A stretch of DNA of 64,000 nucleotides, from assembly GCF_003952365.1 (NCBI RefSeq), contig NZ_CP034443.1:4085001-4149000 (forward strand), given 5' to 3'. This stretch comes from Mesorhizobium sp. M9A.F.Ca.ET.002.03.1.2. GTDB lineage: Bacteria; Pseudomonadota; Alphaproteobacteria; Rhizobiales; Rhizobiaceae. Made by a program: the position numbers and the translations under genes. Position 1 is the first letter of the stretch, and each line of letters opens with the position of its first letter. Positions 1 to 64,000 of the stretch are shown in pieces. The notes below the pieces were generated by a model. The model searched no databases and was not told where the DNA came from. It worked only from the letters and a program-made list of their open reading frames with translations.

Positions 1-132
1 CCGGATGGCAGCCTCTGGTCGTGGGCCGAAATTCGAAATGAGATACTGCGGCTACTCAGGCTGGCTTGTGCCTGCGCGTTTCGCTGGTTACGTTGCCGGA
101 GGCAGGGCCAACGCCGGGAGAAGCATCCGTGA
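1..132 (+). CDS. Possible 3' end of an upstream gene (partial, unidentified)
   Basis: Frame 1 is open from the first base of the window to a TGA at 130-132. That stop overlaps the GTG start of the LysE-type gene in a GTGA arrangement, which would fit translational coupling. The 43 visible residues are rich in Arg, Leu, Trp and Cys and match no family I recognise, so this may equally be non-coding sequence. The upstream sequence is needed to decide. Confidence 0.25.
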   Translation, partial: PDGSLWSWAEIRNEILRLLRLACACAFRWLRCRRQGQRREKHP

Positions 133-740
133 GCATCGAATTCCTGTTGACGTCACTGATTGTCGTGGCTTCGCCCGGCACCGGCGTTCTCTATACGCTG
201 AGCGCCGGCCTGTCGCGCGGCGCGCGCGCCAGCATCATCGCTGCTTTCGGCTGTACGCTCGGCATCATCCCGCATATGGCGGCCGCCATCACCGGCCTGG
301 CAGCGCTGCTGCACACCAGTGCTGTCGCCTTCGAGACGCTGAAATATCTGGGTGTCGCCTACCTGCTCTACATGGCCTGGAACACGCTGAAGGAGGGCGG
401 CGGTTTGAGCGTCGCGCAGGATATCGCGCCGCGCTCGGCCGGCAAGATGATCGCCTCGGGCGTCCTCATCAACATCCTCAACCCAAAACTGTCGATCTTC
501 TTCTTCGCCTTCCTGCCGCAATTCGTCAGCACCACCGAACCGCATGCGCTGTCGAAGATGCTGGAGCTCAGCACCGTCTTCATGCTTTTGACCTTCATCG
601 TCTTCGTCGGCTACGGCATCTTCGCCGCTTCGATCCGCAGCCATGTCGTGTCGCGGCCGATGGTGCTGACGTGGATGCGGCGCACCTTCGCCGGCGCCTT
701 CGTCGCGCTCGGCGCCAAGCTGGCGCTGGCGGAGCGGTAG
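129..740 (+). CDS. LysE/RhtB family amino-acid exporter
   Basis: Inner-membrane exporter of the LysE/RhtB family, whose members export amino acids or related small molecules; the substrate cannot be read from sequence. The 203 residues match the usual family length. The family signature SPGTGVLYTLSAGLSRG is near residues 15-31 and the conserved NPK followed by a phenylalanine-rich segment is at about 118-130. Five to six hydrophobic helices are visible. I chose the GTG at 129 because GGGAGAAG lies just upstream and the signature then starts at the proper place; a longer in-frame reading adds unlikely residues. It converges on the SnoaL-like gene with 12 bp between the stop codons. Confidence 0.85.
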   Translation: MSIEFLLTSLIVVASPGTGVLYTLSAGLSRGARASIIAAFGCTLGIIPHMAAAITGLAALLHTSAVAFETLKYLGVAYLLYMAWNTLKEGGGLSVAQDIAPRSAGKMIASGVLINILNPKLSIFFFAFLPQFVSTTEPHALSKMLELSTVFMLLTFIVFVGYGIFAASIRSHVVSRPMVLTWMRRTFAGAFVALGAKLALAER

Positions 741-752
741 CGCCAGCCGGCG

Positions 753-1139
753 CTACCCCTTGACGTAGCCCATCGCCTCGACGATCCGGCCGTCGGCGAC
801 GCGCATCAGATTGACGCCGCGCAGCGAGTTGCCGTCGGCCATGAAATAGCGCCAGCGGATCGTCGCCCGCTCGCCGGCGACGAAGGTTTCCTCGACATCG
901 AAGCGCGTGCCCGGTTGGGTGGCGATTGCCGACCATAGCGCGACGCATGCTTCCTTGCCCGCATGGCGCGCGCCATCCGGCGCCGGCACGGTGTTTTCGA
1001 TCACGCAGTCCTCGCCCACCAGTTCGGCAAGCGCCGCAGGATCGTGGCGCTGGAACACGTCGTTGTAGCGCCGCATGATCTCGGCCGTCTGCTGGGACAG
1101 GTCGTTCGCGGCCCGGTCCATGACAAGCTCCTGTGTCAT
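753..1139 (-). CDS. SnoaL-like / NTF2-fold protein
   Basis: Small single-domain protein of about 128 residues with the SnoaL/NTF2-like pattern: an N-terminal helix (MRRYNDVFQRHDPAALAEL), a VGEDCVIENTVP strand, and a C-terminal half ending RVADGRIVEAMGYVKG. Members are hydrolases, isomerases or binding proteins, and the substrate here is unknown. Two nearby Met codons are possible. The one at 1139 is preferred because AGGAG lies 7 nt upstream, while the one at 1145 sits directly on that ribosome site. It follows the OsmC gene on the same strand with only about 16 bp between them, so the two are probably one operon. Confidence 0.75.
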   Translation of the reverse strand: MTQELVMDRAANDLSQQTAEIMRRYNDVFQRHDPAALAELVGEDCVIENTVPAPDGARHAGKEACVALWSAIATQPGTRFDVEETFVAGERATIRWRYFMADGNSLRGVNLMRVADGRIVEAMGYVKG

Positions 1140-1155
1140 CTCCATTCTCCTGGTT

Positions 1156-1602
1156 TTATTGACTTTTAGCGACCTCGACGAGCACGGCCTTGAGCGTGAT
1201 CTGAGGCACGCCGGCAAGCGCGCGCGAGACGAGGCAGCCTGCCTTGGCGGATCGCGCAAGACGCTCGAATTCGTCTTCCGCGAGATCCGCGACCTCTGCT
1301 TCTGTTTCAAGGTCGATGCGGGTGATCGTCGGTCCGGCCGTGCTGGTGCCGAGATGCACTTTGGCGACGGTGTGGATCCGTACGGGGACATGGCCGCCGC
1401 TGCCGAGTACGGCGCTCAGCGCCATCGAGAAGCAGCCGGCATGCGCCGCCGCGATCAGCTCTTCGGGGTTGGTGCCGGGGCCATTCTCGAAACGCGACGG
1501 AAAGGAATAGGCGCCTTCGAAGACGCCGCTGCCGAGCCGCAGCCGGCCCGAACCTTCTTTCAACGACCCCTGCCATTGGGCCTCTGCTTCACGGATGGTC
1601 AT
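1156..1602 (-). CDS. OsmC family peroxiredoxin
   Basis: OsmC/Ohr-superfamily thiol peroxidase of 148 residues, expected to reduce organic hydroperoxides in the cytoplasm. Both conserved cysteines are visible: Cys57 in AAHAGCFSMAL and Cys123 in AKAGCLVSRAL. The PGTNPEELIAAAHAGC block is typical of the OsmC branch. The start at 1602 is supported by GAGGAG 7 nt upstream; an upstream Met would add a charged stretch without a ribosome site. The gene is divergent from the TetR regulator at 1716, and the shared 113-bp region holds a double palindromic operator. Control by that regulator is inferred. Confidence 0.88.
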   Translation of the reverse strand: MTIREAEAQWQGSLKEGSGRLRLGSGVFEGAYSFPSRFENGPGTNPEELIAAAHAGCFSMALSAVLGSGGHVPVRIHTVAKVHLGTSTAGPTITRIDLETEAEVADLAEDEFERLARSAKAGCLVSRALAGVPQITLKAVLVEVAKSQ

Positions 1603-1631
1603 TCGTTTTCTCCTCGATAATACCACTGGCA

Positions 1632-1672
1632 TATGTAGACTGATCTACATATTATGTAGACCGATTGTCATA
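1632..1672. promoter_or_regulatory. Double palindromic operator between osmC-like and tetR genes
   Basis: At 1632-1651 the sequence TATGTAGACTGATCTACATA has perfect 8-bp inverted arms around a 4-bp centre. A second 20-bp site at 1653-1672 repeats TATGTAGACNGAT 21 bp further on, but its right arm is degenerate. Two sites on one face of the helix, between divergent genes one of which encodes a TetR repressor, is the classic layout for autoregulation plus control of the neighbour. Binding itself is inferred. Confidence 0.7.
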
Positions 1673-1715
1673 TTCGAGGCAAGGTCTATAATGCTCACTC
1701 CTGACAGAGGCTGAC

Positions 1716-2327
1716 ATGGCGAACGATACCCGCACCCGCATGCTCGAGGCGACGGCACTGCTGCTGAGGCAGCGCGGCTATCACGGCACCTCGCTCAACG
1801 ATATTTTGAGCGCCTCCGGTGCGCCGAGAGGATCGCTCTATTTTCATTTTCCGGGCGGCAAGGACCAATTGGTCGTCGAGGTGACGCGCGACAGCGTTGA
1901 AAAGGTCACGCAGTGGATGGGTGAGGCGCTCGCCGCCGAGCAGGACCCGGCGGTGGCCGTCCACCACATCTACCAGGCGGTCGCACGCATGCTGGAGGAC
2001 AACCAGTTCACGCTTGGCTGTCCGGTCGCGCCCGTGGTGCTGGACTCGCCGGCCGACATGCCGGAGCTGGCCGAATTATGCCGGTCGGCTTTCCAGCAAT
2101 GGGTAGGCCTGCTGCAGGCGGCCTTCGTCAGGGCAGGGGTGCCCGAGCGCCGCGCTCACGCTCTGGCGCTGCTTGTCGAATCATCGCTGGAAGGGCTGAT
2201 GGTGATCGCGCGCGCCACCCGCGACCGTGCCCCGGTGCTGGCGGTGGCCGATGAGGTCGCCGCGCTGGTGGAAGGTGCCTTGCCGGCCAAGATATCACCG
2301 TCTCGGCGGGCTGACGCCGCAGTCTGA
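1716..2327 (+). CDS. TetR/AcrR family transcriptional regulator
   Basis: 203-residue TetR repressor. The N-terminal helix-turn-helix runs roughly from residue 8 to 50 and contains the typical GYHGTSLNDILSASGAPRGSLYFHFPGGKDQLV block. The C-terminal part (CPVAPVVLDS, then a helix-rich region) resembles the LmrA/YxaF-like subgroup. It is divergently transcribed from the OsmC/SnoaL-like pair and is preceded by the paired palindromes at 1632-1672, so it probably represses itself and that pair. The ligand is unknown; for an OsmC neighbour, an organic peroxide or other electrophile is a reasonable guess only. Confidence 0.88.
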   Translation: MANDTRTRMLEATALLLRQRGYHGTSLNDILSASGAPRGSLYFHFPGGKDQLVVEVTRDSVEKVTQWMGEALAAEQDPAVAVHHIYQAVARMLEDNQFTLGCPVAPVVLDSPADMPELAELCRSAFQQWVGLLQAAFVRAGVPERRAHALALLVESSLEGLMVIARATRDRAPVLAVADEVAALVEGALPAKISPSRRADAAV

Positions 2328-2349
2328 GCAAGCCGCGAAATGCGCTACG

Positions 2350-2378
2350 AAAAAGGGCGGCATCGCTGCCGCCCTTTC
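2350..2378 (-). terminator. Rho-independent terminator of groESL
   Basis: A perfect 11-bp stem (AAAGGGCGGCA / TGCCGCCCTTT) with a 4-nt loop. Read on the minus strand it follows the groEL stop by about 25 bp and is followed by a T run. It lies between the convergent groEL and tetR genes. Confidence 0.85.
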
Positions 2379-2402
2379 CTCAAGCTTTGCGAGACGGATT
2401 TC

Positions 2403-4094
<1,692 letters not shown>

Positions 4095-4117
4095 TTAAGT
4101 GACGGTGAGGCCGGTAT

Positions 4118-4414
4118 TCAGCCGATGATGCCCATGATGTCGGATTCCTTCATGATCAGAAGGTCTTCGCCATTGAGCTTGACTTCGGTGCCCGACCACT
4201 TGCCGAACAGGATGCGGTCGCCGGCCTTGACGTCCAGCGGGACGAGCTTGCCGGCTTCGTCGCGAGCGCCGGAACCAACGGCGATGATCTCGCCTTCCTG
4301 CGGCTTTTCCTTCGCCGTATCCGGGATGATGATCCCGCCGGCGGTCTTGGATTCGGATTCAACCCGGCGTACGACCACGCGGTCATGAAGCGGGCGGAAC
4401 TTCGACTTTGCCAT
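4118..4414 (-). CDS. groES: 10-kDa co-chaperonin GroES
   Basis: 98-residue heptameric lid of the GroEL chamber. The mobile-loop region around [20 protein letters not shown], the [13 protein letters not shown] start and the C-terminal [13 protein letters not shown] are characteristic. It is the first gene of the groES-groEL operon; the CIRCE operator lies about 90 bp upstream of its start, so HrcA repression relieved by heat is expected. Confidence 0.99.
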
Positions 4415-4503
4415 TTTTTATTCCTCGATGAGAATGGTGAGAACAGTTCCTCCGTCCGGCGGCGCCGGACAACCAGTAAAGCCCGGCGACGCCGGACTTG
4501 CGA

Positions 4504-4530
4504 TTAGCACTCACCAATGGCGAGTGCTAA
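4504..4530. promoter_or_regulatory. CIRCE element (HrcA operator) of groESL
   Basis: TTAGCACTC, then nine bases, then GAGTGCTAA: an exact match to the CIRCE consensus, with perfect 9-bp arms. It stands upstream of groES. Known role: binding site of the HrcA repressor, which is inactivated when unfolded proteins occupy GroEL. Confidence 0.97.
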
Positions 4531-4725
4531 CGTGGCGGTGAGATAAGCCGGCGGCTTGCGAGAGTCAAGGCGCGAGAGAGCCTAATTCAGCCGTGCCGCT
4601 CCGGGATGATGACGCTGCCGGCGCCGCGGCCACTCAACTACCAGAAGCGGGCGCTGTTTTGCCATGCCATAGGCCCGGTGGAGGTGATGCGAATGCTGTC
4701 GAACCGGCCCGGCCGATTTTCTAAA

Positions 4726-4744
4726 TATTTGACTATGTCAAATA
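4726..4744. promoter_or_regulatory. MarR-type palindrome upstream of the MarR-GNAT gene
   Basis: TATTTGAC, TAT, GTCAAATA: perfect 8-bp arms with a 3-bp centre, about 30 bp before the start codon of the MarR-GNAT gene. AT-rich palindromes of this form are typical MarR operators; autoregulation is inferred from position. Confidence 0.65.
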
Positions 4745-4776
4745 AATGGTTGACGCTGTGCGGGCAGGAGGATGCC

Positions 4777-5712
4777 ATGACGAGTCATCATCAACCCAGC
4801 AAGGAGCGGATCGATGCGGTGCGGGCCTTCAACCGCTTCTACACCCGCCAGATCGGCCTGCTCGACGAAGGATGGCTGAAAAGCGCCTTCTCGCTGACCG
4901 AGGCTCGGGTGCTCTACGAACTGGCGCATCGCGATGGCCTGACCGCTACTGACCTGGCGCGCGATCTCGGTCTCGATCCCGGCTACCTCAGCCGGCTGTT
5001 GAAGAAGTTCGAGGAGCGCGGTCTGGTCGAGCGCACAGCGACGGAAGCCGACGCGCGGCGCTCGTCGATCACGATGACGCCGGCGGGAAGAACGGCCTTC
5101 GCGCCGCTGAACCAGGGTTCCCACGATCAGGTCGCGGCCTTGCTCGGCCGGCTCCCCGCTCTGGACCAGGACAGGCTGGTCAAGGCCATGCTGACGGTGC
5201 AACGCCTGCTGGACGAGACTGCGGAGCCCAAGGTCCCCTACATGCTGCGGCCTTTGCAGGTCGGCGATATCGGCTGGATCATCCATCGCCAGGGCCTGCT
5301 CTACGCGCAGGAATATGGCTGGGACGAAACCTATGAGGCGCTGGTCGCCGAAATCCTCGGCGCCTTCGTCAAATCCTTCGATCCGAAATGGGAACGCAGC
5401 TGGATCGCCGAGCGGGAAGGGGAGGTCGTCGGCTCGGTCTTCGTCGTGCGCAAGTCGGATACGGTGGCGAAGCTGCGCCTGCTCTATGTCGAACCCTCGG
5501 CGCGCGGTCTCGGCATCGGCACGCGACTGGTCGAGGAGTGCATCGGCTTTGCCCGTGCGAAGGGATACAAGACGCTGACGCTGTGGACCAACGACATACT
5601 CACCTCAGCGCGCCGCATCTACGAGGCATCAAGCTTCAAGCTGGCCGACGAGGAACGCCACCACGCCTTCGGCGAGGATCTGGTCGGCCAGAACTGGAAC
5701 CTGGAGCTGTAG
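4777..5712 (+). CDS. MarR family regulator fused to a GNAT acetyltransferase
   Basis: 311-residue two-domain protein. Residues about 1-145 form a MarR winged helix (TEARVLYELAHRDGLTATDL and GYLSRLLKKFEERGLVERT). Residues about 155-311 form a GNAT N-acetyltransferase with the acetyl-CoA loop motif SARGLGIGTRLVEECIGFA, followed by a YEASSFKLADEERH end typical of the family. Such fusions occur across rhizobia; the acetyl acceptor is unknown. The start at 4777 follows AGGAGG by 5 nt, so a longer in-frame reading through the operator is discarded. It stands alone between groESL and the efflux genes, with its likely operator at 4726-4744. Confidence 0.9.
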   Translation: MTSHHQPSKERIDAVRAFNRFYTRQIGLLDEGWLKSAFSLTEARVLYELAHRDGLTATDLARDLGLDPGYLSRLLKKFEERGLVERTATEADARRSSITMTPAGRTAFAPLNQGSHDQVAALLGRLPALDQDRLVKAMLTVQRLLDETAEPKVPYMLRPLQVGDIGWIIHRQGLLYAQEYGWDETYEALVAEILGAFVKSFDPKWERSWIAEREGEVVGSVFVVRKSDTVAKLRLLYVEPSARGLGIGTRLVEECIGFARAKGYKTLTLWTNDILTSARRIYEASSFKLADEERHHAFGEDLVGQNWNLEL

Positions 5713-5773
5713 CGCTCTTCCTGCGGCTGCCATGCAACTTGCCGGCCTCTGGCACAATGCGGCGCCTTGAATG

Positions 5774-5787
5774 ATAAGCACGCTTAT
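5774..5787. promoter_or_regulatory. Palindrome in front of the marR-hlyD efflux operon
   Basis: ATAAGC, AC, GCTTAT: perfect 6-bp arms, only 5 bp before the ATG of the MarR gene and overlapping a TATAAT-like hexamer. It is a candidate site for autorepression of the efflux group by the MarR protein. Confidence 0.55.
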
Positions 5788-5792
5788 AATAT

Positions 5793-6281
5793 ATGTCGCT
5801 CATGGTCTCCGACGGCATCGACAGATTGGGCTTTTTGATCCACGACGTGCAGCGCTTGATGCGCAGGCGCTTCGAGGCGAAGGCCAGTGGGCTCGGCCTT
5901 TCCTCGGCGCAATGGCGGCTTATGGTCCGCGTCGCCAAGGAAGAAGGCATCACGCAAGCGCGGCTCGCCGAGCTTCTCGAGATCGAGCCGATCAGCGTGT
6001 CGCGCCTGGTCGACCGTATGGAGGAGGGCGGCTGGATCGAGCGCCGGTCCGACGCCGCCGACCGCCGCGTCCGCATGATCTTCCCGACGGTCAAGGCGAG
6101 CGAGGCCTACGCGGAGATCAAGAGCCTTGCTGGCGAAGTCTATGAAGAATCGCTGACCGGCGTGTCGTCGCAAGATCGCCGCGTCCTGATCAAGGCACTG
6201 GAGGCGATGGCCGAAAACCTGGCGGACGGCGAGACGCCGTCCTGCGAGAAAATCAAGGGTGCAGAAGGCGCAGCAGCATGA
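5793..6281 (+). CDS. MarR family transcriptional regulator of the efflux operon
   Basis: 162-residue MarR protein. The winged helix covers residues about 30-105: SSAQWRLMVRVAKEEGITQARLAELLEIEPISVSRLVDRMEEGGWIERR, then the wing with DAADRRVRM. It overlaps the following HlyD gene by 4 bp (ATGA) and so is translationally coupled to it. This marR-emrA-emrB-like order suggests local repression relieved by efflux substrates. A second Met at residue 4 could also be the start; I kept the first because the palindrome then sits directly upstream. Confidence 0.88.
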   Translation: MSLMVSDGIDRLGFLIHDVQRLMRRRFEAKASGLGLSSAQWRLMVRVAKEEGITQARLAELLEIEPISVSRLVDRMEEGGWIERRSDAADRRVRMIFPTVKASEAYAEIKSLAGEVYEESLTGVSSQDRRVLIKALEAMAENLADGETPSCEKIKGAEGAAA

Positions 6282-7456
6282 ACGCGGTAGCCAAGGTAGA
6301 TGAGAATGCGACCAAGCTGGAGATGGAAGCTCCCGTGCAGCCGGCGGCAGCTCCGGTGGCGGTCGCTCCGCAGGGTGCACCGGCTCCGCTGGCGCCGAAG
6401 AAGAAGCGCCGTGCCGGCCGATTCCTTTTGATGTTTGCGCTGCCTGCAGCGCTGATCGCCGGCGGCAGCTATGTCTGGGTGACCGGCGGCCGCTATCAGG
6501 AAACCGAGAACGCCAATCTGCAGCAGGCCAAGGTGTCGATCGCCGCCGATACGGCGGGTCGCATCGTTCATGTCGATATTTTCGATAACCAGTCCGTCAA
6601 GCAGGGCGACGTGCTGTTCGCTATCGATCCCGAGCCCTACCGGATCGCATTGGCCCAGGCCGACGCAGCGGTGGCCGGCGCGCGCCTCAATGTCGAGCAG
6701 CTGCGTGCCGCCTACAGCCAGGCGGTAGCGCAGGAGAAGTCCGACGCCAGCCAAGTCGGCTACGCGCAGTCGCAATACGACCGGGCTGCCGACCTTGCCC
6801 GCAAGGGCATCAATGCAAAGGCTTCGCTGGACGAGGCCAGGAACGATCTCGACAAGGCCAAGATGCAACTGGCCGTGGCCCAGCAGGGCATCCTCAGCGC
6901 CAAGTCGGCGCTTGGCGGCAATCCGGATATCGAGACCGACAAGCATCCGACCGTGATGGCGGCACTCGCCGCGCGCGACAAGACTGCCTACGATTTGGCG
7001 CGGACCACGGTCAGGGCGCCCGCCGACGGCATCATCAGCCAGGCTGCCTCGTTCAGGGTCGGCCAGTATGTCGGCTCCGGTACGCCGCTGTTTTCGTTGG
7101 TCGAGACCGGCGACACCTGGATCGATGCCAATTTCAAGGAAACCCAGCTCACCAATATGAAACCGGGGCAGAAGGCCGAAATCGTGGTCGACGCCTATCC
7201 GGGCAAGGCCTTCGAAGCCACGGTCAAGGCGATCGGCGCCGGCACGGGGGCCGAGTTCTCGCTGTTGCCCGCCCAGAATGCCACCGGCAACTGGGTCAAG
7301 GTCACCCAGCGCATTCCGGTGCGCCTGGAACTGGCCGACGCCGACGCCAGGATGGCGCTGCGCACCGGCATGAGCGCGACAGTCACGGTGGACACCGGCG
7401 TTTCTCGCGGGCTTCCGGGCATCTTCGGCCACGCCACGGCAGGTCAGGCGCAATAA
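6278..7456 (+). CDS. HlyD family efflux adaptor (EmrA-like)
   Basis: Periplasmic adaptor protein of 392 residues. After a proline/alanine-rich cytoplasmic stretch there is one membrane helix (FLLMFALPAALIAGGSYVWV, about residues 48-67), then the biotinyl-lipoyl-like half motifs, a coiled-coil hairpin rich in Ala, Gln and Asp (about 120-200), and the second lipoyl half TTVRAPADGIISQAASFRVGQ. It should link the MFS pump encoded downstream to an outer-membrane channel that is not encoded here. It starts inside the marR stop codon (ATGA). A 426-bp structured gap separates it from the pump gene, which is unusual for this operon type. Confidence 0.9.
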   Translation: MNAVAKVDENATKLEMEAPVQPAAAPVAVAPQGAPAPLAPKKKRRAGRFLLMFALPAALIAGGSYVWVTGGRYQETENANLQQAKVSIAADTAGRIVHVDIFDNQSVKQGDVLFAIDPEPYRIALAQADAAVAGARLNVEQLRAAYSQAVAQEKSDASQVGYAQSQYDRAADLARKGINAKASLDEARNDLDKAKMQLAVAQQGILSAKSALGGNPDIETDKHPTVMAALAARDKTAYDLARTTVRAPADGIISQAASFRVGQYVGSGTPLFSLVETGDTWIDANFKETQLTNMKPGQKAEIVVDAYPGKAFEATVKAIGAGTGAEFSLLPAQNATGNWVKVTQRIPVRLELADADARMALRTGMSATVTVDTGVSRGLPGIFGHATAGQAQ

Positions 7457-7882
7457 GACGTCGGACGTAGAATTCTCGCCTCACAGCGATAGGAAAAGCA
7501 CGAGAGGAGATGACAGGATTGGTCCGGTGGGACGTGCGGTGAGGGTTAGGGTTTGGACCGGGCTGCGTTGCGGCCTGACCGAAGCCTGAACAACGCGACG
7601 CAGCCCCTTCGGTCCTCAGGTTTCCGGGCGGCAGGTGTCCGTCCTATCGAGACGCTCGGTCGATGTAACCCCCACATCGATAGTCGCGTCCCACCGCGAT
7701 GAGGGTCTCTCCATACGGAAGGCCTCGCCGCCCGGAAGCCTTTCGCATCGGCCCGAAAATCGAATCGATTTTCGGAAAGCACGATGCGAAGGGTCAAGGT
7801 CTTAGAGCGCACTTTGTGCGTCCAAGTAGACGCATGTTGCTCTAATGTACACGTTTTTGTTACCTGCCGGAAGTTCCGCATC
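7457..7882. other. Structured intergenic region between efflux adaptor and pump
   Basis: 426 bp with no convincing gene. Several inverted repeats are present: GGGCTGCGT/ACGCAGCCC at 7560-7568 and 7598-7606; TTCCGGGCGGC/GCCGCCCGGAA at 7622-7632 and 7727-7737; and, nested inside the latter, TCGATGT/ACATCGA at 7660-7666 and 7674-7680. It is followed by the palindromic repeat at 7744-7788. It may be a mobile repeat, an attenuator or an untranslated RNA; the function is unknown. Confidence 0.5.
7744..7788. repeat. Palindromic intergenic repeat, family B, copy 1
   Basis: A CGCATC...GATGCG palindrome whose core is CCGAAAATCGAATCGATTTTCGG, here quoted by its arms CCGAAAATCGA and TCGATTTTCGG. It is followed by a tail with 'agagcgcactttgtgcgtcc'. 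A second copy with the same architecture and the shared 'tgtgcgtcc' tail lies at 28336-28427. Such repeats are common between genes in Mesorhizobium-like genomes. Confidence 0.65.
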
Positions 7883-9418
7883 ATGAGCACGCCAGAACCC
7901 TTTCGCGAAGTGCCGCATCGCGGCCTGATCACCGTTGCGCTCATGCTGGCGACGATCATGCAGGCGCTCGATACGACGATTGCCAACGTCGCGCTGCCGA
8001 CCATGACCGGCGATCTCGGCGCCTCCCCTGACAACATCAACTGGGTACTGACTTCCTACATCGTGGCCGCGGCCATCATGACGCCGGTCACCGGCTGGCT
8101 TGCCGACCGCCTTGGCCGCAAGGAACTGTTTCTGACGGCGGTGGTCGGCTTCACCGTCTTCTCGATGCTGTGCGGTCTGGCATGGAGCCTGGAGAGCATG
8201 GTGCTCTTCCGCCTCATGCAAGGCGTGTTCGGCGCGGCGATCGTGCCACTGTCGCAGACCTTCCTGCTCGACATCAACCCCAAGGAGCGCCACGGCCAGG
8301 CGATGGCTATCTGGGGCGCCGGCATCATGCTGGGACCGATCCTCGGCCCGACCCTGGGTGGCTGGTTGACCGAGAATTTCAACTGGCGCTGGGTCTTCTT
8401 CATCAACCTGCCGGTCGGCATCATCGCCTTCCTTGGCATGGCCGCATATCTTCCCAGCATTGCCAGGCGGGTGCGGAGCTTCGATTTTTTCGGCTTCGCC
8501 ATGATATCGCTCGGCGTCGGCGCGCTTCAGCTGATGCTCGATCGCGGCGGCGAGGTCGACTGGTTTTCCTCGGTCGAGATTTGGATCGAGCTTGGTCTTT
8601 CGATAACCGGCTTCTGGGTGTTCATCATTCACACGATGACGGCGGAGCACCCCTTCATCGACCCGAAGATCTTCCTCGACCGCAATTTCGTGACCGGGCT
8701 GGCATTCATCTTCGTCATGGGTGTGCTCATCCTCGCGAGCATGTCGCTGCTGCCGCCAATGCTCTCCACCATCTTCGGCTATCCGACCGTCACCATCGGT
8801 GTCGTCATGGGGCCGCGCGGTGTCGGCACGATGATTTCGATGCTCTTGGTCGGCCGCATCATGCACAGGGTCGATGCCAGAATCCTCGTCGTCATCGGCT
8901 TCCTGCTGACCGCGCAGTCGCTCCATACGATGTCCAGCTTCTCGCCGCAGATGGACGATTGGCTCATCATCAGTTCCGGCGTCATCCAGGGGCTGGGAAT
9001 GGGCATGGTGTTCGTGCCTCTGTCGACCGTGGCCTTCGCCACGCTCGACGCACGCTTCCGCACCGATGCCACGGCGCTGTTCAGCCTGGTGCGCAATCTC
9101 GGCTCGTCGATCGGTGTGTCGGTGGTGACGGTTCTGCTGGTCCGCAACACGCAGGTCAACCATGCCGAGCTCTCGGCCTACGTCAATCCGTTCAATCCCA
9201 ATATCTGGGCGGCCTCGCCAGCGGCGGCGGGCGGCGATCCAACGGCGCTTTCCCAGGTGGACAGGCTGGTGAATATCCAAGCAATGATGATCTCTTACGT
9301 CAATGACTTCAAGCTGCTGATGATGATGACGCTGCTTGCCGTCCCGTTTGTTTTCCTGCTGCGCAAGCCAAGGGCCGGCCCGTCCGCCGGGGGGGCAGCA
9401 GCCGCGCATATGGACTGA
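7883..9418 (+). CDS. MFS drug:H+ antiporter, DHA2 family (EmrB-like)
   Basis: 511-residue proton-driven multidrug exporter of the 14-helix DHA2 group. Motif C-type glycines (GAGIMLGPILGPTLGGWL, about residues 145-162), the WLADRLGRKELF loop-2/3 motif (about 73-84) and the early LDTTIANVALPTM signature are present. Its partner is the HlyD adaptor encoded upstream. I chose the ATG at 7883, which gives the usual EmrB N-terminus; a longer reading would translate the upstream repeat. The protein ends in a short Gly/Ala-rich tail. Confidence 0.92.
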   Translation: MSTPEPFREVPHRGLITVALMLATIMQALDTTIANVALPTMTGDLGASPDNINWVLTSYIVAAAIMTPVTGWLADRLGRKELFLTAVVGFTVFSMLCGLAWSLESMVLFRLMQGVFGAAIVPLSQTFLLDINPKERHGQAMAIWGAGIMLGPILGPTLGGWLTENFNWRWVFFINLPVGIIAFLGMAAYLPSIARRVRSFDFFGFAMISLGVGALQLMLDRGGEVDWFSSVEIWIELGLSITGFWVFIIHTMTAEHPFIDPKIFLDRNFVTGLAFIFVMGVLILASMSLLPPMLSTIFGYPTVTIGVVMGPRGVGTMISMLLVGRIMHRVDARILVVIGFLLTAQSLHTMSSFSPQMDDWLIISSGVIQGLGMGMVFVPLSTVAFATLDARFRTDATALFSLVRNLGSSIGVSVVTVLLVRNTQVNHAELSAYVNPFNPNIWAASPAAAGGDPTALSQVDRLVNIQAMMISYVNDFKLLMMMTLLAVPFVFLLRKPRAGPSAGGAAAAHMD

Positions 9419-9453
9419 CGGCTGCCGATTGGTCGACGTGCCAGTCATGCCTC

Positions 9454-9968
9454 CTATCTGCCCAGAACCAGGCTCCAGTAGCGCAGCGAGCTGTCGCGGC
9501 CGTCGCGGACATAGGCCAGGCCAAAGCGCGTGAAGCGCGGGTCGAGCATGTTGCGGCGATGGCCGGCGAATGCATCCAGATATCGAACAGTTTCGGCTCG
9601 TCGAAGCGGCCCGCGGCGATGTTTTCGGCGGCGGCACCGGCGATGCCGTTGCCCCGGACGCGCGAGGCAAATCCCTTGCCCCAGCCGGTGGTGTGGGTCA
9701 TGCGGCCGCCGCGCGCCATATAGCCGGCCTGCTGCAGGGCCGCCTGCTCGAGCCGGGGATCCGGGACAAGCGGTGCGAGACCGGCGGAAGAGCGGATGCC
9801 CGCCAGCCTGCCGGCGGCCGAGGCCGAGACACCGGCGCCTTCGCCGGTGGGCAGCACGGTGGCGCAGGCAGCGAGCGCGGCCAGTGTGGCAAGGCCGGCA
9901 ACCCTGAGCAGCATTCGCCTGTTAAGGCTTGATCGGACTTCGTCATTTTCGATTTTCGCAACGGTCAT
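9454..9968 (-). pseudogene. CAP-domain (SCP/PR-1) lipoprotein, frameshifted
   Basis: The N-terminal part is well formed: a twin-arginine-like NRRMLLRVAG start, hydrophobic stretch and LAAC lipobox, then a CAP domain (LEQAALQQAGYMARGGRMTHTTG and AAENIAAGRFDEPKLFDIWMHSP). Just after that HSP the frame breaks. The expected GHRRNMLDPRFTRFGLAYV continuation and a YWSLVLGR ending, with a stop at 9454, are found in the next frame. A third G is missing from the codons read from 9563-9564. The family is usually secreted or periplasmic, of unclear biochemical role. Either a recent single-base deletion or a sequencing error explains it. Confidence 0.8.
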
Positions 9969-10254
9969 GCCCGCCTGACATAAGCGCGATCATGGCTTTT
10001 GCCGGGCAGGCGCTCAAAAATCGCGGTCGCTGCGGCGTCTTCCCAGCAGTGAAATCCGACGCGTGGTACCGGGACGGAATACCAGTTTGGCTCGTCGGAG
10101 ACCTTTAATTCTCCTCTTTGCGAATGGCAGCGATGCGCCGCTTCGGGCGCCATCAAGGGACATTGATCGATGAAATCCACGGGCATTGCCCTCACGGCAA
10201 AAGACAAGCCTATGTCCTGACCAGAGCAAGCCGGCGATCCAAACGATGCGCTCT
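9969..10254. other. Intergenic region without a convincing gene
   Basis: 286 bp between the CAP gene and the cyclase gene. A minus-strand reading ends in a TGA overlapping the CAP start codon, and an AGAGGAGA motif lies inside it, but no start codon follows that motif and no family match is apparent. It most likely holds the promoter of the CAP gene. Confidence 0.4.
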
Positions 10255-11973
10255 TTAGTCGGGAAGGCCAGCCTTGCGGTAGCCTTCGACGAAGCGCTGG
10301 AGCACTTCCTCGTTGTCGAATGGCTGCGATGTTGCCCAGTGCCTGATGCTGAAATGGGGATCGTTCATCATAAAGAATTCCGCCTCCTGACGGGCTTCAT
10401 CCAGGCGCCCGAGCTGCGCGAGGGCTGCCGCAAGCAAGCGCCGCGACGTGGTGCGGTAGGTTTCCGGCTTGCGCAAAGCCTCGACCGCGGATTGATAGTC
10501 GCCGAGCGCATAATAAGCTTGGCCTGCCATCCAATAGTACCATCCCGGTGGGCGCGGATTGAGCCGCAACGCCCGCTTCACGAATTCGACGCCCTTGACC
10601 GCGTCGCCTCTCAGGGTGATGAGATCCGAGCGTATCGCCCAGGCATCGGCATGATTAGGATCGAGCTTGAAGGTCGCCTCGAACTCGGCATCCGATTCCG
10701 CGTAACGCCGTTCGTGACCAAGTATGATTCCCAGCCCCCAGCGGTTCCCCGCATCGTTAGGGTCGAGCGCCACAGCCCGCTGCGCTTCCGCCAGGGCGCG
10801 AGGCTGGTTGGTTTCCTTCGGCTCGTTCCAGAACAGCCAGCCGAGCCAAAGATTGAGGGCCAGCAAGCTATGTGCCTCGGCATAGTCGGGATCGAGTCCG
10901 ATCGCCTTTTCCAGGAGCATGCGAGCTTCCCGCGCGCCTAACCCGGTCTGAAAACTGACGCCGCGGGCTCGCACGCAAAGGTCATAGGCTTCGAGACTCG
11001 TCGGCCGTTTGCGCGCCGGCTGTCCGGCCAATCGGCCGACAAGGGCTTCGACGATCTTGGCCGTAACCTCGTCCTGCACTGCAAAGATGTCCTTGAGGCT
11101 GCTGTCGTAGCGCTCGGCCCAGATATGATCGCCGCCGATCGCGTCGATCAGCTGCGCATTGATGCGCACGCGCGCCGCAGCGCGCCGGGCGCTGCCTTCA
11201 ACCACATAGCGCACCCCAAGATCACGCGCGGTCAAACGCACATCGACCGACCGCCCCTTGTAAGCAAAGGTTGAGTTGCGCGCGATGACGAAGAGGCCGG
11301 CTGAGCGAGACAGGTCGGTGATCAGGTCTTCGGTCAAGCCGTCGACAAAGGTTTCCTGCTCCGGATCATTGCTCATGTTGGTGAAAGGCAAGACCGCGAT
11401 CGAGGGCTTGTCGGGCAATTCGAGCGATGCCGGTCGGCCGACCGGAGCGGCTCTCGGAACGTGCAGGTTCACCCGGTAGCAGTATATCGGCTCGGCTATG
11501 TTCTTCACCCGCTGCTCGCCCATGGGCTCGAACGCAAACGCCAGCTTCTGCCTGACCTCCTTGGACACCTTCTCCGAAACGCAGATGCCACCGGGCTCGG
11601 CGAGTTGTTGGAGACGCGACGCCACGTTCACGCCCTCGCCATAGCGATCGTCCCCTTCGACGATCACTTCTCCAAGGTTGATTCCGATCCGGACTTCGAA
11701 GCGCTGGTCTTCGGCGACGCTCGCGTTACGCTCCGCCATGCCGCGCTGAAGCGTGACCGCGCATTCGACCGCATCCACCACGCTGCCGAACTCCGCCAGC
11801 AGGCCGTCTCCCATCAGCTTGAAGATTCGCCCGTGTCGCGTCGCGATTTCCGGCTCGAACAGCTCTTTGCGGCCACGTTTCAGCCGGTCGAAGGTGCCCG
11901 CTTCATCCGCCTCCATGAGCGCCGAGTAGCCGACAACATCGATGGCAAGGATTGCAGCGAGCTTCCGCTCCAT
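10255..11973 (-). CDS. Class III adenylate/guanylate cyclase with TPR repeats
   Basis: 572-residue soluble protein. Residues about 5-170 are a class III nucleotidyl cyclase domain: metal-binding Asp12 (AIDVVGYSALM) and Asp56 (KLMGDGLLAEF), and the NVASR motif with Asn116 and Arg120. Residues about 185-320 form a TolB/FlgO-like domain (SIAVLPFTNMSNDPEQETFVDGL, ending DIFAVQDEVTAKIV). The rest, about 330-560, consists of TPR repeats rich in ALDPNDAGN-type turns. It should make cAMP, with the TPR part sensing a protein partner. Rhizobia carry many such fusions. The start at 11973 has GAGG upstream; an earlier in-frame start would add an unrelated leader. Confidence 0.9.
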   Translation of the reverse strand: MERKLAAILAIDVVGYSALMEADEAGTFDRLKRGRKELFEPEIATRHGRIFKLMGDGLLAEFGSVVDAVECAVTLQRGMAERNASVAEDQRFEVRIGINLGEVIVEGDDRYGEGVNVASRLQQLAEPGGICVSEKVSKEVRQKLAFAFEPMGEQRVKNIAEPIYCYRVNLHVPRAAPVGRPASLELPDKPSIAVLPFTNMSNDPEQETFVDGLTEDLITDLSRSAGLFVIARNSTFAYKGRSVDVRLTARDLGVRYVVEGSARRAAARVRINAQLIDAIGGDHIWAERYDSSLKDIFAVQDEVTAKIVEALVGRLAGQPARKRPTSLEAYDLCVRARGVSFQTGLGAREARMLLEKAIGLDPDYAEAHSLLALNLWLGWLFWNEPKETNQPRALAEAQRAVALDPNDAGNRWGLGIILGHERRYAESDAEFEATFKLDPNHADAWAIRSDLITLRGDAVKGVEFVKRALRLNPRPPGWYYWMAGQAYYALGDYQSAVEALRKPETYRTTSRRLLAAALAQLGRLDEARQEAEFFMMNDPHFSIRHWATSQPFDNEEVLQRFVEGYRKAGLPD

Positions 11974-12672
11974 GTTGGGCCTCAGTAAAGATTCACGACT
12001 CGCAAGCCGCAGGTCAGAGGCAGGCAGGACCGGCGCCTCCGGCCTTACCGGCCTATAATACCACAGATCACGCCTCAAGGGCGGCCCGAACCGGATACCC
12101 CTGAAGCATCTGGAGACGAGGACGCTCAAATCAGGTGTTGTCATCCTCCATTACGCGCCGGAGAGCAAACAATGACGATCGATCCGCTCTTTCCCGTCGA
12201 CCAAAAGCGGGTCGCGTTTGGGCGGATTCAAGCGATGCGCTTTTAGTTCTTGTTTTTATGCATGTCGTTATCGCAAAACCGCTGCACACTTTTGCGCGAC
12301 ATGCATTTAGGCTTGTCGAAATGGGAGGGCTTGGGGAAGCGGCGCGCTCCGGACGATCGGCGGCCAAGGGGCGTAGCAGCCATCACCTTAAATCTGTGAA
12401 TGACCGCTTATGGATCTGGCGCGGCCAGCTCGAAGAGCTGAACTAAGGTCGGAAGCTGTCGTCGCGCAACTCTGAGGCGTGAACGGCAGCTACGCTCTAC
12501 TTATTCCTGAAACCGCCAGTCGGCTGCCGGCCCGAACGCGACGTTAGAGTCTCTGCTCGGCAATGATGGCTTCTGGCGCTACCCGCGCATTCCGATAATC
12601 GGCCCGGACGGCAAATCCCACCCAAAGCGGTTGCCCGGCCTCGGGCATCATGCGTCAGATCTTCACCACTGG
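11974..12672. other. Long intergenic region with a family A repeat
   Basis: About 700 bp without a supported gene. It contains the upstream region of the cyclase gene and the 45-bp repeat at 12260-12304. The remainder (about 12310-12670) has scattered stops in all frames and no recognisable domain. It may contain decayed sequence. Confidence 0.5.
12260..12304 (-). repeat. Interspersed 45-bp repeat, family A, copy 1 (inverted)
   Basis: Begins GCATGTCG and ends CGACATGC, with the internal sequence 'ttatcgcaaaaccgctgcac' and 'acttttgcg'. It is the reverse complement of the copies at 26870-26914 and 58021-58065, all 45 bp long with a few substitutions. Confidence 0.85.
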
Positions 12673-13039
12673 CTATTCCGCCGCCACGAGCGTCGTTTCC
12701 GGGGTCGATGAAACCCGGCCGACTCGTTCATCCTCGGTATGTTCCCACCAGTCGCCAAGCGCGTCGATGAGCGGCACAAGCCTGAGGCCGGGCGCTGTGA
12801 GGTCGTAGTCCACGCGCAGCGGATAGCCGGTATGCGCCGTTCGCCGCACGATCCCGGCTTCCTCCAGCTTGCGCAGTTCCAGCGCCAGAATGCGGTGCGA
12901 TACGGTCGGGTTGTCGCGCCTCAGGTCGCTGAAGCGCTTGGTCCCGTCCTTGAGATAGTAAGAGCAGCAAGGTAGGCCAGCGACCGCTGAGCACACGCAT
13001 AGCCTCTTCGATCGGGCAGCTTGAAACGACGTCTTTCAT
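12673..13039 (-). pseudogene. HxlR-family transcriptional regulator, frameshifted
   Basis: The start, MKDVVSSCPIEEAMRVLSGRWPTLLL, carries the conserved Cys and GRW of the HxlR family. Continuation in the next frame gives YYLKDGTKRFSDLRRDNPTVSHR and a normal winged helix ending in ALGDWWEHTEDE. One extra T around 12960-12961 (TCTTAC where TCTAC is expected) breaks the frame after about 26 codons. Without it the gene would encode about 121 residues, the normal family length. It is divergent from the GST gene, 106 bp away, which it probably regulated. It could be a sequencing error. Confidence 0.8.
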
Positions 13040-13145
13040 GGGCGGACCGTGGTTACAGAATTGTGCGTAATTTACATGGGGCGACCAGCGTTTAGGGTCA
13101 AGCTTCGCTGCGCGGCGTGATCCCCTACATGGAAGAGACAAAGAA

Positions 13146-13850
13146 ATGGAACCTATCCTCCTTTATGGCTTCCCGCTGGGAAGTTCGATGGGGCTCGTCG
13201 CTGCCTTTGAACGCGTCGGACAGCCTTACCGCCTGTGTCGTGTCGACATGCTCGCCGAGATGAAGAATGATGCCTATGCCAGCATCAACGGCCGTCAGGA
13301 AACGCCGGTGTTGATCACGGACCAGGGCAGGGTGCTGACCGAGACCATGGCGATTGCCGCGTGGCTCGAGGCCCGCGACACGCAACGTCGTATCAGCTTC
13401 GACCCCCGCTCGCCGGAAGCCGACCGGATGCATCAGTTGATGGCTTTCGTGAACACCGGCTTCACTGCCGCTTTCACCCCGCTGTGGGCCGCATATGAGA
13501 TGGAATCGGCCGAACCGACCCTGCTGGCGACCTTGCGTGACTTTGGCCGCAAGGCCGTTACCAACCGCCATGACCGGCTTGAGGCGATGATCGGCGGCAC
13601 GGACTTTCTGGTCGGCGATCGCCTGACGCTGGCGGATACCACGCTGATCGGCGTGGCGCGCTGGGCGGAGTTCCACAAGGCGGTCGACGGGGCAGCCTAT
13701 CCTAGGCTGGCGGCGTTGCGCCGCCGGATCGAAGGCGATCCGGTCGTGCAATATGCGCAGGCCATCGAGGATGGCGAAAAGCCCACCGGCTCGGGCGCCT
13801 GCCTTGGCCATGTCCCGCTGGCCGAGGTGATCGAGCGCTTTGGCGCCTAG
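13146..13850 (+). CDS. Glutathione S-transferase family protein
   Basis: 234-residue cytoplasmic GST-like protein. The thioredoxin-fold N-terminal domain (about 1-80) includes ILLYGFPLGSSMGLVAAFERVGQPY and the cis-Pro/glutathione-binding region ETPVLITDQGRVLTETMAIAAWLE. The all-helical C-terminal domain contains DFLVGDRLTLADTTLIGVARW, the conserved Asp-containing N-capping motif. The substrate is unknown. Divergent from the broken HxlR gene. A strong GC-rich hairpin follows the stop codon at 13871-13901. Confidence 0.87.
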   Translation: MEPILLYGFPLGSSMGLVAAFERVGQPYRLCRVDMLAEMKNDAYASINGRQETPVLITDQGRVLTETMAIAAWLEARDTQRRISFDPRSPEADRMHQLMAFVNTGFTAAFTPLWAAYEMESAEPTLLATLRDFGRKAVTNRHDRLEAMIGGTDFLVGDRLTLADTTLIGVARWAEFHKAVDGAAYPRLAALRRRIEGDPVVQYAQAIEDGEKPTGSGACLGHVPLAEVIERFGA

Positions 13851-13870
13851 CTTTTGTCACGCATCTCAGT

Positions 13871-13901
13871 CGCGCGGCGCCAAAGTGCTTGGCGCCGCGC
13901 G
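13871..13901. terminator. Hairpin after the GST gene
   Basis: Perfect 13-bp stem (CGCGCGGCGCCAA / TTGGCGCCGCGCG) with a 5-nt loop, 21 bp after the GST stop. There is no clear T tract, so it may be a bidirectional stabilising hairpin rather than a classical terminator. Confidence 0.55.
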
Positions 13902-14029
13902 GTGACCGTCCGCAGCGATTTTCCAAGGGTGGGATGGTTGCGGCGTTGGTGAGTATTGTGCCTGCCTGGCATAGTGGCGATCGCGGCTTTGCTTTGGCCG
14001 GGCAGGGCGGTGAATCCGTCCACGATCGG

Positions 14030-14401
14030 TCATGTGATCAGGTGGGATGCATTGACGCGCATCCAGTCGGCAAGCGAATCCAGTGTGCCACGCAAGGTTC
14101 TGCCCAGCGGCGTTATCTCATACTCCACGCGCGGCGGCATCTCGGCATAAACCTTCCGATAGACCAGACCACGACGTTCGAACAGGCGCAGCTGCCGCGT
14201 GAGCTCCTTTTGCGTAATCGGTGCGACGGCCCGCTGCAGGTCGCCGAAGCGGATCGGACAACCGGTGACGATCAGGCGGTAAAGAATGGGAATGGCCCAT
14301 TTTCCCGAAACCAGATTGACGAAATCGATCATCGGGCAACGATCGGTCGCGCCATTTCCGCCCTCGACTGGCGGTACCTCGATGGTTTTTGCCTGTGCCA
14401 T
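14030..14401 (-). CDS. HxlR family transcriptional regulator
   Basis: 123-residue winged-helix regulator of the HxlR/MarR type. The conserved Cys (DRCPMIDFVNLVSGKWAIPILYRLI, Cys near residue 21) that senses electrophiles or thiol stress in some members is present. The recognition region follows (RFGDLQRAVAPITQKELTRQLRLFERRGLVYR), ending with the EITPLGRTL wing. The Met at 14401 is preferred because AAGGAAA lies upstream; an extended reading is possible. It is divergent from the SDR gene over a 95-bp region and probably controls it. Confidence 0.88.
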   Translation of the reverse strand: MAQAKTIEVPPVEGGNGATDRCPMIDFVNLVSGKWAIPILYRLIVTGCPIRFGDLQRAVAPITQKELTRQLRLFERRGLVYRKVYAEMPPRVEYEITPLGRTLRGTLDSLADWMRVNASHLIT

Positions 14402-14496
14402 GAAATTATTTCCTTTAGTACCCATTCGGTGCCTACTATACAAAGCATACTATCATGTCGACAATGCCGTTCTCATTGTCGTTGGGAAGGCGGATC

Positions 14497-15246
14497 ATGG
14501 GTCGTTTGAAAGGCAAATATGCCCTCATTACCGGGGCAACCAGTGGCATCGGTCTCGAAACCGCACGCCAGTTTCTCGCCGAAGGCGCCACGGTGGCAAT
14601 CACCGGCAGGAGCCCGTCCGGGCTGGAAGCCGCGCAGCGCGAACTGGGCGGATCGGCGCAGGTGATGAGGAATGATGCCGGCAATCTCGTCGACCAGCGT
14701 GCGCTTGCCGCCGAGCTCGCGCAGCGCTGGCCTCGGCTCGATATACTCAACATCAATGCCGGCGACGTGATGCACCAGCCGCTGCAGGATTGGGACGAAG
14801 CGGTCTACGACCGTCTGATGCAGACCAATCTCAAGGGGCCGTTCTTTTTGATCCAAGCCCTGTTGCCGATGTTCTCCAACCCGTCGTCGATCATCCTGTG
14901 CGGCTCGGTCAGCGCCCATATCGGCTTGCCACAGAGCAGCGCCTACGCCGCGAGCAAGGCCGGCCTTTTGTCGTTGGCGCGCACCCTCTCGGGAGAGATG
15001 ATCGGGCGCGGTATTCGCGTCAATGGCCTCAGCCCCGGGCCGACCGAGACGCCGGCCCTGGGCAAGCTGGGTCTGCCCGAAGCGGAAGAGAAGGCATTGG
15101 GCGATCAGATACGCGCACTGGTGCCGATCGGCCGCATGGGCAAACCCTGGGAACTCGCCAAGGCGGCGGTGTTTTTGGCATCTGATGAATCGAGCTTTGT
15201 CGTTGGCACGGAACTGCTCGTTGATGGCGGCGTGGGAAATCTGTAG
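14497..15246 (+). CDS. Short-chain dehydrogenase/reductase (SDR)
   Basis: 249-residue classical SDR oxidoreductase. The cofactor-binding TGATSGIG motif is near residues 12-19, the NINAG-type motif follows at about 85-90, and the catalytic Ser with YAASK (Tyr and Lys) is at about 140-160. The C-terminal VVGTELLVDGGVGNL end is standard. An Arg in TGRSP suggests NADP preference. The natural substrate is unknown. Divergent from an HxlR regulator, a pairing often seen with quinone- or aldehyde-responsive reductases. Confidence 0.92.
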   Translation: MGRLKGKYALITGATSGIGLETARQFLAEGATVAITGRSPSGLEAAQRELGGSAQVMRNDAGNLVDQRALAAELAQRWPRLDILNINAGDVMHQPLQDWDEAVYDRLMQTNLKGPFFLIQALLPMFSNPSSIILCGSVSAHIGLPQSSAYAASKAGLLSLARTLSGEMIGRGIRVNGLSPGPTETPALGKLGLPEAEEKALGDQIRALVPIGRMGKPWELAKAAVFLASDESSFVVGTELLVDGGVGNL

Positions 15247-15374
15247 TCGGATGTCCGGACCATGGACTTGGCGACAAGCGCGCCTAGATCGGTTATGATG
15301 CCTCCTGTTCTTGAAGTGGCAGCTACGGGCGGCTATCCTGGCGGTGACCGCCCCCGGCACACGGGAGGAAGGTT

Positions 15375-16199
15375 ATGGCCAGCTTTCATGTCATGTCGGA
15401 CGCGCGTGGAATGCACGTGCAGCCCACGGTGCGCCGCATCACCACCGCGGACCTGATGGATGCGTTGCGGCTCGGCTACGAGGATTTCTGGGCGAAGCCC
15501 TCGCACTACGTGTTCCTGTGCCTGATCTATCCGGTCGTCGGCCTGATCCTGACGCGATGGAGCTCCGGCTCCAACGCCATCCAGCTCATCTATCCCCTGA
15601 TGTCCGGCTTCGCGCTGATCGGACCTTTTGCCGCGATCGGTCTTTACGAGATCAGCCGGCGACGCGAACTCGGCATGGACAGCTCCTGGCGGCACGCGCT
15701 CGACGTGCGCCACTCGTCGGCGCTGCCGGCGATTGCGGTCATAGGCATCATGCTGCTGGCACTGTTCCTGCTGTGGCTGTTCACCGCGCAATCGATCTAC
15801 ACCAGCCTGTTCGGCAATCAGCCGCCGGATTCGATTGTCGGCTTTGTGCGTGAGGTGCTGACGACGACCCGCGGCTGGACGCTGATCCTGCTCGGCAACG
15901 CCGCCGGCTTCGTCTTCGCCGTGATCGTGCTGGCGACGACGGTCGTCGCCTTTCCGCTGCTGCTCGACCGCGATGTCGGCGCTGTCTCGGCAATCGAGAC
16001 CTCGGCGCGGGCGGTGATGACAAACCCGCTGCAGATGGCGCTGTGGGGTCTGACGGTCGCCGTGCTGCTGGTCATCGGCTCGATCCCGCTGTTTGCCGGT
16101 CTCGCCGTCGTCATGCCCGTGCTTGGCCATGCGACGTGGCATCTCTACCGCCGGGTGGTCGAGCCGGAGCGGGCTCAGCGGGACCGGCGGCCGATGTAG
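15375..16199 (+). CDS. DUF2189-like integral membrane protein
   Basis: 274-residue inner-membrane protein with about six transmembrane helices (for example HYVFLCLIYPVVGLILTRW, ALPAIAVIGIMLLALFLLWLF, WTLILLGNAAGFVFAVIVLA). The N-terminal VRRITTADLMDALRLGYEDFWAKPSHY and the FALIGPFAAIGLYEISRRRE segment match what I recall of DUF2189, a family without a known function. GGGAGGAAGG precedes the start codon. It converges on the LysE-type gene with only 12 bp between the stops. Confidence 0.75.
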   Translation: MASFHVMSDARGMHVQPTVRRITTADLMDALRLGYEDFWAKPSHYVFLCLIYPVVGLILTRWSSGSNAIQLIYPLMSGFALIGPFAAIGLYEISRRRELGMDSSWRHALDVRHSSALPAIAVIGIMLLALFLLWLFTAQSIYTSLFGNQPPDSIVGFVREVLTTTRGWTLILLGNAAGFVFAVIVLATTVVAFPLLLDRDVGAVSAIETSARAVMTNPLQMALWGLTVAVLLVIGSIPLFAGLAVVMPVLGHATWHLYRRVVEPERAQRDRRPM

Positions 16200-16211
16200 G
16201 AGAGCGCAGCG

Positions 16212-16844
16212 TCAGCGCTGGGCGTCCGTCGCCATCTTCAGCGCCAGTGCGGTCAGCACCGTGCCCATCATCCAGCGCTGTATCACCAGCCACAGCGGCC
16301 GGCCGGCGAGGAAGACGGCGATCGAGCCGGCCGTCACCGCGATGATCGCGTTGACGGTGAGGCTGATCGCGATCTGCGTGGTGCCGAGCACCAGAAGCTG
16401 GGACAGCACGTCGCTCTTGCCGGGGCTGATGAACTGCGGCAGCAGCGACAGATAGAGCACCGCCACCTTCGGGTTGAGCAGATTGGTCATCAGGCCCATG
16501 ACGAACAGCTTGCGCGGCTTGTCCTTCGGCAGTTCCCGCACCTGGAACGGCGAGCGTCCGCCGGGCCTCACTGCCTGCCAGGCAAGCCACAAAAGGTAGA
16601 GCGCGCCGGCAAAGCGCAGCGCGTCATAGGCGTAAGGCACGGCAAGCAGCAGCGCGGTGATGCCGAATGCCGCCGACAACACGTAGAAGACAAAGCCGAG
16701 CGCCACGCCACCGAGCGAGATCAGGCCGGCCTTCGGTCCTTGCGACAGCGACCGCGAGATCAAATAGATCATGTTCGGGCCAGGCGTCAGCACCATGCCG
16801 AGGCAGACCAGCGCGAAGGCGAGATGATTGGCGGCTTCGGGCAC
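16212..16844 (-). CDS. LysE/RhtB family translocator
   Basis: 210-residue exporter with the family signature (VLTPGPNMIYLISRSLSQGPKAG near residues 15-37) and NPKVAVLYLSLLPQF near 115-129. The GTG at 16844 is chosen as start because GGAG lies 8 nt upstream and it places the first membrane helix normally; the upstream in-frame Met would add a Pro/Ser/Asp leader with no role in this family. This is a second member of the family in the window, only distantly similar to the one at 129-740. Substrate unknown. Confidence 0.86.
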   Translation of the reverse strand: MPEAANHLAFALVCLGMVLTPGPNMIYLISRSLSQGPKAGLISLGGVALGFVFYVLSAAFGITALLLAVPYAYDALRFAGALYLLWLAWQAVRPGGRSPFQVRELPKDKPRKLFVMGLMTNLLNPKVAVLYLSLLPQFISPGKSDVLSQLLVLGTTQIAISLTVNAIIAVTAGSIAVFLAGRPLWLVIQRWMMGTVLTALALKMATDAQR

Positions 16845-17031
16845 GGGCGTATCTCCGGATGGCGATGGGGACACACCCACCACATGCTTTCATCAGCCGC
16901 AAGAGCATGAGGGCCGAAGCCTTTGCGCCAGCGCCGCTGTCAGGCTGTCAGTCGGAAGAACGGTTAGGTCAGCGATCCTTCGCGCCCGCTCTGTCCGCCA
17001 GCCCTGTCATTTCCAGGCGATGGAGCGCCGC

Positions 17032-18987
17032 TCAGCCGACGATGCGCAGGTTCGACAATTCGTCGGCGATTTCCTTGAAATTGTCCGACAGCGTCGCTCC
17101 GGTAGCGTTCCAGAACAGCTTGGCCGGTTTGGTCGGATCGGTGGAATCCTTGCGGAAGCGCGAGTCCGAGGAACAGGCCTTCAGCGCGTCGAGCGCTTTC
17201 TTGTCGCCGGCATCGCTGGTCGACAGGTCGAGCGCGACGGTCATGACGAGAATGTTCGCATTCTTCGCGTTGGCGCAAAGGGTCTGCATCTGCTCGTCCA
17301 GCGCGGCCGTGTAATTGGTGCTGGTGTAGGTGGTCTTGCCGATGCTGGTGCTTGTGTTCATGAACAGGCGCGTCACGCTTCCCGACCCTGGATATGTCAG
17401 GCCGGTGTAACCGTAGGCGGCGTAGGTCGACCAGTTGTTGGCATAGCTGCTGTCGCTGACGGCGCTGTAGGTATTGGCGCCGTCGGTCAGCACGATGACC
17501 ACTTTGTCGTTGCCCCTTTCGGTGTTCGGTCGGCCCTGCGCGAAAGGTTCGTTGCTCGACACCGTGCGCCAGCCCCAGGCAAGGCCTTCCGGCACGTTGG
17601 TGTTGCCGTTGGGCGCCATGGCGTCGATGGCGTTCTTGATCTCTTGTTTTTGCGCATCCTGGCTCACGTCCTTGAGCGTCGTGATCGGGTTGGTCGTGCA
17701 GGACGAATTCGGACCGTCGCCCGAGCCGGCCGACTTCGAGCCGTAAGGCTTGACCAGGAAATATTTGCGCATGTCCGACTGCCGCTCGGAAGCGGTCGGA
17801 TTTGCGGTGTATGGCCAGTCGGCCCACCAGTTGTTGCCGTAATTATACAACGTGCTGTCGACGTCGTTGACGCCGTCGCGGTTGAAATCGAGCCAGAGGG
17901 TGCCGGCCTCGTCCGGTGCGAACATCGGCACGAACAGCGTGGCCGGCGTGGCGGTGTCCGGCGTCGTGTCGTCGTTATTGTACGGGTACGGCCTCGCCTC
18001 CACGCAACCCTGCCAACTCGCATAGCGGCTGGTGGTGTAGATATATTCCGGGGTGGTCCAGTGCCCGTATCGACACGTGCCGTTTCTTCTGTATTCGTCG
18101 CAAATATATTGCTTGGTGTTGGGCACCTCTTCGCGGCCGGACTCGACCGTCATGTCGGCATAGAGGCTGAAGCGGGTCAGCGGCTGGTCCTCGGTGTCTC
18201 CCCAGCCGGTCCCGCGCTTGTACCAGACGCCGTTGACCTTCTCTGCATATCTGTTCGGGTCGTTGGCCGAGGTCATCGCCGCCCAATCGAAATTCTCATG
18301 CTGGATCGGGGAGGTGCCGTACTGGTCCATCCAGCTGTCCTGGTCATGCGTGGGGCCGACATTGACCGACGCGGCGAACGGCACGAGAGAGAACTGCACC
18401 GGTTTGCTGATCTGCTTCATCTGCTGCGCCTGCAGTGCCAGCGTATCGACAAGCTGCTTGGCGGCTGCCTTCAGCAGATCTATCCGCTTCTGGCCGGTGC
18501 CGGAGCCCAGATTGTTCATCGAGCCGGAATTATCGAGTGCAAGGGCTACTTCCAGCGTGTTCTTGAGGCGGATTTCCGAGCACGCCGTGAAGGTTGTATC
18601 GCTGGTGGTCCCGCCCATCAGCACGGCGGCGGCCGGCAGAAAATAGGGATGGTACGTCAAGTCGCTGCACAGTTTCAGCGTGCCGCCACCCGCATTGTTG
18701 TTGGGCAGGGTGACGGTGAGCAAAGTGTTCGCCGGATCGACGCGGCCGAGATTGGCTTCGAAGAAATCCTTGGCATAGGCCCTGATGTCGGCTTCGCTTG
18801 CACCGGCAACGATCTGCCGAGCCGTGGCGATGCCGGCGGCATCCAGGGCGTTCAAGGTATTCTGCTTCTGGCGGAGCAGTTCCGAGTAGTCGACGCTGAG
18901 CGCCAATCCGCCCATCAGCGGCACCATGGTGATAACCGTCATCAGCGTGTAGTTGCCACGCCGGTCGCCACCGAATTTTCGGATCAT
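17032..18987 (-). CDS. TadG-like pilus assembly protein with von Willebrand factor A domain
   Basis: 651-residue protein. The N-terminus has a positively charged start, a single hydrophobic segment (LMTVITMVPLMGGLALSVDYSELLRQKQ) of the TadE/TadG type, and then a von Willebrand A domain starting near residue 150. This has an intact metal-ion site: DNSGSMNN, a distant Thr, and LTDGANTY near residue 500. Related TadG proteins act with Flp pili or cell-surface attachment. No other tad gene lies nearby, so this is an orphan copy. The start at 18987 is preferred since it places the charged MIRKFGGDRRG before the helix. Confidence 0.85.
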   Translation of the reverse strand: MIRKFGGDRRGNYTLMTVITMVPLMGGLALSVDYSELLRQKQNTLNALDAAGIATARQIVAGASEADIRAYAKDFFEANLGRVDPANTLLTVTLPNNNAGGGTLKLCSDLTYHPYFLPAAAVLMGGTTSDTTFTACSEIRLKNTLEVALALDNSGSMNNLGSGTGQKRIDLLKAAAKQLVDTLALQAQQMKQISKPVQFSLVPFAASVNVGPTHDQDSWMDQYGTSPIQHENFDWAAMTSANDPNRYAEKVNGVWYKRGTGWGDTEDQPLTRFSLYADMTVESGREEVPNTKQYICDEYRRNGTCRYGHWTTPEYIYTTSRYASWQGCVEARPYPYNNDDTTPDTATPATLFVPMFAPDEAGTLWLDFNRDGVNDVDSTLYNYGNNWWADWPYTANPTASERQSDMRKYFLVKPYGSKSAGSGDGPNSSCTTNPITTLKDVSQDAQKQEIKNAIDAMAPNGNTNVPEGLAWGWRTVSSNEPFAQGRPNTERGNDKVVIVLTDGANTYSAVSDSSYANNWSTYAAYGYTGLTYPGSGSVTRLFMNTSTSIGKTTYTSTNYTAALDEQMQTLCANAKNANILVMTVALDLSTSDAGDKKALDALKACSSDSRFRKDSTDPTKPAKLFWNATGATLSDNFKEIADELSNLRIVG

Positions 18988-19267
18988 TGCCTTCAGAACC
19001 CCGCCAGAACCCCAATCGGCGGAGGATGCCAGCAATCGTTAAATTTCGTATTGCTAAAATACGTCCAAGATCGGCGCATTTTTTCAAAGCTCGTTAACCA
19101 CGCCGCCGATGGCGGCTTATGGCGCCCGCGATTGGCCTTCATCACGATTGGCGATGCTGAACATCGCGAAAAGCTGGTGACAGGGTGAAGAGCTTCGGTT
19201 AATGCGGGCCTGCCGCGGCGGACCGTCGGCGGCGGCGCTCGCAACCATCATGATTTGGGAAAACGGT

Positions 19268-20128
19268 ATGGCGGATTCGCCCGATATGATCGGCTCGCTC
19301 GCGGATTTGTCGGGAGCCTATTCGGCCATCCTGTGCGATGTCTGGGGCGTGGTCCACAATGGCGAACGGCATTTTCCGGCCGCGGCTCTGGCGCTGGCAA
19401 CCGCGCGCGAAGCGAAGATACCTGTCGTGCTGATCACCAATTCGCCGCGCCGAAGCGCCGATGTGGTGGCGCAGATGAACGCGATCGGCGTTCCCCCGGC
19501 CGCCTACGACCGCGTTGTCACCTCCGGCGACGTGACCCGCGACCTGATCGCCGAGGGGCCGCGAAAAATCTTCCACATTGGCGCCGATCGCGATTTCACG
19601 CTCTATGACGGCCTTAACGTCGAGCTGGTCGAGGAGTTCGAGGCATCCGGTGTGGTCTGCACCGGGCTGTTCGACGACGAGGTGGAGAAGCCGGAAGACT
19701 ACGCCGATCTTCTGCGGCGGTTGCGCGCCAGGAACCTGCCTTTCATCTGCGCCAACCCCGACATCGTGGTCGAGCGCGGCGAGCGGATGATCTGGTGCGC
19801 GGGCGCCTTGGCTCGCGACTACGCCCAACTCGGCGGGCGCACGCTGATCGCTGGAAAGCCTTACGCGCCGGTCTATGACGTCGCGATGAAGGAGATCGCC
19901 GACCTGCTCGGCCGCCCGGTCGAGCGCTCGGGCGTGCTGGCCATCGGCGACGGCATGATGACCGACATCAAGGGTGCCGCCGATAACGGCTTCGACGTGC
20001 TCTACGTGTCCGGCGGCATCCATGCACGCGACTACGGCGACGCTCTGGGTCCGGATCCGGTCAGGCTAACGGCCTTTCTGGAAAAGCACGGCTACCGGCC
20101 GGTCGCCGTCATTGCGACACTGCGGTAG
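19268..20128 (+). CDS. TIGR01459-type HAD superfamily hydrolase
   Basis: 286-residue NagD-like haloacid dehalogenase. Motif I is ILCDVWGVVHNG with Asp as nucleophile and Trp-Gly in place of Asp-Gly. Motif II is LITNSPR, the motif III Lys lies in AGKPYAP, and motif IV is IGDGMMTDIKGA. The family probably dephosphorylates small molecules, with the substrate unknown, and is typically encoded just before ribF in alphaproteobacteria, as here. An upstream in-frame ATG at 19250 would add six residues; the choice is not certain. Confidence 0.9.
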   Translation: MADSPDMIGSLADLSGAYSAILCDVWGVVHNGERHFPAAALALATAREAKIPVVLITNSPRRSADVVAQMNAIGVPPAAYDRVVTSGDVTRDLIAEGPRKIFHIGADRDFTLYDGLNVELVEEFEASGVVCTGLFDDEVEKPEDYADLLRRLRARNLPFICANPDIVVERGERMIWCAGALARDYAQLGGRTLIAGKPYAPVYDVAMKEIADLLGRPVERSGVLAIGDGMMTDIKGAADNGFDVLYVSGGIHARDYGDALGPDPVRLTAFLEKHGYRPVAVIATLR

Positions 20129-20137
20129 GGTCGCTCG

Positions 20138-20171
20138 ATGACGGAAGCCTTGAAATGACGGAAGCCTTCGA
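20138..20171 (+). repeat. 17-bp tandem duplication at the ribF start
   Basis: ATGACGGAAGCCTT occurs twice, 17 bp apart, at 20138 and 20155. The second copy carries the ribF start codon. The first opens a six-codon reading frame that ends in TGA one base before the real start. Confidence 0.8.
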
Positions 20172-21138
20172 ACGCGTTTCTGCAATCTCGCCGCTGCCTG
20201 CCCATTTGCGTGGCGGGGTGGTGGCGATCGGTAATTTCGACGGCGTTCACCGCGGTCATCAGGCCGTGCTCGAGCGCGCGCTTGCCGAGGCCCGCCAGCG
20301 CGGCGTGCCGGCCCTGGTGCTGACCTTCGAGCCGCATCCCAAAAAGGTGTTCCGGCCTGATATGCCGCTGTTCGTGCTGACGCCGCCGCCGATGAAGGCG
20401 CGGTTTCTGTCGTATCTGGGCTTTGCCGCACTCGTCGAACAGCCGTTCACGCGCGACTTCGCCGCGCTGTCGGCGGAAGCCTTCGTGACCGACGTGCTGG
20501 ACAGGAATCTCGGCATCATGCACGCCGTGACCGGCTTCGACTTCCACTTCGGCAAGGACAGGCAAGGCGGCCCGGCCTATCTGATGGCGGCCGGCGAACG
20601 CCACGGCTTCGGCGTCACGCTGGTCGACGCCTTTCGTGACGAGGGCGCCGAGGTGGTGTCGTCGAGCCGGATCCGTGCGCAGCTCGGCGAGGGCGCGGTG
20701 GCCGAGGCCGCCGGCCTGCTCGGCTACCGCTTCACGGTCGAGAGCGAGGTGATCGGCGGTCAGCAGCTTGGCCGGACCCTCGGCTTCCCAACCGCCAATA
20801 TGAGGCTTTCGCCGGAAGCCACCCTGAAGGAAGGGATTTATGCCGTCCGCTTCCGTCGCGCCAACGGCACGCTTCATGACGGTGTTGCCAGCTTTGGCCG
20901 CCGCCCAACCGTCGACGACAACGGCGCGCCGCTTTTGGAAACCTTCGTTTTCGACTTTTCCGGCGATCTCTACGGCGAGATATGCGCGGTGTCCTTCTTC
21001 GGTTTCCTGCGCGCCGAGGTGAAGTTCGATGGGCTCGACGCGCTGGTCGCGCAGATGAAACGCGACGAAGCCGAGGCGAGGGCGCTGCTTGCCGGCGTCA
21101 GCCCGCTTTCCGAGCTTGACGCCCGTATTGCTTTTTGA
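20155..21138 (+). CDS. ribF: Bifunctional riboflavin kinase / FAD synthetase RibF
   Basis: 327-residue enzyme that phosphorylates riboflavin to FMN and adenylates FMN to FAD. The N-terminal nucleotidyltransferase domain contains GNFDGVHRGHQAVL, the HxGH-type motif near residues 24-37, and later FHFGKDRQGGPAYL and a SSSRIR motif. The C-terminal riboflavin kinase domain (from about residue 190) has GRTLGFPTANM with the PTAN signature. The length is normal. It follows the HAD gene by 26 bp, so both are probably cotranscribed. Its start region is tandemly duplicated. Confidence 0.97.
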   Translation: MTEAFERVSAISPLPAHLRGGVVAIGNFDGVHRGHQAVLERALAEARQRGVPALVLTFEPHPKKVFRPDMPLFVLTPPPMKARFLSYLGFAALVEQPFTRDFAALSAEAFVTDVLDRNLGIMHAVTGFDFHFGKDRQGGPAYLMAAGERHGFGVTLVDAFRDEGAEVVSSSRIRAQLGEGAVAEAAGLLGYRFTVESEVIGGQQLGRTLGFPTANMRLSPEATLKEGIYAVRFRRANGTLHDGVASFGRRPTVDDNGAPLLETFVFDFSGDLYGEICAVSFFGFLRAEVKFDGLDALVAQMKRDEAEARALLAGVSPLSELDARIAF

Positions 21139-21140
21139 AC

Positions 21141-21695
21141 CTATTTCTTCAGCGCCAGGCCGACGGCAATGAACGCCCAGCCCTGGAAGATCAGGTCGAT
21201 GGCGAGGAACAGCCCCAGCACCCACAGGCTGTTGACTGGCCAGCCCATGGCGATGACCAGGCCCGCTAGCGCGCTGATGACGCCCGCCGCGACGATCCAG
21301 CCCCAACCTTTTTGCGGCCTGTGCTGGTAACCGACCCAGGCCCTGAGTATGCCGGAAGCGACGAGGGCGACCGCCAGCAGTAAGGTCAGCACCGCCGAGG
21401 CCAGCAACGGATTGTAGAAAGCGAAGAATCCGGCGATGGCATAGAGAAGCCCGCTGAGCAGCCAGTAGAAGAACCGGCTCCATGCCTTCACTCCGAAGGC
21501 ATGGAGGATCTCGATGACGCCGGCCATCAGCATCAGCCAGCCGACGACATAGACCGAGGCGACGGTGGCGATGAACAGATTGCCGAAGGCGATGCCGCCG
21601 AGGATCAGCAGCAGCACGCCGAGCCCGACGAACCATCCCCATTTCGCCCGCGTCTGACCGATCACTTCGTTCAAGGCATCGCCGTGCAGAGACAT
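21141..21695 (-). CDS. HdeD family membrane protein (DUF308)
   Basis: 184-residue inner-membrane protein with six predicted helices arranged as repeated DUF308 pairs (WFVGLGVLLLILGGIAFGNLF, WLMLMAGVIEILHAF, LYAIAGFFAFYNPLLAS). E. coli HdeD contributes to acid resistance at high cell density; whether this one does is unknown. It converges on ribF with 2 bp between the stop codons. Two other Met codons lie upstream; the one used has GGAG at a reasonable distance. Confidence 0.85.
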   Translation of the reverse strand: MSLHGDALNEVIGQTRAKWGWFVGLGVLLLILGGIAFGNLFIATVASVYVVGWLMLMAGVIEILHAFGVKAWSRFFYWLLSGLLYAIAGFFAFYNPLLASAVLTLLLAVALVASGILRAWVGYQHRPQKGWGWIVAAGVISALAGLVIAMGWPVNSLWVLGLFLAIDLIFQGWAFIAVGLALKK

Positions 21696-21893
21696 TGTCG
21701 CCATCTCCATCAAGGGTCGCGAATAGGAAGGTTAGCGCCGATGGCTTTGCCCGTCCAGCGAGCGGCTTGCCCGGTTGCACGCCAAAAAAGCGAGCGCACC
21801 GTTTCGAGTTTAAATCAAATTTTACCGAACCGGCGCCATGGCTCTTGGCAAGGCCGGTTGTTCCTGCCGGTGTTTCGTGTGTATGGAGTAACG

Positions 21894-22706
21894 ATGCGTT
21901 CTGTCAAGGCGATTCCGGTGGTCTTGGCCGCCTTCATGCTGGGTGCGCCCGGTGCCGCCGAAGCCGGCGAGGGCGCCTTGGGCTGGCTGTCCGGCGACTG
22001 GTATCTGACGGTTGGCGCCACCGGCATGGTCGCGCCGGATTTCGAGGGCAGCAAAAACTACCTGCTCAGCGCTTCGCCGATCATCTCGCTCGGCAAGGTC
22101 GGTCCCGCGGCCCGCTTCACCTCGCGCAACGACAACATCTCGCTGGCGCTGATCAACGACGGCGGCCTCCGCGCCGGCCTGACCGGAAAATTCCTGTTTT
22201 CGCGCGATGGCGGCGACGCCGACGAGCTGAAAGGCCTCGACCCGGTGCGCTGGGGCGGCGAGGCCGGCGGCTTCTTCGAATTCTATCCTTTGGACTGGTT
22301 GCGCGCCCGCGCCGAATTGCGGCACGGCATTCGCGCCCATAACGGCTTTGTCGCCGATATCGCCGCCGACGCCTTCTACGATGTGACGCCCACCGTCAGG
22401 ATTTCGGGCGGGCCGCGCGTTTCGTTCGCCTCATCGGACTATTTTGACGCCTATTACGGCGTCAATGCCGAGGAAGCCGTGGCGTCTGGCCTCAGCGAAT
22501 ACCATCCGGGCGGCGGGGTGAAATCGGTGGGCCTTGGCGGCGCGGTGACCTGGAAAGTGACCGAGCCGATGACGGCCAGCCTGTTTGGCGAATATTCGCG
22601 CCTGACGGGTCCGGCCGCCGATTCCAGCCTGGTCGAGGAGCGCGGCGACCGCAACCAGTTCACGATCGGCGTCTCGACGACCTACCGGTTTGACTTCTCG
22701 ATGTGA
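21894..22706 (+). CDS. MipA/OmpV family outer-membrane protein
   Basis: 270-residue protein with a Sec signal peptide (MRSVKAIPVVLAAFMLGAPG, cleavage after AEA near residue 24). The beta-barrel pattern follows: DWYLTVGATGMVAPDFEGSK at the start, repeated alternating hydrophobic strands, and a C-terminal YRFDFSM ending close to the aromatic end required for outer-membrane insertion. GGAGTAACG precedes the start. MipA in E. coli scaffolds murein enzymes, but most family members are uncharacterised. Confidence 0.88.
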   Translation: MRSVKAIPVVLAAFMLGAPGAAEAGEGALGWLSGDWYLTVGATGMVAPDFEGSKNYLLSASPIISLGKVGPAARFTSRNDNISLALINDGGLRAGLTGKFLFSRDGGDADELKGLDPVRWGGEAGGFFEFYPLDWLRARAELRHGIRAHNGFVADIAADAFYDVTPTVRISGGPRVSFASSDYFDAYYGVNAEEAVASGLSEYHPGGGVKSVGLGGAVTWKVTEPMTASLFGEYSRLTGPAADSSLVEERGDRNQFTIGVSTTYRFDFSM

Positions 22707-22707
22707 G

Positions 22708-23142
22708 CTATCCCAACAACCGCGTATCGACCGGATGCGTCGTGACGCCAACGATACGGATGCCGTCGCGGGCTAGCAAATCCGGGTTGAGGAGATAGTT
22801 CCTCGTGAACGGGACGATTACGCAAGGGACTTCCATGACCGTGTGGATGGCGGCTGCGACAAAGTTCGTCCCGAGCCGTTGTGTCATGGCCAGATCGTCC
22901 TTCCAGTCATCAGGCATGCCGGGAGACGTGATGGCAACGCCATCCGGCACTTCGATCTCCAGAAGCTGATAGGTCTCGGGCATGTCTTCCGCGTCGACAT
23001 GCACAAGTATCTCGAGAAGTGCCGTGGCCAGGTGATCGGCGCAGTAGACAATTGGTGTTCCCTTGACATGCCAACGGCCGCCGCAGACCAAACCGCCGAC
23101 ACCCAGAAGGTCGGCGTAGCCGGAAATGCGCCAGAGCCGCAT
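22708..23142 (-). CDS. RES domain toxin (NAD+-degrading family)
   Basis: 144-residue RES-domain protein. The RES pattern is visible as LWRISGYADLLGVGGLVCGGRWHVKGTPIVYCADHLATALLEIL, with the Arg, Glu/Tyr and Ser positions that name the family spread across the domain. Characterised members degrade NAD+ and arrest growth. It lies 3 bp downstream of an antitoxin-like gene on the same strand, the standard RES-Xre order. It converges on the MipA gene with the stop codons almost touching. Confidence 0.85.
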   Translation of the reverse strand: MRLWRISGYADLLGVGGLVCGGRWHVKGTPIVYCADHLATALLEILVHVDAEDMPETYQLLEIEVPDGVAITSPGMPDDWKDDLAMTQRLGTNFVAAAIHTVMEVPCVIVPFTRNYLLNPDLLARDGIRIVGVTTHPVDTRLLG

Positions 23143-23145
23143 ATG

Positions 23146-23568
23146 TCAGGCGAAGATGCCATGGTCGATGCGATGGAGCTCTTCTTCCACCAGCACTGCA
23201 CCCGTTTCTGATTGCAAGAGGTTGATCGGCGTCTCGTTAAGCACCCTGCTGTGCTTGCGCAGCCAACGCTGCGCCTTTTCGTGATTGCCGAAAACCCGAT
23301 CCGCCATCGCCGAAATCCGTTCAAGCCGCATGACGCGGTCTGACTCGGCGATCGTCAGCGTCTCGTTTCGCTCCCTGCGGCGTGCCAACGTCCGTCGCGG
23401 GCCGACGATTTTATAGATTTCGTCATTGCTGAAGCCACGCTGGCGAAGTCCTTCGACCCTGGTGACGTGAACGAGAAACCGTTCCGTTGCGGTGTCCGGG
23501 ATCGCGGCGCCGATACGCTCGGCCTTTGGATTTGGGTTCGGCTGAACCTTGATGTGCAAGCTGGACAT
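23146..23568 (-). CDS. Xre/MbcA/ParS-type antitoxin (DUF2384 toxin-binding domain)
   Basis: 140-residue partner of the RES toxin. The middle contains a helix-turn-helix-like part (QRGFSNDEIYKIVGPRRTLARRRERNETLTIAESDRVMRLERI). The C-terminal DUF2384 toxin-binding domain (DRVFGNHEKAQRWLRKHSRVLNETPINLLQSETGAVLVEEELHRIDHGIF) is highly characteristic, including the ETG and HGIFA end that blocks the toxin pocket. It is the first gene of the pair, 3 bp upstream of the toxin. Such antitoxins usually repress their own promoter, which should lie within 23569-23640. Confidence 0.88.
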   Translation of the reverse strand: MSSLHIKVQPNPNPKAERIGAAIPDTATERFLVHVTRVEGLRQRGFSNDEIYKIVGPRRTLARRRERNETLTIAESDRVMRLERISAMADRVFGNHEKAQRWLRKHSRVLNETPINLLQSETGAVLVEEELHRIDHGIFA

Positions 23569-23868
23569 GTTTTAGCTCCGCTGCCATTTGCCCAAAGACA
23601 TAGGCGCAATTGGCACATACTGCAAGGAGGCGGGGTGCCCGCGAGTTCGGGCTTTCCAATGCAGCCGGCCTCGTTTAAAAGCCCGCTCATGACGCAGTTT
23701 TCTCGCGGGTTCGCGATTGCGATACGAATTACAAGCCCGGTGTTCCGGGCGGCCTGACCGCCGCCGGAGTCACCGGGAATATTGTGCGCGGCCTCTCGCG
23801 CTTTTTCCAGATCATGATAGTTCAACGCCCGAGCTTCTTTGCCGCCGGGCAATGCATATGGCAGACCA
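23569..23868. other. Intergenic region between toxin-antitoxin operon and ileS
   Basis: 300 bp that should hold both divergent promoters. No gene is supported. No T-box is apparent, as expected for this group, where aminoacyl-tRNA synthetases are not usually T-box controlled. Confidence 0.5.
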
Positions 23869-26868
23869 ATGACCGACACCCCAATGACCGACGCTGCTGA
23901 AACGATCGACTATTCCAAGACGCTTTATCTGCCGCAGACGGATTTCCCGATGCGCGCCGGCCTGCCCGAGAAGGAACCCCTGCTGGTCAAGCGGTGGCAG
24001 GACATGGACCTTTACCGCAAGCTGCGCCAGGACGCCGCCGGCCGCGAAAAATACGTGCTGCATGACGGCCCGCCCTACGCCAACGGCAACATCCATATCG
24101 GTCATGCGCTGAACAAGATCCTCAAGGACGTCGTCACCCGCTCGTTCCAGATGCGCGGCTACGATTCGAATTACGTGCCCGGCTGGGATTGCCACGGCCT
24201 GCCGATCGAATGGAAGATCGAGGAGCAGTACCGCGCCAAGGGAAAGAACAAGGACGAGGTCCCGGTCAACGAGTTCCGCAAGGAATGCCGCGAATTCGCC
24301 GCGCACTGGATCAAGGTCCAGGGCGCGGAGTTCCAGCGGCTGGGCGTCGTCGGCGATTTCGACAACCCCTATATGACGATGGCCTTCCATGCCGAGGCGC
24401 GCATCGCCGGCGAACTGTTGAAATTCGCCATGTCGGGCCAGCTCTATCGCGGCTCCAAGCCGGTGATGTGGAGCGTGGTCGAGCGCACCGCGCTGGCTGA
24501 GGCCGAGGTCGAGTATCAGGATTATGAGAGCGACACGATCTGGGCGAAGTTTCCCGTGGTGAGCCTCGCTCGCCAGGTCACTGACGTCGAAGACGGGCAG
24601 CCGGCACTGGATCCGAGGCTGACTGTGACATCGCTGGACTTGCTGGAGGCCCATGTCGTCATCTGGACGACCACGCCGTGGACCATCCCCGGTAACCGCG
24701 CCGTCAACTTTTCGCCACGCATCAACTATGGCCTCTACGAGGTCACGGCGGCCGAGAACGCTTTCGGCCCGCAGCCTGGCGAAAAGCTGATTTTTGCCGA
24801 CGCGCTGGCGGAAGAGGCTGCGGCCAAGGCCAAAGTGACGATGAATCGTCTCCGCAGCGTTTCGGCCGAAGAGCTTGGAAGCCTTACGCTTTCGCATCCC
24901 TTCAGAGGTTTGAACGGTGGTTATGAATTCCCGGTGCCGATGCTCGCCGGCGACCACGTCACCGACGACGCCGGCACCGGCTTCGTCCACACCTCGCCAA
25001 GCCATGGCCGTGAGGATTTCGATGCCTGGATGGATGCCGTATCGGATCTGCAGGCGCGCGGCATCGACACGGCGATCCCATTCCCCGTCGACGATGCCGG
25101 CTTCTTCACCAAGGATGCGCCGGGCTTTGGCCCGGATCGCGAGGGCGGTGCTGCGCGCGTCATCGACGACAACGGCAAGAAGGGCAACGCCAACCAGGCG
25201 GTCATCGACGAGCTGATCAAGCGCAACGCGCTGTTTGCCCGCGGCCGGCTGAAGCATTCCTATCCGCATTCGTGGCGGTCGAAGAAGCCGATCATCTTCC
25301 GCAACACGCCGCAATGGTTCGTCTACATGGACAAGGAGCTGGGCGACGGAACGACGCTGCGCAGCCGTGCCTTGAAGGCGATCGACGACACCCGCTTCGT
25401 GCCGGCCGCCGGCCAGAACCGCATCCGCGCCATGATCGAGGAGCGCCCCGACTGGGTGCTGTCGCGCCAGCGCGCCTGGGGCGTACCGATCGCCGTCTTC
25501 GCCGATGCCGACGGCAATGTTCTGCGCGACGAGGCGGTCAACCAGCGCATCATGGACGCCTTCGAGAAGGAAGGCGCCGACGCCTGGTTCGCGGCCGGCG
25601 CCAAGGAGCGTTTCCTTGGCAATCACGATGCCTCGAAATGGCAGCAGGTGATGGACATCCTCGATGTCTGGTTCGATTCCGGCTCGACCCATGCCTTCAC
25701 CCTCGAGGATCGTCCGGACCTGAAGTGGCCGGCCGACGTCTATCTGGAAGGATCCGACCAGCATCGCGGCTGGTTCCATTCCTCGCTGCTCGAAAGCTGC
25801 GGCACCAGGGGCAGGGCGCCTTACGACACCGTCGTCACCCATGGTTTCACCATGGACGAGGAGGGGCGGAAAATGTCGAAGTCGCTCGGCAACACCGTGG
25901 TGCCGCAGGACGTCATCAAGCAGTCGGGCGCCGATATCCTGCGGCTATGGGTGGTGACGACCGATTATTGGGAAGACCAGCGGCTCGGCAAGAACGTGCT
26001 GCAGACCAACATCGACGCCTACCGCAAGCTGCGCAACACCATCCGCTGGATGCTGGGCACGCTTGCTCATGACGATGGCGAGGACGTGCCGCTGGACAGG
26101 ATGCCGGAGCTGGAGCGGCTGATGCTGCATCGGCTCTCCGAGCTCGATGAAGTCGTACGCACGGGCTACGACGCCTTCGAGTTCAAGCGCATCACCCGCA
26201 CGCTGCTCGACTTCATGGTGGTCGAGCTGTCGGCCTTCTATTTCGACGTCCGCAAGGACGCGCTCTACTGCGACGCGCCGTCGAGCGTGAAGCGAAAAGC
26301 TTCCGTGCAGGTGGTGCGCCATCTGTTCGACTGCCTGGTGAAATGGCTGGCGCCGATGCTGCCCTTCACCATGGAGGAAGCCTGGCTCGACCGTCACCCA
26401 GACGCCGTCTCGGTGCATCTCGACCAGTTTCCGCACATCCCGGCCGACTGGAAGAACGAGCCGCTGGCGGAAAAATGGCGCAAGGTGAGGCAGGTCCGCC
26501 GTGTCGTCACCGGCGCGCTGGAGATCGCGCGCGCCCAGAAGGTCATCGGCTCGTCGCTGGAAGCGGTGCCGGTCGTCACGCTCGACGATGCGGCGCTCGA
26601 AGCGGCGATATCAGATGTCGACATGGCCGAGATGGCGATCACCAGCGATCTGGTCGTTGCGCATGGCAGCGCGCCTTCCGGCGCCTTCACGCTGGACGAC
26701 GTCAGGGGCGTCGCCGTGGTGGTCGAGAAGGCCGAGGCGAGGGGTCTGGTCAAATGCGCGCGCTCATGGCGCTACACGTCCGATGTCGGGCAGGACAAGG
26801 AGTTTCCCGACGTTTCGGCGCGGGACGCGGCAGTCCTGCATGAGTTGAAGGCGCTTGGCCGGCTTTAA
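23869..26868 (+). CDS. ileS: Isoleucyl-tRNA synthetase
   Basis: 999-residue class I aminoacyl-tRNA synthetase that charges tRNA-Ile. The HIGH motif is at residues 76-79 ([14 protein letters not shown]) and KMSKS near 668-672 ([17 protein letters not shown]). The editing (CP1) domain has the [11 protein letters not shown] segment and the conserved Asp-rich [11 protein letters not shown]. The anticodon-binding domain follows. The C-terminal zinc-finger segment common in E. coli IleS is not apparent, so it appears to be a zinc-less form. The start at 23869 gives the usual length; an upstream in-frame start would add ten residues. Confidence 0.97.
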
Positions 26869-26869
26869 C

Positions 26870-26914
26870 GCATGTCGCCCAAAAGTGTGCAGGGGTTTTG
26901 GGATAACGACATGC
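26870..26914 (+). repeat. Interspersed 45-bp repeat, family A, copy 2
   Basis: Begins GCATGTCG directly after the ileS stop codon and ends CGACATGC; internal sequence 'cccaaaagtgtgcagggg' and 'ttttgggataa'. Same length as the copies at 12260-12304 and 58021-58065. Confidence 0.88.
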
Positions 26915-27012
26915 ACGGCCAGGTCGCCATATCGGTGCACAAATGCCACGGCGGGCGGCTGATCGGCCTCCGCTCGTTGCCCTTAACGAGTGGTTGAGGT
27001 AAACACGCGAAA

Positions 27013-27037
27013 CTCCGGACGACAAATTGTCGCCGGA
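27013..27037 (+). terminator. Hairpin downstream of ileS
   Basis: TCCGGACGACA and TGTCGCCGGA form an imperfect stem of about ten pairs with a 3-nt loop, followed by TTT. It lies about 145 bp after the ileS stop and before the lipoprotein gene. The role as a terminator is plausible rather than certain. Confidence 0.4.
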
Positions 27038-27122
27038 TTTCCGTCGCAAGTGCATAGACGATAGGGGACCGGACCTTTGGCCGGTGGCGATCGAGAGGCT
27101 GTCTAGAGTGGGACTTTTTGGC

Positions 27123-27803
27123 ATGACCGAAAGAACTTGCGCGCGCGTTGCGCTGCTGGCGCCGCTTGTCGTATCCGGCCTGGCCCTGTCCGGCTGCATG
27201 GGCTCGCCTACCTACGGCACCGACAAGCCCGCCGCCGCCCAGCTTGCCGGCGATCTGACCAGCGCTTTTTCGGTTGTGCCGAAGAACAAGGAAAGGATCG
27301 ACTACAAGCCGCGTCCCGAACTGGTGAAGCCGGCGCCGGGGCAGAAGGGCGTGTTGCCGCCGCCACAGGACAGCATCGCGACGGCGAGCGCCGATTGGCC
27401 GGAATCGCCCGAGCAACGCCGCGCTCGCCTGCGCGCCGAGGCCACGCTCCATCAGGACGATCCGTCCTACCAGGCGCAGATCGTCGATGACGTCCAGACG
27501 GATCCAACGGCGATCAAGGCCGCGATGGCGCAGTCGGGATCCAGTCATCCGCCGGCCTGGTCTCCGGCGGATTCGGACAAGGGCCGCGCCGCCGAGGTCA
27601 AGCGCCGCCTCGCCGAAGGCAAGCAGGGTGACCCGAACACCCGCAGATATCTGAGCGAGCCGCCGGTGCAATACCGCGCCGCCGCCGCCACCGCGCCGGT
27701 GGACGACCTCGGCGAGGACGAGTACAAGAAAGAACGCCGCCTCAAGAAGGAAGCGGCCGCCAAGAACAAGAGCGGCGGCATGTTCGACTGGCTGCCCTGG
27801 TAA
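27123..27803 (+). CDS. Lipoprotein of unknown function
   Basis: 226-residue lipoprotein. The signal peptide MTERTCARVALLAPLVVSGL leads to a lipobox (LSGC, Cys at about residue 25). The mature part is Pro/Ala/Lys rich, mostly without predicted globular structure, with an ADWPESPEQRRARLRAEA motif and a Lys-rich stretch before a terminal GGMFDWLPW. I recognise no domain; proteins of this kind sit near ileS in several rhizobia. A GTG at 27108 could extend it by five residues. Confidence 0.7.
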   Translation: MTERTCARVALLAPLVVSGLALSGCMGSPTYGTDKPAAAQLAGDLTSAFSVVPKNKERIDYKPRPELVKPAPGQKGVLPPPQDSIATASADWPESPEQRRARLRAEATLHQDDPSYQAQIVDDVQTDPTAIKAAMAQSGSSHPPAWSPADSDKGRAAEVKRRLAEGKQGDPNTRRYLSEPPVQYRAAAATAPVDDLGEDEYKKERRLKKEAAAKNKSGGMFDWLPW

Positions 27804-27829
27804 GCTGCCGACGAAGAAAGCTGCCGACG

Positions 27830-28264
27830 CTACGGTTCGCGTCGTTCCCGGAAAAAATCCTTCAGAAGCAGCGCTGCGTCGCTCTCGGCCATGCCTGGAT
27901 AGATGTCTGGCACATGGTGGCAGGTCGGTGAGGCGAAGAAGCGCACGCCGTTGACCACGGCGCCGCCCTTCTCGTCGGCGGCACCGAAATAGAGCCGGCG
28001 CAACCTGGCGAAGGAGATGGCGCCGGCGCACATGGCGCAGGGCTCCAGCGTTACATAGAGGTCGTGGCCGGTGAGCCGCTCGCTCGACAGGCTGCGGCAG
28101 GCCTCGCGGATCGCCAGCATCTCGGCATGGGCGGTGGGGTCGGCAAGCTCGCGGGTGCGGTTGCCGGCGCTGGCAACGACCGTATCGCCGCTGGCGATGA
28201 CCGCGCCGACCGGCACTTCGCCACGCAAGGCGGCGGCTTCGGCCTCTTTCAACGCCAGCGCCAT
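27830..28264 (-). CDS. tadA: tRNA-specific adenosine deaminase TadA
   Basis: 144-residue zinc enzyme that converts A34 to inosine in tRNA-Arg(ACG). The catalytic HAE motif is at residues 46-48 (TAHAEMLAIREA) and the PCAMC zinc ligands at 75-79. The N-terminal ALKEAEAAALRGEVPVGAVI is characteristic. The Met at 28264 is the safest start. The reading frame is open further upstream and a TTG 18 nt earlier, nearer to a GAGGAG, could add six residues. Convergent with the lipoprotein gene. Confidence 0.95.
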   Translation of the reverse strand: MALALKEAEAAALRGEVPVGAVIASGDTVVASAGNRTRELADPTAHAEMLAIREACRSLSSERLTGHDLYVTLEPCAMCAGAISFARLRRLYFGAADEKGGAVVNGVRFFASPTCHHVPDIYPGMAESDAALLLKDFFRERREP

Positions 28265-28335
28265 GAAATCCGGCCGCTTCAAGCGGTTTCCATTCCTATT
28301 ATCTCCTCGCCACTCAGGCGTGATCCTGTTATCTA

Positions 28336-28427
28336 GCGCATGACCCCGAAAACCGGAATCGGTTTCGGAAAGGATCATGCGCCAAAATCAAAGTGCTACA
28401 GCGTCCTATGTGCGTCCAACAGGACGC
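28336..28427. repeat. Palindromic intergenic repeat, family B, copy 2
   Basis: Core palindrome GCGCATGACC...GGATCATGCGC with CCGAAAACCG and CGGTTTCGG arms (28336-28382), then the tail 'caaagtgctacagcgtcc' and 'tatgtgcgtcc'. It shares architecture and the tgtgcgtcc tail with the copy at 7744-7788. It sits between tadA and rluB and may carry part of the rluB promoter. Confidence 0.75.
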
Positions 28428-28462
28428 GCGGCGCCGTAGCGGTGCAAACGAGCAAAGGCCAC

Positions 28463-30447
28463 ATGGACGACAAAGACAAGAAATTCCCGCGCCAAAAGGG
28501 TCCGCGCAAGAACGGTCCGAAACCGTCGGGCCCGCGTGGTCGTGATGCCGCTGCCGGCAAAGGCGGTAAGCCGTCCTTCGGCGCGAAAAAACCTTACGCG
28601 CCGCGTGGCGACCGGCCGGCGGCGGCAGAGGGCGAGCGGCCGAAGCGTGACTTCAAGGGCGGCGACCGGCCGTTCAGCAAGGGGCCGCGCCATGAAGCCA
28701 AGCCCTATGAGAAACGCGAGGGTCCGCGCAAGCCATACGCGCCGCGCGGCGACCGGCCGATGGCCGCCGAAGGCGAGCGGCCGAGGCGCGACTTCAAGAG
28801 TGGCGACCGGCCATTCGGCAAGGGGCCGCGCCCCGAAGGCAAGCCCCCGAGGGCAAGGCCTATGAAAAACGCGAGGCGCCACGCAAACCTTATGCGCCGC
28901 GTGGCGACCGGCCGGCCTCGGCGGAGGGCGGCGAACGGCGTTTCGACCGGCCCAAGCGCGACATCGGCGATCGGCCCAAGCGCGATTTTGGTGACAGGCC
29001 TCAAGGGGCATCGGGCGGCGGCTTCAAGCCGCGCCCGCGTCCCGCGGAAGTGACGGAAGAGGCAGGCGAGCGCATCGCCAAGCGGCTGGCCCGCGCCGGC
29101 CTTGCCTCGCGCCGCGATGCCGAAGAGCTGATCGCGGCCGGCCGCGTCAAGGTCAATGGAAGGGTGCTGTCCACGCCCGCCTTCAATGTGATGCCCGGCG
29201 ACATCATCCATCTCGACGGCATGGAGATCCCGCCGATCGAGCGGACCCGGCTGTTCCTGTTCCACAAGCCGGCCGGCGTGGTCACCACCAACCGTGATCC
29301 CGAGGGCCGCAAGACCGTCTTCGACGTGCTGCCGGCCGACCTGCCGCGGCTGATGACCATCGGCCGTCTCGACATCAACACCGAAGGCCTGCTGCTGCTC
29401 ACCAATGATGGCGGGCTGTCGCGCGTGCTCGAGCTGCCGGCCACCGGCTGGCTCAGGCGCTACCGCGTGCGCGTCCACGGCAAGGTCGAGGAAAGTGCGC
29501 TTGCCGGCTTGCGCGAAGGCATCGCCGTCGATGGCGTCTTCTACGGTGCCATCGAGGCGACGCTCGACCGCGAGCAGGGCACCAATGCCTGGCTGACGCT
29601 CGGCCTGCGCGAGGGCAAGAACCGCGAAGTCAGGAACATATTGGGCTCGCTTGGCCTCGACGTGACGCGGCTGATCCGCATTTCCTACGGGCCGTTCCAG
29701 CTCGACGACCTGCCTGAAGGCCATGTGCTGGAGATCAAGGGCCGCGTGCTGCGCGACCAGCTCGGCGAGCGCCTGGTCGAGGAATCCGGCGCCAATTTCG
29801 ACGCCGAGATCACCAAGCCGTTCTCCAACCGGCCCGTGCGGCGTGAGCGGGAAGCGGAGCCGGAGCGGCCGAAATTCACACGCGACGGCGAACGCCGACC
29901 GATCGGCGAGGGCGGGCTAATCAAGAACCGCAAGCGCCGCGAAGGCAGCCGCGACGAGGCGCTGGGCAAGCTTTCGACAAGTCCCGGCAGAAGCTCTGGT
30001 CCAGAAAAGAGCTTTGGTGAGCGTGGCCCCAAATCTGAACGTGGCGGGCCCGAGCGCGGAGGCTTCGCCGACAAACCCCGTGGCGGTTTTGGCGACAAGC
30101 CTCGTGGTGGTTTCGGCGGGAAAAAATCCGAGCGCGAGCAGCGGCCGATCGAGCCGCCTGGCCAGCGCAAGGCCAATGTCTGGATGGCGCCGGGTGCGCG
30201 GCCGATCGGCAAGGGCAGGGCGGACGCCGACGCCGCCAAGGCGGCTGAAACCAAGGCACGCAAGGCCTCGTTCAAGCCGTCTTATGGCAAGCCCGCCAGT
30301 GGAAAACCCGGAGGCGCAAAGCCGTTCGGCAAGCCACGTGGCGACCGTCCAAATTCCGGCAGCAGTGATGGCGGCGGCAAAGGCGGCGACCGCCCACGCA
30401 GCGGCCCTGGCGGATCAAGGGGAAGCCATGCGGATCGTCGGCGGTGA
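28463..30447 (+). CDS. rluB: 23S rRNA pseudouridine synthase RluB, with a frameshift in its N-terminal extension
   Basis: The catalytic part (in frame from a GTG at 29050) has an S4 RNA-binding domain (ERIAKRLARAGLASRRDAEELI) and the RsuA/RluB catalytic GRLDINTEGLLLLTNDG with the active-site Asp. It should modify U2605 of 23S rRNA. The family in rhizobia has long basic low-complexity ends, and both are seen here: an N-terminal region of GDRP/KRDF repeats from 28463 and a C-terminal Gly/Lys/Arg-rich tail from about 29830. The N-terminal region is in another frame up to a C run at 28844-28848; one more C there would restore a single 661-residue protein. The last 20 bp overlap rsmD. Confidence 0.88.
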
Positions 30448-30982
30448 GTTTCGCGGGCGTCCGCTGGCGACGCCCCGCTCAAGCGCCATCCGCCCGACCA
30501 CCGACCGCACCCGCGAGGCTGTCTTCAACGTGCTGGCGCATCGCTTCCCCGACAGGCTGGACGGCGCGCGCGTGCTCGACCTGTTCGCCGGCACCGGCGC
30601 GCTCGGCCTCGAAGCGCTGTCGCGCGGTGCTGCTTACGGCGTCTTCATCGAGGAATCGTCGGAAGGGCGCGGCCTGATCCGCACCAATGTCGAGGCCTTC
30701 GGCCTCACCGGGCGCACCAAGATATTCCGCCGCGACGCCACCGCCCTGGGCGAGGCGGGCACGATGGCCGCGTTTGGCTTGGTGTTCGCCGATCCGCCCT
30801 ACGGCAAGGGCTTGGGCGAGCGTGCCTTGCGCTCGGCCAAAGCCGGCGGCTGGCTTGCTCCCGGCGCGCTCTGCGTCGTCGAGGAGGCGGCGGTGGCGCC
30901 CTTCGAGGCAGGGCCGGGCTTTTCGGTTGTCGATGAGCGCAGCTATGGCGAGACCGTCATCCGCTTCATCGAAGCCGCCTGA
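30428..30982 (+). CDS. rsmD: 16S rRNA (guanine-966-N2)-methyltransferase RsmD
   Basis: 184-residue SAM-dependent methyltransferase acting on 16S rRNA G966. The N-terminal MRIVGGEFRGRPLATP and RPTTDRTREAVFNVL are the family signature. The SAM motif I is VLDLFAGTGALGLEALSRGA (about residues 48-67) and the catalytic DPPY lies at 122-125. It overlaps the rluB end by 20 bp, so they are translationally linked. A longer in-frame extension upstream only reflects the rluB tail read in another frame. Confidence 0.96.
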   Translation: MRIVGGEFRGRPLATPRSSAIRPTTDRTREAVFNVLAHRFPDRLDGARVLDLFAGTGALGLEALSRGAAYGVFIEESSEGRGLIRTNVEAFGLTGRTKIFRRDATALGEAGTMAAFGLVFADPPYGKGLGERALRSAKAGGWLAPGALCVVEEAAVAPFEAGPGFSVVDERSYGETVIRFIEAA

Positions 30983-31079
30983 GTTCGGCCTCCTTTGCGC
31001 GCGAAAATGACGAACAAATCACTTTGCCTGTATCAATATCCCCGCCTATCGTCCCACCCCATGACAACCGGAGCCATTG

Positions 31080-32444
31080 ATGACATTTCAGGCTGAATGG
31101 CTGCGCGGAACGCTCCTGGGGCTGTCTCTCGTGATGAGCGGCCCGGCCATGGCCGACAACAAGCCTGACGACGGCAAGGCGACAAATTTCCTGCTCGACA
31201 ACGGCATGGAGGTCGTCGTCATCCCCGATCACCGCGCGCCGATCGTCACCCATATGGTGTGGTACAAGATCGGCAGCGCGGATGAGCCGCCGGGCAAATC
31301 CGGCATCGCCCATTTCTTCGAGCATCTGATGTTCAAGGCAACGACCAATCACGCGGCCGGCGCGTTCGACCGCGCCGTCTCAGCCATTGGCGGCTCCAAC
31401 AACGCCTTCACCTCCTATGATTACACCGCCTTCTACGAGACGGTGGCGCCGCAGGCGCTCGGGCAGATGATGGATTTCGAGGCTGATCGCATGCGCAACC
31501 TCATCCTCAGCGACGACGTCATCAAGACCGAGCGCGACGTGATCCTCGAGGAACGCCGCTCGCGCATCGACAGCAATCCGCAGGCGGTGCTCGGCGAGGA
31601 GGTGGACGCCACGCTCTGGCAGAACCAGCCCTACCGCATTCCGGTGATCGGCTGGATGCAGGAGATGGAGAAGCTGAACCGCACCGACGCCAAGGCCTTC
31701 TACGACAAGTACTACACACCCAACAACGCCGTGCTGGTGGTGGCCGGCGATGTCGAGCCTGAGCTGGTCAAGGCGCTGGCCGAAAAGACCTATGGCAAGG
31801 TCGCGCGGGGTCCAGACCTGCCGCCGCGCATCCGCCCGGTCGAACCGGAGCAGAACACCAGGCGCACGGTGACGCTCGCTGACGCGCGCGTCAGCGTGCC
31901 GAACTTTTCGACGCAATGGGTGGTTCCATCCTATCGCACCGCAAAGCCGGGTGAAGCGGAAGCGCTGGACCTTTTGGCTGAGATCCTCGGCGGCGGCAGC
32001 CGCAGCCGGCTCTACCAGCAGCTTGTCGTCAAGCAAGGCATTGCCGCCGAGGCCGGCGCCTTCTTCCAGGGCACCATGCTCGATGCCAGCAACTTCACCG
32101 TCTATGGCGCGCCGCGCGGCGACGCCAAGCTGGCCGATGTCCAGGCGGCGGTCGAGGTCGAGGTCGCCCGCATCGCCAGGGATGGCGTTACATCGGGTGA
32201 GCTGGAGAAGGCCAAGGATCGTTTCGTCCGCTCGATGATCTTCGCCCGCGACAAGCAGGATTCGATGGCTAACATCTACGGCGCAACGCTCGCCACCGGC
32301 GGCAACGTCAGGGATGTCGAGGAATGGCCGGGCCGCATCCGCAAGGTCACCGCCGACGACGTCAAGGCCGTTGCCGCGCGCTATCTCAATCTCGACCATT
32401 CGACGACCGGCTATCTCTTGCCGCAGACACAGGCAGGGAATTGA
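31080..32444 (+). CDS. M16 family zinc peptidase, catalytic subunit
   Basis: 454-residue secreted or periplasmic protease of the pitrilysin/processing-peptidase family. A signal peptide (about residues 1-25, ending AMA) is followed by the catalytic domain with the inverted zinc motif HFFEH at 78-82 and the distal Glu in [13 protein letters not shown] second M16 lobe runs from about 210 with [15 protein letters not shown]. It overlaps or abuts the second M16 gene, the usual PqqL-type pair of active and inactive subunits. Substrate unknown. Confidence 0.93.
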
Positions 32445-32448
32445 TGTG

Positions 32449-33957
32449 ATGACGAACCAGCACAGCGGCGCGTTCTTCCTTCTCCCCTTGTGGGAGAAGG
32501 TGAATTGGCGCGCAGCGCCAAGACGGTTGAGGGGTGCTGGCCGGAGCACCATCGGTGCCAAGCTGGAACACCCCTCATCCGACCGAGCGTCGCTCGGCCA
32601 CCTTCTCCCACAAGGGGAGAAGGGAAGGTCGCGCATAGCCGTCCCTTTGGCCACCCTCTTCCTCTCGCTCCTCTTCCTCATCCTGCCGCCACTCACCGCC
32701 CGCGCGGCCATGAACATTCAGGAGGTGACGTCGTCGAAAGGCATCACCGCCTGGCTGGTGGAGGATTATTCCGTGCCCATCGTCGCCATCCGCTTCGTCT
32801 TCGACGGCGGCACGACGCAGGATCCCGCTGGGAAGGAAGGGCTTGCCAATCTGATGAGCGGCCTGTTCGACGAGGGCGCCGGCGATCTCGACAGCGAGGC
32901 CTTCCAGATAAAGCTGGACGATTTCGGCGCCGAGATGGGCTTCGATGCGGCACGTGACGGCACCTATGGCTCGATGCGCATGTTGGCCGAGCAGCGGGAC
33001 GGCGCGTTCGACCTGTTGCGGCTGGCGGTCACCAAGCCGCGCTTCGACCAGGCGCCAATCGACCGCATCCGCGCCCAGGTGCTGTCCGGCATAATCGCCA
33101 ACGAGCTTGACCCCGATACGGTCGCCCAGCGCAAATGGCTGGAAGCACTATACGGCAGCCATCCCTATGCGCGACCCGACGAGGGTACCAGGCAAAGCGT
33201 CGCCATGATCGCACGGGACGATCTCATCGCCTTTCACAAGAACTTCGCCCGCGACGGCCTGCATGTGGCGGTGGTCGGCGCCATCGATGCCGAGACGTTG
33301 AAGAAAAAGCTCGATATGGTCTTCGGCGACCTGCCGGAACACCAGGCGCTCAGCGCGGTCGCCGATGCCGATCCGAAACTCAACCAGCAGCTCGAGGTCA
33401 TTTACGACCAGCCGCAGGCCTCGTTGCAACTGGCCTATCCCGGCGTGAAGCGGAGTGCGCCGGATTTCTTCGCCGCGGTGCTGATGAATGAGATCCTCGG
33501 CGGCGGCGCCTTCACCTCGCGCCTGTTCGACGAGGTGCGCGAAAAGCGCGGCCTGGCCTATAACATCAGTTCCGACCTCGTCGATCACCAGCACGCCAAC
33601 GCGCTCGCCATCACCACGGCGACCCGCTCGGACCGGGCGGCCGAGACGCTGGCTGTCGTGCGCGAGGTGGTGAGGCGCATGGCTGAAGAGGGGCCGACCG
33701 AAGCGGAACTGGCGGCGACCAAGAAATACATGATCGGCGCCTATGCCATCAACAATCTGAATTCCTCCGGCGCCATCGCCGCGACGCTGGTCGAGTTGCA
33801 ACTCGACAAGCTCGGCATCGACTACATGCAGCGACGCGCCGCCCTCATCGACGGAGTGACGATTGCTCAGGTGAAAGCGGCGGCGAAGAAACTGCTCTCC
33901 GCCGAGCCGGCCATCATGGTCGTCGGGCCGAAGCAGGGCGAGGCCGGGAAGGAATGA
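32449..33957 (+). CDS. M16 family peptidase, non-catalytic partner, with a repeat inside its 5' end
   Basis: 502-residue partner subunit. The zinc motif is absent, replaced by NLMSGLFDEGAG at the expected place, while the second lobe motif ILGGGAFTSRLFDEVREKRGLAYNIS is intact. A palindromic intergenic repeat of 146 bp (32478-32623) lies inside the reading frame. It adds about 49 residues between a short N-terminus and the natural signal peptide (AVPLATLFLSLLFLILPPL, now at about 63-82). The frame stays open through it. The true translation start may therefore be altered; a TTG near 32647 could also serve but leaves no charged N-region. Confidence 0.88.
   Translation: MTNQHSGAFFLLPLWEKVNWRAAPRRLRGAGRSTIGAKLEHPSSDRASLGHLLPQGEKGRSRIAVPLATLFLSLLFLILPPLTARAAMNIQEVTSSKGITAWLVEDYSVPIVAIRFVFDGGTTQDPAGKEGLANLMSGLFDEGAGDLDSEAFQIKLDDFGAEMGFDAARDGTYGSMRMLAEQRDGAFDLLRLAVTKPRFDQAPIDRIRAQVLSGIIANELDPDTVAQRKWLEALYGSHPYARPDEGTRQSVAMIARDDLIAFHKNFARDGLHVAVVGAIDAETLKKKLDMVFGDLPEHQALSAVADADPKLNQQLEVIYDQPQASLQLAYPGVKRSAPDFFAAVLMNEILGGGAFTSRLFDEVREKRGLAYNISSDLVDHQHANALAITTATRSDRAAETLAVVREVVRRMAEEGPTEAELAATKKYMIGAYAINNLNSSGAIAATLVELQLDKLGIDYMQRRAALIDGVTIAQVKAAAKKLLSAEPAIMVVGPKQGEAGKE
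32478..32623. repeat. 146-bp palindromic repeat (family C) inside a coding region
   Basis: The ends are perfect 25-bp inverted copies, beginning CCTTCTCCCCTTGTGGGAG and ending with its complement; each end is itself a small hairpin. Related sequences occur at 48470-48535 and 59521-59750, but there between genes. Confidence 0.88.
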
Positions 33958-34814
33958 GCCCCACCTTCGGCATCGCCTTCGGCGGCGGCGGCGCCCGCGG
34001 CCTGGCGCATATCCATGTCATCGAGGCGCTGGATGAGCTTGGTATCAAGCCCGTCGCCATATCAGGCTCGTCGATCGGCGCCATCATGGGCGCCGGCATG
34101 GCCTCGGGCATGACCGGCAAGGAGATTCACGACTATATGCGCTCGATCCTCGGCCACCGCGCCGAGGTGGCGGCGCGCATGTGGCGGGCGCGGCCCGGCA
34201 CCTTCGCAGAGATGATGCAGGGCGGGCTGCGTATCACCCAGTTCAACGTCGAGCGCATTCTCAGGGCGTTCATGCCCGACACCATTCCCGAAACCTTCGC
34301 CGGGCTGAGAATACCGCTGAAGGTGACGGCGACGGATTACTTCGGCCACAAGCTCGCCGTGTTCAGCGAAGGCGACCTGCATTCGGCACTTGCCGCCTCC
34401 GCAGCCATTCCCGCGGTGTTCCGCCCGGTGATGCGCGACGGCAGGCTGCTGATCGACGGCGGCATCTACAATCCAGTGCCGTTCGACCTGATCGAGCACG
34501 ACGCCGACATCATCATAGCCGTCGACGTGGTCGGCGTGCCGACCGAGGCCCGGCGCAAATACCCGACCTCCGTCGACCTGATGTTCGGCGCCACGCAATT
34601 GATGATGCAGTCGATCATTGCCGCCAAGCTGAGGCAATGCCAGCCGGACATACTGGTCAGGCCGGCGGTATCGAAATACCGCGTCCTCGATTTCATGAAG
34701 ATCGACGCCCTGATGGCCGAGACGGTGGCGATCAAGGACGAACTGAAGCGGGAGATCGAGAAGGCGGTGGAGGGGAGAACCAAGGTCGACGCGGGCAAAC
34801 CTTCCGTGGCCTGA
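33954..34814 (+). CDS. Patatin-like phospholipase (RssA-like)
   Basis: 286-residue cytoplasmic patatin-family hydrolase. Oxyanion-hole GGGGARG at 10-16, nucleophile Ser40 in GSSIG, and the catalytic Asp168 in DGG (LLIDGGIYNPVPFDL) make a complete Ser-Asp dyad. It overlaps the M16 partner gene by 4 bp (ATGA), so it belongs to the same operon. Membrane lipids are the likely substrates by family. The 3' end of this gene is also found, decayed, at 39421-39530. Confidence 0.93.
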   Translation: MSPTFGIAFGGGGARGLAHIHVIEALDELGIKPVAISGSSIGAIMGAGMASGMTGKEIHDYMRSILGHRAEVAARMWRARPGTFAEMMQGGLRITQFNVERILRAFMPDTIPETFAGLRIPLKVTATDYFGHKLAVFSEGDLHSALAASAAIPAVFRPVMRDGRLLIDGGIYNPVPFDLIEHDADIIIAVDVVGVPTEARRKYPTSVDLMFGATQLMMQSIIAAKLRQCQPDILVRPAVSKYRVLDFMKIDALMAETVAIKDELKREIEKAVEGRTKVDAGKPSVA

Positions 34815-34830
34815 CTATTCCGTCACGGCT

Positions 34831-34861
34831 TGAACCGTTCGCGGGTCGATCGAACGGTTCA
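34831..34861 (+). terminator. Hairpin after the patatin gene
   Basis: TGAACCGTTCG and CGAACGGTTCA form a perfect 11-bp stem with a 9-nt loop, starting 17 bp after the stop codon. It would end the M16-patatin operon. Confidence 0.6.
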
Positions 34862-35109
34862 GGATCAGCGCCCCGGACAGCACAAAGCCACCCGTTCAAT
34901 TGATGACGAGCGCCGGATCTTAACGCCTCGGCCTGGAGGACTGCGGATGTTCGGGTCAATGATTGAGCGGATGTTCGGGTCGATGACGGATTTGCCGACC
35001 TGAGCGAGACTTCTCGCCAGAACGATGCCGTCGGCATGCACGCCGTTGAGGCAAGGACGCCGAGGCCATTGCTGGTCAGCGAATTCTGCGTCAGGCCGTT
35101 CCCGACGCT

Positions 35110-35423
35110 TTGCCGGCCGGGCATTTCGCCTTCGGAACCTATGTGTTCGACGCCCGCGCGAGAAGCCTCATCGACGCCGACGGCGTGGCCATTCCGCTGA
35201 CGCCGATGGAACTCGATCTGGTGGCGGCCTTCGCCGCGCGGCCAGGCCAGGTCATCGGTCGCGACGAATTGCTCGATCTGGCGCCCCCAGGGGCGACGAG
35301 CCCTTCGACCGCAGCATCGACAGCCGCATCACCCGGCTGCGCCGCCGGCTGGAAAAGGACCCGGCCAAGCCGGAGCTGATCAAGACCATCCGCGGCCTTG
35401 GATACTTGTATCCAAGGCGGTGA
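35110..35423 (+). pseudogene. Remnant of an OmpR-type response regulator (DNA-binding domain)
   Basis: The reading FAFGTYVFDARARSLIDADG, then PLTPMELDLVAAFAARPGQVIGRDELLDLAP, is a winged-helix effector domain of the OmpR class. After a run of five C at 35284-35288 the frame shifts, and the rest continues in another frame (DEPFDRSIDSRITRLRRRLE and TIRGLGYLYPRR, stop at 35423). No receiver domain is recognisable upstream. The gene is thus truncated and frameshifted. A shorter copy of its end lies at 40128-40185. Confidence 0.75.
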
Positions 35424-35431
35424 ATGAGGGC

Positions 35432-36601
35432 TCAGGGGCCAGGCTGCCCTGTGGGCGGAACGATCCGCATGACAAGGCGCATCAGATCGGCCTGGCGGGA
35501 GACGCCGGTCTTCTGGAAGATATTGTCGAGATGGGTCTTCGTGGTCGTGCTGGCGATGTGAAGGCTGGCGGCGGTCTCCGCCATTGTGTGCCCGGCGAGA
35601 AGGCTGGCGAGCACGCGGGTTTCGGCGAGCGTCAGCCCACAGGCCGTCGCCAGCATGTCGGCGGCGTCATGCTCGTCCGGTGCATTGCCGATGAACACAG
35701 CGGCCACCGCCGCGGGTTCCATGCCGGCGCGCAGGTCGCCGCCGGCCATCGGCAGCACGCGGGCGAAGACGGGCGGGCGGTCGGGTTCGGTGAGCCAGTC
35801 GGATTCGCTGAGGCGGACGGCAAGTCCGGTCTTGCCGATGCTTGCCTCATCCTGAGCCGCAATCATGATGGCGATGTGAAGCTCCTTGGAAGCCGACGGG
35901 ATATTCGCCTGCAGAATGCCATGGGCATCGTGGATCGGCGCGCCGCTGCGCAGCATCTGCGTGGCCGAGCGGTTGGCGTGCAGGATGGCGCCGCGTTCAT
36001 TCGTGAGGACCACGGCGCAGGTGAGCGCATCGAGCGCCTCGGCCATCCGGGCGCGCTCGATCGTGCTGATGTCGAGCATGTTGCTGATCATTACCGAACG
36101 GCGCACATGCGGCAGCAAAAGTCCGCCCAGCTTGATCTCGCGCTCGGTGATGATGCCTTGCCGCTCATGGCGGGCAACGGCGAAGCCGGCAAGGCGGGTG
36201 GGGGTGTGGATCAGGAAAAACGACATGACGTCGATCAGGCCCTGCGGCTTCAGGCACTCCTGAAAGTATCGGGAGGCCTCCAGATAGCTTTGAGGGACAT
36301 GGCGCGAGACCACATGCGGCATTTCGAGCGAAGGCCATGTCGAGAGATCCTCGATCAGCCGGGCATGGATCTCGGGGATATATTTCGCCTGTTGCTCCAG
36401 CCAGTATGGCTCTATTCCAACGGTCCTGTAGATCAGCAGCCGGTCGTGGCTGAGGTCGTCAAGGTGCAGGACCGCGGTCTGGGCGTTGAGCGCATCCCTG
36501 ATCCCGGCAAGCGCGTCCTCCCATCGCTCGGGATCGAGCGCGCAATCGTAGATCGAGCCGATCAGCTTCGACAGCTCATGATGCGACAATGCCTTGGCCA
36601 T
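35432..36601 (-). CDS. LuxR family transcriptional regulator (intact copy)
   Basis: 389-residue regulator. The C-terminal LuxR/GerE helix-turn-helix covers about residues 318-382 (GLTLAETRVLASLLAGHTMAETAASLHIASTTTKTHLDNIFQKTGVSRQADLMRLV). The large N-terminal part has a PAS-like stretch (about 185-290) and no autoinducer-binding signature I can identify. GGGAGG lies 6 nt before the Met at 36601. It is divergent from the secreted-protein and cytochrome genes and probably regulates them through a palindrome at 36674-36695. A near-identical but broken copy lies at 42404-43385. Confidence 0.9.
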   Translation of the reverse strand: MAKALSHHELSKLIGSIYDCALDPERWEDALAGIRDALNAQTAVLHLDDLSHDRLLIYRTVGIEPYWLEQQAKYIPEIHARLIEDLSTWPSLEMPHVVSRHVPQSYLEASRYFQECLKPQGLIDVMSFFLIHTPTRLAGFAVARHERQGIITEREIKLGGLLLPHVRRSVMISNMLDISTIERARMAEALDALTCAVVLTNERGAILHANRSATQMLRSGAPIHDAHGILQANIPSASKELHIAIMIAAQDEASIGKTGLAVRLSESDWLTEPDRPPVFARVLPMAGGDLRAGMEPAAVAAVFIGNAPDEHDAADMLATACGLTLAETRVLASLLAGHTMAETAASLHIASTTTKTHLDNIFQKTGVSRQADLMRLVMRIVPPTGQPGP

Positions 36602-36950
36602 CGACGGCCTCCCGCATGTCGACAGCGCGTCCGATGCGGACACCGCGCTCTCACAAGTGCTCTCGCTTTTCCAAATTTTAGCGATCGCTTAAATTCGATT
36701 ATCTCCCCCAAACAGGGGATGTGCAAGCAGCCGGGCGGTGAAATGCTCGCGCCCAGAAGAAAAGGTCACACCAATCGTGACGACCGGTGGGGTTCGCGCC
36801 ATTCCCGGCTCGTAGGCCTTCGCCGATGTAATGCAGCCGGGGGGCCCATCATGAATTTTCCTTTGTGCGCGTCGGCTGTCACAGCGCGCGGCTGTCTATT
36901 GGTGAAACCATAAACCGGGCTCGACCCGGACAATTCGAGGGAGCAGCATC
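36602..36950. other. Intergenic region between LuxR gene and secreted-protein gene
   Basis: 349 bp without a gene. It holds the near-perfect 22-bp palindrome at 36674-36695 and, just downstream, a CCCC...GGGG inverted pair. It should contain both divergent promoters. Confidence 0.6.
36674..36695. promoter_or_regulatory. 22-bp palindrome, candidate LuxR-type operator
   Basis: AATTTTAGCGA / TCGCTTAAATT: eleven-base arms with a single mismatched pair, in the region between the divergent LuxR gene and the secreted-protein gene. Length and symmetry suit a LuxR-family dimer site; binding is inferred. Confidence 0.55.
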
Positions 36951-37310
36951 ATGTACAGGTACATTGCTCTTGCCGCACTTTGCATGGCCACAATCCCCGC
37001 GCATGCCGGCGAGCTTGGCGCCATGAAGGCGGAAAGTATCGATCTCGGCGGCTTCCTTGGCGTCGTCTATTACATGCCCGAGGAGAACGGTTATCGGGTG
37101 GTCACCACAATCGCGCAGGGCGAGGCCGGCTTGCCCGTGCGTTTCGTGGCGACACTGACCGAGAACCAGATGGTCGCGGTCTCCGTGCCGGGCAAGCTGG
37201 GAGAGTCGGACCAGATCATCGAGATATCGCGTGTCGGCGGCAAGCTCGTCGTCAGCCCGCAGCCATTGGACGGGATCGTGGTTGCTTCTCCAACGGCCGC
37301 CATCGAGTGA
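36951..37310 (+). CDS. Small secreted protein of unknown function
   Basis: 119-residue protein with a clear signal peptide (MYRYIALAALCMATIPAHA, cut before Gly20). The mature part of about 100 residues is mostly beta-strand by pattern (GFLGVVYYMPEENGYRVVTTIAQG and VRFVATLTENQMVAVSVPGKL). I know no family for it. GAGGGAGCAGC precedes the start codon. It is followed by a c-type cytochrome gene on the same strand and faces the LuxR gene, a three-gene arrangement that recurs in decayed form at 42.4-43.5 kb, which supports a shared function. Confidence 0.8.
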   Translation: MYRYIALAALCMATIPAHAGELGAMKAESIDLGGFLGVVYYMPEENGYRVVTTIAQGEAGLPVRFVATLTENQMVAVSVPGKLGESDQIIEISRVGGKLVVSPQPLDGIVVASPTAAIE

Positions 37311-37415
37311 TGACCGCCGCCGAGTGATCCAAGGTCGAGTGATCCAAGGTCGAGTGTTTCAGGGGCATGCGCGTTGCGGCGACGTTGGATGAGCCTGCAA
37401 TATGGGAGACAGACG

Positions 37416-37820
37416 ATGTCTCCATGGCTCGTCCCGTCTGTCGTCGTCTTGACCGTCGCCGCCGGGCTCAGTGCGTCTTCCCAGGACGACGTGGCCACCG
37501 GCAGGTTCTACGAAGTTGTCGGCGGCAAGGTCGATGCGCGAACCTACAACGGCTTCCGTCGCTACCATGGCAGCTGCAACCACTGCCACGGCCCCGACGG
37601 CATGGGCTCGACGTTCGCCTCGGCCGTTGTCGACCGGCTGCCCGGCATCGAGGTCTTCCGCAGCAACGTTCGCGACGGCGTGCGCAGCGGCGCTTCTGTC
37701 ATGCAGGGCTTCGCCGACGACCCCAATGTCGCGCCTTACATCGACGACATCTACGCCTACCTGCAGGCCCGCGCCGACGGCGCGCTTGGCCGAGGGCGGC
37801 CGGGGAGGTTGGAACCTTAG
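37416..37820 (+). CDS. c-type cytochrome, of the kind linked to PQQ-dependent dehydrogenases
   Basis: 134-residue periplasmic cytochrome c. A signal-type hydrophobic N-terminus (MSPWLVPSVVVLTVAAGLSA) is followed by FYEVVGGKVDARTYNGFRRYHGSCNHCHGPDGMGSTF with a single CXXCH heme site (CNHCH). The sixth ligand is probably the Met in ASVMQGFADDPNV. The ending YIDDIYAYLQARADGALGRG is typical of cytochromes encoded with methanol or alcohol dehydrogenases of the XoxF type (family knowledge), but no dehydrogenase gene is present here. A Met nine codons upstream is also possible. Confidence 0.85.
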   Translation: MSPWLVPSVVVLTVAAGLSASSQDDVATGRFYEVVGGKVDARTYNGFRRYHGSCNHCHGPDGMGSTFASAVVDRLPGIEVFRSNVRDGVRSGASVMQGFADDPNVAPYIDDIYAYLQARADGALGRGRPGRLEP

Positions 37821-37959
37821 TACTGCTGGCTGATCGCCTGACCGAAACCGACGTCGTCGACGTGGTCGGCGCTTTCCCTATGGAAGCAACCGATGTAAAA
37901 GGGTAAGTTAGCAATTTCTTAAGTATGAATTGGAGCCAGTATGTAAGGGGGGTTCGGTC

Positions 37960-39384
37960 ATGAACTTCAAGGATCTGATCAGGCGTGCCGAGACTGTGGA
38001 CAGAGAATTTAAGGAGCTCGAAACCGATTTGGCGGATGCATTCGAAGAGTGCCTCAGCCTCGACGACCAGTCGCCTCCAGAGGAGGGCAGTGACCCGGAT
38101 GAGAATTTCGCGGCAAATAATGATGGCTCGCAGCCTGGGGACGGCGCAGACTCTGCCGAGACCGCACGGCGGCTGACTTCGCATACGCAGACCAGGCTGG
38201 CTGCGTTAGCTGCCGTTGAGGGGCTCTTTTACGATGCGCGGGACCATCTGGAGGAGATCAACGCGAAACTGTCGGAGATTGCGACCTCGCACCATCTGAC
38301 ACGCGATTTCCTGAACATCCTTTATGCCGATGTTCTTCGTGCCAACGAACTGGAATTGGCGAATGCCGGCCTTGCCGCACACCAAGGAGTGCTGTCGGAA
38401 CAGCTCCACGACGCGGTCAGAAAGCAGCGCGAACGCGAAGGCGCCGTCGAAGTCTTGCAGCAGCGCGAGACTAGCCTGGTCCAGGACAGGGAGGCACTTC
38501 GCAGCGCGCTGGCCGCGGTAAGGCTGGAACTCGCGGAGGCAGCCAATGCGAGCGCTAAACGGGAAGCGGAACTCGGCGAGGTCGTCAAGACGCTCGCGGC
38601 CAAAATGGTCGAGGCCAAGACACGCTCGCGCGAGAACAAGATGCTGCGCGAAAAGCATGTCGGCCTGTCGATTGATCTCGACAAGGCGCTTAGGCGGGAA
38701 ACCGAGGCGCGGCACAGGCTCGACGAGCTCTCGACGATTCATGCCAGCGAAGCGGCGCGGCTTTCGGAACTGCTGACTGCGCTTGGCAAGAGCGAGAAGG
38801 AGGAAATGCGGCTCCAGAGATCGCTCGAGGTTGCGCAGACGAAGCTGTCGGAAATGACCGAGGCGGCTCGTATCGTGGAAGGCGACCGGGAAGCCGAGCT
38901 TGCACGCAGTCACGCAGAGATGAGCGGCTTGCGTTCTGAAATTCAGAACCTCCAATCGCGACTGGAGCTTGCCTCGAACCAGAACAGCGAAGCCTCCGCC
39001 GAGATCACCGGGCTCAGGGCTCAATGGAGCGACGCCGTGGCCGAAAAGCAGGTTGCGGATGAAAGATTGACTGCTCTCGTGAAGGAGAGCGAAAACGACA
39101 AGACGAACCTTTCGACGGTGAACGCGAATTTTTCGCAGCTTTCCCTGCAGCAGGCGTCCGAACAGATGCAGCTCGATGTCCAGAGGCAGGAATGCGAGGA
39201 CCTGCGCGCCGAAGTCGCGTCGCTCAATGCCCGGATCAAGGAACTGTTGCCCTATGAGCGCCTTCACAGGGTCACCAACGCCAAGCCGCGCGAAGGCGTC
39301 GTGGTCGAAATCAACGGCGTGGTGGCGGAGGCGGCGCGCGCCACCAGGCGGCGCGGGCGTCGGAATCTGCGCGCCACGTCATAG
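37960..39384 (+). CDS. Coiled-coil protein of unknown function
   Basis: 474-residue cytoplasmic protein. An acidic N-terminal region (about 1-70) is followed by a nearly continuous coiled coil from about 75 to 430, rich in Glu, Lys, Arg, Ala and Leu heptads with long Glu/Arg runs. The end is short and basic (ATRRRGRRNLRATS). There are no membrane segments and no enzyme motif. The overall form recalls crescentin-type filament or scaffold proteins, but no specific match can be claimed. GGGGGG lies 8 nt before the start codon at 37960. It is a single gene between the two module copies. Confidence 0.75.
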   Translation: MNFKDLIRRAETVDREFKELETDLADAFEECLSLDDQSPPEEGSDPDENFAANNDGSQPGDGADSAETARRLTSHTQTRLAALAAVEGLFYDARDHLEEINAKLSEIATSHHLTRDFLNILYADVLRANELELANAGLAAHQGVLSEQLHDAVRKQREREGAVEVLQQRETSLVQDREALRSALAAVRLELAEAANASAKREAELGEVVKTLAAKMVEAKTRSRENKMLREKHVGLSIDLDKALRRETEARHRLDELSTIHASEAARLSELLTALGKSEKEEMRLQRSLEVAQTKLSEMTEAARIVEGDREAELARSHAEMSGLRSEIQNLQSRLELASNQNSEASAEITGLRAQWSDAVAEKQVADERLTALVKESENDKTNLSTVNANFSQLSLQQASEQMQLDVQRQECEDLRAEVASLNARIKELLPYERLHRVTNAKPREGVVVEINGVVAEAARATRRRGRRNLRATS

Positions 39385-39420
39385 CAAAGGCGCAACGGAC
39401 TGCACGTCGCCTTCTGTGAT

Positions 39421-39530
39421 CCGGCTGGTGGCGTCGAAATACCGGGGTGCTCGATTTCAGGAAGATCGAGGCGCGCGAGACGGGGAGATCAAGGAAGAGC
39501 TGAAGTGGCAGGTGGAGAGGGTGATGAAGG
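39421..39530 (+). pseudogene. Decayed 3' end of the patatin gene
   Basis: The stretch 'gcgtcgaaataccggggtgc', then 'tcgatttcaggaagatcga', and on to 'gctgaagtggcaggtggaga' follows the patatin gene from about 34660 to 34770 with substitutions and small deletions. Frame is lost. Confidence 0.75.
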
Positions 39531-39559
39531 CGCGGATGGCGCTGCCGTCAAGCGGAGGC

Positions 39560-40015
39560 GGGGGAAGGGGGGCGGATGAAGCGCGAAGGCCTTCGGCTCG
39601 ACGCCCTCCGCATTGCTCCAGTTGAACCGCTGCGAAGCGATCCAAGCATCGAAGCGGTTGCCGAATTGCGTGGCCGAAATCAGCGCGAGCGGCACCTGCT
39701 CGCCGGGCGGGTGCAGCGGCTTGTCCTAGGTCGACGGCGCCGGGGTAGCTCAGCAGCCTGACGCGGTCGACAAGCCCATGGCGCAACAATTCCTGCGCGA
39801 CGCTCAGGCCGCCATGCACATAGATGTCGCTACCGCCGCTGCCCTGCTTCAATTTCCTGACCGCTTCCGGCAATGCGCCCTTCAGCAGCTCGGCCGGTTT
39901 CCGGTCGAGCACCCTCAAGCTCGTCGACGCGACATATTTCGGCAGCGCGTTTGAACCGCTCGGCGAAGTCTCCGGTTTCCCTGGGCCAGGAGCCGGCAAA
40001 AATCTTATAGGTCGT
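39560..40015 (-). pseudogene. RibD C-terminal/dihydrofolate reductase-like remnant
   Basis: On the minus strand YKIFAGSWPRETGDFAERFK, VLDRKPAELLKGALPEAVRK, GSDIYVHGGLSVAQELLRHG and VPLALISATQFG with FDAWIASQRFNWSNAEG are readable in successive frames. Together they outline a RibD_C-type reductase lacking its N-terminal part. At least two frameshifts are needed, one near 39735. Confidence 0.75.
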
Positions 40016-40127
40016 GCGTCCCCCAAGGCACCGGAGGTGCAGAAAACGCTATCAGATGGCCGCCAGAGTGGCGTTTCCAAACGGTCTCTAAGCATCGATC
40101 GCGTCAATATCCATGCTCGGCCCGGAC

Positions 40128-40185
40128 CCGCAGCATCGACGGCCGCATCACCCGGCTGCGCCGCCGGCTCGTATCCGAGGCGTTG
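40128..40185 (+). pseudogene. Tail of a response regulator, second copy
   Basis: 'cgcagcatcgacggccgcat' and 'cacccggctgcgccgccggct' match 35312-35352, then jump to 'cgtatccgaggcgttga', matching the end of the first copy. About 56 bp are deleted between the two pieces. Confidence 0.8.
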
Positions 40186-40308
40186 ACTCTATCCCTGGTG
40201 TTGCGAGCAGGTCGGTTTTGACGCCGCATTGCTCCGGTGTTTTAGCGGCCGCCGGGCGGCTGAGCCGCTTCGAGGGTGGACCGGCGCCGAGCGGTGTGCT
40301 GTAGAGCG

Positions 40309-41685
40309 ATGGGTCCGCCTCATTCAGGGGAGGGCAAGCAACAAGGGTGGCGTTTGCGACGATCGATACAGCATCCCGTTCGACTGGTGCCATTGGCTTT
40401 CCTGTTTGTCATCCTTGCGGGCACGGCATTGCTGATGCTGCCGATCTCGCGTGCGGGCCCGGGAGGCGCTCCGCTGCTGACGGCCCTGTTCACGGCCGCC
40501 TCGGCCGTCTGCGTGACCGGGCTGATCGTTCAGGACACACCCACCTACTGGTCCGGATTCGGCCAGGGTATCATTCTTGCGCTTTTCCAGATCGGCGGCT
40601 TCGGCATCATGACCGGCGCGACGCTGCTCGGGCTCCTGGTGACCCGGAAGCTGAAACTCAGGCGCCGCCTGGTCGCTCAAGCCGAGACAAAGAGCCTTAT
40701 GCTCGGCGACGTCGCGGCAGTCCTGCGGCTCATCCTGCTGGTCACGGTGACCATCGAGATGCTGACCACCGCCGTGCTTGCCTGGCGCTTGCGCTACGCT
40801 TACGACCACGGGTGGAGCGACGCCCTCTGGCATGGCTTTTTCCAGGCGGTTTCCGCCTTCAACAATGCCGGCTTCTCGACCTATTCCGACAGCCTCTCCG
40901 GCTTCGCGCTCGACCCGATCGTGCTCATTCCAATCATGGCCGCCGTCGTGATCGGCGGTTTGGGATTTCCCGTGATTTTTGAACTCCGATATGGGATGCG
41001 GCACCCCGCACGTTGGTCGATTCACACCAAGATCACGCTTTTCGGGACCGCTTTCTTGCTGGTTGCCGGTCTCGTCGGGACGGCTGCCTACGAATGGACC
41101 AATCCGGCGACGCTCGGCCTCTTCGAATGGCCCGGAAAGCTGCTGAACGCCGGCGCGCACTCGGTGATGGCGCGAACCGCGGGCTTCAACAGCGTCGATA
41201 TCGCGGGCATGCGGATCGAGACGCTGGCGGTCACCTACGCCCTGATGCTGATCGGGGGCGGCAGTGCCAGCACGGCGGGCGGGATCAAGGTCACCACCTT
41301 CTTCCTGCTGGGCTTTGTCGTCTGGGCCGAGATCCGCGGCCATACGGATTCGACTGCATTCCGTCGCCGCATCGGCTCGCCTGTCCAGCGCCAGGCGCTG
41401 ACGATCGTCCTGCTGGCGGTAGGGGCGGTCGGCGGGGGAGTACTTATCCTGCTCAGCGTGACGAGCTTCGCGCTTCAGGACGTGCTGTTCGAGGTGATAT
41501 CGGCGTTTGGAACTGTCGGCCTTTCCACCGGGATCACCGCGGATCTGCCCCCCGCCGGGCAATTGGTCATCATTGTGCTGATGTTCCTCGGACGTGTCGG
41601 CACGATCACCATCGCCAGCGCGCTCGCGCTGCGAGAACGCAATGAACCCTTCCGCTATCCAGAGGAGCGCCCAATCGTTGGCTAA
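40309..41685 (+). CDS. ktrB: Potassium uptake channel subunit, TrkH/KtrB family
   Basis: 458-residue integral membrane protein with the four pore repeats of the SKT superfamily. The selectivity-filter segments are ASAVCVTGLIV (first), FNNAGFSTYS (second), ARTAGFNSVD (third) and FGTVGLSTGI (fourth), with the single conserved Gly of each. Many helices surround them. It should conduct K+ (in some homologues Na+-dependent). The gene overlaps its regulatory partner by 44 bp, the standard ktrB-ktrA pairing. An upstream in-frame start codon would add eleven poorly supported residues. Confidence 0.9.
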   Translation: MGPPHSGEGKQQGWRLRRSIQHPVRLVPLAFLFVILAGTALLMLPISRAGPGGAPLLTALFTAASAVCVTGLIVQDTPTYWSGFGQGIILALFQIGGFGIMTGATLLGLLVTRKLKLRRRLVAQAETKSLMLGDVAAVLRLILLVTVTIEMLTTAVLAWRLRYAYDHGWSDALWHGFFQAVSAFNNAGFSTYSDSLSGFALDPIVLIPIMAAVVIGGLGFPVIFELRYGMRHPARWSIHTKITLFGTAFLLVAGLVGTAAYEWTNPATLGLFEWPGKLLNAGAHSVMARTAGFNSVDIAGMRIETLAVTYALMLIGGGSASTAGGIKVTTFFLLGFVVWAEIRGHTDSTAFRRRIGSPVQRQALTIVLLAVGAVGGGVLILLSVTSFALQDVLFEVISAFGTVGLSTGITADLPPAGQLVIIVLMFLGRVGTITIASALALRERNEPFRYPEERPIVG

Positions 41686-42349
41686 AAGCAGCACATCCCA
41701 CGGTGACGGCGTCGTCGTCATCGGCCTCGGCCGCTTCGGCGGCGCCGTTGCCCAGTCCCTCGTCAGTCTCGGTCACGATGTTCTGGCCATCGACGAGAGC
41801 GCTGAACTCGTCCAGAGCTGGGCAAGCCAGCTCACCCATGTGGTGGAAGCCGACAGCTCCAATGCCGACGTCCTGCGGCGTCTCGGCGTGCAGGATTTCC
41901 ACCATGTCGTGGTCGGGATCGGAACGGACATCGAAGCCAGCGTGCTGACCGTTCTGGCGCTCGCCGAACTCGGTGTGCCCGACATCTGGGCGAAGGCCGT
42001 GAACACGAACCACGGTCGTATCCTGGAGCGGACGGGCGCACACCATGTCGTCTATCCGGAGGCCGCCATGGGCGAGCGTGTGGCGCATCTCGTAACGGGC
42101 AAGATGATCGACTTCATCGAATTCGACGATGGCTTCGCCATCGTGAAGACGAGGACGCCGCGAGAGGCTGTCGGCAAGACGCTGGCGGAGTCCGGCGTAA
42201 GGACCAAATACGGCGTCACCGTCGTCGGCGTGAAACGGCCGCGGACCGACTTCACCTACGCCACCCCGGAAACCGTCATACAGCACGGCGACCTGCTGAT
42301 CGTATCCGGTCCGACAAAGCTGGTGGAAAAGTTTGCCGCCATCGCCTGA
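41642..42349 (+). CDS. ktrA: Potassium channel gating subunit, TrkA/KtrA family (RCK)
   Basis: About 235 residues. The RCK N-terminal domain begins VVVIGLGRFGGAVAQSLVSLGHDVLAIDES, a Rossmann fold with GxGxxG and an Asp that binds NAD(H) or ATP. An RCK C-terminal domain follows (from about 150, FAIVKTRTPREAVGKTLAESGVR). It binds to the KtrB pore on the cytoplasmic side and opens it on nucleotide binding. The Met at 41642 lies inside ktrB; a TTG at 41678 (LAKSSTS) is a plausible alternative that would reduce the overlap. Confidence 0.9.
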   Translation: MNPSAIQRSAQSLAKSSTSHGDGVVVIGLGRFGGAVAQSLVSLGHDVLAIDESAELVQSWASQLTHVVEADSSNADVLRRLGVQDFHHVVVGIGTDIEASVLTVLALAELGVPDIWAKAVNTNHGRILERTGAHHVVYPEAAMGERVAHLVTGKMIDFIEFDDGFAIVKTRTPREAVGKTLAESGVRTKYGVTVVGVKRPRTDFTYATPETVIQHGDLLIVSGPTKLVEKFAAIA

Positions 42350-42403
42350 CGGAATCCTGGTGGCTGTCGGAGGAGAATGGCGGCGCCGCCAGCGCCCGGC
42401 AGC

Positions 42404-43385
42404 GGCTCAGGGACCAGGCTGCCCCGCGGGCGGAACGATCCGCATGACAAGGCGCGTCAGATCGGCCTGGCGGGAGACGCCGGTCTTCTGGAAGATATTG
42501 TCGAGATGGGTCTTCGTGGTCGTGCTGGCGATGTGAAGGCTGGCGGCGGTCTCGGCCAGGGTGTGCCCGGCGAGAAGGCTGGCGAGCACGCGGGTTTCGG
42601 CCAGCGTCAGCCCGAAGGCTGTCGCCAGCATGTCGGCGGCGTCATGCTCGTCCGGTGCATTGCCGATGAACACCGCAGCGACCGCCGCGGGTTCCATGCC
42701 GGCGCAGGTCGCCGCCGGCCATCGGCAGCACGCGGGCGAAGACGGGCGGGCGGTCGGGTTCGGTGAGCCAGTCGGATTCGCTGAGGCGGACGGCAAGTCC
42801 GGTCTTGCCGATGCTTGCCTCATCCTGAGCCGCAATCATGATGGCGATGTGAAGCTCCTTGGAAGCCGACGGGATATTCGCCTGCAGAATGCCATGGGCA
42901 TCGTGGATCGGCGCGCCGCTGCGCAGCATCTGCGTGGCCGAGCGGTTGGCGTGCAGGATGGCGCCGCGTTCATTCGTGAGGACCACGGCGCAGGTGAGCG
43001 CATCGAGGGCCTCGGCCATCCGGGCGCGCTCGATCGTGCTGATGTCGAGCATGTTGCTGATCATTACCGAACGGCGCACATGCGGCAGCAAAAGTCCGCC
43101 CAGCTTGATCTCGCGCTCGGTGATGATGCCTTGCCGCTCATGGCGGGCAACGGCGAAGCCGGCAAGGCGGGTGGGGGTGTGGATCAGGAAAAACGACATG
43201 ACGTCGATCAGGCCCTGCGGCTTCAGGCACTCCTGAAAGTATCGGGAGGCCTCCAGATAGCTTTGAGGGACATGGCGCGAGACCACATGCGGCATTTCGA
43301 GCGAAGGCCATGTCGAGAGATCCTCGATCAGCCGGGCGTGGATCTCGGGGATATGTTTGGCCTGTTGCTCCAGCCAGTATGGCTC
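42404..43385 (-). pseudogene. LuxR family regulator, second copy (truncated and frameshifted)
   Basis: 982 bp nearly identical to 35429-36412 (984 bp). The only length change is a 2-bp deletion near 42702-42706 (GGCGCAGG where the intact copy has GGCGCGCAGG), which breaks the frame between the PAS-like part and the helix-turn-helix. The first 63 codons are missing; the sequence breaks off in the CCAGTATGGCTC stretch. Not expected to be functional. Confidence 0.9.
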
Positions 43386-43455
43386 GGTGTCGTCTATTAC
43401 ACGCCGCAGGAGGACGGCTATCGATAGCGCAGGGCGAGGCTGGCTTGCCGGTGCG
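43386..43455 (+). pseudogene. Fragment of the small secreted protein gene, second copy
   Basis: 70 bp matching 37059-37141 with a 13-bp deletion and several substitutions ('gtcgtctattacacgccgca' against 'gtcgtctattacatgcccga'). It directly follows the LuxR break point. Confidence 0.85.
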
Positions 43456-43529
43456 ACATCTACGCCTACCTGCAGGCCCGCGCCGACGGCGCGCTTGGCC
43501 GAGGGCGGCCCGGGAGGCTTGAACCTTAG
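43454..43529 (+). pseudogene. 3' end of the cytochrome c gene, second copy
   Basis: 76 bp nearly identical to 37745-37820, encoding the IYAYLQARADGALG end and the stop codon. The heme-binding part is absent. Confidence 0.9.
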
Positions 43530-43547
43530 AACCGCGGGCTGCCAGCC

Positions 43548-44687
43548 TCACCAAAGGACGGTGAGACGGTCGTCCCTCCTGTGCGCCACATGGGTGCCGA
43601 AAGGCGAGCTCTTGCGCTCAAGCAAGGCCGCCAGCCAGGCGGCATCCTCGGACGAGGCGCGGTTTAGCCGGAACTTGGCGAGCCGGAACGGCACCAGCTC
43701 GAGCGAGACAAGCCTGCCCTCCGGGATAGCGAGCCGCGGCAGGTACATCAGCGCAAGCTCACCGCGATAGGCTTCGTACCCCCTGATTCCCTCATAGTCG
43801 GAGAGGAAGTCGCCGCATCCATAGAGGATCAGCCGACCGTTATGAATTTCGATCGGCTTGGGATGGTGGGAGGAGTGCCCGTGCACGACGTCGAAACCCG
43901 CGCCATCGATGAGGGCATGGGCAAGCGCGCGTTCTTTCGCCGGGACGTCGTAGCCCCAGTTGCCGCCCCAGTGGATCGAGGCCACCGCGAGGTCGCCAGG
44001 CTGTTTCATCGCCGCCACGGATCGGGCGATCTGCTCGAGCGACCGGGCCGAGACATCCGCGAGCAGGTTCACCCCTGGCTTGTAGGCCCCGGCTGCCCAT
44101 GAAGCCGGAACGCCGCTCGTCTCGAGCGCGAAGCCGAAGACGAACACGCGGCCTCCGCCGGCCAGTTCGACAGCGGCCGGCGCGGCCGCCTCATCCGCAT
44201 CAAGCCCGGCCCCGGCATGGGCGAGGCCGGCATGCCGGAGCGTATCGAGGGTTTCGACGAGGCCAGGCTCATCCCAGTCGAGCACATGGTTGTTGGCGAG
44301 TACGCAGCAGCTTGGCCGCGCCGCCGCCAGGCAGCCGATGTTGGCCGGGTTCATCTTGTAATTGATGCCCTTGGGCGCCAGGGAACGGCTGGTGGTGATG
44401 CTGGTCTCGAGATTGATGATCCGCGCATCGGGTGCTTCACGGTCCAGCTCGGCGAGCGCATCGCCCCAGACATACGTATCGTCGACGTTTCGCGGGATCG
44501 GGCCATTGATGCGCTCGGCAAGCTCGACATAGGTCGTCGCCAATTTGACATTGCGCTCGTACAGGTGCGGTTCGCCCGGATTGGCGAGGATCTGGTCGAT
44601 GCCGCGCCCGAGCATGACGTCGCCGCACAGGAACAGCTTCGCGCTGCTTCGGACGAGCCCGGCGGCATTGTTCGCGATCCGCGGCAT
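43548..44687 (-). CDS. CapA family protein (poly-gamma-glutamate capsule/metallophosphatase-like)
   Basis: 379-residue protein of the CapA/PgsA family with a metallophosphatase-like fold: FLCGDVMLGRGID at the start, NLETSITTS, VLANNHVLDW (the Asn-His metal-binding motif), and IHWGGNWGYD with HSSHHPKPIEIHNGRLILYGCGDFLSDY toward the end. The family is linked to capsule synthesis in some bacteria; many homologues have unknown roles. AGGAGGAG lies just before the Met at 44687. There is no signal peptide. Divergent from the TRAP operon. Confidence 0.88.
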   Translation of the reverse strand: MPRIANNAAGLVRSSAKLFLCGDVMLGRGIDQILANPGEPHLYERNVKLATTYVELAERINGPIPRNVDDTYVWGDALAELDREAPDARIINLETSITTSRSLAPKGINYKMNPANIGCLAAARPSCCVLANNHVLDWDEPGLVETLDTLRHAGLAHAGAGLDADEAAAPAAVELAGGGRVFVFGFALETSGVPASWAAGAYKPGVNLLADVSARSLEQIARSVAAMKQPGDLAVASIHWGGNWGYDVPAKERALAHALIDGAGFDVVHGHSSHHPKPIEIHNGRLILYGCGDFLSDYEGIRGYEAYRGELALMYLPRLAIPEGRLVSLELVPFRLAKFRLNRASSEDAAWLAALLERKSSPFGTHVAHRRDDRLTVLW

Positions 44688-44841
44688 CGGATCTCCTCCT
44701 CGCCAACCTCCAGCGAGGCTGAGGGTTCCAGCCCCAATTTGCGCTCGCCCGGATCGGCCGGCGGCGAAACTGGTTGCGCAAGGGGCAGGTTCGCATATTC
44801 TGCTTGTGGGAGAAGCGTTTACAATCATGGGAGGAATAAAA

Positions 44842-45972
44842 ATGTCGGACAAGAAAATCTCGCGTCGCGGGTTCCTGGAAAAGTCCACCGCCATTACCGC
44901 CGGTGCTGCTGCGGCGACGACGCTCGCGACCCCGGCCGTGCTGGCGCAGGCGCCGGTCACCATCAAGATGCAGACCTCCTGGCCTGCTTCGGACATCTGG
45001 ATGGATTTCGCGCGGCTATACATAGAGCGCGTCGAAAGGATGTCGGGCGGCCGGCTGAAGTTCGAGCTCCTGCCCGCGGGTGCGGTCGTGGGCGCGTTCC
45101 AGGTGCTGGATGGCGTCAATGACGGCGTCATCGACGCCGCGCATACCGTCCCCGTCTACTGGTACGGCAAGCACAAGGCTGCGTCGCTTTTCGGAACCGG
45201 CCCTGTGTTTGGCGGCAGCGCCACCACCATGCTCGCCTGGTTCCACCAGGGCGGTGGCAAGGATTTCTATCGCGAGCTGACGCAGGACATCATGGGCCTC
45301 AACGTCGTCGGCTTCTATGGCTTCCCGATGCCGGCGCAGCCGTTCGGCTGGTTCAAGAAACCTGTCACGACCGTCGCTGAACTGCAGGGATTCAAGTACC
45401 GGACGGTGGGCCTTGCCGCCGATCTCATGCAGAACCTTGGCCTCAGCGTGGCGCAGCTGCCCGGCGGTGAAATCGTGCCGGCCATGGAGCGCGGGGTTAT
45501 CGACGCCTTCGAATTCAACAATCCGTCATCCGACCTTCGCTTCGGTTCGCAGGACGTCGCCAAGAACTATATCTTGTCGTCCTACCATCAGGCGAGCGAG
45601 TCGTTCGAATTCCTGTTCAACAAGGACGTGTTCGACGACCTCGACGACGATTTGAAGGCCATTCTCGAATATGGCGTGGAGGCGGCCAGCACCGCGACCA
45701 CCGCGCTCGCCCTCGACAACTATTCGGCCGACCTGCAGAAACTGCAGACCGAGCACGGCGTCACCGTGCACCGCACCTCCAAGGAGATTCTCGACGCAGA
45801 ACTCAAGGCTTGGGACAAGATCATCCCGACGCTGGAGGCGGATGAGTTCATGAAGCGGGTGCTCGACAGCCAGCGCCAATGGGTCGAACGCGTGGTCTAC
45901 TACGAGCTTATGAATTCAGCCGACCTGACACTGGCATACGAACATTATTTCCCAGGCAAGCTGAAGCTCTAA
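44842..45972 (+). CDS. TRAP transporter solute-binding protein (DctP family)
   Basis: 376-residue periplasmic binding protein with a twin-arginine signal (SRRGFLEKSTAITAG, then a hydrophobic stretch ending VLAQA). The mature DctP fold shows TIKMQTSWPASDIWMDFA, PAGAVVGAFQVLDGVNDGVIDAAHT and LPGGEIVPAMERGVIDAFEFNNPSSD, the last bearing the conserved binding residues. This subtype resembles those for alpha-keto acids or similar carboxylates; the ligand is not certain. GGGAGGAATAAAA precedes the start. It is first in the operon, with a hairpin after it. Confidence 0.93.
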   Translation: MSDKKISRRGFLEKSTAITAGAAAATTLATPAVLAQAPVTIKMQTSWPASDIWMDFARLYIERVERMSGGRLKFELLPAGAVVGAFQVLDGVNDGVIDAAHTVPVYWYGKHKAASLFGTGPVFGGSATTMLAWFHQGGGKDFYRELTQDIMGLNVVGFYGFPMPAQPFGWFKKPVTTVAELQGFKYRTVGLAADLMQNLGLSVAQLPGGEIVPAMERGVIDAFEFNNPSSDLRFGSQDVAKNYILSSYHQASESFEFLFNKDVFDDLDDDLKAILEYGVEAASTATTALALDNYSADLQKLQTEHGVTVHRTSKEILDAELKAWDKIIPTLEADEFMKRVLDSQRQWVERVVYYELMNSADLTLAYEHYFPGKLKL

Positions 45973-45993
45973 TTCGCACCCTCCGCTTCGACA

Positions 45994-46022
45994 AATCCGG
46001 CGGTCTTCCGGACCGCCGGATT
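45994..46022 (+). terminator. Intercistronic hairpin between dctP and dctQ genes
   Basis: AATCCGGCGGTC and GACCGCCGGATT form a perfect 12-bp stem with a 5-nt loop, 21 bp after the dctP stop. The T-rich stretch after it is weak. Such a hairpin could stabilise dctP mRNA or partly terminate transcription so that the binding protein is made in excess. Confidence 0.65.
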
Positions 46023-46044
46023 CTTATCTGACGGAACCCAGCAC

Positions 46045-46692
46045 ATGCTCCGTTACATTGCATTTGCCGATGAACTTTCGGCATGGTTTGGAAAGGTGTT
46101 CGCCTGGAGCGTCGTCATCATGACGCTCGGCGTGAGCTATGAAGTTGTTGTGCGATACCTGTTCAGCGCGCCGACCGCGTGGGCATTCGACCTCAGCTAC
46201 ATGCTCTACGGCACCATGTTCATGATGGCCGGCGCCTACACCCTGTCGCGAGACGGGCACGTGCGCGGCGATTTCGTCTACCGTCTGTGGCGGCCGCGCA
46301 CGCAAGCGGCGGTCGAACTTGTCCTCTACTTCATCTTCTTCTTTCCAGGCGTGACGGCGCTGGTTCTGGCCGGATGGAAGTATGCCGCGCGCAGCTTCCG
46401 CTATCTCGAGGTAAGCTCGAACAGTCCGGCCGGGATTCCGATCTTCCAGTTCAAGGCTGTCATCGTGGCGGCAGGCATCCTGCTCTTCGTGCAGGGGATT
46501 GCTCAGGTGTTCCGCTGCGTCGTCTGTCTGCGAACCGGAACATGGCCGCGCGCGGCTGAAGACGTGGAAGAGACCGAGAAGGTGCTGATGGAAGCCAAGA
46601 CGCTCGATGTTCTGCATCACGGCTCGGAAGCCGTCGACCTCCCATTCCTCCACCCCGACGATAAACCCGACCGCGACGGAGAAGACAGATGA
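46045..46692 (+). CDS. TRAP transporter small membrane subunit (DctQ family)
   Basis: 215-residue inner-membrane protein with four helices (WSVVIMTLGVSYEVVVRYLF; LSYMLYGTMFMMAGAYTLSR; ELVLYFIFFFPGVTALVLAG; and AVIVAAGILLFVQGIAQV) and the DctQ-type RDGHVRGDFVY loop. The C-terminal tail from about 160 is longer than usual and acidic. It overlaps the dctM gene by 4 bp. It pairs with the DctM subunit to move the solute against a sodium gradient. Confidence 0.9.
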   Translation: MLRYIAFADELSAWFGKVFAWSVVIMTLGVSYEVVVRYLFSAPTAWAFDLSYMLYGTMFMMAGAYTLSRDGHVRGDFVYRLWRPRTQAAVELVLYFIFFFPGVTALVLAGWKYAARSFRYLEVSSNSPAGIPIFQFKAVIVAAGILLFVQGIAQVFRCVVCLRTGTWPRAAEDVEETEKVLMEAKTLDVLHHGSEAVDLPFLHPDDKPDRDGEDR

Positions 46693-48110
46693 GCGATCCT
46701 CAGGTCGCCGTCGCGATGCTGCTCATTCTGCTTCTGGCGATCTTCCTTGGCTTCCCGGTTGCGTTCACTTTGATGGCGCTCGGGGTCGGCTTTGGCTACT
46801 ACGCCTATTTCGATCCGGGGCGGATGTGGCGCGCCTACGAACGGGCGGTTGCGGATGGTGCCGACGCCTGGACGCTCACGGAGCATTGGATCGGCGGCTT
46901 CTTCAACAACCGCATTTTCGATCTGTTCGTCAATCAGACCTATTCGGTGATCTCGAACGACGTGCTGACCGCTATCCCGCTGTTCCTGTTCATGGGCTAC
47001 ATCGTCGAGCGGGCCAATATCATCGAGCGCCTTTTCGGCACCCTCTTTATCGCCACCCGGCGCGTTCCCGGCTCCATGGCGGTCGCCGCCCTCGTCACCT
47101 GCACCCTTTTCGCAACGGCCACCGGCATTGTCGGCGCGGTCGTGACACTCATGGGCCTGCTGGCGTTTCCCGCCATGCTGAAGGCGCGCTACGACGTCAG
47201 GTATGCCTCGGGAGTGATCTGCGCGGGCGGAACCCTCGGCATCCTCATTCCGCCGTCCATTCTGCTCATCGTCTATGGCGCGACGGCGGGTGTGTCGGTG
47301 GTCCGCATGTATGCCGCGGCCCTGCTTCCAGGCCTGCTGCTTGCCGGCCTCTATCTGGTCTATGTGGTGGCCAAGGCGGTGCTGCAGCCGCAGATGGCGC
47401 CGAGGCCGACCCGAGACGAGGTAGGGCACTATTCGGCCCTGCAGATCAGCTGGATGCTGCTGACGTCCTTCGTCCCTCTGGCGGCCCTGATCCTCGCGGT
47501 GCTCGGCGCTATTCTCTTCGGCCTCGCCACGCCTTCGGAGGCTGCCGCCATCGGCGCGCTCGGCGGCGTCGTGCTGGCCGCCGCCTACCGCGCCCTGACG
47601 TGGCAACGCCTGAAGGAGTCCGTCTATTTGACGGCGCGCACGACCGCGATGGTGTGCTGGCTGTTCGTCGGCTCCGCGACCTTCGCCTCGGTCTTTGCCT
47701 ATCTGGGAGGCCAGCAGCTGATCAGCGATTTCGTCACCGGCCTCGACATGTCGCCGCTGATGTTCCTGATCGTCGCCCAGCTCATCATCTTCATCCTCGG
47801 CTGGCCGCTGGAATGGACGGAGATCATCGTGATCTTCATACCGATCTTTCTGCCGCTGTTGGCGCATTTCGAGATCGATCCGCTGTTTTTCGGCGTGCTC
47901 GTCGCTGTCAACCTTCAGACGGCCTTTCTGTCGCCGCCCATGGCGATGTCGGCCTACTACCTCAAGGGCATTTCGCCGCCGCATGTTCAGCTTTCGGATA
48001 TTTTCCGCGGAATGATGCCCTATATGCTGATCGTCATCCTGTGCATGATCATCATCTACATCTTCCCGCAGATCGTGTACGGGCTGCCCAACCTGATCTA
48101 CGGGGGCTGA
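46689..48110 (+). CDS. TRAP transporter large membrane subunit (DctM family)
   Basis: 473-residue membrane protein with at least twelve helices. DctM signatures include AIPLFLFMGYIVERANIIERLF, the GGTLGILIPPSILLIVYGA motif and LGWPLEWTEIIVIFIPIFLPLL. An insert near residues 35-65 carrying a Trp/Tyr-rich stretch (FDPGRMWRAYERAVADG) is typical of a subgroup. It starts inside the dctQ stop (ATGA) and is followed 23 bp later by a small membrane protein gene. Confidence 0.95.
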   Translation: MSDPQVAVAMLLILLLAIFLGFPVAFTLMALGVGFGYYAYFDPGRMWRAYERAVADGADAWTLTEHWIGGFFNNRIFDLFVNQTYSVISNDVLTAIPLFLFMGYIVERANIIERLFGTLFIATRRVPGSMAVAALVTCTLFATATGIVGAVVTLMGLLAFPAMLKARYDVRYASGVICAGGTLGILIPPSILLIVYGATAGVSVVRMYAAALLPGLLLAGLYLVYVVAKAVLQPQMAPRPTRDEVGHYSALQISWMLLTSFVPLAALILAVLGAILFGLATPSEAAAIGALGGVVLAAAYRALTWQRLKESVYLTARTTAMVCWLFVGSATFASVFAYLGGQQLISDFVTGLDMSPLMFLIVAQLIIFILGWPLEWTEIIVIFIPIFLPLLAHFEIDPLFFGVLVAVNLQTAFLSPPMAMSAYYLKGISPPHVQLSDIFRGMMPYMLIVILCMIIIYIFPQIVYGLPNLIYGG

Positions 48111-48133
48111 GGATGCCGCGTGGAGGACAATAG

Positions 48134-48301
48134 ATGACCCTGAGCCGCTTCCTGGCCGTCCTGGCGTTCGTTGCCTTCCTGGCGTTTTTCGGCGTCGTGA
48201 TCCGGTTCGTCCCGCATCCCGATCTAGGCGTAGCGATCGGCATCGGCGTCCTCCTTGCGGGCTACGATCTCTGGAGCCAGCTGAGGTCTCGCGCGCGGTA
48301 A
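48134..48301 (+). CDS. Small membrane protein at the end of the TRAP operon
   Basis: 55 residues with two hydrophobic segments: FLAVLAFVAFLAFFGVVIRF and LGVAIGIGVLLAGYDLW, and a short basic end. GGAGGACAATAG precedes the ATG. Its place right after dctM and its well-formed start suggest a real gene that acts with the transporter. No function is known to me. Confidence 0.65.
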   Translation: MTLSRFLAVLAFVAFLAFFGVVIRFVPHPDLGVAIGIGVLLAGYDLWSQLRSRAR

Positions 48302-48733
48302 TCGCCGGGCGGTCGCGGGCAAGCTGCGCAGCGTCGATCAACCCGGCGTGACAACGCCAGAGTCTTGGGAGCGAACGATCGCCCTCGTCGAAGATTTCGC
48401 TAATCGCCAACGCTGCAGGACGAGCGCCAAGACCCGAGCTGCCAATCTCCCCCCTTGAGGGCAGGGCAATCGCATTTGGATTCTTGTGAAGATGGACCCC
48501 CACCCTAACCCTCCCCACAAGGGGGAGGGAACGCTGCCGCGCGCCTCGCAAGAGCAGGCGTGGGAAGGGTATTAGCTGAGGCCAGCGTTGAAGACGCAGC
48601 CGAAGGCGTTGTGTTCATCGCTACAACTGCATCCTGGCATTTTGCGATGCTGTTGGCTGCTGCTTTTCGCCGTCTTCCATGCCTTGGCGGGCTAATGTCC
48701 TTGAGCTAATGTTCGTTGGAGGGAGGTCACGAC
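48302..48733. other. Intergenic region with a family C-like repeat
   Basis: 432 bp without a supported gene. Around 48470-48535 lies 'ccaccctaaccctccccaca' followed by 'agggggaggga', a short relative of the repeats at 32478 and 59521. The remainder should contain the promoter of the EamA gene. Confidence 0.5.
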
Positions 48734-49687
48734 ATGCAGGCAATGCCGATTGCTCATCATGGGGAGCAGCCTGCCGTCGGGTCCTCTATGTCAGGCTATC
48801 CGGCCGCCGTCCTATGCTGGCTTCTTTCGGCTGGTGTGTATATCGCGGCCAAATGGGTGGCGCCTGAAATGCCTCCCTGGGGCCTCTGCTTCTGGCGGCT
48901 GACCCTGGCCTGCGCCATCCTGCTGCCGATAGTGCACCGTCATCACGGCGCGATGATAGGGCTTGTACGATCTCGAGCCGTGGAGGTTCTCGCCGTAGGG
49001 GCGATCGGCCTCACGCTGTGCCAAGGCATGATCTACCATGGCCTCAATGACACCGATGCAACCACGGCCGGCATCATCATGGCGCTATCTCCTGTCATGA
49101 CGATGGTGCTTGCTCGTTTCGTGCTTGGCGAGCCGCTCGGGCTTTGGAAGTCGCTTGGCGCGCTGGTCGCCCTGGCCGGAATGATGGTAATCGTCGCGCA
49201 CGGGAACCTGACAACGCTCCTTCAACTCCGGTTCAATCCTGGCGAGTTATGGATTGTAGGTAGCGCGTTCAGTTGGGGCCTATACACCGTGCTTTTGCGC
49301 CGTGCGAAATTCGGCATCGAACTCTTGCCGATGGTCGTGCTCCTGCTCGGAGCCGGTGCGCTGGTCGCCTTGCCTTTCCACGTGTGGGAATTGTTTAACG
49401 GCGAACGCTCCGCCTTGCATGTCAATGGCATGCTCGCACTCGCCTATGTGGCAGGTCCGGGCGGTGCCTTGATGTACTATCTCTACAACCGAAGCGTCGA
49501 AACACTTGGCGCGAGCAGGGCGAGCATGCTGCTCTATTTGCAGACAATGTTCGTCGCCTTGCTCGCCTATTTGTTGCTCGGAGAGGGCTTGCACGACTAC
49601 GATCTGGTTGGCGCTGCCTTTATCGTAGCCGGGATAGTGCTCGCCACTGTGCTCAAACCCAGGCCGAGTCCCGCACCCGTCGTGTAG
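48734..49687 (+). CDS. EamA/DMT superfamily transporter
   Basis: 317-residue inner-membrane protein with ten helices in two EamA repeats. The first runs about 30-160 (WRLTLACAILLPIV, TTAGIIMALSPVMTMVLARFVLGEPLG) and the second about 175-310 (GELWIVGSAFSWGLYTVLLRR, ASMLLYLQTMFVALLAYLLLGEGLHDYDLVG). Such proteins export metabolites or amino acids; this substrate is unknown. GGGAGGTCACGAC precedes the start at 48734. It stands alone. Confidence 0.9.
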   Translation: MQAMPIAHHGEQPAVGSSMSGYPAAVLCWLLSAGVYIAAKWVAPEMPPWGLCFWRLTLACAILLPIVHRHHGAMIGLVRSRAVEVLAVGAIGLTLCQGMIYHGLNDTDATTAGIIMALSPVMTMVLARFVLGEPLGLWKSLGALVALAGMMVIVAHGNLTTLLQLRFNPGELWIVGSAFSWGLYTVLLRRAKFGIELLPMVVLLLGAGALVALPFHVWELFNGERSALHVNGMLALAYVAGPGGALMYYLYNRSVETLGASRASMLLYLQTMFVALLAYLLLGEGLHDYDLVGAAFIVAGIVLATVLKPRPSPAPVV

Positions 49688-49757
49688 AAATCCACCGGGT
49701 GGCGGGGCGGCGCGACATCGATCGCCGGCAAGTTGGGCGCTGTCGCATCGAAGCGTC

Positions 49758-49860
49758 TCACGGCTTCACGTGCAAAGGCGCATATTCCAGCGCCACCACG
49801 CCATTGCTGAACGGCGCGGCCGAGACCAGTTCCAGCGGCAGTTGCTGGCAGGAACGCTAT
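49758..49860 (-). pseudogene. Possible C-terminal remnant of a RibD/DHFR-like gene
   Basis: One minus-strand frame reads LPLELVSAAPFSNGVVALEY, then APLHVKP and a stop at 49758. The LELV...FSNGVVALxY pattern is the usual end of RibD_C/dihydrofolate reductase-like proteins. It is preceded by a TAG, so no gene is left. Not similar enough to the remnant at 39560-40015 to be called a copy. Confidence 0.4.
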
Positions 49861-49866
49861 GCCAGC

Positions 49867-50220
49867 TCAGGGATACTTCGTCGTGGCCTGGGGGGGCGGA
49901 TCGCCCTCGAGTTCCTTCGGCAGCGGCAGACTCGAGCACCGCAAATGGATCTCGCGGGCGAACATCTTTCGCTGCTTTTGCTCGTGCTCCTTGATGGCCG
50001 CCGCGAGCCCCAATCCGTAGGGGCCAAGGAAGATGCCTGTCCCCCAACCTGGATGCTTTTTTTCGCGGGCATCATAGTCCGAAGCCTCGACACGGGCTTG
50101 CTGACATTCCGGCGATAGCCATTTCGGGTCCTGCGTCGAAAGCGACGCTCCATACTTGACCGGAGAGCTTACACATCCAGTTGCTGCCAAGGCCAGCGCG
50201 GCAAACACGGCAAGTCTCAT
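49867..50220 (-). CDS. Small lipoprotein of unknown function
   Basis: 117-residue lipoprotein. Signal MRLAVFAALALAATGC with the lipidated Cys at about residue 16. The mature part is polar: QDPKWLSPECQQARVEASDYDAREKKHPGWGTGIFLGPYGLGLAAAIKEHEQKQRKMFAREIHLRC. No domain recognised. GAAGGAACCGGG precedes the Met at 50220. A longer in-frame reading upstream lacks a good ribosome site. It borders the restriction island. Confidence 0.75.
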   Translation of the reverse strand: MRLAVFAALALAATGCVSSPVKYGASLSTQDPKWLSPECQQARVEASDYDAREKKHPGWGTGIFLGPYGLGLAAAIKEHEQKQRKMFAREIHLRCSSLPLPKELEGDPPPQATTKYP

Positions 50221-50452
50221 CCCGGTTCCTTCTCCAGAGCATTTTCGAGCCTCCTTGCCGCAACCGCAGGGAGACAGCGGCGATGAGACGGGGGAACACA
50301 ATTCTCGTTACCGTTGGTTTAACGAGGGGATGTGAGTGCCTGCCTCGGCGCCACTATCGGCAAGCTCGTCCGGCCTGGACTAAGCTCCCAAGATCGGATT
50401 TTGGTGTTACATCTGAGGCAGATATTCCCAAAGAACGCATTACAGGAAGATC

Positions 50453-51352
50453 ATGGGATTCGGGGTCTTTATTCACCGCTCTGATTCGATTTACAACGAC
50501 CGCCCTGCCGAGCAATATCAGTTTCCTCGCCCGTATCTGCGCCGCGTCCAAGCATGCGTCGGCGGCTGGATCATTTACTACGAACCCAGCAAGGTAAACG
50601 ACACTCGTGGCTATTACGCCGTAGCCAAGGTCCAACAGGTCATTCCCGATCCTGCAACACCTGATATGTACCTCGCTCTGATTGAGCCCGGAACCTACCT
50701 CGATTTCGTCAATCCTGTTGCATTTAACGGAACCGATGGTCTCGTTGAGCGGGGCCTGCTCAATGACAAGGGACGGATTTCTGGTCGCGCTCAATCGGCC
50801 GTCCGCCCAATCAGTCCTGCCGATTTCAACCGCATTATCGACCTGGGTCTGGACACGAACGAGTTGCTGCTGCCGCGCGTTGACGAGGTCGACACGTCTA
50901 TCGGTTTTCAGGATGAGCAGGCGCCATTCGAATTCGAGCAGAGCCGTGATCGCGTAAACTACATCGGATCGCGAATTGTACGGGACCGCATTTTCCGCCG
51001 CATCGTCTTGCGCGCCTATGATGAGCGGTGCGCGATCACGGGACTAAAGTTGATAAATGGCGGCGGCCGAGCAGAGGTTTCCGCCGCCCACATTCGACCA
51101 GTCGAAAAGAACGGACCCGATATCATCAACAATGGGATCGCACTGTCCGGCACCGCGCACTGGATGTTCGATCGCGGGTTGATCAGCCTATCCGATGACC
51201 TGGAAATCCTGATCTCGCGACAGGTCAATGACCTCGACAGCGTGCAGGCATTCATCAACAAGACTCGCCGCGCGCTTCCGCCAGGCCGGCAGTTTGAACG
51301 CCCGCATCCTCGGTTTTTGCAGTGGCACCGTGAGCACTGCTTTAAGCAGTGA
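50453..51352 (+). CDS. HNH endonuclease of a restriction system
   Basis: 299-residue protein. The C-terminal third is an HNH nuclease of the HNH_2 type: RRIVLRAYDERCAITGLKL (zinc/structural part), AEVSAAHIRPVEKNGPDIINNGIALSGTAHWMFDRGLISL (the catalytic His, Asn and His). The N-terminal 190 residues may recognise DNA or a modification, as in McrA-like enzymes. Convergent with the MmeI-like gene, with 26 bp between stops. Base composition looks lower in GC than the flanks. Its last 56 bp are duplicated at 54845-54900. Confidence 0.9.
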   Translation: MGFGVFIHRSDSIYNDRPAEQYQFPRPYLRRVQACVGGWIIYYEPSKVNDTRGYYAVAKVQQVIPDPATPDMYLALIEPGTYLDFVNPVAFNGTDGLVERGLLNDKGRISGRAQSAVRPISPADFNRIIDLGLDTNELLLPRVDEVDTSIGFQDEQAPFEFEQSRDRVNYIGSRIVRDRIFRRIVLRAYDERCAITGLKLINGGGRAEVSAAHIRPVEKNGPDIINNGIALSGTAHWMFDRGLISLSDDLEILISRQVNDLDSVQAFINKTRRALPPGRQFERPHPRFLQWHREHCFKQ

Positions 51353-51353
51353 G
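51298..51353 (+). repeat. 56-bp direct repeat, left copy (3' end of the HNH gene)
   Basis: Identical over 56 bp to 54845-54900. It includes the stop codon of the HNH gene and the palindrome CACTGCTTTAAGCAGTG. Together the two copies bracket the MmeI-like gene. Confidence 0.95.
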
Positions 51354-51378
51354 ACGCGCCCAGGCTGTGTCTCTGATG

Positions 51379-54300
51379 CTAACCGGCACGGCGTGCCTTG
51401 CCAGGACGTCGCGTAACTGTCGCAGATTGTTCCGCTATCTTCTCACGGTCGCCGAGAGGAAGCTCCTCTTGTTTTTGCTTCTTGCCTGGAATTGGCAACA
51501 GCAGTTGCGGTTGCGCTCTTAATTCCTCAGGTGTCTTGCGTCGCGTCTTTTTCACCGGTCGTGCAGATGCAGACACGGTACCGGCTGCGGTGCGAGCAAG
51601 ATTGAGTTCGAGCAGTCTCGCCAAGGCGTCTTCTTCCGAAATTTCCGCTGGCCAGCCATAGGCGGCGGCAACAGCTGCGTCGAGTTCGCAGTGCACATCA
51701 ACAAGCCATTGCGGGCGCTGATTGTAGAGGTTGGTCAGAGTCCGCTCACGAAGGATAGAAGCCGCGACTGCGTCTTTGGGTAAAATGCGTTCCGGATAGC
51801 CGGCTCCGACTTCAGGCTCAATACGAATGAGATCGGCCGGATTGAGCCACCGATTGCGGAGATCATCGAGCTGCCTAGCGGCTTGAGCGATAGCCATAGC
51901 ACGGGGATCATTTTCACTGCGTCTAGCGGGAATGTTCGGTGTCAGGCCATCTGGAAATGGAAAAGTTTCGAAGGTGGTTGTGGGTGTATAGCGCGGATCA
52001 TTGCCCACCCCGAGCCATGTTCCCAGTCGCAAGGACCACGCTTCGTGAAACCGGGAATGGAGAATTCCGAAGATCGTCTCATCGTCGCGCGCAATTGCGA
52101 TTGTCGCGCTATCCGCGAGAACTGTGCCATCCATCCAAGCGAATATTCGGTACTTGGCGACACGTGGCGTCAAGATGTAGCGCCTTAGCGATGAGACTTT
52201 TGCCAACATCGCAGGTCGGGGCTCGACGTGGCGCCACCAGCGTTCGCGATAAGCGTCTCGCCTATTTTGAGCCCTTTCTGGAAATACATGCTCTTTCACG
52301 TATTGGAATGGGGCTTCGTATAGAGAGGCTCCCTGTTCCGAAAGTTCCGAACCAAAATCGACAATCCACATATCGCGTGAACGGCGCGTCACATCCATTC
52401 CATTGCGCCATGGGCGCAACACATCTGAATTCGGCTTACCATTGGGATTCAGAGGAAGCTGCAACCACTCCCGCGCAAGCGTTCCTGGGATATCAAAGGC
52501 GCCACCCTTGGTATCTCCCATAAATGCAACGTTATAATTTTCTGCGAGTCGGCGGACACGGGTGAGGTTCGTTACTCCGGCAGTAAGATCCGGATTGATC
52601 TCCGCAACATCGTTGCCATCGAGTCGTAAGGTATCCTCGCCTTCACCGAAGCATATGAGCGACACACGAACGGCCGCACCATCGATAATCCACGGCTCAT
52701 CGCTCCAGGCTTCAAAAATACGGCTCTCAGATGCGATCTGATCAAGAACTTTTCGGTTGGCGCCTCCACGGATCGAATTGGTAGCGACAAGACCGACGCG
52801 TCGTGAATGACCGAATTTGAGGGCAGCACGCGCTTTTTCAAACCAATAGCAGACGAGATCGGCCTCTCGCGAAACGCGGTCATTATAAACATCGAACAGA
52901 CGATCCACGGTTTCGTCGCCCAAGCCGTGGCGCATTAACCGTATGCCGAGGAATGGAGGGTTGCCGACGATGAACTCCGCACCGGGCCAATCAGTCTCGA
53001 TAAACTTCGTGCTGGCTGCCGTAATCTCTAGACCGTCATTCCCTCTTGTCTCGCCGTTGACTGAGGGCGGCATTGCCGTGACGAGTGCGTCGCCCCTTTC
53101 AATTGCTTTGAGTTTACGCAGGATGGGAATCGATTTCGAACGGATGCCGTTTCGCAATTGCCACTGGATGTCGCCTATCCAAATCGTGGTTCGGGCAAGC
53201 TCGGCCGCCGTCGTGTTGATCTCTATTCCGCGAAGGATTTCCGGGCCGACGAGTGGCAGTTGCGGACTAAGGCCAAGTATTTCGCATTCGAGGTTGGCCC
53301 TGTTTTCGATGTCTTTAACGCCCTGCAGGGCAAGATAAAGAAAATTCCCCGATCCGCATGCCGGATCGAGAATACGCAAATTGCGCAGTCGTTCCAGGAA
53401 TTGGGCGCGAACTTCCTCTGCGGCTTCCTTCCGCGTCATGCGTCGGTGCGGTTTCCTACGCATCGGCGGTGTACGTTCGCCATTTAATAGCGCGGCGATC
53501 TGCTCCTTGGCGACCTCCCATTCTGCCCGAAGCGGCCTCAGAATGACGGGGTCGACAAGCTTCATAATCTTACCTGGATCAGTGTAGTGTGCGCCGATCT
53601 GTGCTCTTTTGTCTGGATCGAGGAAGCGCTCGAATAGCGTTCCAAAAATCGTCGGGTCGATCAGACTCCAGTCGAGACTGTCGGCAGCGATCAGCAGCCC
53701 GATATCGCCGTCGTCGAGCGGCAGAGCACGGCTGCCGTCGAAAAGGCCCCCGTTGAACCAAGCAATTTCGGTGAGGTCGAATTCGCCACCGCCCTCCATC
53801 GCCTCGAACAACTTGCTGAGGTAACCCATCGCTCTCTCTGGGCTTTGGGCGGAGCGCCTCAGCAGCTTCGCAAACAACCCGTCCGGCAACAGCTTCACAC
53901 TTTGGGCGAAGAAGCAGAACACGAGCTGATTGACGAAATGAGCGATTTCATCGGGTGTACCCCGTCCTTGCAGACGCAACGCGATCGTGGAGAACTTGTC
54001 GGCCGCCTCGGCCGTCACAGCAGCGCGCGTCTTAGACGGCCTCAGTTTTTCGGGGTCATAGAAGACATTTCGCAGGATTTCGCGCGGGGCTGGCTCGGCC
54101 AGTTCGTCAAGCGTGATCTCGTAGGTTACAGGGACCGTATTCGTCCATGCAGTGTGAATCCGGAAACGCTCGATATCGCAGACGACTTGCAGCGGCGGAC
54201 TTTGTAGAGCCGGTGCGTAGCGGACAAGTTGCAAGAGGGCGTCGTCGAGATTGCCGTTCTTTCGTTTATACTCCCACGCAAAGTGGCCCTTTTTCCAGAC

Positions 54301-54525
54301 ATCGGCAAAGCCGCGCCCACCCGCCACTTTGCTTGTACCTTTTTCGAATGCGAAGAACTGGCCTGTGGGGTCTTCTTCGGTTGGTGTCGGATGACCGAAG
54401 AGTGCGCAAAGGTCGATAAAGTGTTCCTGAGCAGATTGGCGCTCAGTCAGTGAGGCTCTTTTCCACTTTCTGATGAACGCAACCGGCGTCATCATTGGTG
54501 CGAGCGCACCAACACTCGAACTCAT
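51379..54525 (-). CDS. MmeI-like type IIL restriction-modification enzyme (methyltransferase with fused nuclease)
   Basis: 1048-residue enzyme. The N-terminal MmeI_N domain has a nuclease motif at Asp75, Glu85 and Lys87 (ADVWKKGHFAWEYK), with the same D-x9-E-x-K spacing as MmeI. After a helical spacer comes the gamma-class adenine methyltransferase: motif I DPACGSGNF at about 387 and motif IV NPPF at about 522. A target-recognition domain follows (about 650-850) and a C-terminal helical domain (about 870-1048). It should cut and methylate the same asymmetric site. The sequence is distinctly less GC-rich than its surroundings. Confidence 0.9.
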   Translation of the reverse strand: MSSSVGALAPMMTPVAFIRKWKRASLTERQSAQEHFIDLCALFGHPTPTEEDPTGQFFAFEKGTSKVAGGRGFADVWKKGHFAWEYKRKNGNLDDALLQLVRYAPALQSPPLQVVCDIERFRIHTAWTNTVPVTYEITLDELAEPAPREILRNVFYDPEKLRPSKTRAAVTAEAADKFSTIALRLQGRGTPDEIAHFVNQLVFCFFAQSVKLLPDGLFAKLLRRSAQSPERAMGYLSKLFEAMEGGGEFDLTEIAWFNGGLFDGSRALPLDDGDIGLLIAADSLDWSLIDPTIFGTLFERFLDPDKRAQIGAHYTDPGKIMKLVDPVILRPLRAEWEVAKEQIAALLNGERTPPMRRKPHRRMTRKEAAEEVRAQFLERLRNLRILDPACGSGNFLYLALQGVKDIENRANLECEILGLSPQLPLVGPEILRGIEINTTAAELARTTIWIGDIQWQLRNGIRSKSIPILRKLKAIERGDALVTAMPPSVNGETRGNDGLEITAASTKFIETDWPGAEFIVGNPPFLGIRLMRHGLGDETVDRLFDVYNDRVSREADLVCYWFEKARAALKFGHSRRVGLVATNSIRGGANRKVLDQIASESRIFEAWSDEPWIIDGAAVRVSLICFGEGEDTLRLDGNDVAEINPDLTAGVTNLTRVRRLAENYNVAFMGDTKGGAFDIPGTLAREWLQLPLNPNGKPNSDVLRPWRNGMDVTRRSRDMWIVDFGSELSEQGASLYEAPFQYVKEHVFPERAQNRRDAYRERWWRHVEPRPAMLAKVSSLRRYILTPRVAKYRIFAWMDGTVLADSATIAIARDDETIFGILHSRFHEAWSLRLGTWLGVGNDPRYTPTTTFETFPFPDGLTPNIPARRSENDPRAMAIAQAARQLDDLRNRWLNPADLIRIEPEVGAGYPERILPKDAVAASILRERTLTNLYNQRPQWLVDVHCELDAAVAAAYGWPAEISEEDALARLLELNLARTAAGTVSASARPVKKTRRKTPEELRAQPQLLLPIPGKKQKQEELPLGDREKIAEQSATVTRRPGKARRAG

Positions 54526-55169
54526 GACGCAATTCCCCTCCGCCCGCCGCCTGTATTCAGGCTGGCACCGTAATATTTCAATCTATCCTGAAAGAAGTCA
54601 ACTGAGGGTCGGAAACAGGGTGAATCGTAGTCAGATTTACTGAAGTTGGCTTGCTGGACGAATTGCCTTTTTTGACGGTTGGCAATCGAACTAATCCAAG
54701 CGGAATCTTTTTACTATTACACGAGCTTAGCAATCAAGTTTGCAAGAGCTTACGCTCGCCACACCGGGCGGATGGCGGCCCGTTGCTGATGATGCAGGTC
54801 CTCCAAACCCGGGTAGAAGTTGCTCGTTGCTATCAGGCCCCTTCACGCCCGCATCCTCGGTTTTTGCAGTGGCACCGTGAGCACTGCTTTAAGCAGTGAG
54901 GCGGCGTCTCCTTGTCGATATGGATGATGCTGGCACCGTCACTCGGCGTCGTAAGGTGCACTTAGCGAGGCCAAGACCGCGCCCACCTCGCCCGATCTCT
55001 CCGACGAGCTGGTTGCTCAGGCGGATTTCACGACCTTTGTTTCGGCGCCGGGTGGGTGGCCGGCCATTTCCAACCAGTAGGGGATGCGGGTAACGTCAGC
55101 AAAGTGGAACAATCCGGGAGGCAGCGGGTTCCTAAGATGAAGGGCGATCTGTTTCGGAGGAAGATTGCG
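54526..55169. other. Upstream region of the MmeI-like gene and right repeat boundary
   Basis: Between the MmeI-like start and the DUF6600-like gene. From 54526 to 54844 the sequence is comparatively AT-rich, with no gene, and should hold the MmeI-like promoter. Then comes the right 56-bp repeat (54845-54900), after which GC-rich host-like sequence resumes. Confidence 0.6.
54845..54900 (+). repeat. 56-bp direct repeat, right copy
   Basis: Exact duplicate of 51298-51353, 3547 bp away, carrying only the end of the HNH reading frame (PHPRFLQWHREHCFKQ and stop). No part of the HNH gene further upstream is present here. Confidence 0.95.
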
Positions 55170-56573
55170 ATGAAACGCGTCCTTGCCCAAACTGCGGTAC
55201 GACTGATGCTGGGCGGCGTAACCGCCTGTCTGCTCACGGTCGTCCAAATTCCCAACCCGATCATGCCGTTGTCGCTTGTGTCCGAGGCAAGGGCTGCCAC
55301 CGAGGTTTCGATCAGCACATTCTACGAAGACCTGTCTTCCCATGGTGATTGGGTTTCGTATCACGGAGCGTCCGTCTTCGTGCCGGTTGATGTGCCTGAC
55401 GATTGGCGTCCGTATACTGTTGGACACTGGGTCTATACCGAGCAGTATGGCTGGCTGTGGGTATCCGACGAGCCATTCGGCTGGGCGACGTACCATTACG
55501 GTCGGTGGGGCTATGCCGACGATATCGGCTGGTACTGGGTTCCGGGCACTCGTTGGGCGCCAGCATGGGTGAGTTGGCGTCGTGAGAGGGAGCACATGAT
55601 TTGGGCTCCGCTGCCGCCGCGCCGCGATCCGGATTTGATTTCAATCGAGGTGACCTTCGACACGACGCCGGATTTTTACTGGGTTGTAGTCCCCACCCGC
55701 GAATTCCTTGCTGTGGACATTTCTGTCGTCGTTATCCGTGATGAGCCGGAGTTTGTGCGCATTGTCGAGGCGGCCGAGCCGGCCGGCGACGTGACGATCC
55801 AGAACAACATAGTGATCAACAAAGTCATTGATGTTGATCTGATCGAGAAGGAGACGAACCAGGAGGTGACTGCCGTCAAGGTCAGCAAGACCGACGCGCC
55901 CGAGCAGTCCGGCAAATTGGACAACGATAAGGTCACGGTCTTTGAAGGTGAGGTGAAAGCCGACGCCGATGCCCAACCAGCTGAGCTCAAAGACATCGAG
56001 GAGGTGAAGCAGGTTCAGGCTGGCCGCAAATCGAAGCCGACCGAAGGCGCAGCAACGACCGAACAGGCCGAGCCGGAAAAGACCGCCAAGCCTGAGAAGC
56101 CGACGACCAAGGAGCCGCCCGCCGCCGAGCAGCAGACCGAGCCCGAGCAGGCGGCCAAGCCTGAGAAGCCGACGACCAAGGAGCCGCCCGCCGCCGAGCA
56201 GCAGACCGAGCCCGAGCAGGCGGCCAAGCCTGAGAAGCCGAAGGCCAAGAAGCAGCGCGCCGTCGAGCAGCAGCAGGCCGAGCCGGAACAGGCGGCCAAG
56301 CCTGAGAAGCCGAAGACCAAGAAGCAGCGCGCCGTCGAGCAGCAGCAGGCCGAGCCGGAACAGGCGGCCAAGCCTGAGAAGCCGAAGACCAAGAAGCAGC
56401 GCGCCGTCGAGCAGCAGCAGGCCGAGCCGGAACAGGCGGCCAAGCCTGAGAAGCCGAAGGCCAAGAAGCAGCCCGCCGCCGAGCAGCAGCAAGCCGAGCC
56501 CGAGCAGGCGGCCAAGCCCAAGCCTCAGAAGCAGGAAAACAAGACGTGCGATCCGCAGACTGAGAACTGCTAG
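55170..56573 (+). CDS. DUF6600-like secreted protein with repetitive C-terminal tail
   Basis: 467-residue exported protein. A signal-type N-terminus (about 1-40, ending ARA) precedes a domain of repeated Trp/Tyr-Gly strands: GDWVSYHGASVFVPVDVPDDWRPYTVGHWVYTEQYGWLWVSDEPFGWATYHYGRWGYADDIGWYWVPGTRWAPAWVSWR, described here as about residues 52-140 and typical of DUF6600. From about residue 300 there are seven tandem 23-24 residue units of the form EPEQAAKPEKPKTKKQRAVE. CGGAGGAAGATTGCG precedes the chosen start. Function unknown; the tail may span the envelope or bind cell wall. Confidence 0.82.
   Translation: MKRVLAQTAVRLMLGGVTACLLTVVQIPNPIMPLSLVSEARAATEVSISTFYEDLSSHGDWVSYHGASVFVPVDVPDDWRPYTVGHWVYTEQYGWLWVSDEPFGWATYHYGRWGYADDIGWYWVPGTRWAPAWVSWRREREHMIWAPLPPRRDPDLISIEVTFDTTPDFYWVVVPTREFLAVDISVVVIRDEPEFVRIVEAAEPAGDVTIQNNIVINKVIDVDLIEKETNQEVTAVKVSKTDAPEQSGKLDNDKVTVFEGEVKADADAQPAELKDIEEVKQVQAGRKSKPTEGAATTEQAEPEKTAKPEKPTTKEPPAAEQQTEPEQAAKPEKPTTKEPPAAEQQTEPEQAAKPEKPKAKKQRAVEQQQAEPEQAAKPEKPKTKKQRAVEQQQAEPEQAAKPEKPKTKKQRAVEQQQAEPEQAAKPEKPKAKKQPAAEQQQAEPEQAAKPKPQKQENKTCDPQTENC
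56070..56540 (+). repeat. Tandem coding repeat (69-72 bp units)
   Basis: Seven consecutive units of 69 or 72 bp, each beginning GAGCCGGAA or GAGCCCGAG and encoding EPEQAAKPEKP-type residues. Internal units are nearly identical at DNA level, which indicates recent expansion. The first and last units have diverged. Confidence 0.92.
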
Positions 56574-56716
56574 TTGTGCGGGTAGACTGCGGCGCCGCGA
56601 CTATTCGATCGCGGTGCCCGCGGAACGGAATGCGCTGCCGTCGGGGCCGCCCATGGCAGGTCGTGGACCCAGGGCAGACATTCGCGGTTGACTGCCCGAA
56701 CATGCCTGTGATCAGG

Positions 56717-56823
56717 CCAGGGCGGAATCATGAATCGTTGACGTGCGTTCAGTGTTGCGCCACCGCGCGGTCAGAACAAACACGGAATCGCCTCGTCGTT
56801 AACGATTCATGATTTCGCCCTGG
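56717..56823. repeat. 107-bp element with 23-bp inverted ends
   Basis: CCAGGGCGGAATCATGAATC plus GTT at 56717-56739 is matched, inverted, at 56801-56823 with one mismatch. The 61 bp between encode nothing. It could be a miniature inverted-repeat element or a transcription terminator region; no target-site duplication is evident. Confidence 0.75.
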
Positions 56824-56875
56824 TGACCAGGCCATCCCTCTTGCCAATCCCTCCACCTTCCCCTAATCTCCCTTT

Positions 56876-56963
56876 GAGAAAACCTTTTCCCAAATCGCCC
56901 TGCACCCGCTGACCTCACCACCCAACCGCCCCGCAGGCCAACAAGAGAAAACCTTTTCCCAAC
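56876..56963. promoter_or_regulatory. Two LacI-family operators upstream of the sugar operon regulator
   Basis: GAGAAAACCTTTTCCCAA occurs identically at 56876-56893 and 56946-56963. The core GAAAACCTTTTC is a palindrome apart from its central CC. Spacing is 70 bp, and the second copy ends 14 bp before the regulator start codon. Binding by the encoded LacI-family protein, with DNA looping, is inferred. Confidence 0.75.
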
Positions 56964-56976
56964 TAAAGAGCCCACC

Positions 56977-58014
56977 ATGTCCTCCGACGCCTCGCCAGCG
57001 CCCGCCCCCGTCACCCTGCGCGAGGTGGCCGCCGCCGCCGGCGTCAGTGTTGCCACCGCCTCGAAGGCGCTGAACGGGCAGGGGCGGATGACGGCCGAGA
57101 CGCGCGAGCGCATTCGCGCGACGGCGCGGCGGCTGGGTTTTCGGCCGAACAGCCTGGCGCAGAGCCTGCTCAGGCGGCGCTCCTTCACCGTCGGGCTGCT
57201 CACCAACGACACCTATGGCCGCTTCTCGCTGCCGCTGATGTCGGGCGTTTCCGATGCGCTGGTCGATGCCGGCGTCTCGGTGTTCCTGTGCAATGTCGAG
57301 GACGACACGCGGCTCGCCCAGCTCCATGTCGAGGCCATGCTCGACAAGCGCGTCGACGGCATCATCGCCACCGGCAAGCGCATCGACCGCCATCTGCCGG
57401 TCGATCTCGCCAATCTGCGCATTCCCGTGATCTATGCCTTCACCCAGCCCGATCCTGGCGCCATCGCCTTCGTCTCGGACGACGCCGGCGGCGCGCGCCT
57501 GGCGGTCGAGCACTTTTGGCGGCTCGGGCGGCGGCGCATTGCTCACGTCACCGGGCCGGCGAGCTTTGCCGTGGTGCACGAGCGGGCACAGGCCTATCGT
57601 GACGTGCTGACCGAGAAAGGCTTGCCGGTCATGGAACCATTGCTCGGATCGTGGTCGGAAGCGTGGGGTCACGAGGCCGTTGCAAAACTGTTCGGCAGCG
57701 GCCGGGAAGGGGTGCCGGATGCCGTGTTCTGCGGCAACGACCAGATCGCGCGCGGCGTCATCGATGCGCTGCGCGAGCGCGGCCTCGGCGTGCCTGATGA
57801 TGTCGGCGTCATCGGTTTCGACAATTGGTCGATCGTGGCCGAGGCGACCCGCCCGCCGCTGACCTCCGTCGACATGAACCTGGCGGCGCTTGGGCGCGAG
57901 GCCGGGCTTACGCTGCTTTCGCTCGTCGGCGGCCAACCCGCCGCGCCGGGCATCCGAAAACTGCCGTGCCGGCTGGTGGTGCGTCAGTCATGCGGCCGTC
58001 CACTGGGCGGCTGA
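56977..58014 (+). CDS. LacI family transcriptional regulator
   Basis: 345-residue sugar-responsive repressor. The N-terminal HTH is TLREVAAAAGVSVATASKALNGQ (about 9-31) followed by the hinge helix region LGFRPNSLAQSLLRR. The periplasmic-binding-like core has GLLTNDTYGRFSLPLMSGV and ends DVGVIGFDNWSIVAEATRPPLTSVDMN. It is first in a group with an ABC sugar transporter and a GH127 enzyme, so L-arabinofuranosides or L-arabinose are likely effectors (inference). Two identical operators lie just upstream. Confidence 0.93.
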   Translation: MSSDASPAPAPVTLREVAAAAGVSVATASKALNGQGRMTAETRERIRATARRLGFRPNSLAQSLLRRRSFTVGLLTNDTYGRFSLPLMSGVSDALVDAGVSVFLCNVEDDTRLAQLHVEAMLDKRVDGIIATGKRIDRHLPVDLANLRIPVIYAFTQPDPGAIAFVSDDAGGARLAVEHFWRLGRRRIAHVTGPASFAVVHERAQAYRDVLTEKGLPVMEPLLGSWSEAWGHEAVAKLFGSGREGVPDAVFCGNDQIARGVIDALRERGLGVPDDVGVIGFDNWSIVAEATRPPLTSVDMNLAALGREAGLTLLSLVGGQPAAPGIRKLPCRLVVRQSCGRPLGG

Positions 58015-58020
58015 ACCAAT

Positions 58021-58065
58021 GCATGTCGCCCAAAAGTGTGTAGCGGTTTTGGGATAACGACATGC
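58021..58065 (+). repeat. Interspersed 45-bp repeat, family A, copy 3
   Basis: GCATGTCG...CGACATGC, six bases after the lacI-family stop codon; internal 'cccaaaagtgtgtagcgg' and 'ttttgggataa'. Flanked by AT on both sides so that the palindromic ends extend to ATGCATG/CATGCAT. Confidence 0.9.
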
Positions 58066-58146
58066 ATGAAAGTAAAGGCCGCCGTTTTGATTGTTACCCG
58101 CGCGGCAGCGCGGCCGAGTGAGGAGAAAAACCATGAGGAGGAGAAC

Positions 58147-59400
58147 ATGAGGACCATGATTACCGGGCTCGCTTTTGCCGCGAGCATTCTTTCCACGCTG
58201 GCAACGGTCGGGCCGACAGCCGCCGAAACCGCCAACATCTGGGTGCGCGCCGACGGCTCGAACTTCATGCCGCGCATCGTCGACGCCTTCAACAAGGGGC
58301 ATGAGAACCAGATCAAGCTGGACATCATCCCCAATGCCGAGATCATCCCGAAATACGGTGCTGCCGCCGCCGGCGGCACGGCGCCCGACGCGCTGTCGCT
58401 CGACCTGATCTACACGCCGTCCTTCGCCGCCGCCGGCCAGCTCGAAGACATCACCGACTGGGCGAAATCGCTGCCTTATTTCGCCAGCCTGTCGCCGGCG
58501 CACGTCAAGACCGGCACCTACAAGGACCGGATCTACGGGCTGCCGTTTTCCGCCGACAGCTCGGTGCTGATCTGGAACAAGAAGCTGTTCAAGCAGGCCG
58601 GTCTCGACCCCGAGAAAGGCCCGGCCAACTGGGCCGAGATCGAAGCCTCCGCCGAAAAGGTCAACGCGCTCGGCGGCGACATCAAGGGCTTTTATTTCTC
58701 CGGCAATTGCGGCGGCTGCAACATCTTCACCTTCACGCCGCTGATCTGGGCGTCGGGCGGCGACATCCTCACCGAGGACGGCTCGAAGGCGACGCTCGAC
58801 AGTCCGCAGCTGCGCGGCGCCATCGACCTCTACCGCTCGATGGTCGAGAAGGATCTGGTGCCGGCAGGCGCGCAGACCGACACCGGCTCCAACTTCTTTG
58901 CCGCCTTCGCCGCCGGCAATATCGGCATCTCGCCGTCCGGCGCCTTCGCCATCGGCGCGCTGAACACGCAATACCCAGACATCGACTACGGCGTCACCTT
59001 CCTGCCGGGCAAGGATGGCGGCTGGTCGTCCTTTGCCGGCGGCGACAATTTCGTCGTCACCAAGGGCACCACGAAAATCGCCGTGGTGAAGGAGTTCCTC
59101 GATTTCGCCTATTCGCTGGAAGGCCAGACCATCCTGGCGAAATATGGCAGCCTTCCCGTGCGCGGCGACATCGCCAATGAGGCGCTCAAGGAGCTCGACC
59201 CGCGTTACAAGGTCGCCGCGGAAGCCATGTCCAAAGGCCGCACGCCCTATTCGGTGGTGTTCAACGACCTGATCAACTCCGCCAACGGTCCGTGGAACCA
59301 GATGGTCAACGAGGTCTTCTTCGGCGAAGACGTCGACGGCGCCATCGCCAACGCGCAGGAGACCATGCAGTCGATCATCGATTCGGCGCCGCAGCAGTAG
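58147..59400 (+). CDS. ABC transporter sugar-binding protein
   Basis: 417-residue periplasmic binding protein of the family 1 (MalE-like) type. Signal peptide MRTMITGLAFAASILSTL, cut near residue 26 (AAE). The mature part begins ETANIWVRADGSNFMPRIVDAFNK, with KYGAAAAGGTAPDALSLDLIYTPSFAAAGQLEDITDW and YGLPFSADSSVLIWNKKLFKQAGLDP, typical of oligosaccharide binders. GAGGAGGAGAAC precedes the start. It supplies substrate to the two permeases downstream; no ATPase gene is in this operon, so a shared MsmX/UgpC-type ATPase elsewhere is implied. Confidence 0.93.
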   Translation: MRTMITGLAFAASILSTLATVGPTAAETANIWVRADGSNFMPRIVDAFNKGHENQIKLDIIPNAEIIPKYGAAAAGGTAPDALSLDLIYTPSFAAAGQLEDITDWAKSLPYFASLSPAHVKTGTYKDRIYGLPFSADSSVLIWNKKLFKQAGLDPEKGPANWAEIEASAEKVNALGGDIKGFYFSGNCGGCNIFTFTPLIWASGGDILTEDGSKATLDSPQLRGAIDLYRSMVEKDLVPAGAQTDTGSNFFAAFAAGNIGISPSGAFAIGALNTQYPDIDYGVTFLPGKDGGWSSFAGGDNFVVTKGTTKIAVVKEFLDFAYSLEGQTILAKYGSLPVRGDIANEALKELDPRYKVAAEAMSKGRTPYSVVFNDLINSANGPWNQMVNEVFFGEDVDGAIANAQETMQSIIDSAPQQ

Positions 59401-59761
59401 GCTGGCGCCGATCCGGCCGCCCGCCCGTCTCCCTGGGCCGGCGGCCGGACAATCGCATCCGTCCAACATCAGGGCTGTCTTGCATGGAAGCTTTGGGGCA
59501 TCTGCCCGGTCTACTCCCACCCCTGACCCCTCTCCACAAGGGGGAGGGCAATTCCAGCTTGGGTTCCTCGCCCCCACAGAGTGGGGGAGAGGTGGCTCGG
59601 CGAAGCCGAGACGGAGAGGGGGACTGCGCCCTACGAAAGCCCCCTCTCCGGCCGCTTCGCGGCCACCTCTCCCCCGCCTTTGGCGGGGGCGAGGAACCCA
59701 AGCCTTGTCGGGTCGTGCCACCTTCTCCCACAAGGGGAGAAGGAAAAGCGAGCGGCCAGCC
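59401..59761. other. Intergenic region with nested inverted repeats
   Basis: 361 bp between the binding-protein gene and the first permease gene, almost wholly composed of repeat sequence (59521-59750). No gene. It probably acts on message stability, giving more binding protein than permease. Confidence 0.65.
59521..59750. repeat. Composite palindromic repeat (family C) inside the sugar operon
   Basis: Outer parts 'ccctctccacaagggggagg' and, at the right, 'ccaccttctcccacaagggg' resemble the repeat at 32478-32623. Between them, 59558-59702 is a 145-bp palindromic element with about 40-bp inverted ends starting CTTGGGTTCCTCGCCCCC. Confidence 0.85.
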
Positions 59762-60688
59762 ATGACCATCATCGCAACCACCTCCACCCCGGCGCGCCGC
59801 CGCAAGCTGGTCGGCGCCGGCCGCCGGCAGTGGATCGGCCTGCTTTACGTCGCGCCGGCCGTCGCCCTCGTCGTCGTCTTCTTCATCATTCCGCTTTGCA
59901 TGACGGCGTGGATGTCATTCCACAATTGGCCGCTGATGGGCGCGCACCGCTTCATCGGCCTCGACAATTACTGGGCGATCCTGCGCGACACCAGGTTCTG
60001 GAACGCGCTCAAATTCACCGGCTACTACACGGTGATCGTCACCATCGCGATCTTCGCCGTCGCCTTTCCGCTGGCGCTGTTCATCGAAAAGCCCAGGCAG
60101 CTGACCGGCTTCTACCGGACGTCCTTCTTCATGCCGGCCGTCATCGGTTTCGCCTCGGCCAGCCTGCTCTGGTCGTGGCTGCTCAACGTCGATGCGGGCC
60201 TGTTCAGCCCGGCCGCTGTCGGCCTCGGCCTGACCGAAAAGAAGGTCAATCTGCTGGCGACCTTCCAGCCGGCCTTCTGGTCGATCATCGCCATGGTCGT
60301 CTGGAAGGTGGCGGGCTTCACCATGATCATCCTGATGACCGGCCTGCAATCGATCCCGCCGGACCTGCAGGAGGCGGCGATGATCGACGGGGCAGGGCCG
60401 TTCGCGCGCTTCCGGGCGATCACTCTGCCGCTGATGCGCCGCACGCTGGCGCTGGCGCTGATCCTGTCGGTTGCCGGCTCGGTGCTGGCCTTCGACCAGT
60501 TCTACATCATCCTGCGCGGCGGCCCGCGCAACCAGACGCTGACCGCCGTCTACTGGATCTTCAACCAGTCGTTCGTGTCGTTCAAGCTCGGCTATGGCGC
60601 GGCGCTGTCGATGGTCCTGCTGGTCATCCTGGTCGCGCTCAGCCTCGTCCAGCTGCGGCTGCTGCGCCAACCGGAGGGCGTCGACTGA
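59762..60688 (+). CDS. ABC transporter sugar permease (MalF-like)
   Basis: 308-residue inner-membrane permease with six helices. The EAA loop is visible as IPPDLQEAAMIDGAGPFARFRAITLPLMRR (about residues 200-230), which docks the ATPase. The N-terminal IGLLYVAPAVALVVVFFIIPLCMTAWMSFHNW is family-typical. The start follows the repeat at 59521-59750; an extended reading through the repeat is rejected. It overlaps the next permease by one base pattern (TGATG). Confidence 0.93.
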   Translation: MTIIATTSTPARRRKLVGAGRRQWIGLLYVAPAVALVVVFFIIPLCMTAWMSFHNWPLMGAHRFIGLDNYWAILRDTRFWNALKFTGYYTVIVTIAIFAVAFPLALFIEKPRQLTGFYRTSFFMPAVIGFASASLLWSWLLNVDAGLFSPAAVGLGLTEKKVNLLATFQPAFWSIIAMVVWKVAGFTMIILMTGLQSIPPDLQEAAMIDGAGPFARFRAITLPLMRRTLALALILSVAGSVLAFDQFYIILRGGPRNQTLTAVYWIFNQSFVSFKLGYGAALSMVLLVILVALSLVQLRLLRQPEGVD

Positions 60689-61545
60689 TGGCGCAGGCAA
60701 TGAGCCGCAAAAGCCGCATCGGCACCCGGATCGCCGAGCACGCGACGGGCATCATCGCCTCGCTGCTGTTCCTGGCGCCGATCGTGTGGACCGTGCTTTC
60801 GGCCTTCAAGCCGGCGCAGGAGGCGCGCAAGCCGCCGCTGCCGCCCTGGCCGACGACGGGTTTTTCGGTCGAGAACTACGCCACGCTCAACACTTTCGGC
60901 GACGGGCTGTGGCTGCCGGCGCAAAACAGCATCTATGTCTCGGTGATGACGGTGGTGCTGTCGGTGATCGTCGGCGTGCTAGCCGGCTACGGTTTCTCGC
61001 GCTTCCGCTTTCCGCTGAAGAACCTGCTCTTCGTCACCATCCTGTCGACGATCATGATCCCGTTCCAGTCGATCCTGACGCCGATCTTCCTGGTGCTGAC
61101 CAAGATCGGCCTGCACAATACGCTGACCGGGCTGGTCTGCGTCTACGTCACGCTGCAGCTGCCGTTCTCGATCTTCATGATGCGCAACGCCTTCGACGCG
61201 GTTCCGCGCGAGATCGAGGAAGCCGCCCGCATGGACGGCGCCAACAATGTCACCATGCTGATCAAGGTGATGCTGCCGCTGGTCTGGCCGGGCATCGTCA
61301 CCATCGCGCTGTTCGCCTTCCTCGGCGCCTGGAACGAATTCCTGGCGGCGCTGGTGCTGATGACGGACCAGTCCAAATTCACGCTGCCGATCATGATGAC
61401 GGCGCTGCAGTCCGGCCGCTTCGGCGCCATCGACTGGGGCGCGGTGCAGGCGGGCGTCACCGTGATGATGGTGCCGTGCCTGGTGCTCTTCCTGTTGCTG
61501 CAGCGCTTCTACATCCGCGGCCTCATGGCAGGGGCGGTGAAATGA
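60688..61545 (+). CDS. ABC transporter sugar permease (MalG-like)
   Basis: 285-residue permease. The N-terminal IIASLLFLAPIVWTVLSAFKP, GYGFSRFRFP and the EAA loop VPREIEEAARMDGANNVTMLIKVMLPLVWPG (about 185-215) are characteristic of the carbohydrate CUT1 group. Its ATG shares bases with the stop codon of the previous gene (TGATG), so the two are translationally coupled. Together they form the membrane channel for the sugar. Confidence 0.94.
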   Translation: MAQAMSRKSRIGTRIAEHATGIIASLLFLAPIVWTVLSAFKPAQEARKPPLPPWPTTGFSVENYATLNTFGDGLWLPAQNSIYVSVMTVVLSVIVGVLAGYGFSRFRFPLKNLLFVTILSTIMIPFQSILTPIFLVLTKIGLHNTLTGLVCVYVTLQLPFSIFMMRNAFDAVPREIEEAARMDGANNVTMLIKVMLPLVWPGIVTIALFAFLGAWNEFLAALVLMTDQSKFTLPIMMTALQSGRFGAIDWGAVQAGVTVMMVPCLVLFLLLQRFYIRGLMAGAVK

Positions 61546-61573
61546 CCAATCGAAATTCGAACGGAGCAAGTTC

Positions 61574-63559
61574 ATGACCGCATCGCAATCCACCAAACAG
61601 GCCGCCGCGTCGGGCAAGCTCGCCTTCCGTCCGCTGCCCGTGCCGCAGGTCGATATCAGAGGTTTCTGGGGCGACCGCGTCGACGCCGTCGCCACGCGCA
61701 CCGCCGGCATCCTCTACGACCGCTGCGTCGAGGCGCGCATGCTGGAGCAGATCGATCCGGACCGGCCATCGCCGGGCGTCGTCATTCCGTTCCACTCGCC
61801 ATCGCCCGACGAAGCATCCGGCTCCGGGGCCGAGTTCACCGGCTCGACGGTGACGACCCAGATGTTCTGGGACTCGGATTGGGGCAAGACGATCGAGACG
61901 GCGGCCTATTCGCTCTACCGTCGCCGCAATGACGATCTGGAGAAGAAGATCGATGCTGTCATCGACATCTACGGCAAGCTGCAGCAGCCCGACGGCTATC
62001 TGTCGAGCTGGTACCAGCGCATCCAGCCCGGCTTGCGCTGGACCAATCTGCGCGATTGCCACGAGCTCTATTGCGCCGGCCATCTGATCGAAGGCGCGGT
62101 CGCCTACTACCAGGCCACCGGAAAACGCAAGCTGCTCGACATCATGTGCCGCTATGCCGACCATATCGCGCAGACGTTCGGTCCCGAGCCCGGCAAGAAG
62201 AAAGGCTATTGCGGCCACGAGGAGATCGAGCTGGCGCTGGTGAAGCTCGCACGCGCAACCGGCGAGCAGAAGTACATGGACCTCGCCAAATACTTCATCG
62301 ACCAGCGTGGTCTTGAGCCGCATTATTTCGACGAGGAGGCGCGTGCCCGCGGCGCCGACCCGAAGGCCTATCATTTCAAGACCTACGAATACAGCCAGTC
62401 GCACAAACCGGTGCGCGAGCAGGACAAGGTCGTCGGCCACGCGGTCAGGGCGATGTATCTCTATTCCGGCATGGCCGACATCGCCACCGAATATGGCGAC
62501 GACACGCTGCGGGTGGCGCTCGACCGGCTGTGGGACGATCTCACGACCAAGAACCTCTATATCACCGGCGGGATTGGGCCGTCGTCGCACAATGAGGGTT
62601 TTACCGCCGACTACGATCTGCCCAACGAAACCGCCTATGCCGAGACCTGCGCTTCGGTCGGCCTGGTGTTCTGGGCGAGCCGCATGCTCGGCATGGGTCC
62701 CAATGCGCGCTATGCCGACATGATGGAGAGGGCGCTCTACAACGGCTCGATCTCGGGCCTGTCGCTCGACGGCTCGCTGTTCTTCTACGAAAATCCGCTG
62801 GAAAGCCGGGGCAAGCACAACCGCTGGAAGTGGCATCGCTGCCCGTGCTGCCCGCCCAATATCGGGCGCATGGTCGCCTCGATCGGCAGCTATTTCTACG
62901 GCCTGTCGGATGACGCGCTGGCGGTCCATCTCTATGGAAACGGAACGGCCCGTTTCGATATCGGCGACAGGCCGGTGACCCTGACCCAGACCAGCAACTA
63001 TCCTTGGGACGGCGCGGTGTCGATCAGCGTCGAGCCCGAGGCGCCGACCGCGTTCACCTTGCACCTGCGCCTGCCGGCCTGGTGCCGCAAGGCGGCGCTC
63101 AAGGTGAACGGGGAGGCGGTCGATCTGGATGGTGTGACGAGCGACGGCTATGCCGCGATCAGGCGCGAGTGGCGCAAGGGCGACCGGGTGGAACTCGATC
63201 TCGAAATGGCCGTCGACCGCCTCTACGCCAACCCTGAGGTGCGGCAGGACATCGGCCGCGTCGCGCTTGCGCGCGGGCCGCTGATCTACTGTGTCGAGGA
63301 GACCGACAATGCCGGCCAGCTGCATCGCCTGGCTCTGCCACGGGCGGCAAAAATCGAGGCGCGTGACGAGCCCAACCTTCTCGGCGGCGTCGTCACGCTT
63401 TCGGCCATCGCCGGCAAGGAGGCCTCTGAAAACTGGGAAAGCGGGCTCTATCGCACCGAGCCACCGGCGGCAGAGGAGACGAAAGTCACGGCCGTTCCGT
63501 ACTTTGCCTGGGACAACCGCGAGCCAGGCGAGATGCTGGTGTGGTTGCGGGACGGATGA
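61574..63559 (+). CDS. Beta-L-arabinofuranosidase, glycoside hydrolase family 127
   Basis: 661-residue GH127 enzyme that releases L-arabinofuranose from beta-linked glycans such as those on extensins. All catalytic residues known from HypBA1 can be placed: Glu341 (HNEGF) as acid/base, and the zinc-site Glu357 and Cys359 (AETC) with Cys425 and Cys426 (RCPCCPPN), the first of which is the nucleophile. There is no signal peptide, so it acts inside the cell on imported oligosaccharides. It ends the LacI-regulated ABC operon, 28 bp after the permease gene. Confidence 0.93.
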   Translation: MTASQSTKQAAASGKLAFRPLPVPQVDIRGFWGDRVDAVATRTAGILYDRCVEARMLEQIDPDRPSPGVVIPFHSPSPDEASGSGAEFTGSTVTTQMFWDSDWGKTIETAAYSLYRRRNDDLEKKIDAVIDIYGKLQQPDGYLSSWYQRIQPGLRWTNLRDCHELYCAGHLIEGAVAYYQATGKRKLLDIMCRYADHIAQTFGPEPGKKKGYCGHEEIELALVKLARATGEQKYMDLAKYFIDQRGLEPHYFDEEARARGADPKAYHFKTYEYSQSHKPVREQDKVVGHAVRAMYLYSGMADIATEYGDDTLRVALDRLWDDLTTKNLYITGGIGPSSHNEGFTADYDLPNETAYAETCASVGLVFWASRMLGMGPNARYADMMERALYNGSISGLSLDGSLFFYENPLESRGKHNRWKWHRCPCCPPNIGRMVASIGSYFYGLSDDALAVHLYGNGTARFDIGDRPVTLTQTSNYPWDGAVSISVEPEAPTAFTLHLRLPAWCRKAALKVNGEAVDLDGVTSDGYAAIRREWRKGDRVELDLEMAVDRLYANPEVRQDIGRVALARGPLIYCVEETDNAGQLHRLALPRAAKIEARDEPNLLGGVVTLSAIAGKEASENWESGLYRTEPPAAEETKVTAVPYFAWDNREPGEMLVWLRDG

Positions 63560-63625
63560 GAGCTACAGCCATGGCTGCGGCGGATTCATGGCGTGCTGCA
63601 CCGTGCGCCAGACAGCAGCCTTGCA

Positions 63626-64000
63626 TTACAGGCGGACGAAAGCGGTGAGCGGCAGATGATCGGAGGCAACCCGCGAAAGCGGGGTGTCGTGCGCTTCGAC
63701 GGTCGAGATCATGCCGTGTCGATTGGCCATGATCCGGTCGAGCGCCAGCAGCGGAAGGCTCGATGGAAAGGTGGGGACCGCCGGCGGCAAAAAACCAAAA
63801 GTCGTATGCAGCGTGTTCAGCGCGGAACGGTTTCCGAGCCGCCATTCGTTGAGGTCGCCGAGCAGCAATGTCGGCCTTTCGTCGGGGCTGTTCATGATGT
63901 CGAGCACGACACGGGCCTGTTCGGAGCGCGAGCGGCGCAGCAGACCGAGATGGGCTGCGATGACGCGCAGCGTCGGTTTCTCGTCGAGATCGATCTCGGC
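63626..64000 (-). CDS. Endonuclease/exonuclease/phosphatase family protein (partial)
   Basis: C-terminal 124 residues of an EEP-superfamily enzyme; the gene continues beyond the window end. LRVIAAHLGLLRRSRSEQ, TLLLGDLNEW (the GDxN motif) and the terminal SDHLPLTAFVRL with the catalytic Asp-His are visible. Family members are nucleases or phosphodiesterases; the rhizobial relatives are of unknown specificity. It converges on the GH127 gene with about 65 bp between. Confidence 0.88.
   Translation of the reverse strand, partial: AEIDLDEKPTLRVIAAHLGLLRRSRSEQARVVLDIMNSPDERPTLLLGDLNEWRLGNRSALNTLHTTFGFLPPAVPTFPSSLPLLALDRIMANRHGMISTVEAHDTPLSRVASDHLPLTAFVRL

Follow-up and report, generated by a model that had tools for sequence, protein, structure and literature searches.

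A single-gene restriction-modification (R-M) unit has probably inserted immediately after the stop codon of an HNH nuclease gene already present in Mesorhizobium sp. M9A.F.Ca.ET.002.03.1.2, bringing an MmeI-like gene with about 320 bp of upstream DNA and duplicating 56 bp of its target. The locus lies in the window, the whole 64,000-nucleotide stretch that was analysed, which belongs to a genome of 6.4 Mb assembled as a single contig. The MmeI-like gene is bracketed by a direct repeat that is perfect over 56 bp (51298-51353 and 54845-54900; 59 bp if one mismatch is allowed) and duplicates the end of the HNH gene. A sequence-only reading of the window had described this arrangement, and its coordinates and identity were confirmed. 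Between 46 and 60 kb, no direct repeat across the locus other than the 56-bp pair exceeds 33 nt in length or 82% in identity; two weaker ones of 31 and 33 nt (77 and 82% identity) also span it. Chance is excluded as the source of an exact 56-bp repeat within 14 kb.

Repeat copy 1 (51298-51353, plus strand) consists of the final 55 nt of the HNH gene, including the TGA stop codon at 51350-51352, plus 1 nt. Copy 2 (54845-54900, plus strand) is the duplicated HNH 3' end with the same stop codon at 54897-54899, and it is matched by a profile of the HNH end with E = 3.9e-15. The 3491 bp between them (51354-54844) form the inserted unit, with junctions assigned from the repeat ends and the comparison of flanks. 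Reading the sequence also bore out the earlier statement that recombination between the copies would remove the MmeI-like gene together with 319 bp upstream of it and leave the HNH gene complete. The unit has a GC content of 55.3% compared to 62.8% for the window, and the HNH gene itself has 56.4%. Third-position GC is 57.9 in the MmeI-like gene, 65.0 in the HNH gene, and 84-88 in the adjacent transporter and LacI genes.

The target of the insertion is an HNH_2 nuclease gene (50453-51352, plus strand) that encodes 299 aa and matches PF13391 at 34.6 bits, with a cut-off of 21. Within the HNH part the protein is similar to 6yex (E = 1.6e-6) and to TagI (6ghs, E = 2e-4). Its classification as a phosphorothioate-DNA HNH restriction enzyme (NF045808) was rejected because the score of 100.2 bits is below the curated cut-off of 180. 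The palindrome CACTGCTTTAAGCAGTG at the HNH end was considered as a recognition hairpin and set aside, as there was no clear covariation beyond codon choice when judged by eye. Related HNH genes also occur on plasmids, with matches in 99 of 72,556 records, 43 of them across at least 80% of the protein.

The MmeI-like gene (51379-54525, minus strand) is an uninterrupted open reading frame of 1048 aa with four MmeI Pfam domains, and it is predicted to encode a type IIG/IIL-like R-M enzyme. The protein matches the PADLOC type IIG model PDLC03627 at 1013 bits. Alignment to MmeI (type IIL, PDB 5hr4) shows both the nuclease and the methylase motifs within a single chain, and we take an N-terminal D...ExK nuclease joined to an N6-adenine methylase to be the signature of the MmeI family. 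The window protein, a predicted enzyme read from sequence, differs from MmeI in its length (1048 versus 919 aa). Enzymes of the MmeI family cut about 20 bp from their site and methylate one strand.

Relatives of the MmeI-like protein at E = 1e-100 or better were found in 14 of 146 genus genomes, the window's genome included. Three MmeI genes in these 146 genomes have at least 79% identity (those of the window, G114 and G126), and all three reside in HNH slots. The G126 protein is 83% identical, and the G114 gene is interrupted, its two pieces being 79 and 94% identical. The next MmeI relatives (72-73%) have no DNA similarity to 40-64 kb of the window outside MmeI among hits of at least 50 nt. 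The region from the MmeI start codon to copy 2 (54526-54844, minus strand) partly resembles the same region in G126. Positions 54526-54640 are similar (0/1000 shuffles as good), 54641-54740 are dissimilar (649/1000), and 54741-54844 are patchily similar (1/1000), although the final 55 bp of this last segment alone are not (398/1000). A patatin-gene fragment, considered for the DNA upstream of copy 2, was dropped given this partial resemblance to the upstream region of the G126 MmeI gene.

The ends of the unit bear no mark of their own, since no terminal inverted repeats were detected there (820/1000 shuffles score equally well). The bases ACGC begin both the unit and the repeat, possibly by chance. 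The unit carries a single gene, and neither an integrase nor a transposase lies within it according to the open reading frame list and Pfam. The sequence-only reading was also correct that the surroundings contain no integrase: Phage_integrase matches in the genome come no closer than about 225 kb, and the region was covered by Pfam searches with five of its proteins and, for the rest, by eye from the open reading frame list. One alternative is that a tyrosine recombinase acted in trans, in which case the 56 bp would be attL and attR within the HNH 3' end. Identical copies, a restored gene 3' end and foreign cargo fit the anatomy of such a reaction, and there are 13 Phage_integrase matches in the genome, but all are at least that distance from the locus and the palindrome at the HNH end varies among orthologues without clear compensation, judged by eye.

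Comparison of HNH orthologues provides further evidence on this alternative. Orthologues at E = 1e-60 or better are present in 44 of the 146 genus genomes, including the window's, and the 43 others were compared, 42 of them with the 3' end. No duplicate of the HNH end was found in any of these 42 loci, or in seven plasmid HNH loci. The extra matches to the HNH end, among the three best listed per locus, are 29 nt at 86% for the best E-value (L127) and 41 nt at 78% for the longest (L115). Four of the 42 loci test little because the downstream sequence compared is only 67, 352, 759 and 1152 bp (L108, L110, L120 and L003, respectively). In a genus-wide DNA search with the 64-bp HNH end, which scored at most six candidates per genome, the window's genome was the only one listed with two strong matches. 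The sequence-only reading had anticipated different cargo that terminates in these 56 bp, but none was present in the 42 HNH loci or among the genus-wide matches listed. Its suggestion of an integrase in trans is not supported, given the lack of second copies in the chromosomal and plasmid loci compared and genome G114, where MmeI and HNH genes adjoin without a repeat. A recombinase in trans is quite unlikely. As a separate observation, the 64-bp HNH end has a single strong match of 86% at G180:C261:1310-1373, in a genome that has no listed HNH orthologue at E = 1e-60.

The slot itself is shared with relatives. The LacI gene that lies downstream of HNH in the window also does so in 21 of the 42 orthologue loci, always with a single copy of the HNH end and with other or no cargo in between. 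In L039 and L041, 160 and 245 bp separate the HNH gene from the start of the LacI region, and the other LacI-slot loci hold other DNA as judged from mechanically called reading frames. An exact empty site with the same HNH allele was not found among the genomes compared, one per species, and, apart from roughly the first dozen bases, the 178 bp past copy 2 have no convincing match among the loci compared. The proposal of a defence cassette beside an HNH gene is supported as far as an apparent inserted unit, a preserved HNH gene and a slot that is otherwise filled or nearly empty in relatives are concerned, but its site-specific integration is not. The slot with other or no cargo was found in other genomes, and the exact empty site of the allele was not.

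PADLOC was run on eight of 28 cargo frames from the slot. It scored an L033 protein as Shedu SduA (335 bits), an L119 protein as DitA-like (63 bits) and an L133 protein, encoded next to an MmeI gene, as a PD-Lambda-3_A-like nuclease (101 bits); L106 gave a dCTPase match that is weak (22 bits). No PADLOC match was obtained for four cargo proteins, namely the 1364-aa protein of L109, the 612-aa protein of L040, and the smaller ones of L119 and L033. The dCTPase match of L106 (G184) belongs to a 533-aa protein, and by eye this locus has a cluster resembling nucleotide metabolism at about 0.06-4.6 kb past the HNH gene, with an adenylosuccinate-synthetase-like protein that has a kinase-like start, and with an HD protein. 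The first gene past HNH in L038 (G048) and L109 (G157) is on the minus strand and encodes similar proteins of 1339-1364 aa that have, by eye, a P-loop start and a nuclease-like end; this may be an undescribed defence gene. The surroundings of the slot vary as well. About 2.1 kb of the window (48307-50413), containing an EamA transporter gene and others, is missing in G157, where a TRAP transporter block runs directly into the HNH gene; that upstream block is 95.7% identical to the window. The DUF6600 gene of the window contains six tandem units of 69-72 bp (56064-56489), the copy number of which could vary.

The sequence next to the two copies distinguishes the native side of the locus. The 12 nt past the copy-2 stop codon (54900-54911, plus strand) resemble native HNH downstream sequence: eight of the 42 orthologues share at least 8/12 nt, a total reached by 12 of 5000 shuffles in a test that treats the orthologues as independent though they are related. 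By the same test, none of the 42 shares at least 8/12 nt with the 12 nt past copy 1 (745/5000 shuffles). The flank of copy 2 is nearer to the orthologue downstream sequence in 27 loci, that of copy 1 in 10, and five are ties. The match of the 12 nt past copy 2 to the native downstream sequence indicates that the original gene end is probably at copy 2, which is likely the native right edge, and that the MmeI-like gene entered between the copies. This bears on the explanation that the repeat is an old partial duplication of the HNH gene that arose independently of the MmeI insertion. Repeats of locus parts are frequent in relatives (15 of 43 loci, the window included), but the non-coding copy 2 shows no difference from copy 1 and the DNA on its right looks like that downstream of native HNH genes; an old duplication is very improbable.

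The identity of the two copies also argues for duplication of a single allele. Among the 42 orthologues, no pair out of 861 is identical over the 56-bp stretch; the median is nine mismatches, two pairs differ by one base, and the window's nearest orthologue has three mismatches. Since no two orthologues are identical, the two window copies probably derive from a single allele and not from a donor allele and a recipient allele. It is possible that the copies became identical by gene conversion after an older event, or that a donor was very close. The HNH body of the window is nearest to those of G133 and G184 (91.1 and 90.3%). In the relatives with the closest HNH bodies the 56 bp are 82-91% alike and the body about 90%, and the lower similarity of the 56 bp is a weak hint that exchange may have occurred; a mosaic HNH 3' end was not adopted because its support was weak.

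These data were used to weigh a second route, cassette replacement. A donor HNH-MmeI segment would have recombined within HNH on the left and been joined illegitimately on the right, leaving copy 1 as the donor end and copy 2 as a leftover of the recipient. Such a scar would account for the repeat ending at the gene end, and G114 has HNH and MmeI genes in the same order, orientation and slot as the window, with 25 nt between the stop codons compared to 26 in the window. However, donor and recipient alleles should differ, as expected from the 861 orthologue pairs, even if two of these differ by one base only. The HNH body of G114 is only 82.6% identical to that of the window, farther than G133 and G184, and the HNH-MmeI spacers of the window and G114 do not align (645/2000 shuffles as good), which favours separate insertions but is not proof of them. 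For its part, the insertion reading is weakened by G114, in which no second HNH end occurs: its MmeI gene follows HNH after 25 nt with no repeat, which means that not every such locus has a long duplication.

Other duplications in the same slot are the remaining argument for cassette replacement. Direct repeats of at least 40 bp near the slot were found in the 15 of 43 scanned loci mentioned above, and at the HNH end in the window only. L033 and L109 each have a duplicated piece of the LacI 5' end (371 bp at 87% and 443 bp at 88%, respectively), pieces from upstream of HNH and from the HNH 5' end are duplicated at 83-87% in L107, and 623 bp upstream of HNH are duplicated at 95.5% in L031. The LacI 5' duplicate lies across an extra gene in the same slot in L109 (G157; 12433-12872 and 14911 onward) and in L033 (G017; 10220-10590 and 12288 onward). 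These long, diverged flank duplications look as if donor and recipient flanks were kept side by side. The window repeat contrasts with them in being exact and short, and we consider cassette replacement unlikely as the origin of the window locus.

A second HNH slot was recognized in the same comparison. In all 14 loci tested, each chosen outside the LacI slot, the HNH gene lies 23-82 bp before the DNA that follows the MmeI gene in G126, and in nine of the 14 the upstream side matches G126 as well. The MmeI gene of G126 occupies this second slot, where there is no HNH match, and a profile search found no remnant of copy 2 in G126.

Repeats around MmeI genes were surveyed in 79 MmeI loci, comprising 78 of 80 further loci and the window. 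In 10 of the 79, the window among them, a bracketing repeat outscored every one of 160 control pairs drawn across loci. Of the other nine, four have dispersed or palindromic repeats, one has paralogous genes and one low-complexity DNA, which leaves two-copy brackets in L186, L199 and L194, three of 78 at most. The L186 bracket was confirmed to be a duplicated tRNA-Cys. In L199, from an Acidimicrobiia MAG, a 70-bp repeat of 98.6% identity (2809-2878 and 8756-8825) overlaps the stop codon of a reading frame and brackets a 5.9-kb segment that contains the MmeI gene; it is possibly a second case like that of the window. In a fairer within-locus control, three of 46 MmeI gaps were bracketed compared to none of 92 control gaps, but these three belong to the six loci set aside as other repeat types. 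A general rule that repeats bracket MmeI genes was rejected, and no such claim is made.

The preferred reading, insertion with target duplication, would proceed from an ancestral site with the order HNH, 56 bp, GGCGGCGTCTCC..., DUF6600 and LacI. The unit, consisting of the MmeI-like gene and its upstream region, would enter right behind the HNH stop codon, and the 56 bp of target would be duplicated with one copy on each side so that the HNH gene stays whole. Most likely the final 56 bp were copied twice during a template switch or during repair of a break whose ends were staggered, presumably with no dedicated integrase involved. The insertion would be recent because the copies are identical, and recombination between them would be expected to remove the unit cleanly. 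Counting against this reading are the failure to find an exact empty site, the poor matching of the DNA past copy 2, the repeat-free G114 locus, ends that bear no inverted repeats, and the scarcity of clean brackets around other MmeI genes. Two MmeI genes, those of the window and G114, lie within 26 nt of an HNH stop codon and have unalignable spacers. It is conceivable, at a low probability, that MmeI-like units are drawn to the HNH 3' end and that the restriction gene uses cutting, its own or that of the HNH protein, to open a landing site that leaves the resident nuclease gene unharmed.

Insertion of R-M genes with long target duplication was reportedly described by Nobusato et al. in 2000 and by Furuta et al. 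in 2010, to which PMC3031569 and PMC3874152 both refer; PMC4978471 refers to the former as well. The window repeat, perfect over 56 bp, is longer than the target repeats of transposons. Excerpts of PMC3874152 describe target duplications, long and variable and on the order of 100 bp, at the insertion of some R-M systems, those of PMC3031569 report long target duplications by R-M systems from genome comparison, and those of PMC3154945 also state that R-M insertion occurs with long target duplication. A Helicobacter pylori R-M cluster flanked by a direct repeat is mentioned in an excerpt of PMC4978471. The window locus resembles the insertions in these excerpts in having an R-M unit without a transposase, a target repeat of tens to about a hundred bp, and a single-copy target in relatives. 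It differs from them in that the repeated DNA is the extreme 3' end of a different nuclease gene, left intact, and in that a single gene for an MmeI-like enzyme, here from Mesorhizobium, makes up the unit. No description of an MmeI insertion with target duplication was met among the titles and abstract openings listed from the open-licence literature, and two papers that name both MmeI and target duplication do so only in their reference lists. The mode of movement looks like one already known for R-M genes and not like a new kind of mobile element, and the locus is likely a well-resolved example of R-M insertion with long target duplication in a variable, partly defensive slot.

The slot can also be compared to the core defence hotspots (cDHS) of Pseudomonas aeruginosa, for which exchange through conserved flanks is proposed in the excerpted part of PMC10250203. 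Both have fixed neighbours and genome-specific cargo that consists partly of defence genes, but one boundary in the window is itself a variable nuclease gene that is found in two chromosomal slots and on plasmids. How cargo enters hotspots that lack an integrase remains open according to the same excerpt. The long, diverged flank duplications in the same slot of relatives suggest that several routes may feed one slot. Against this background the window locus is a readable footprint of one likely entry, in which both junctions are visible, one side looks native, and the resident gene was spared by the duplication.
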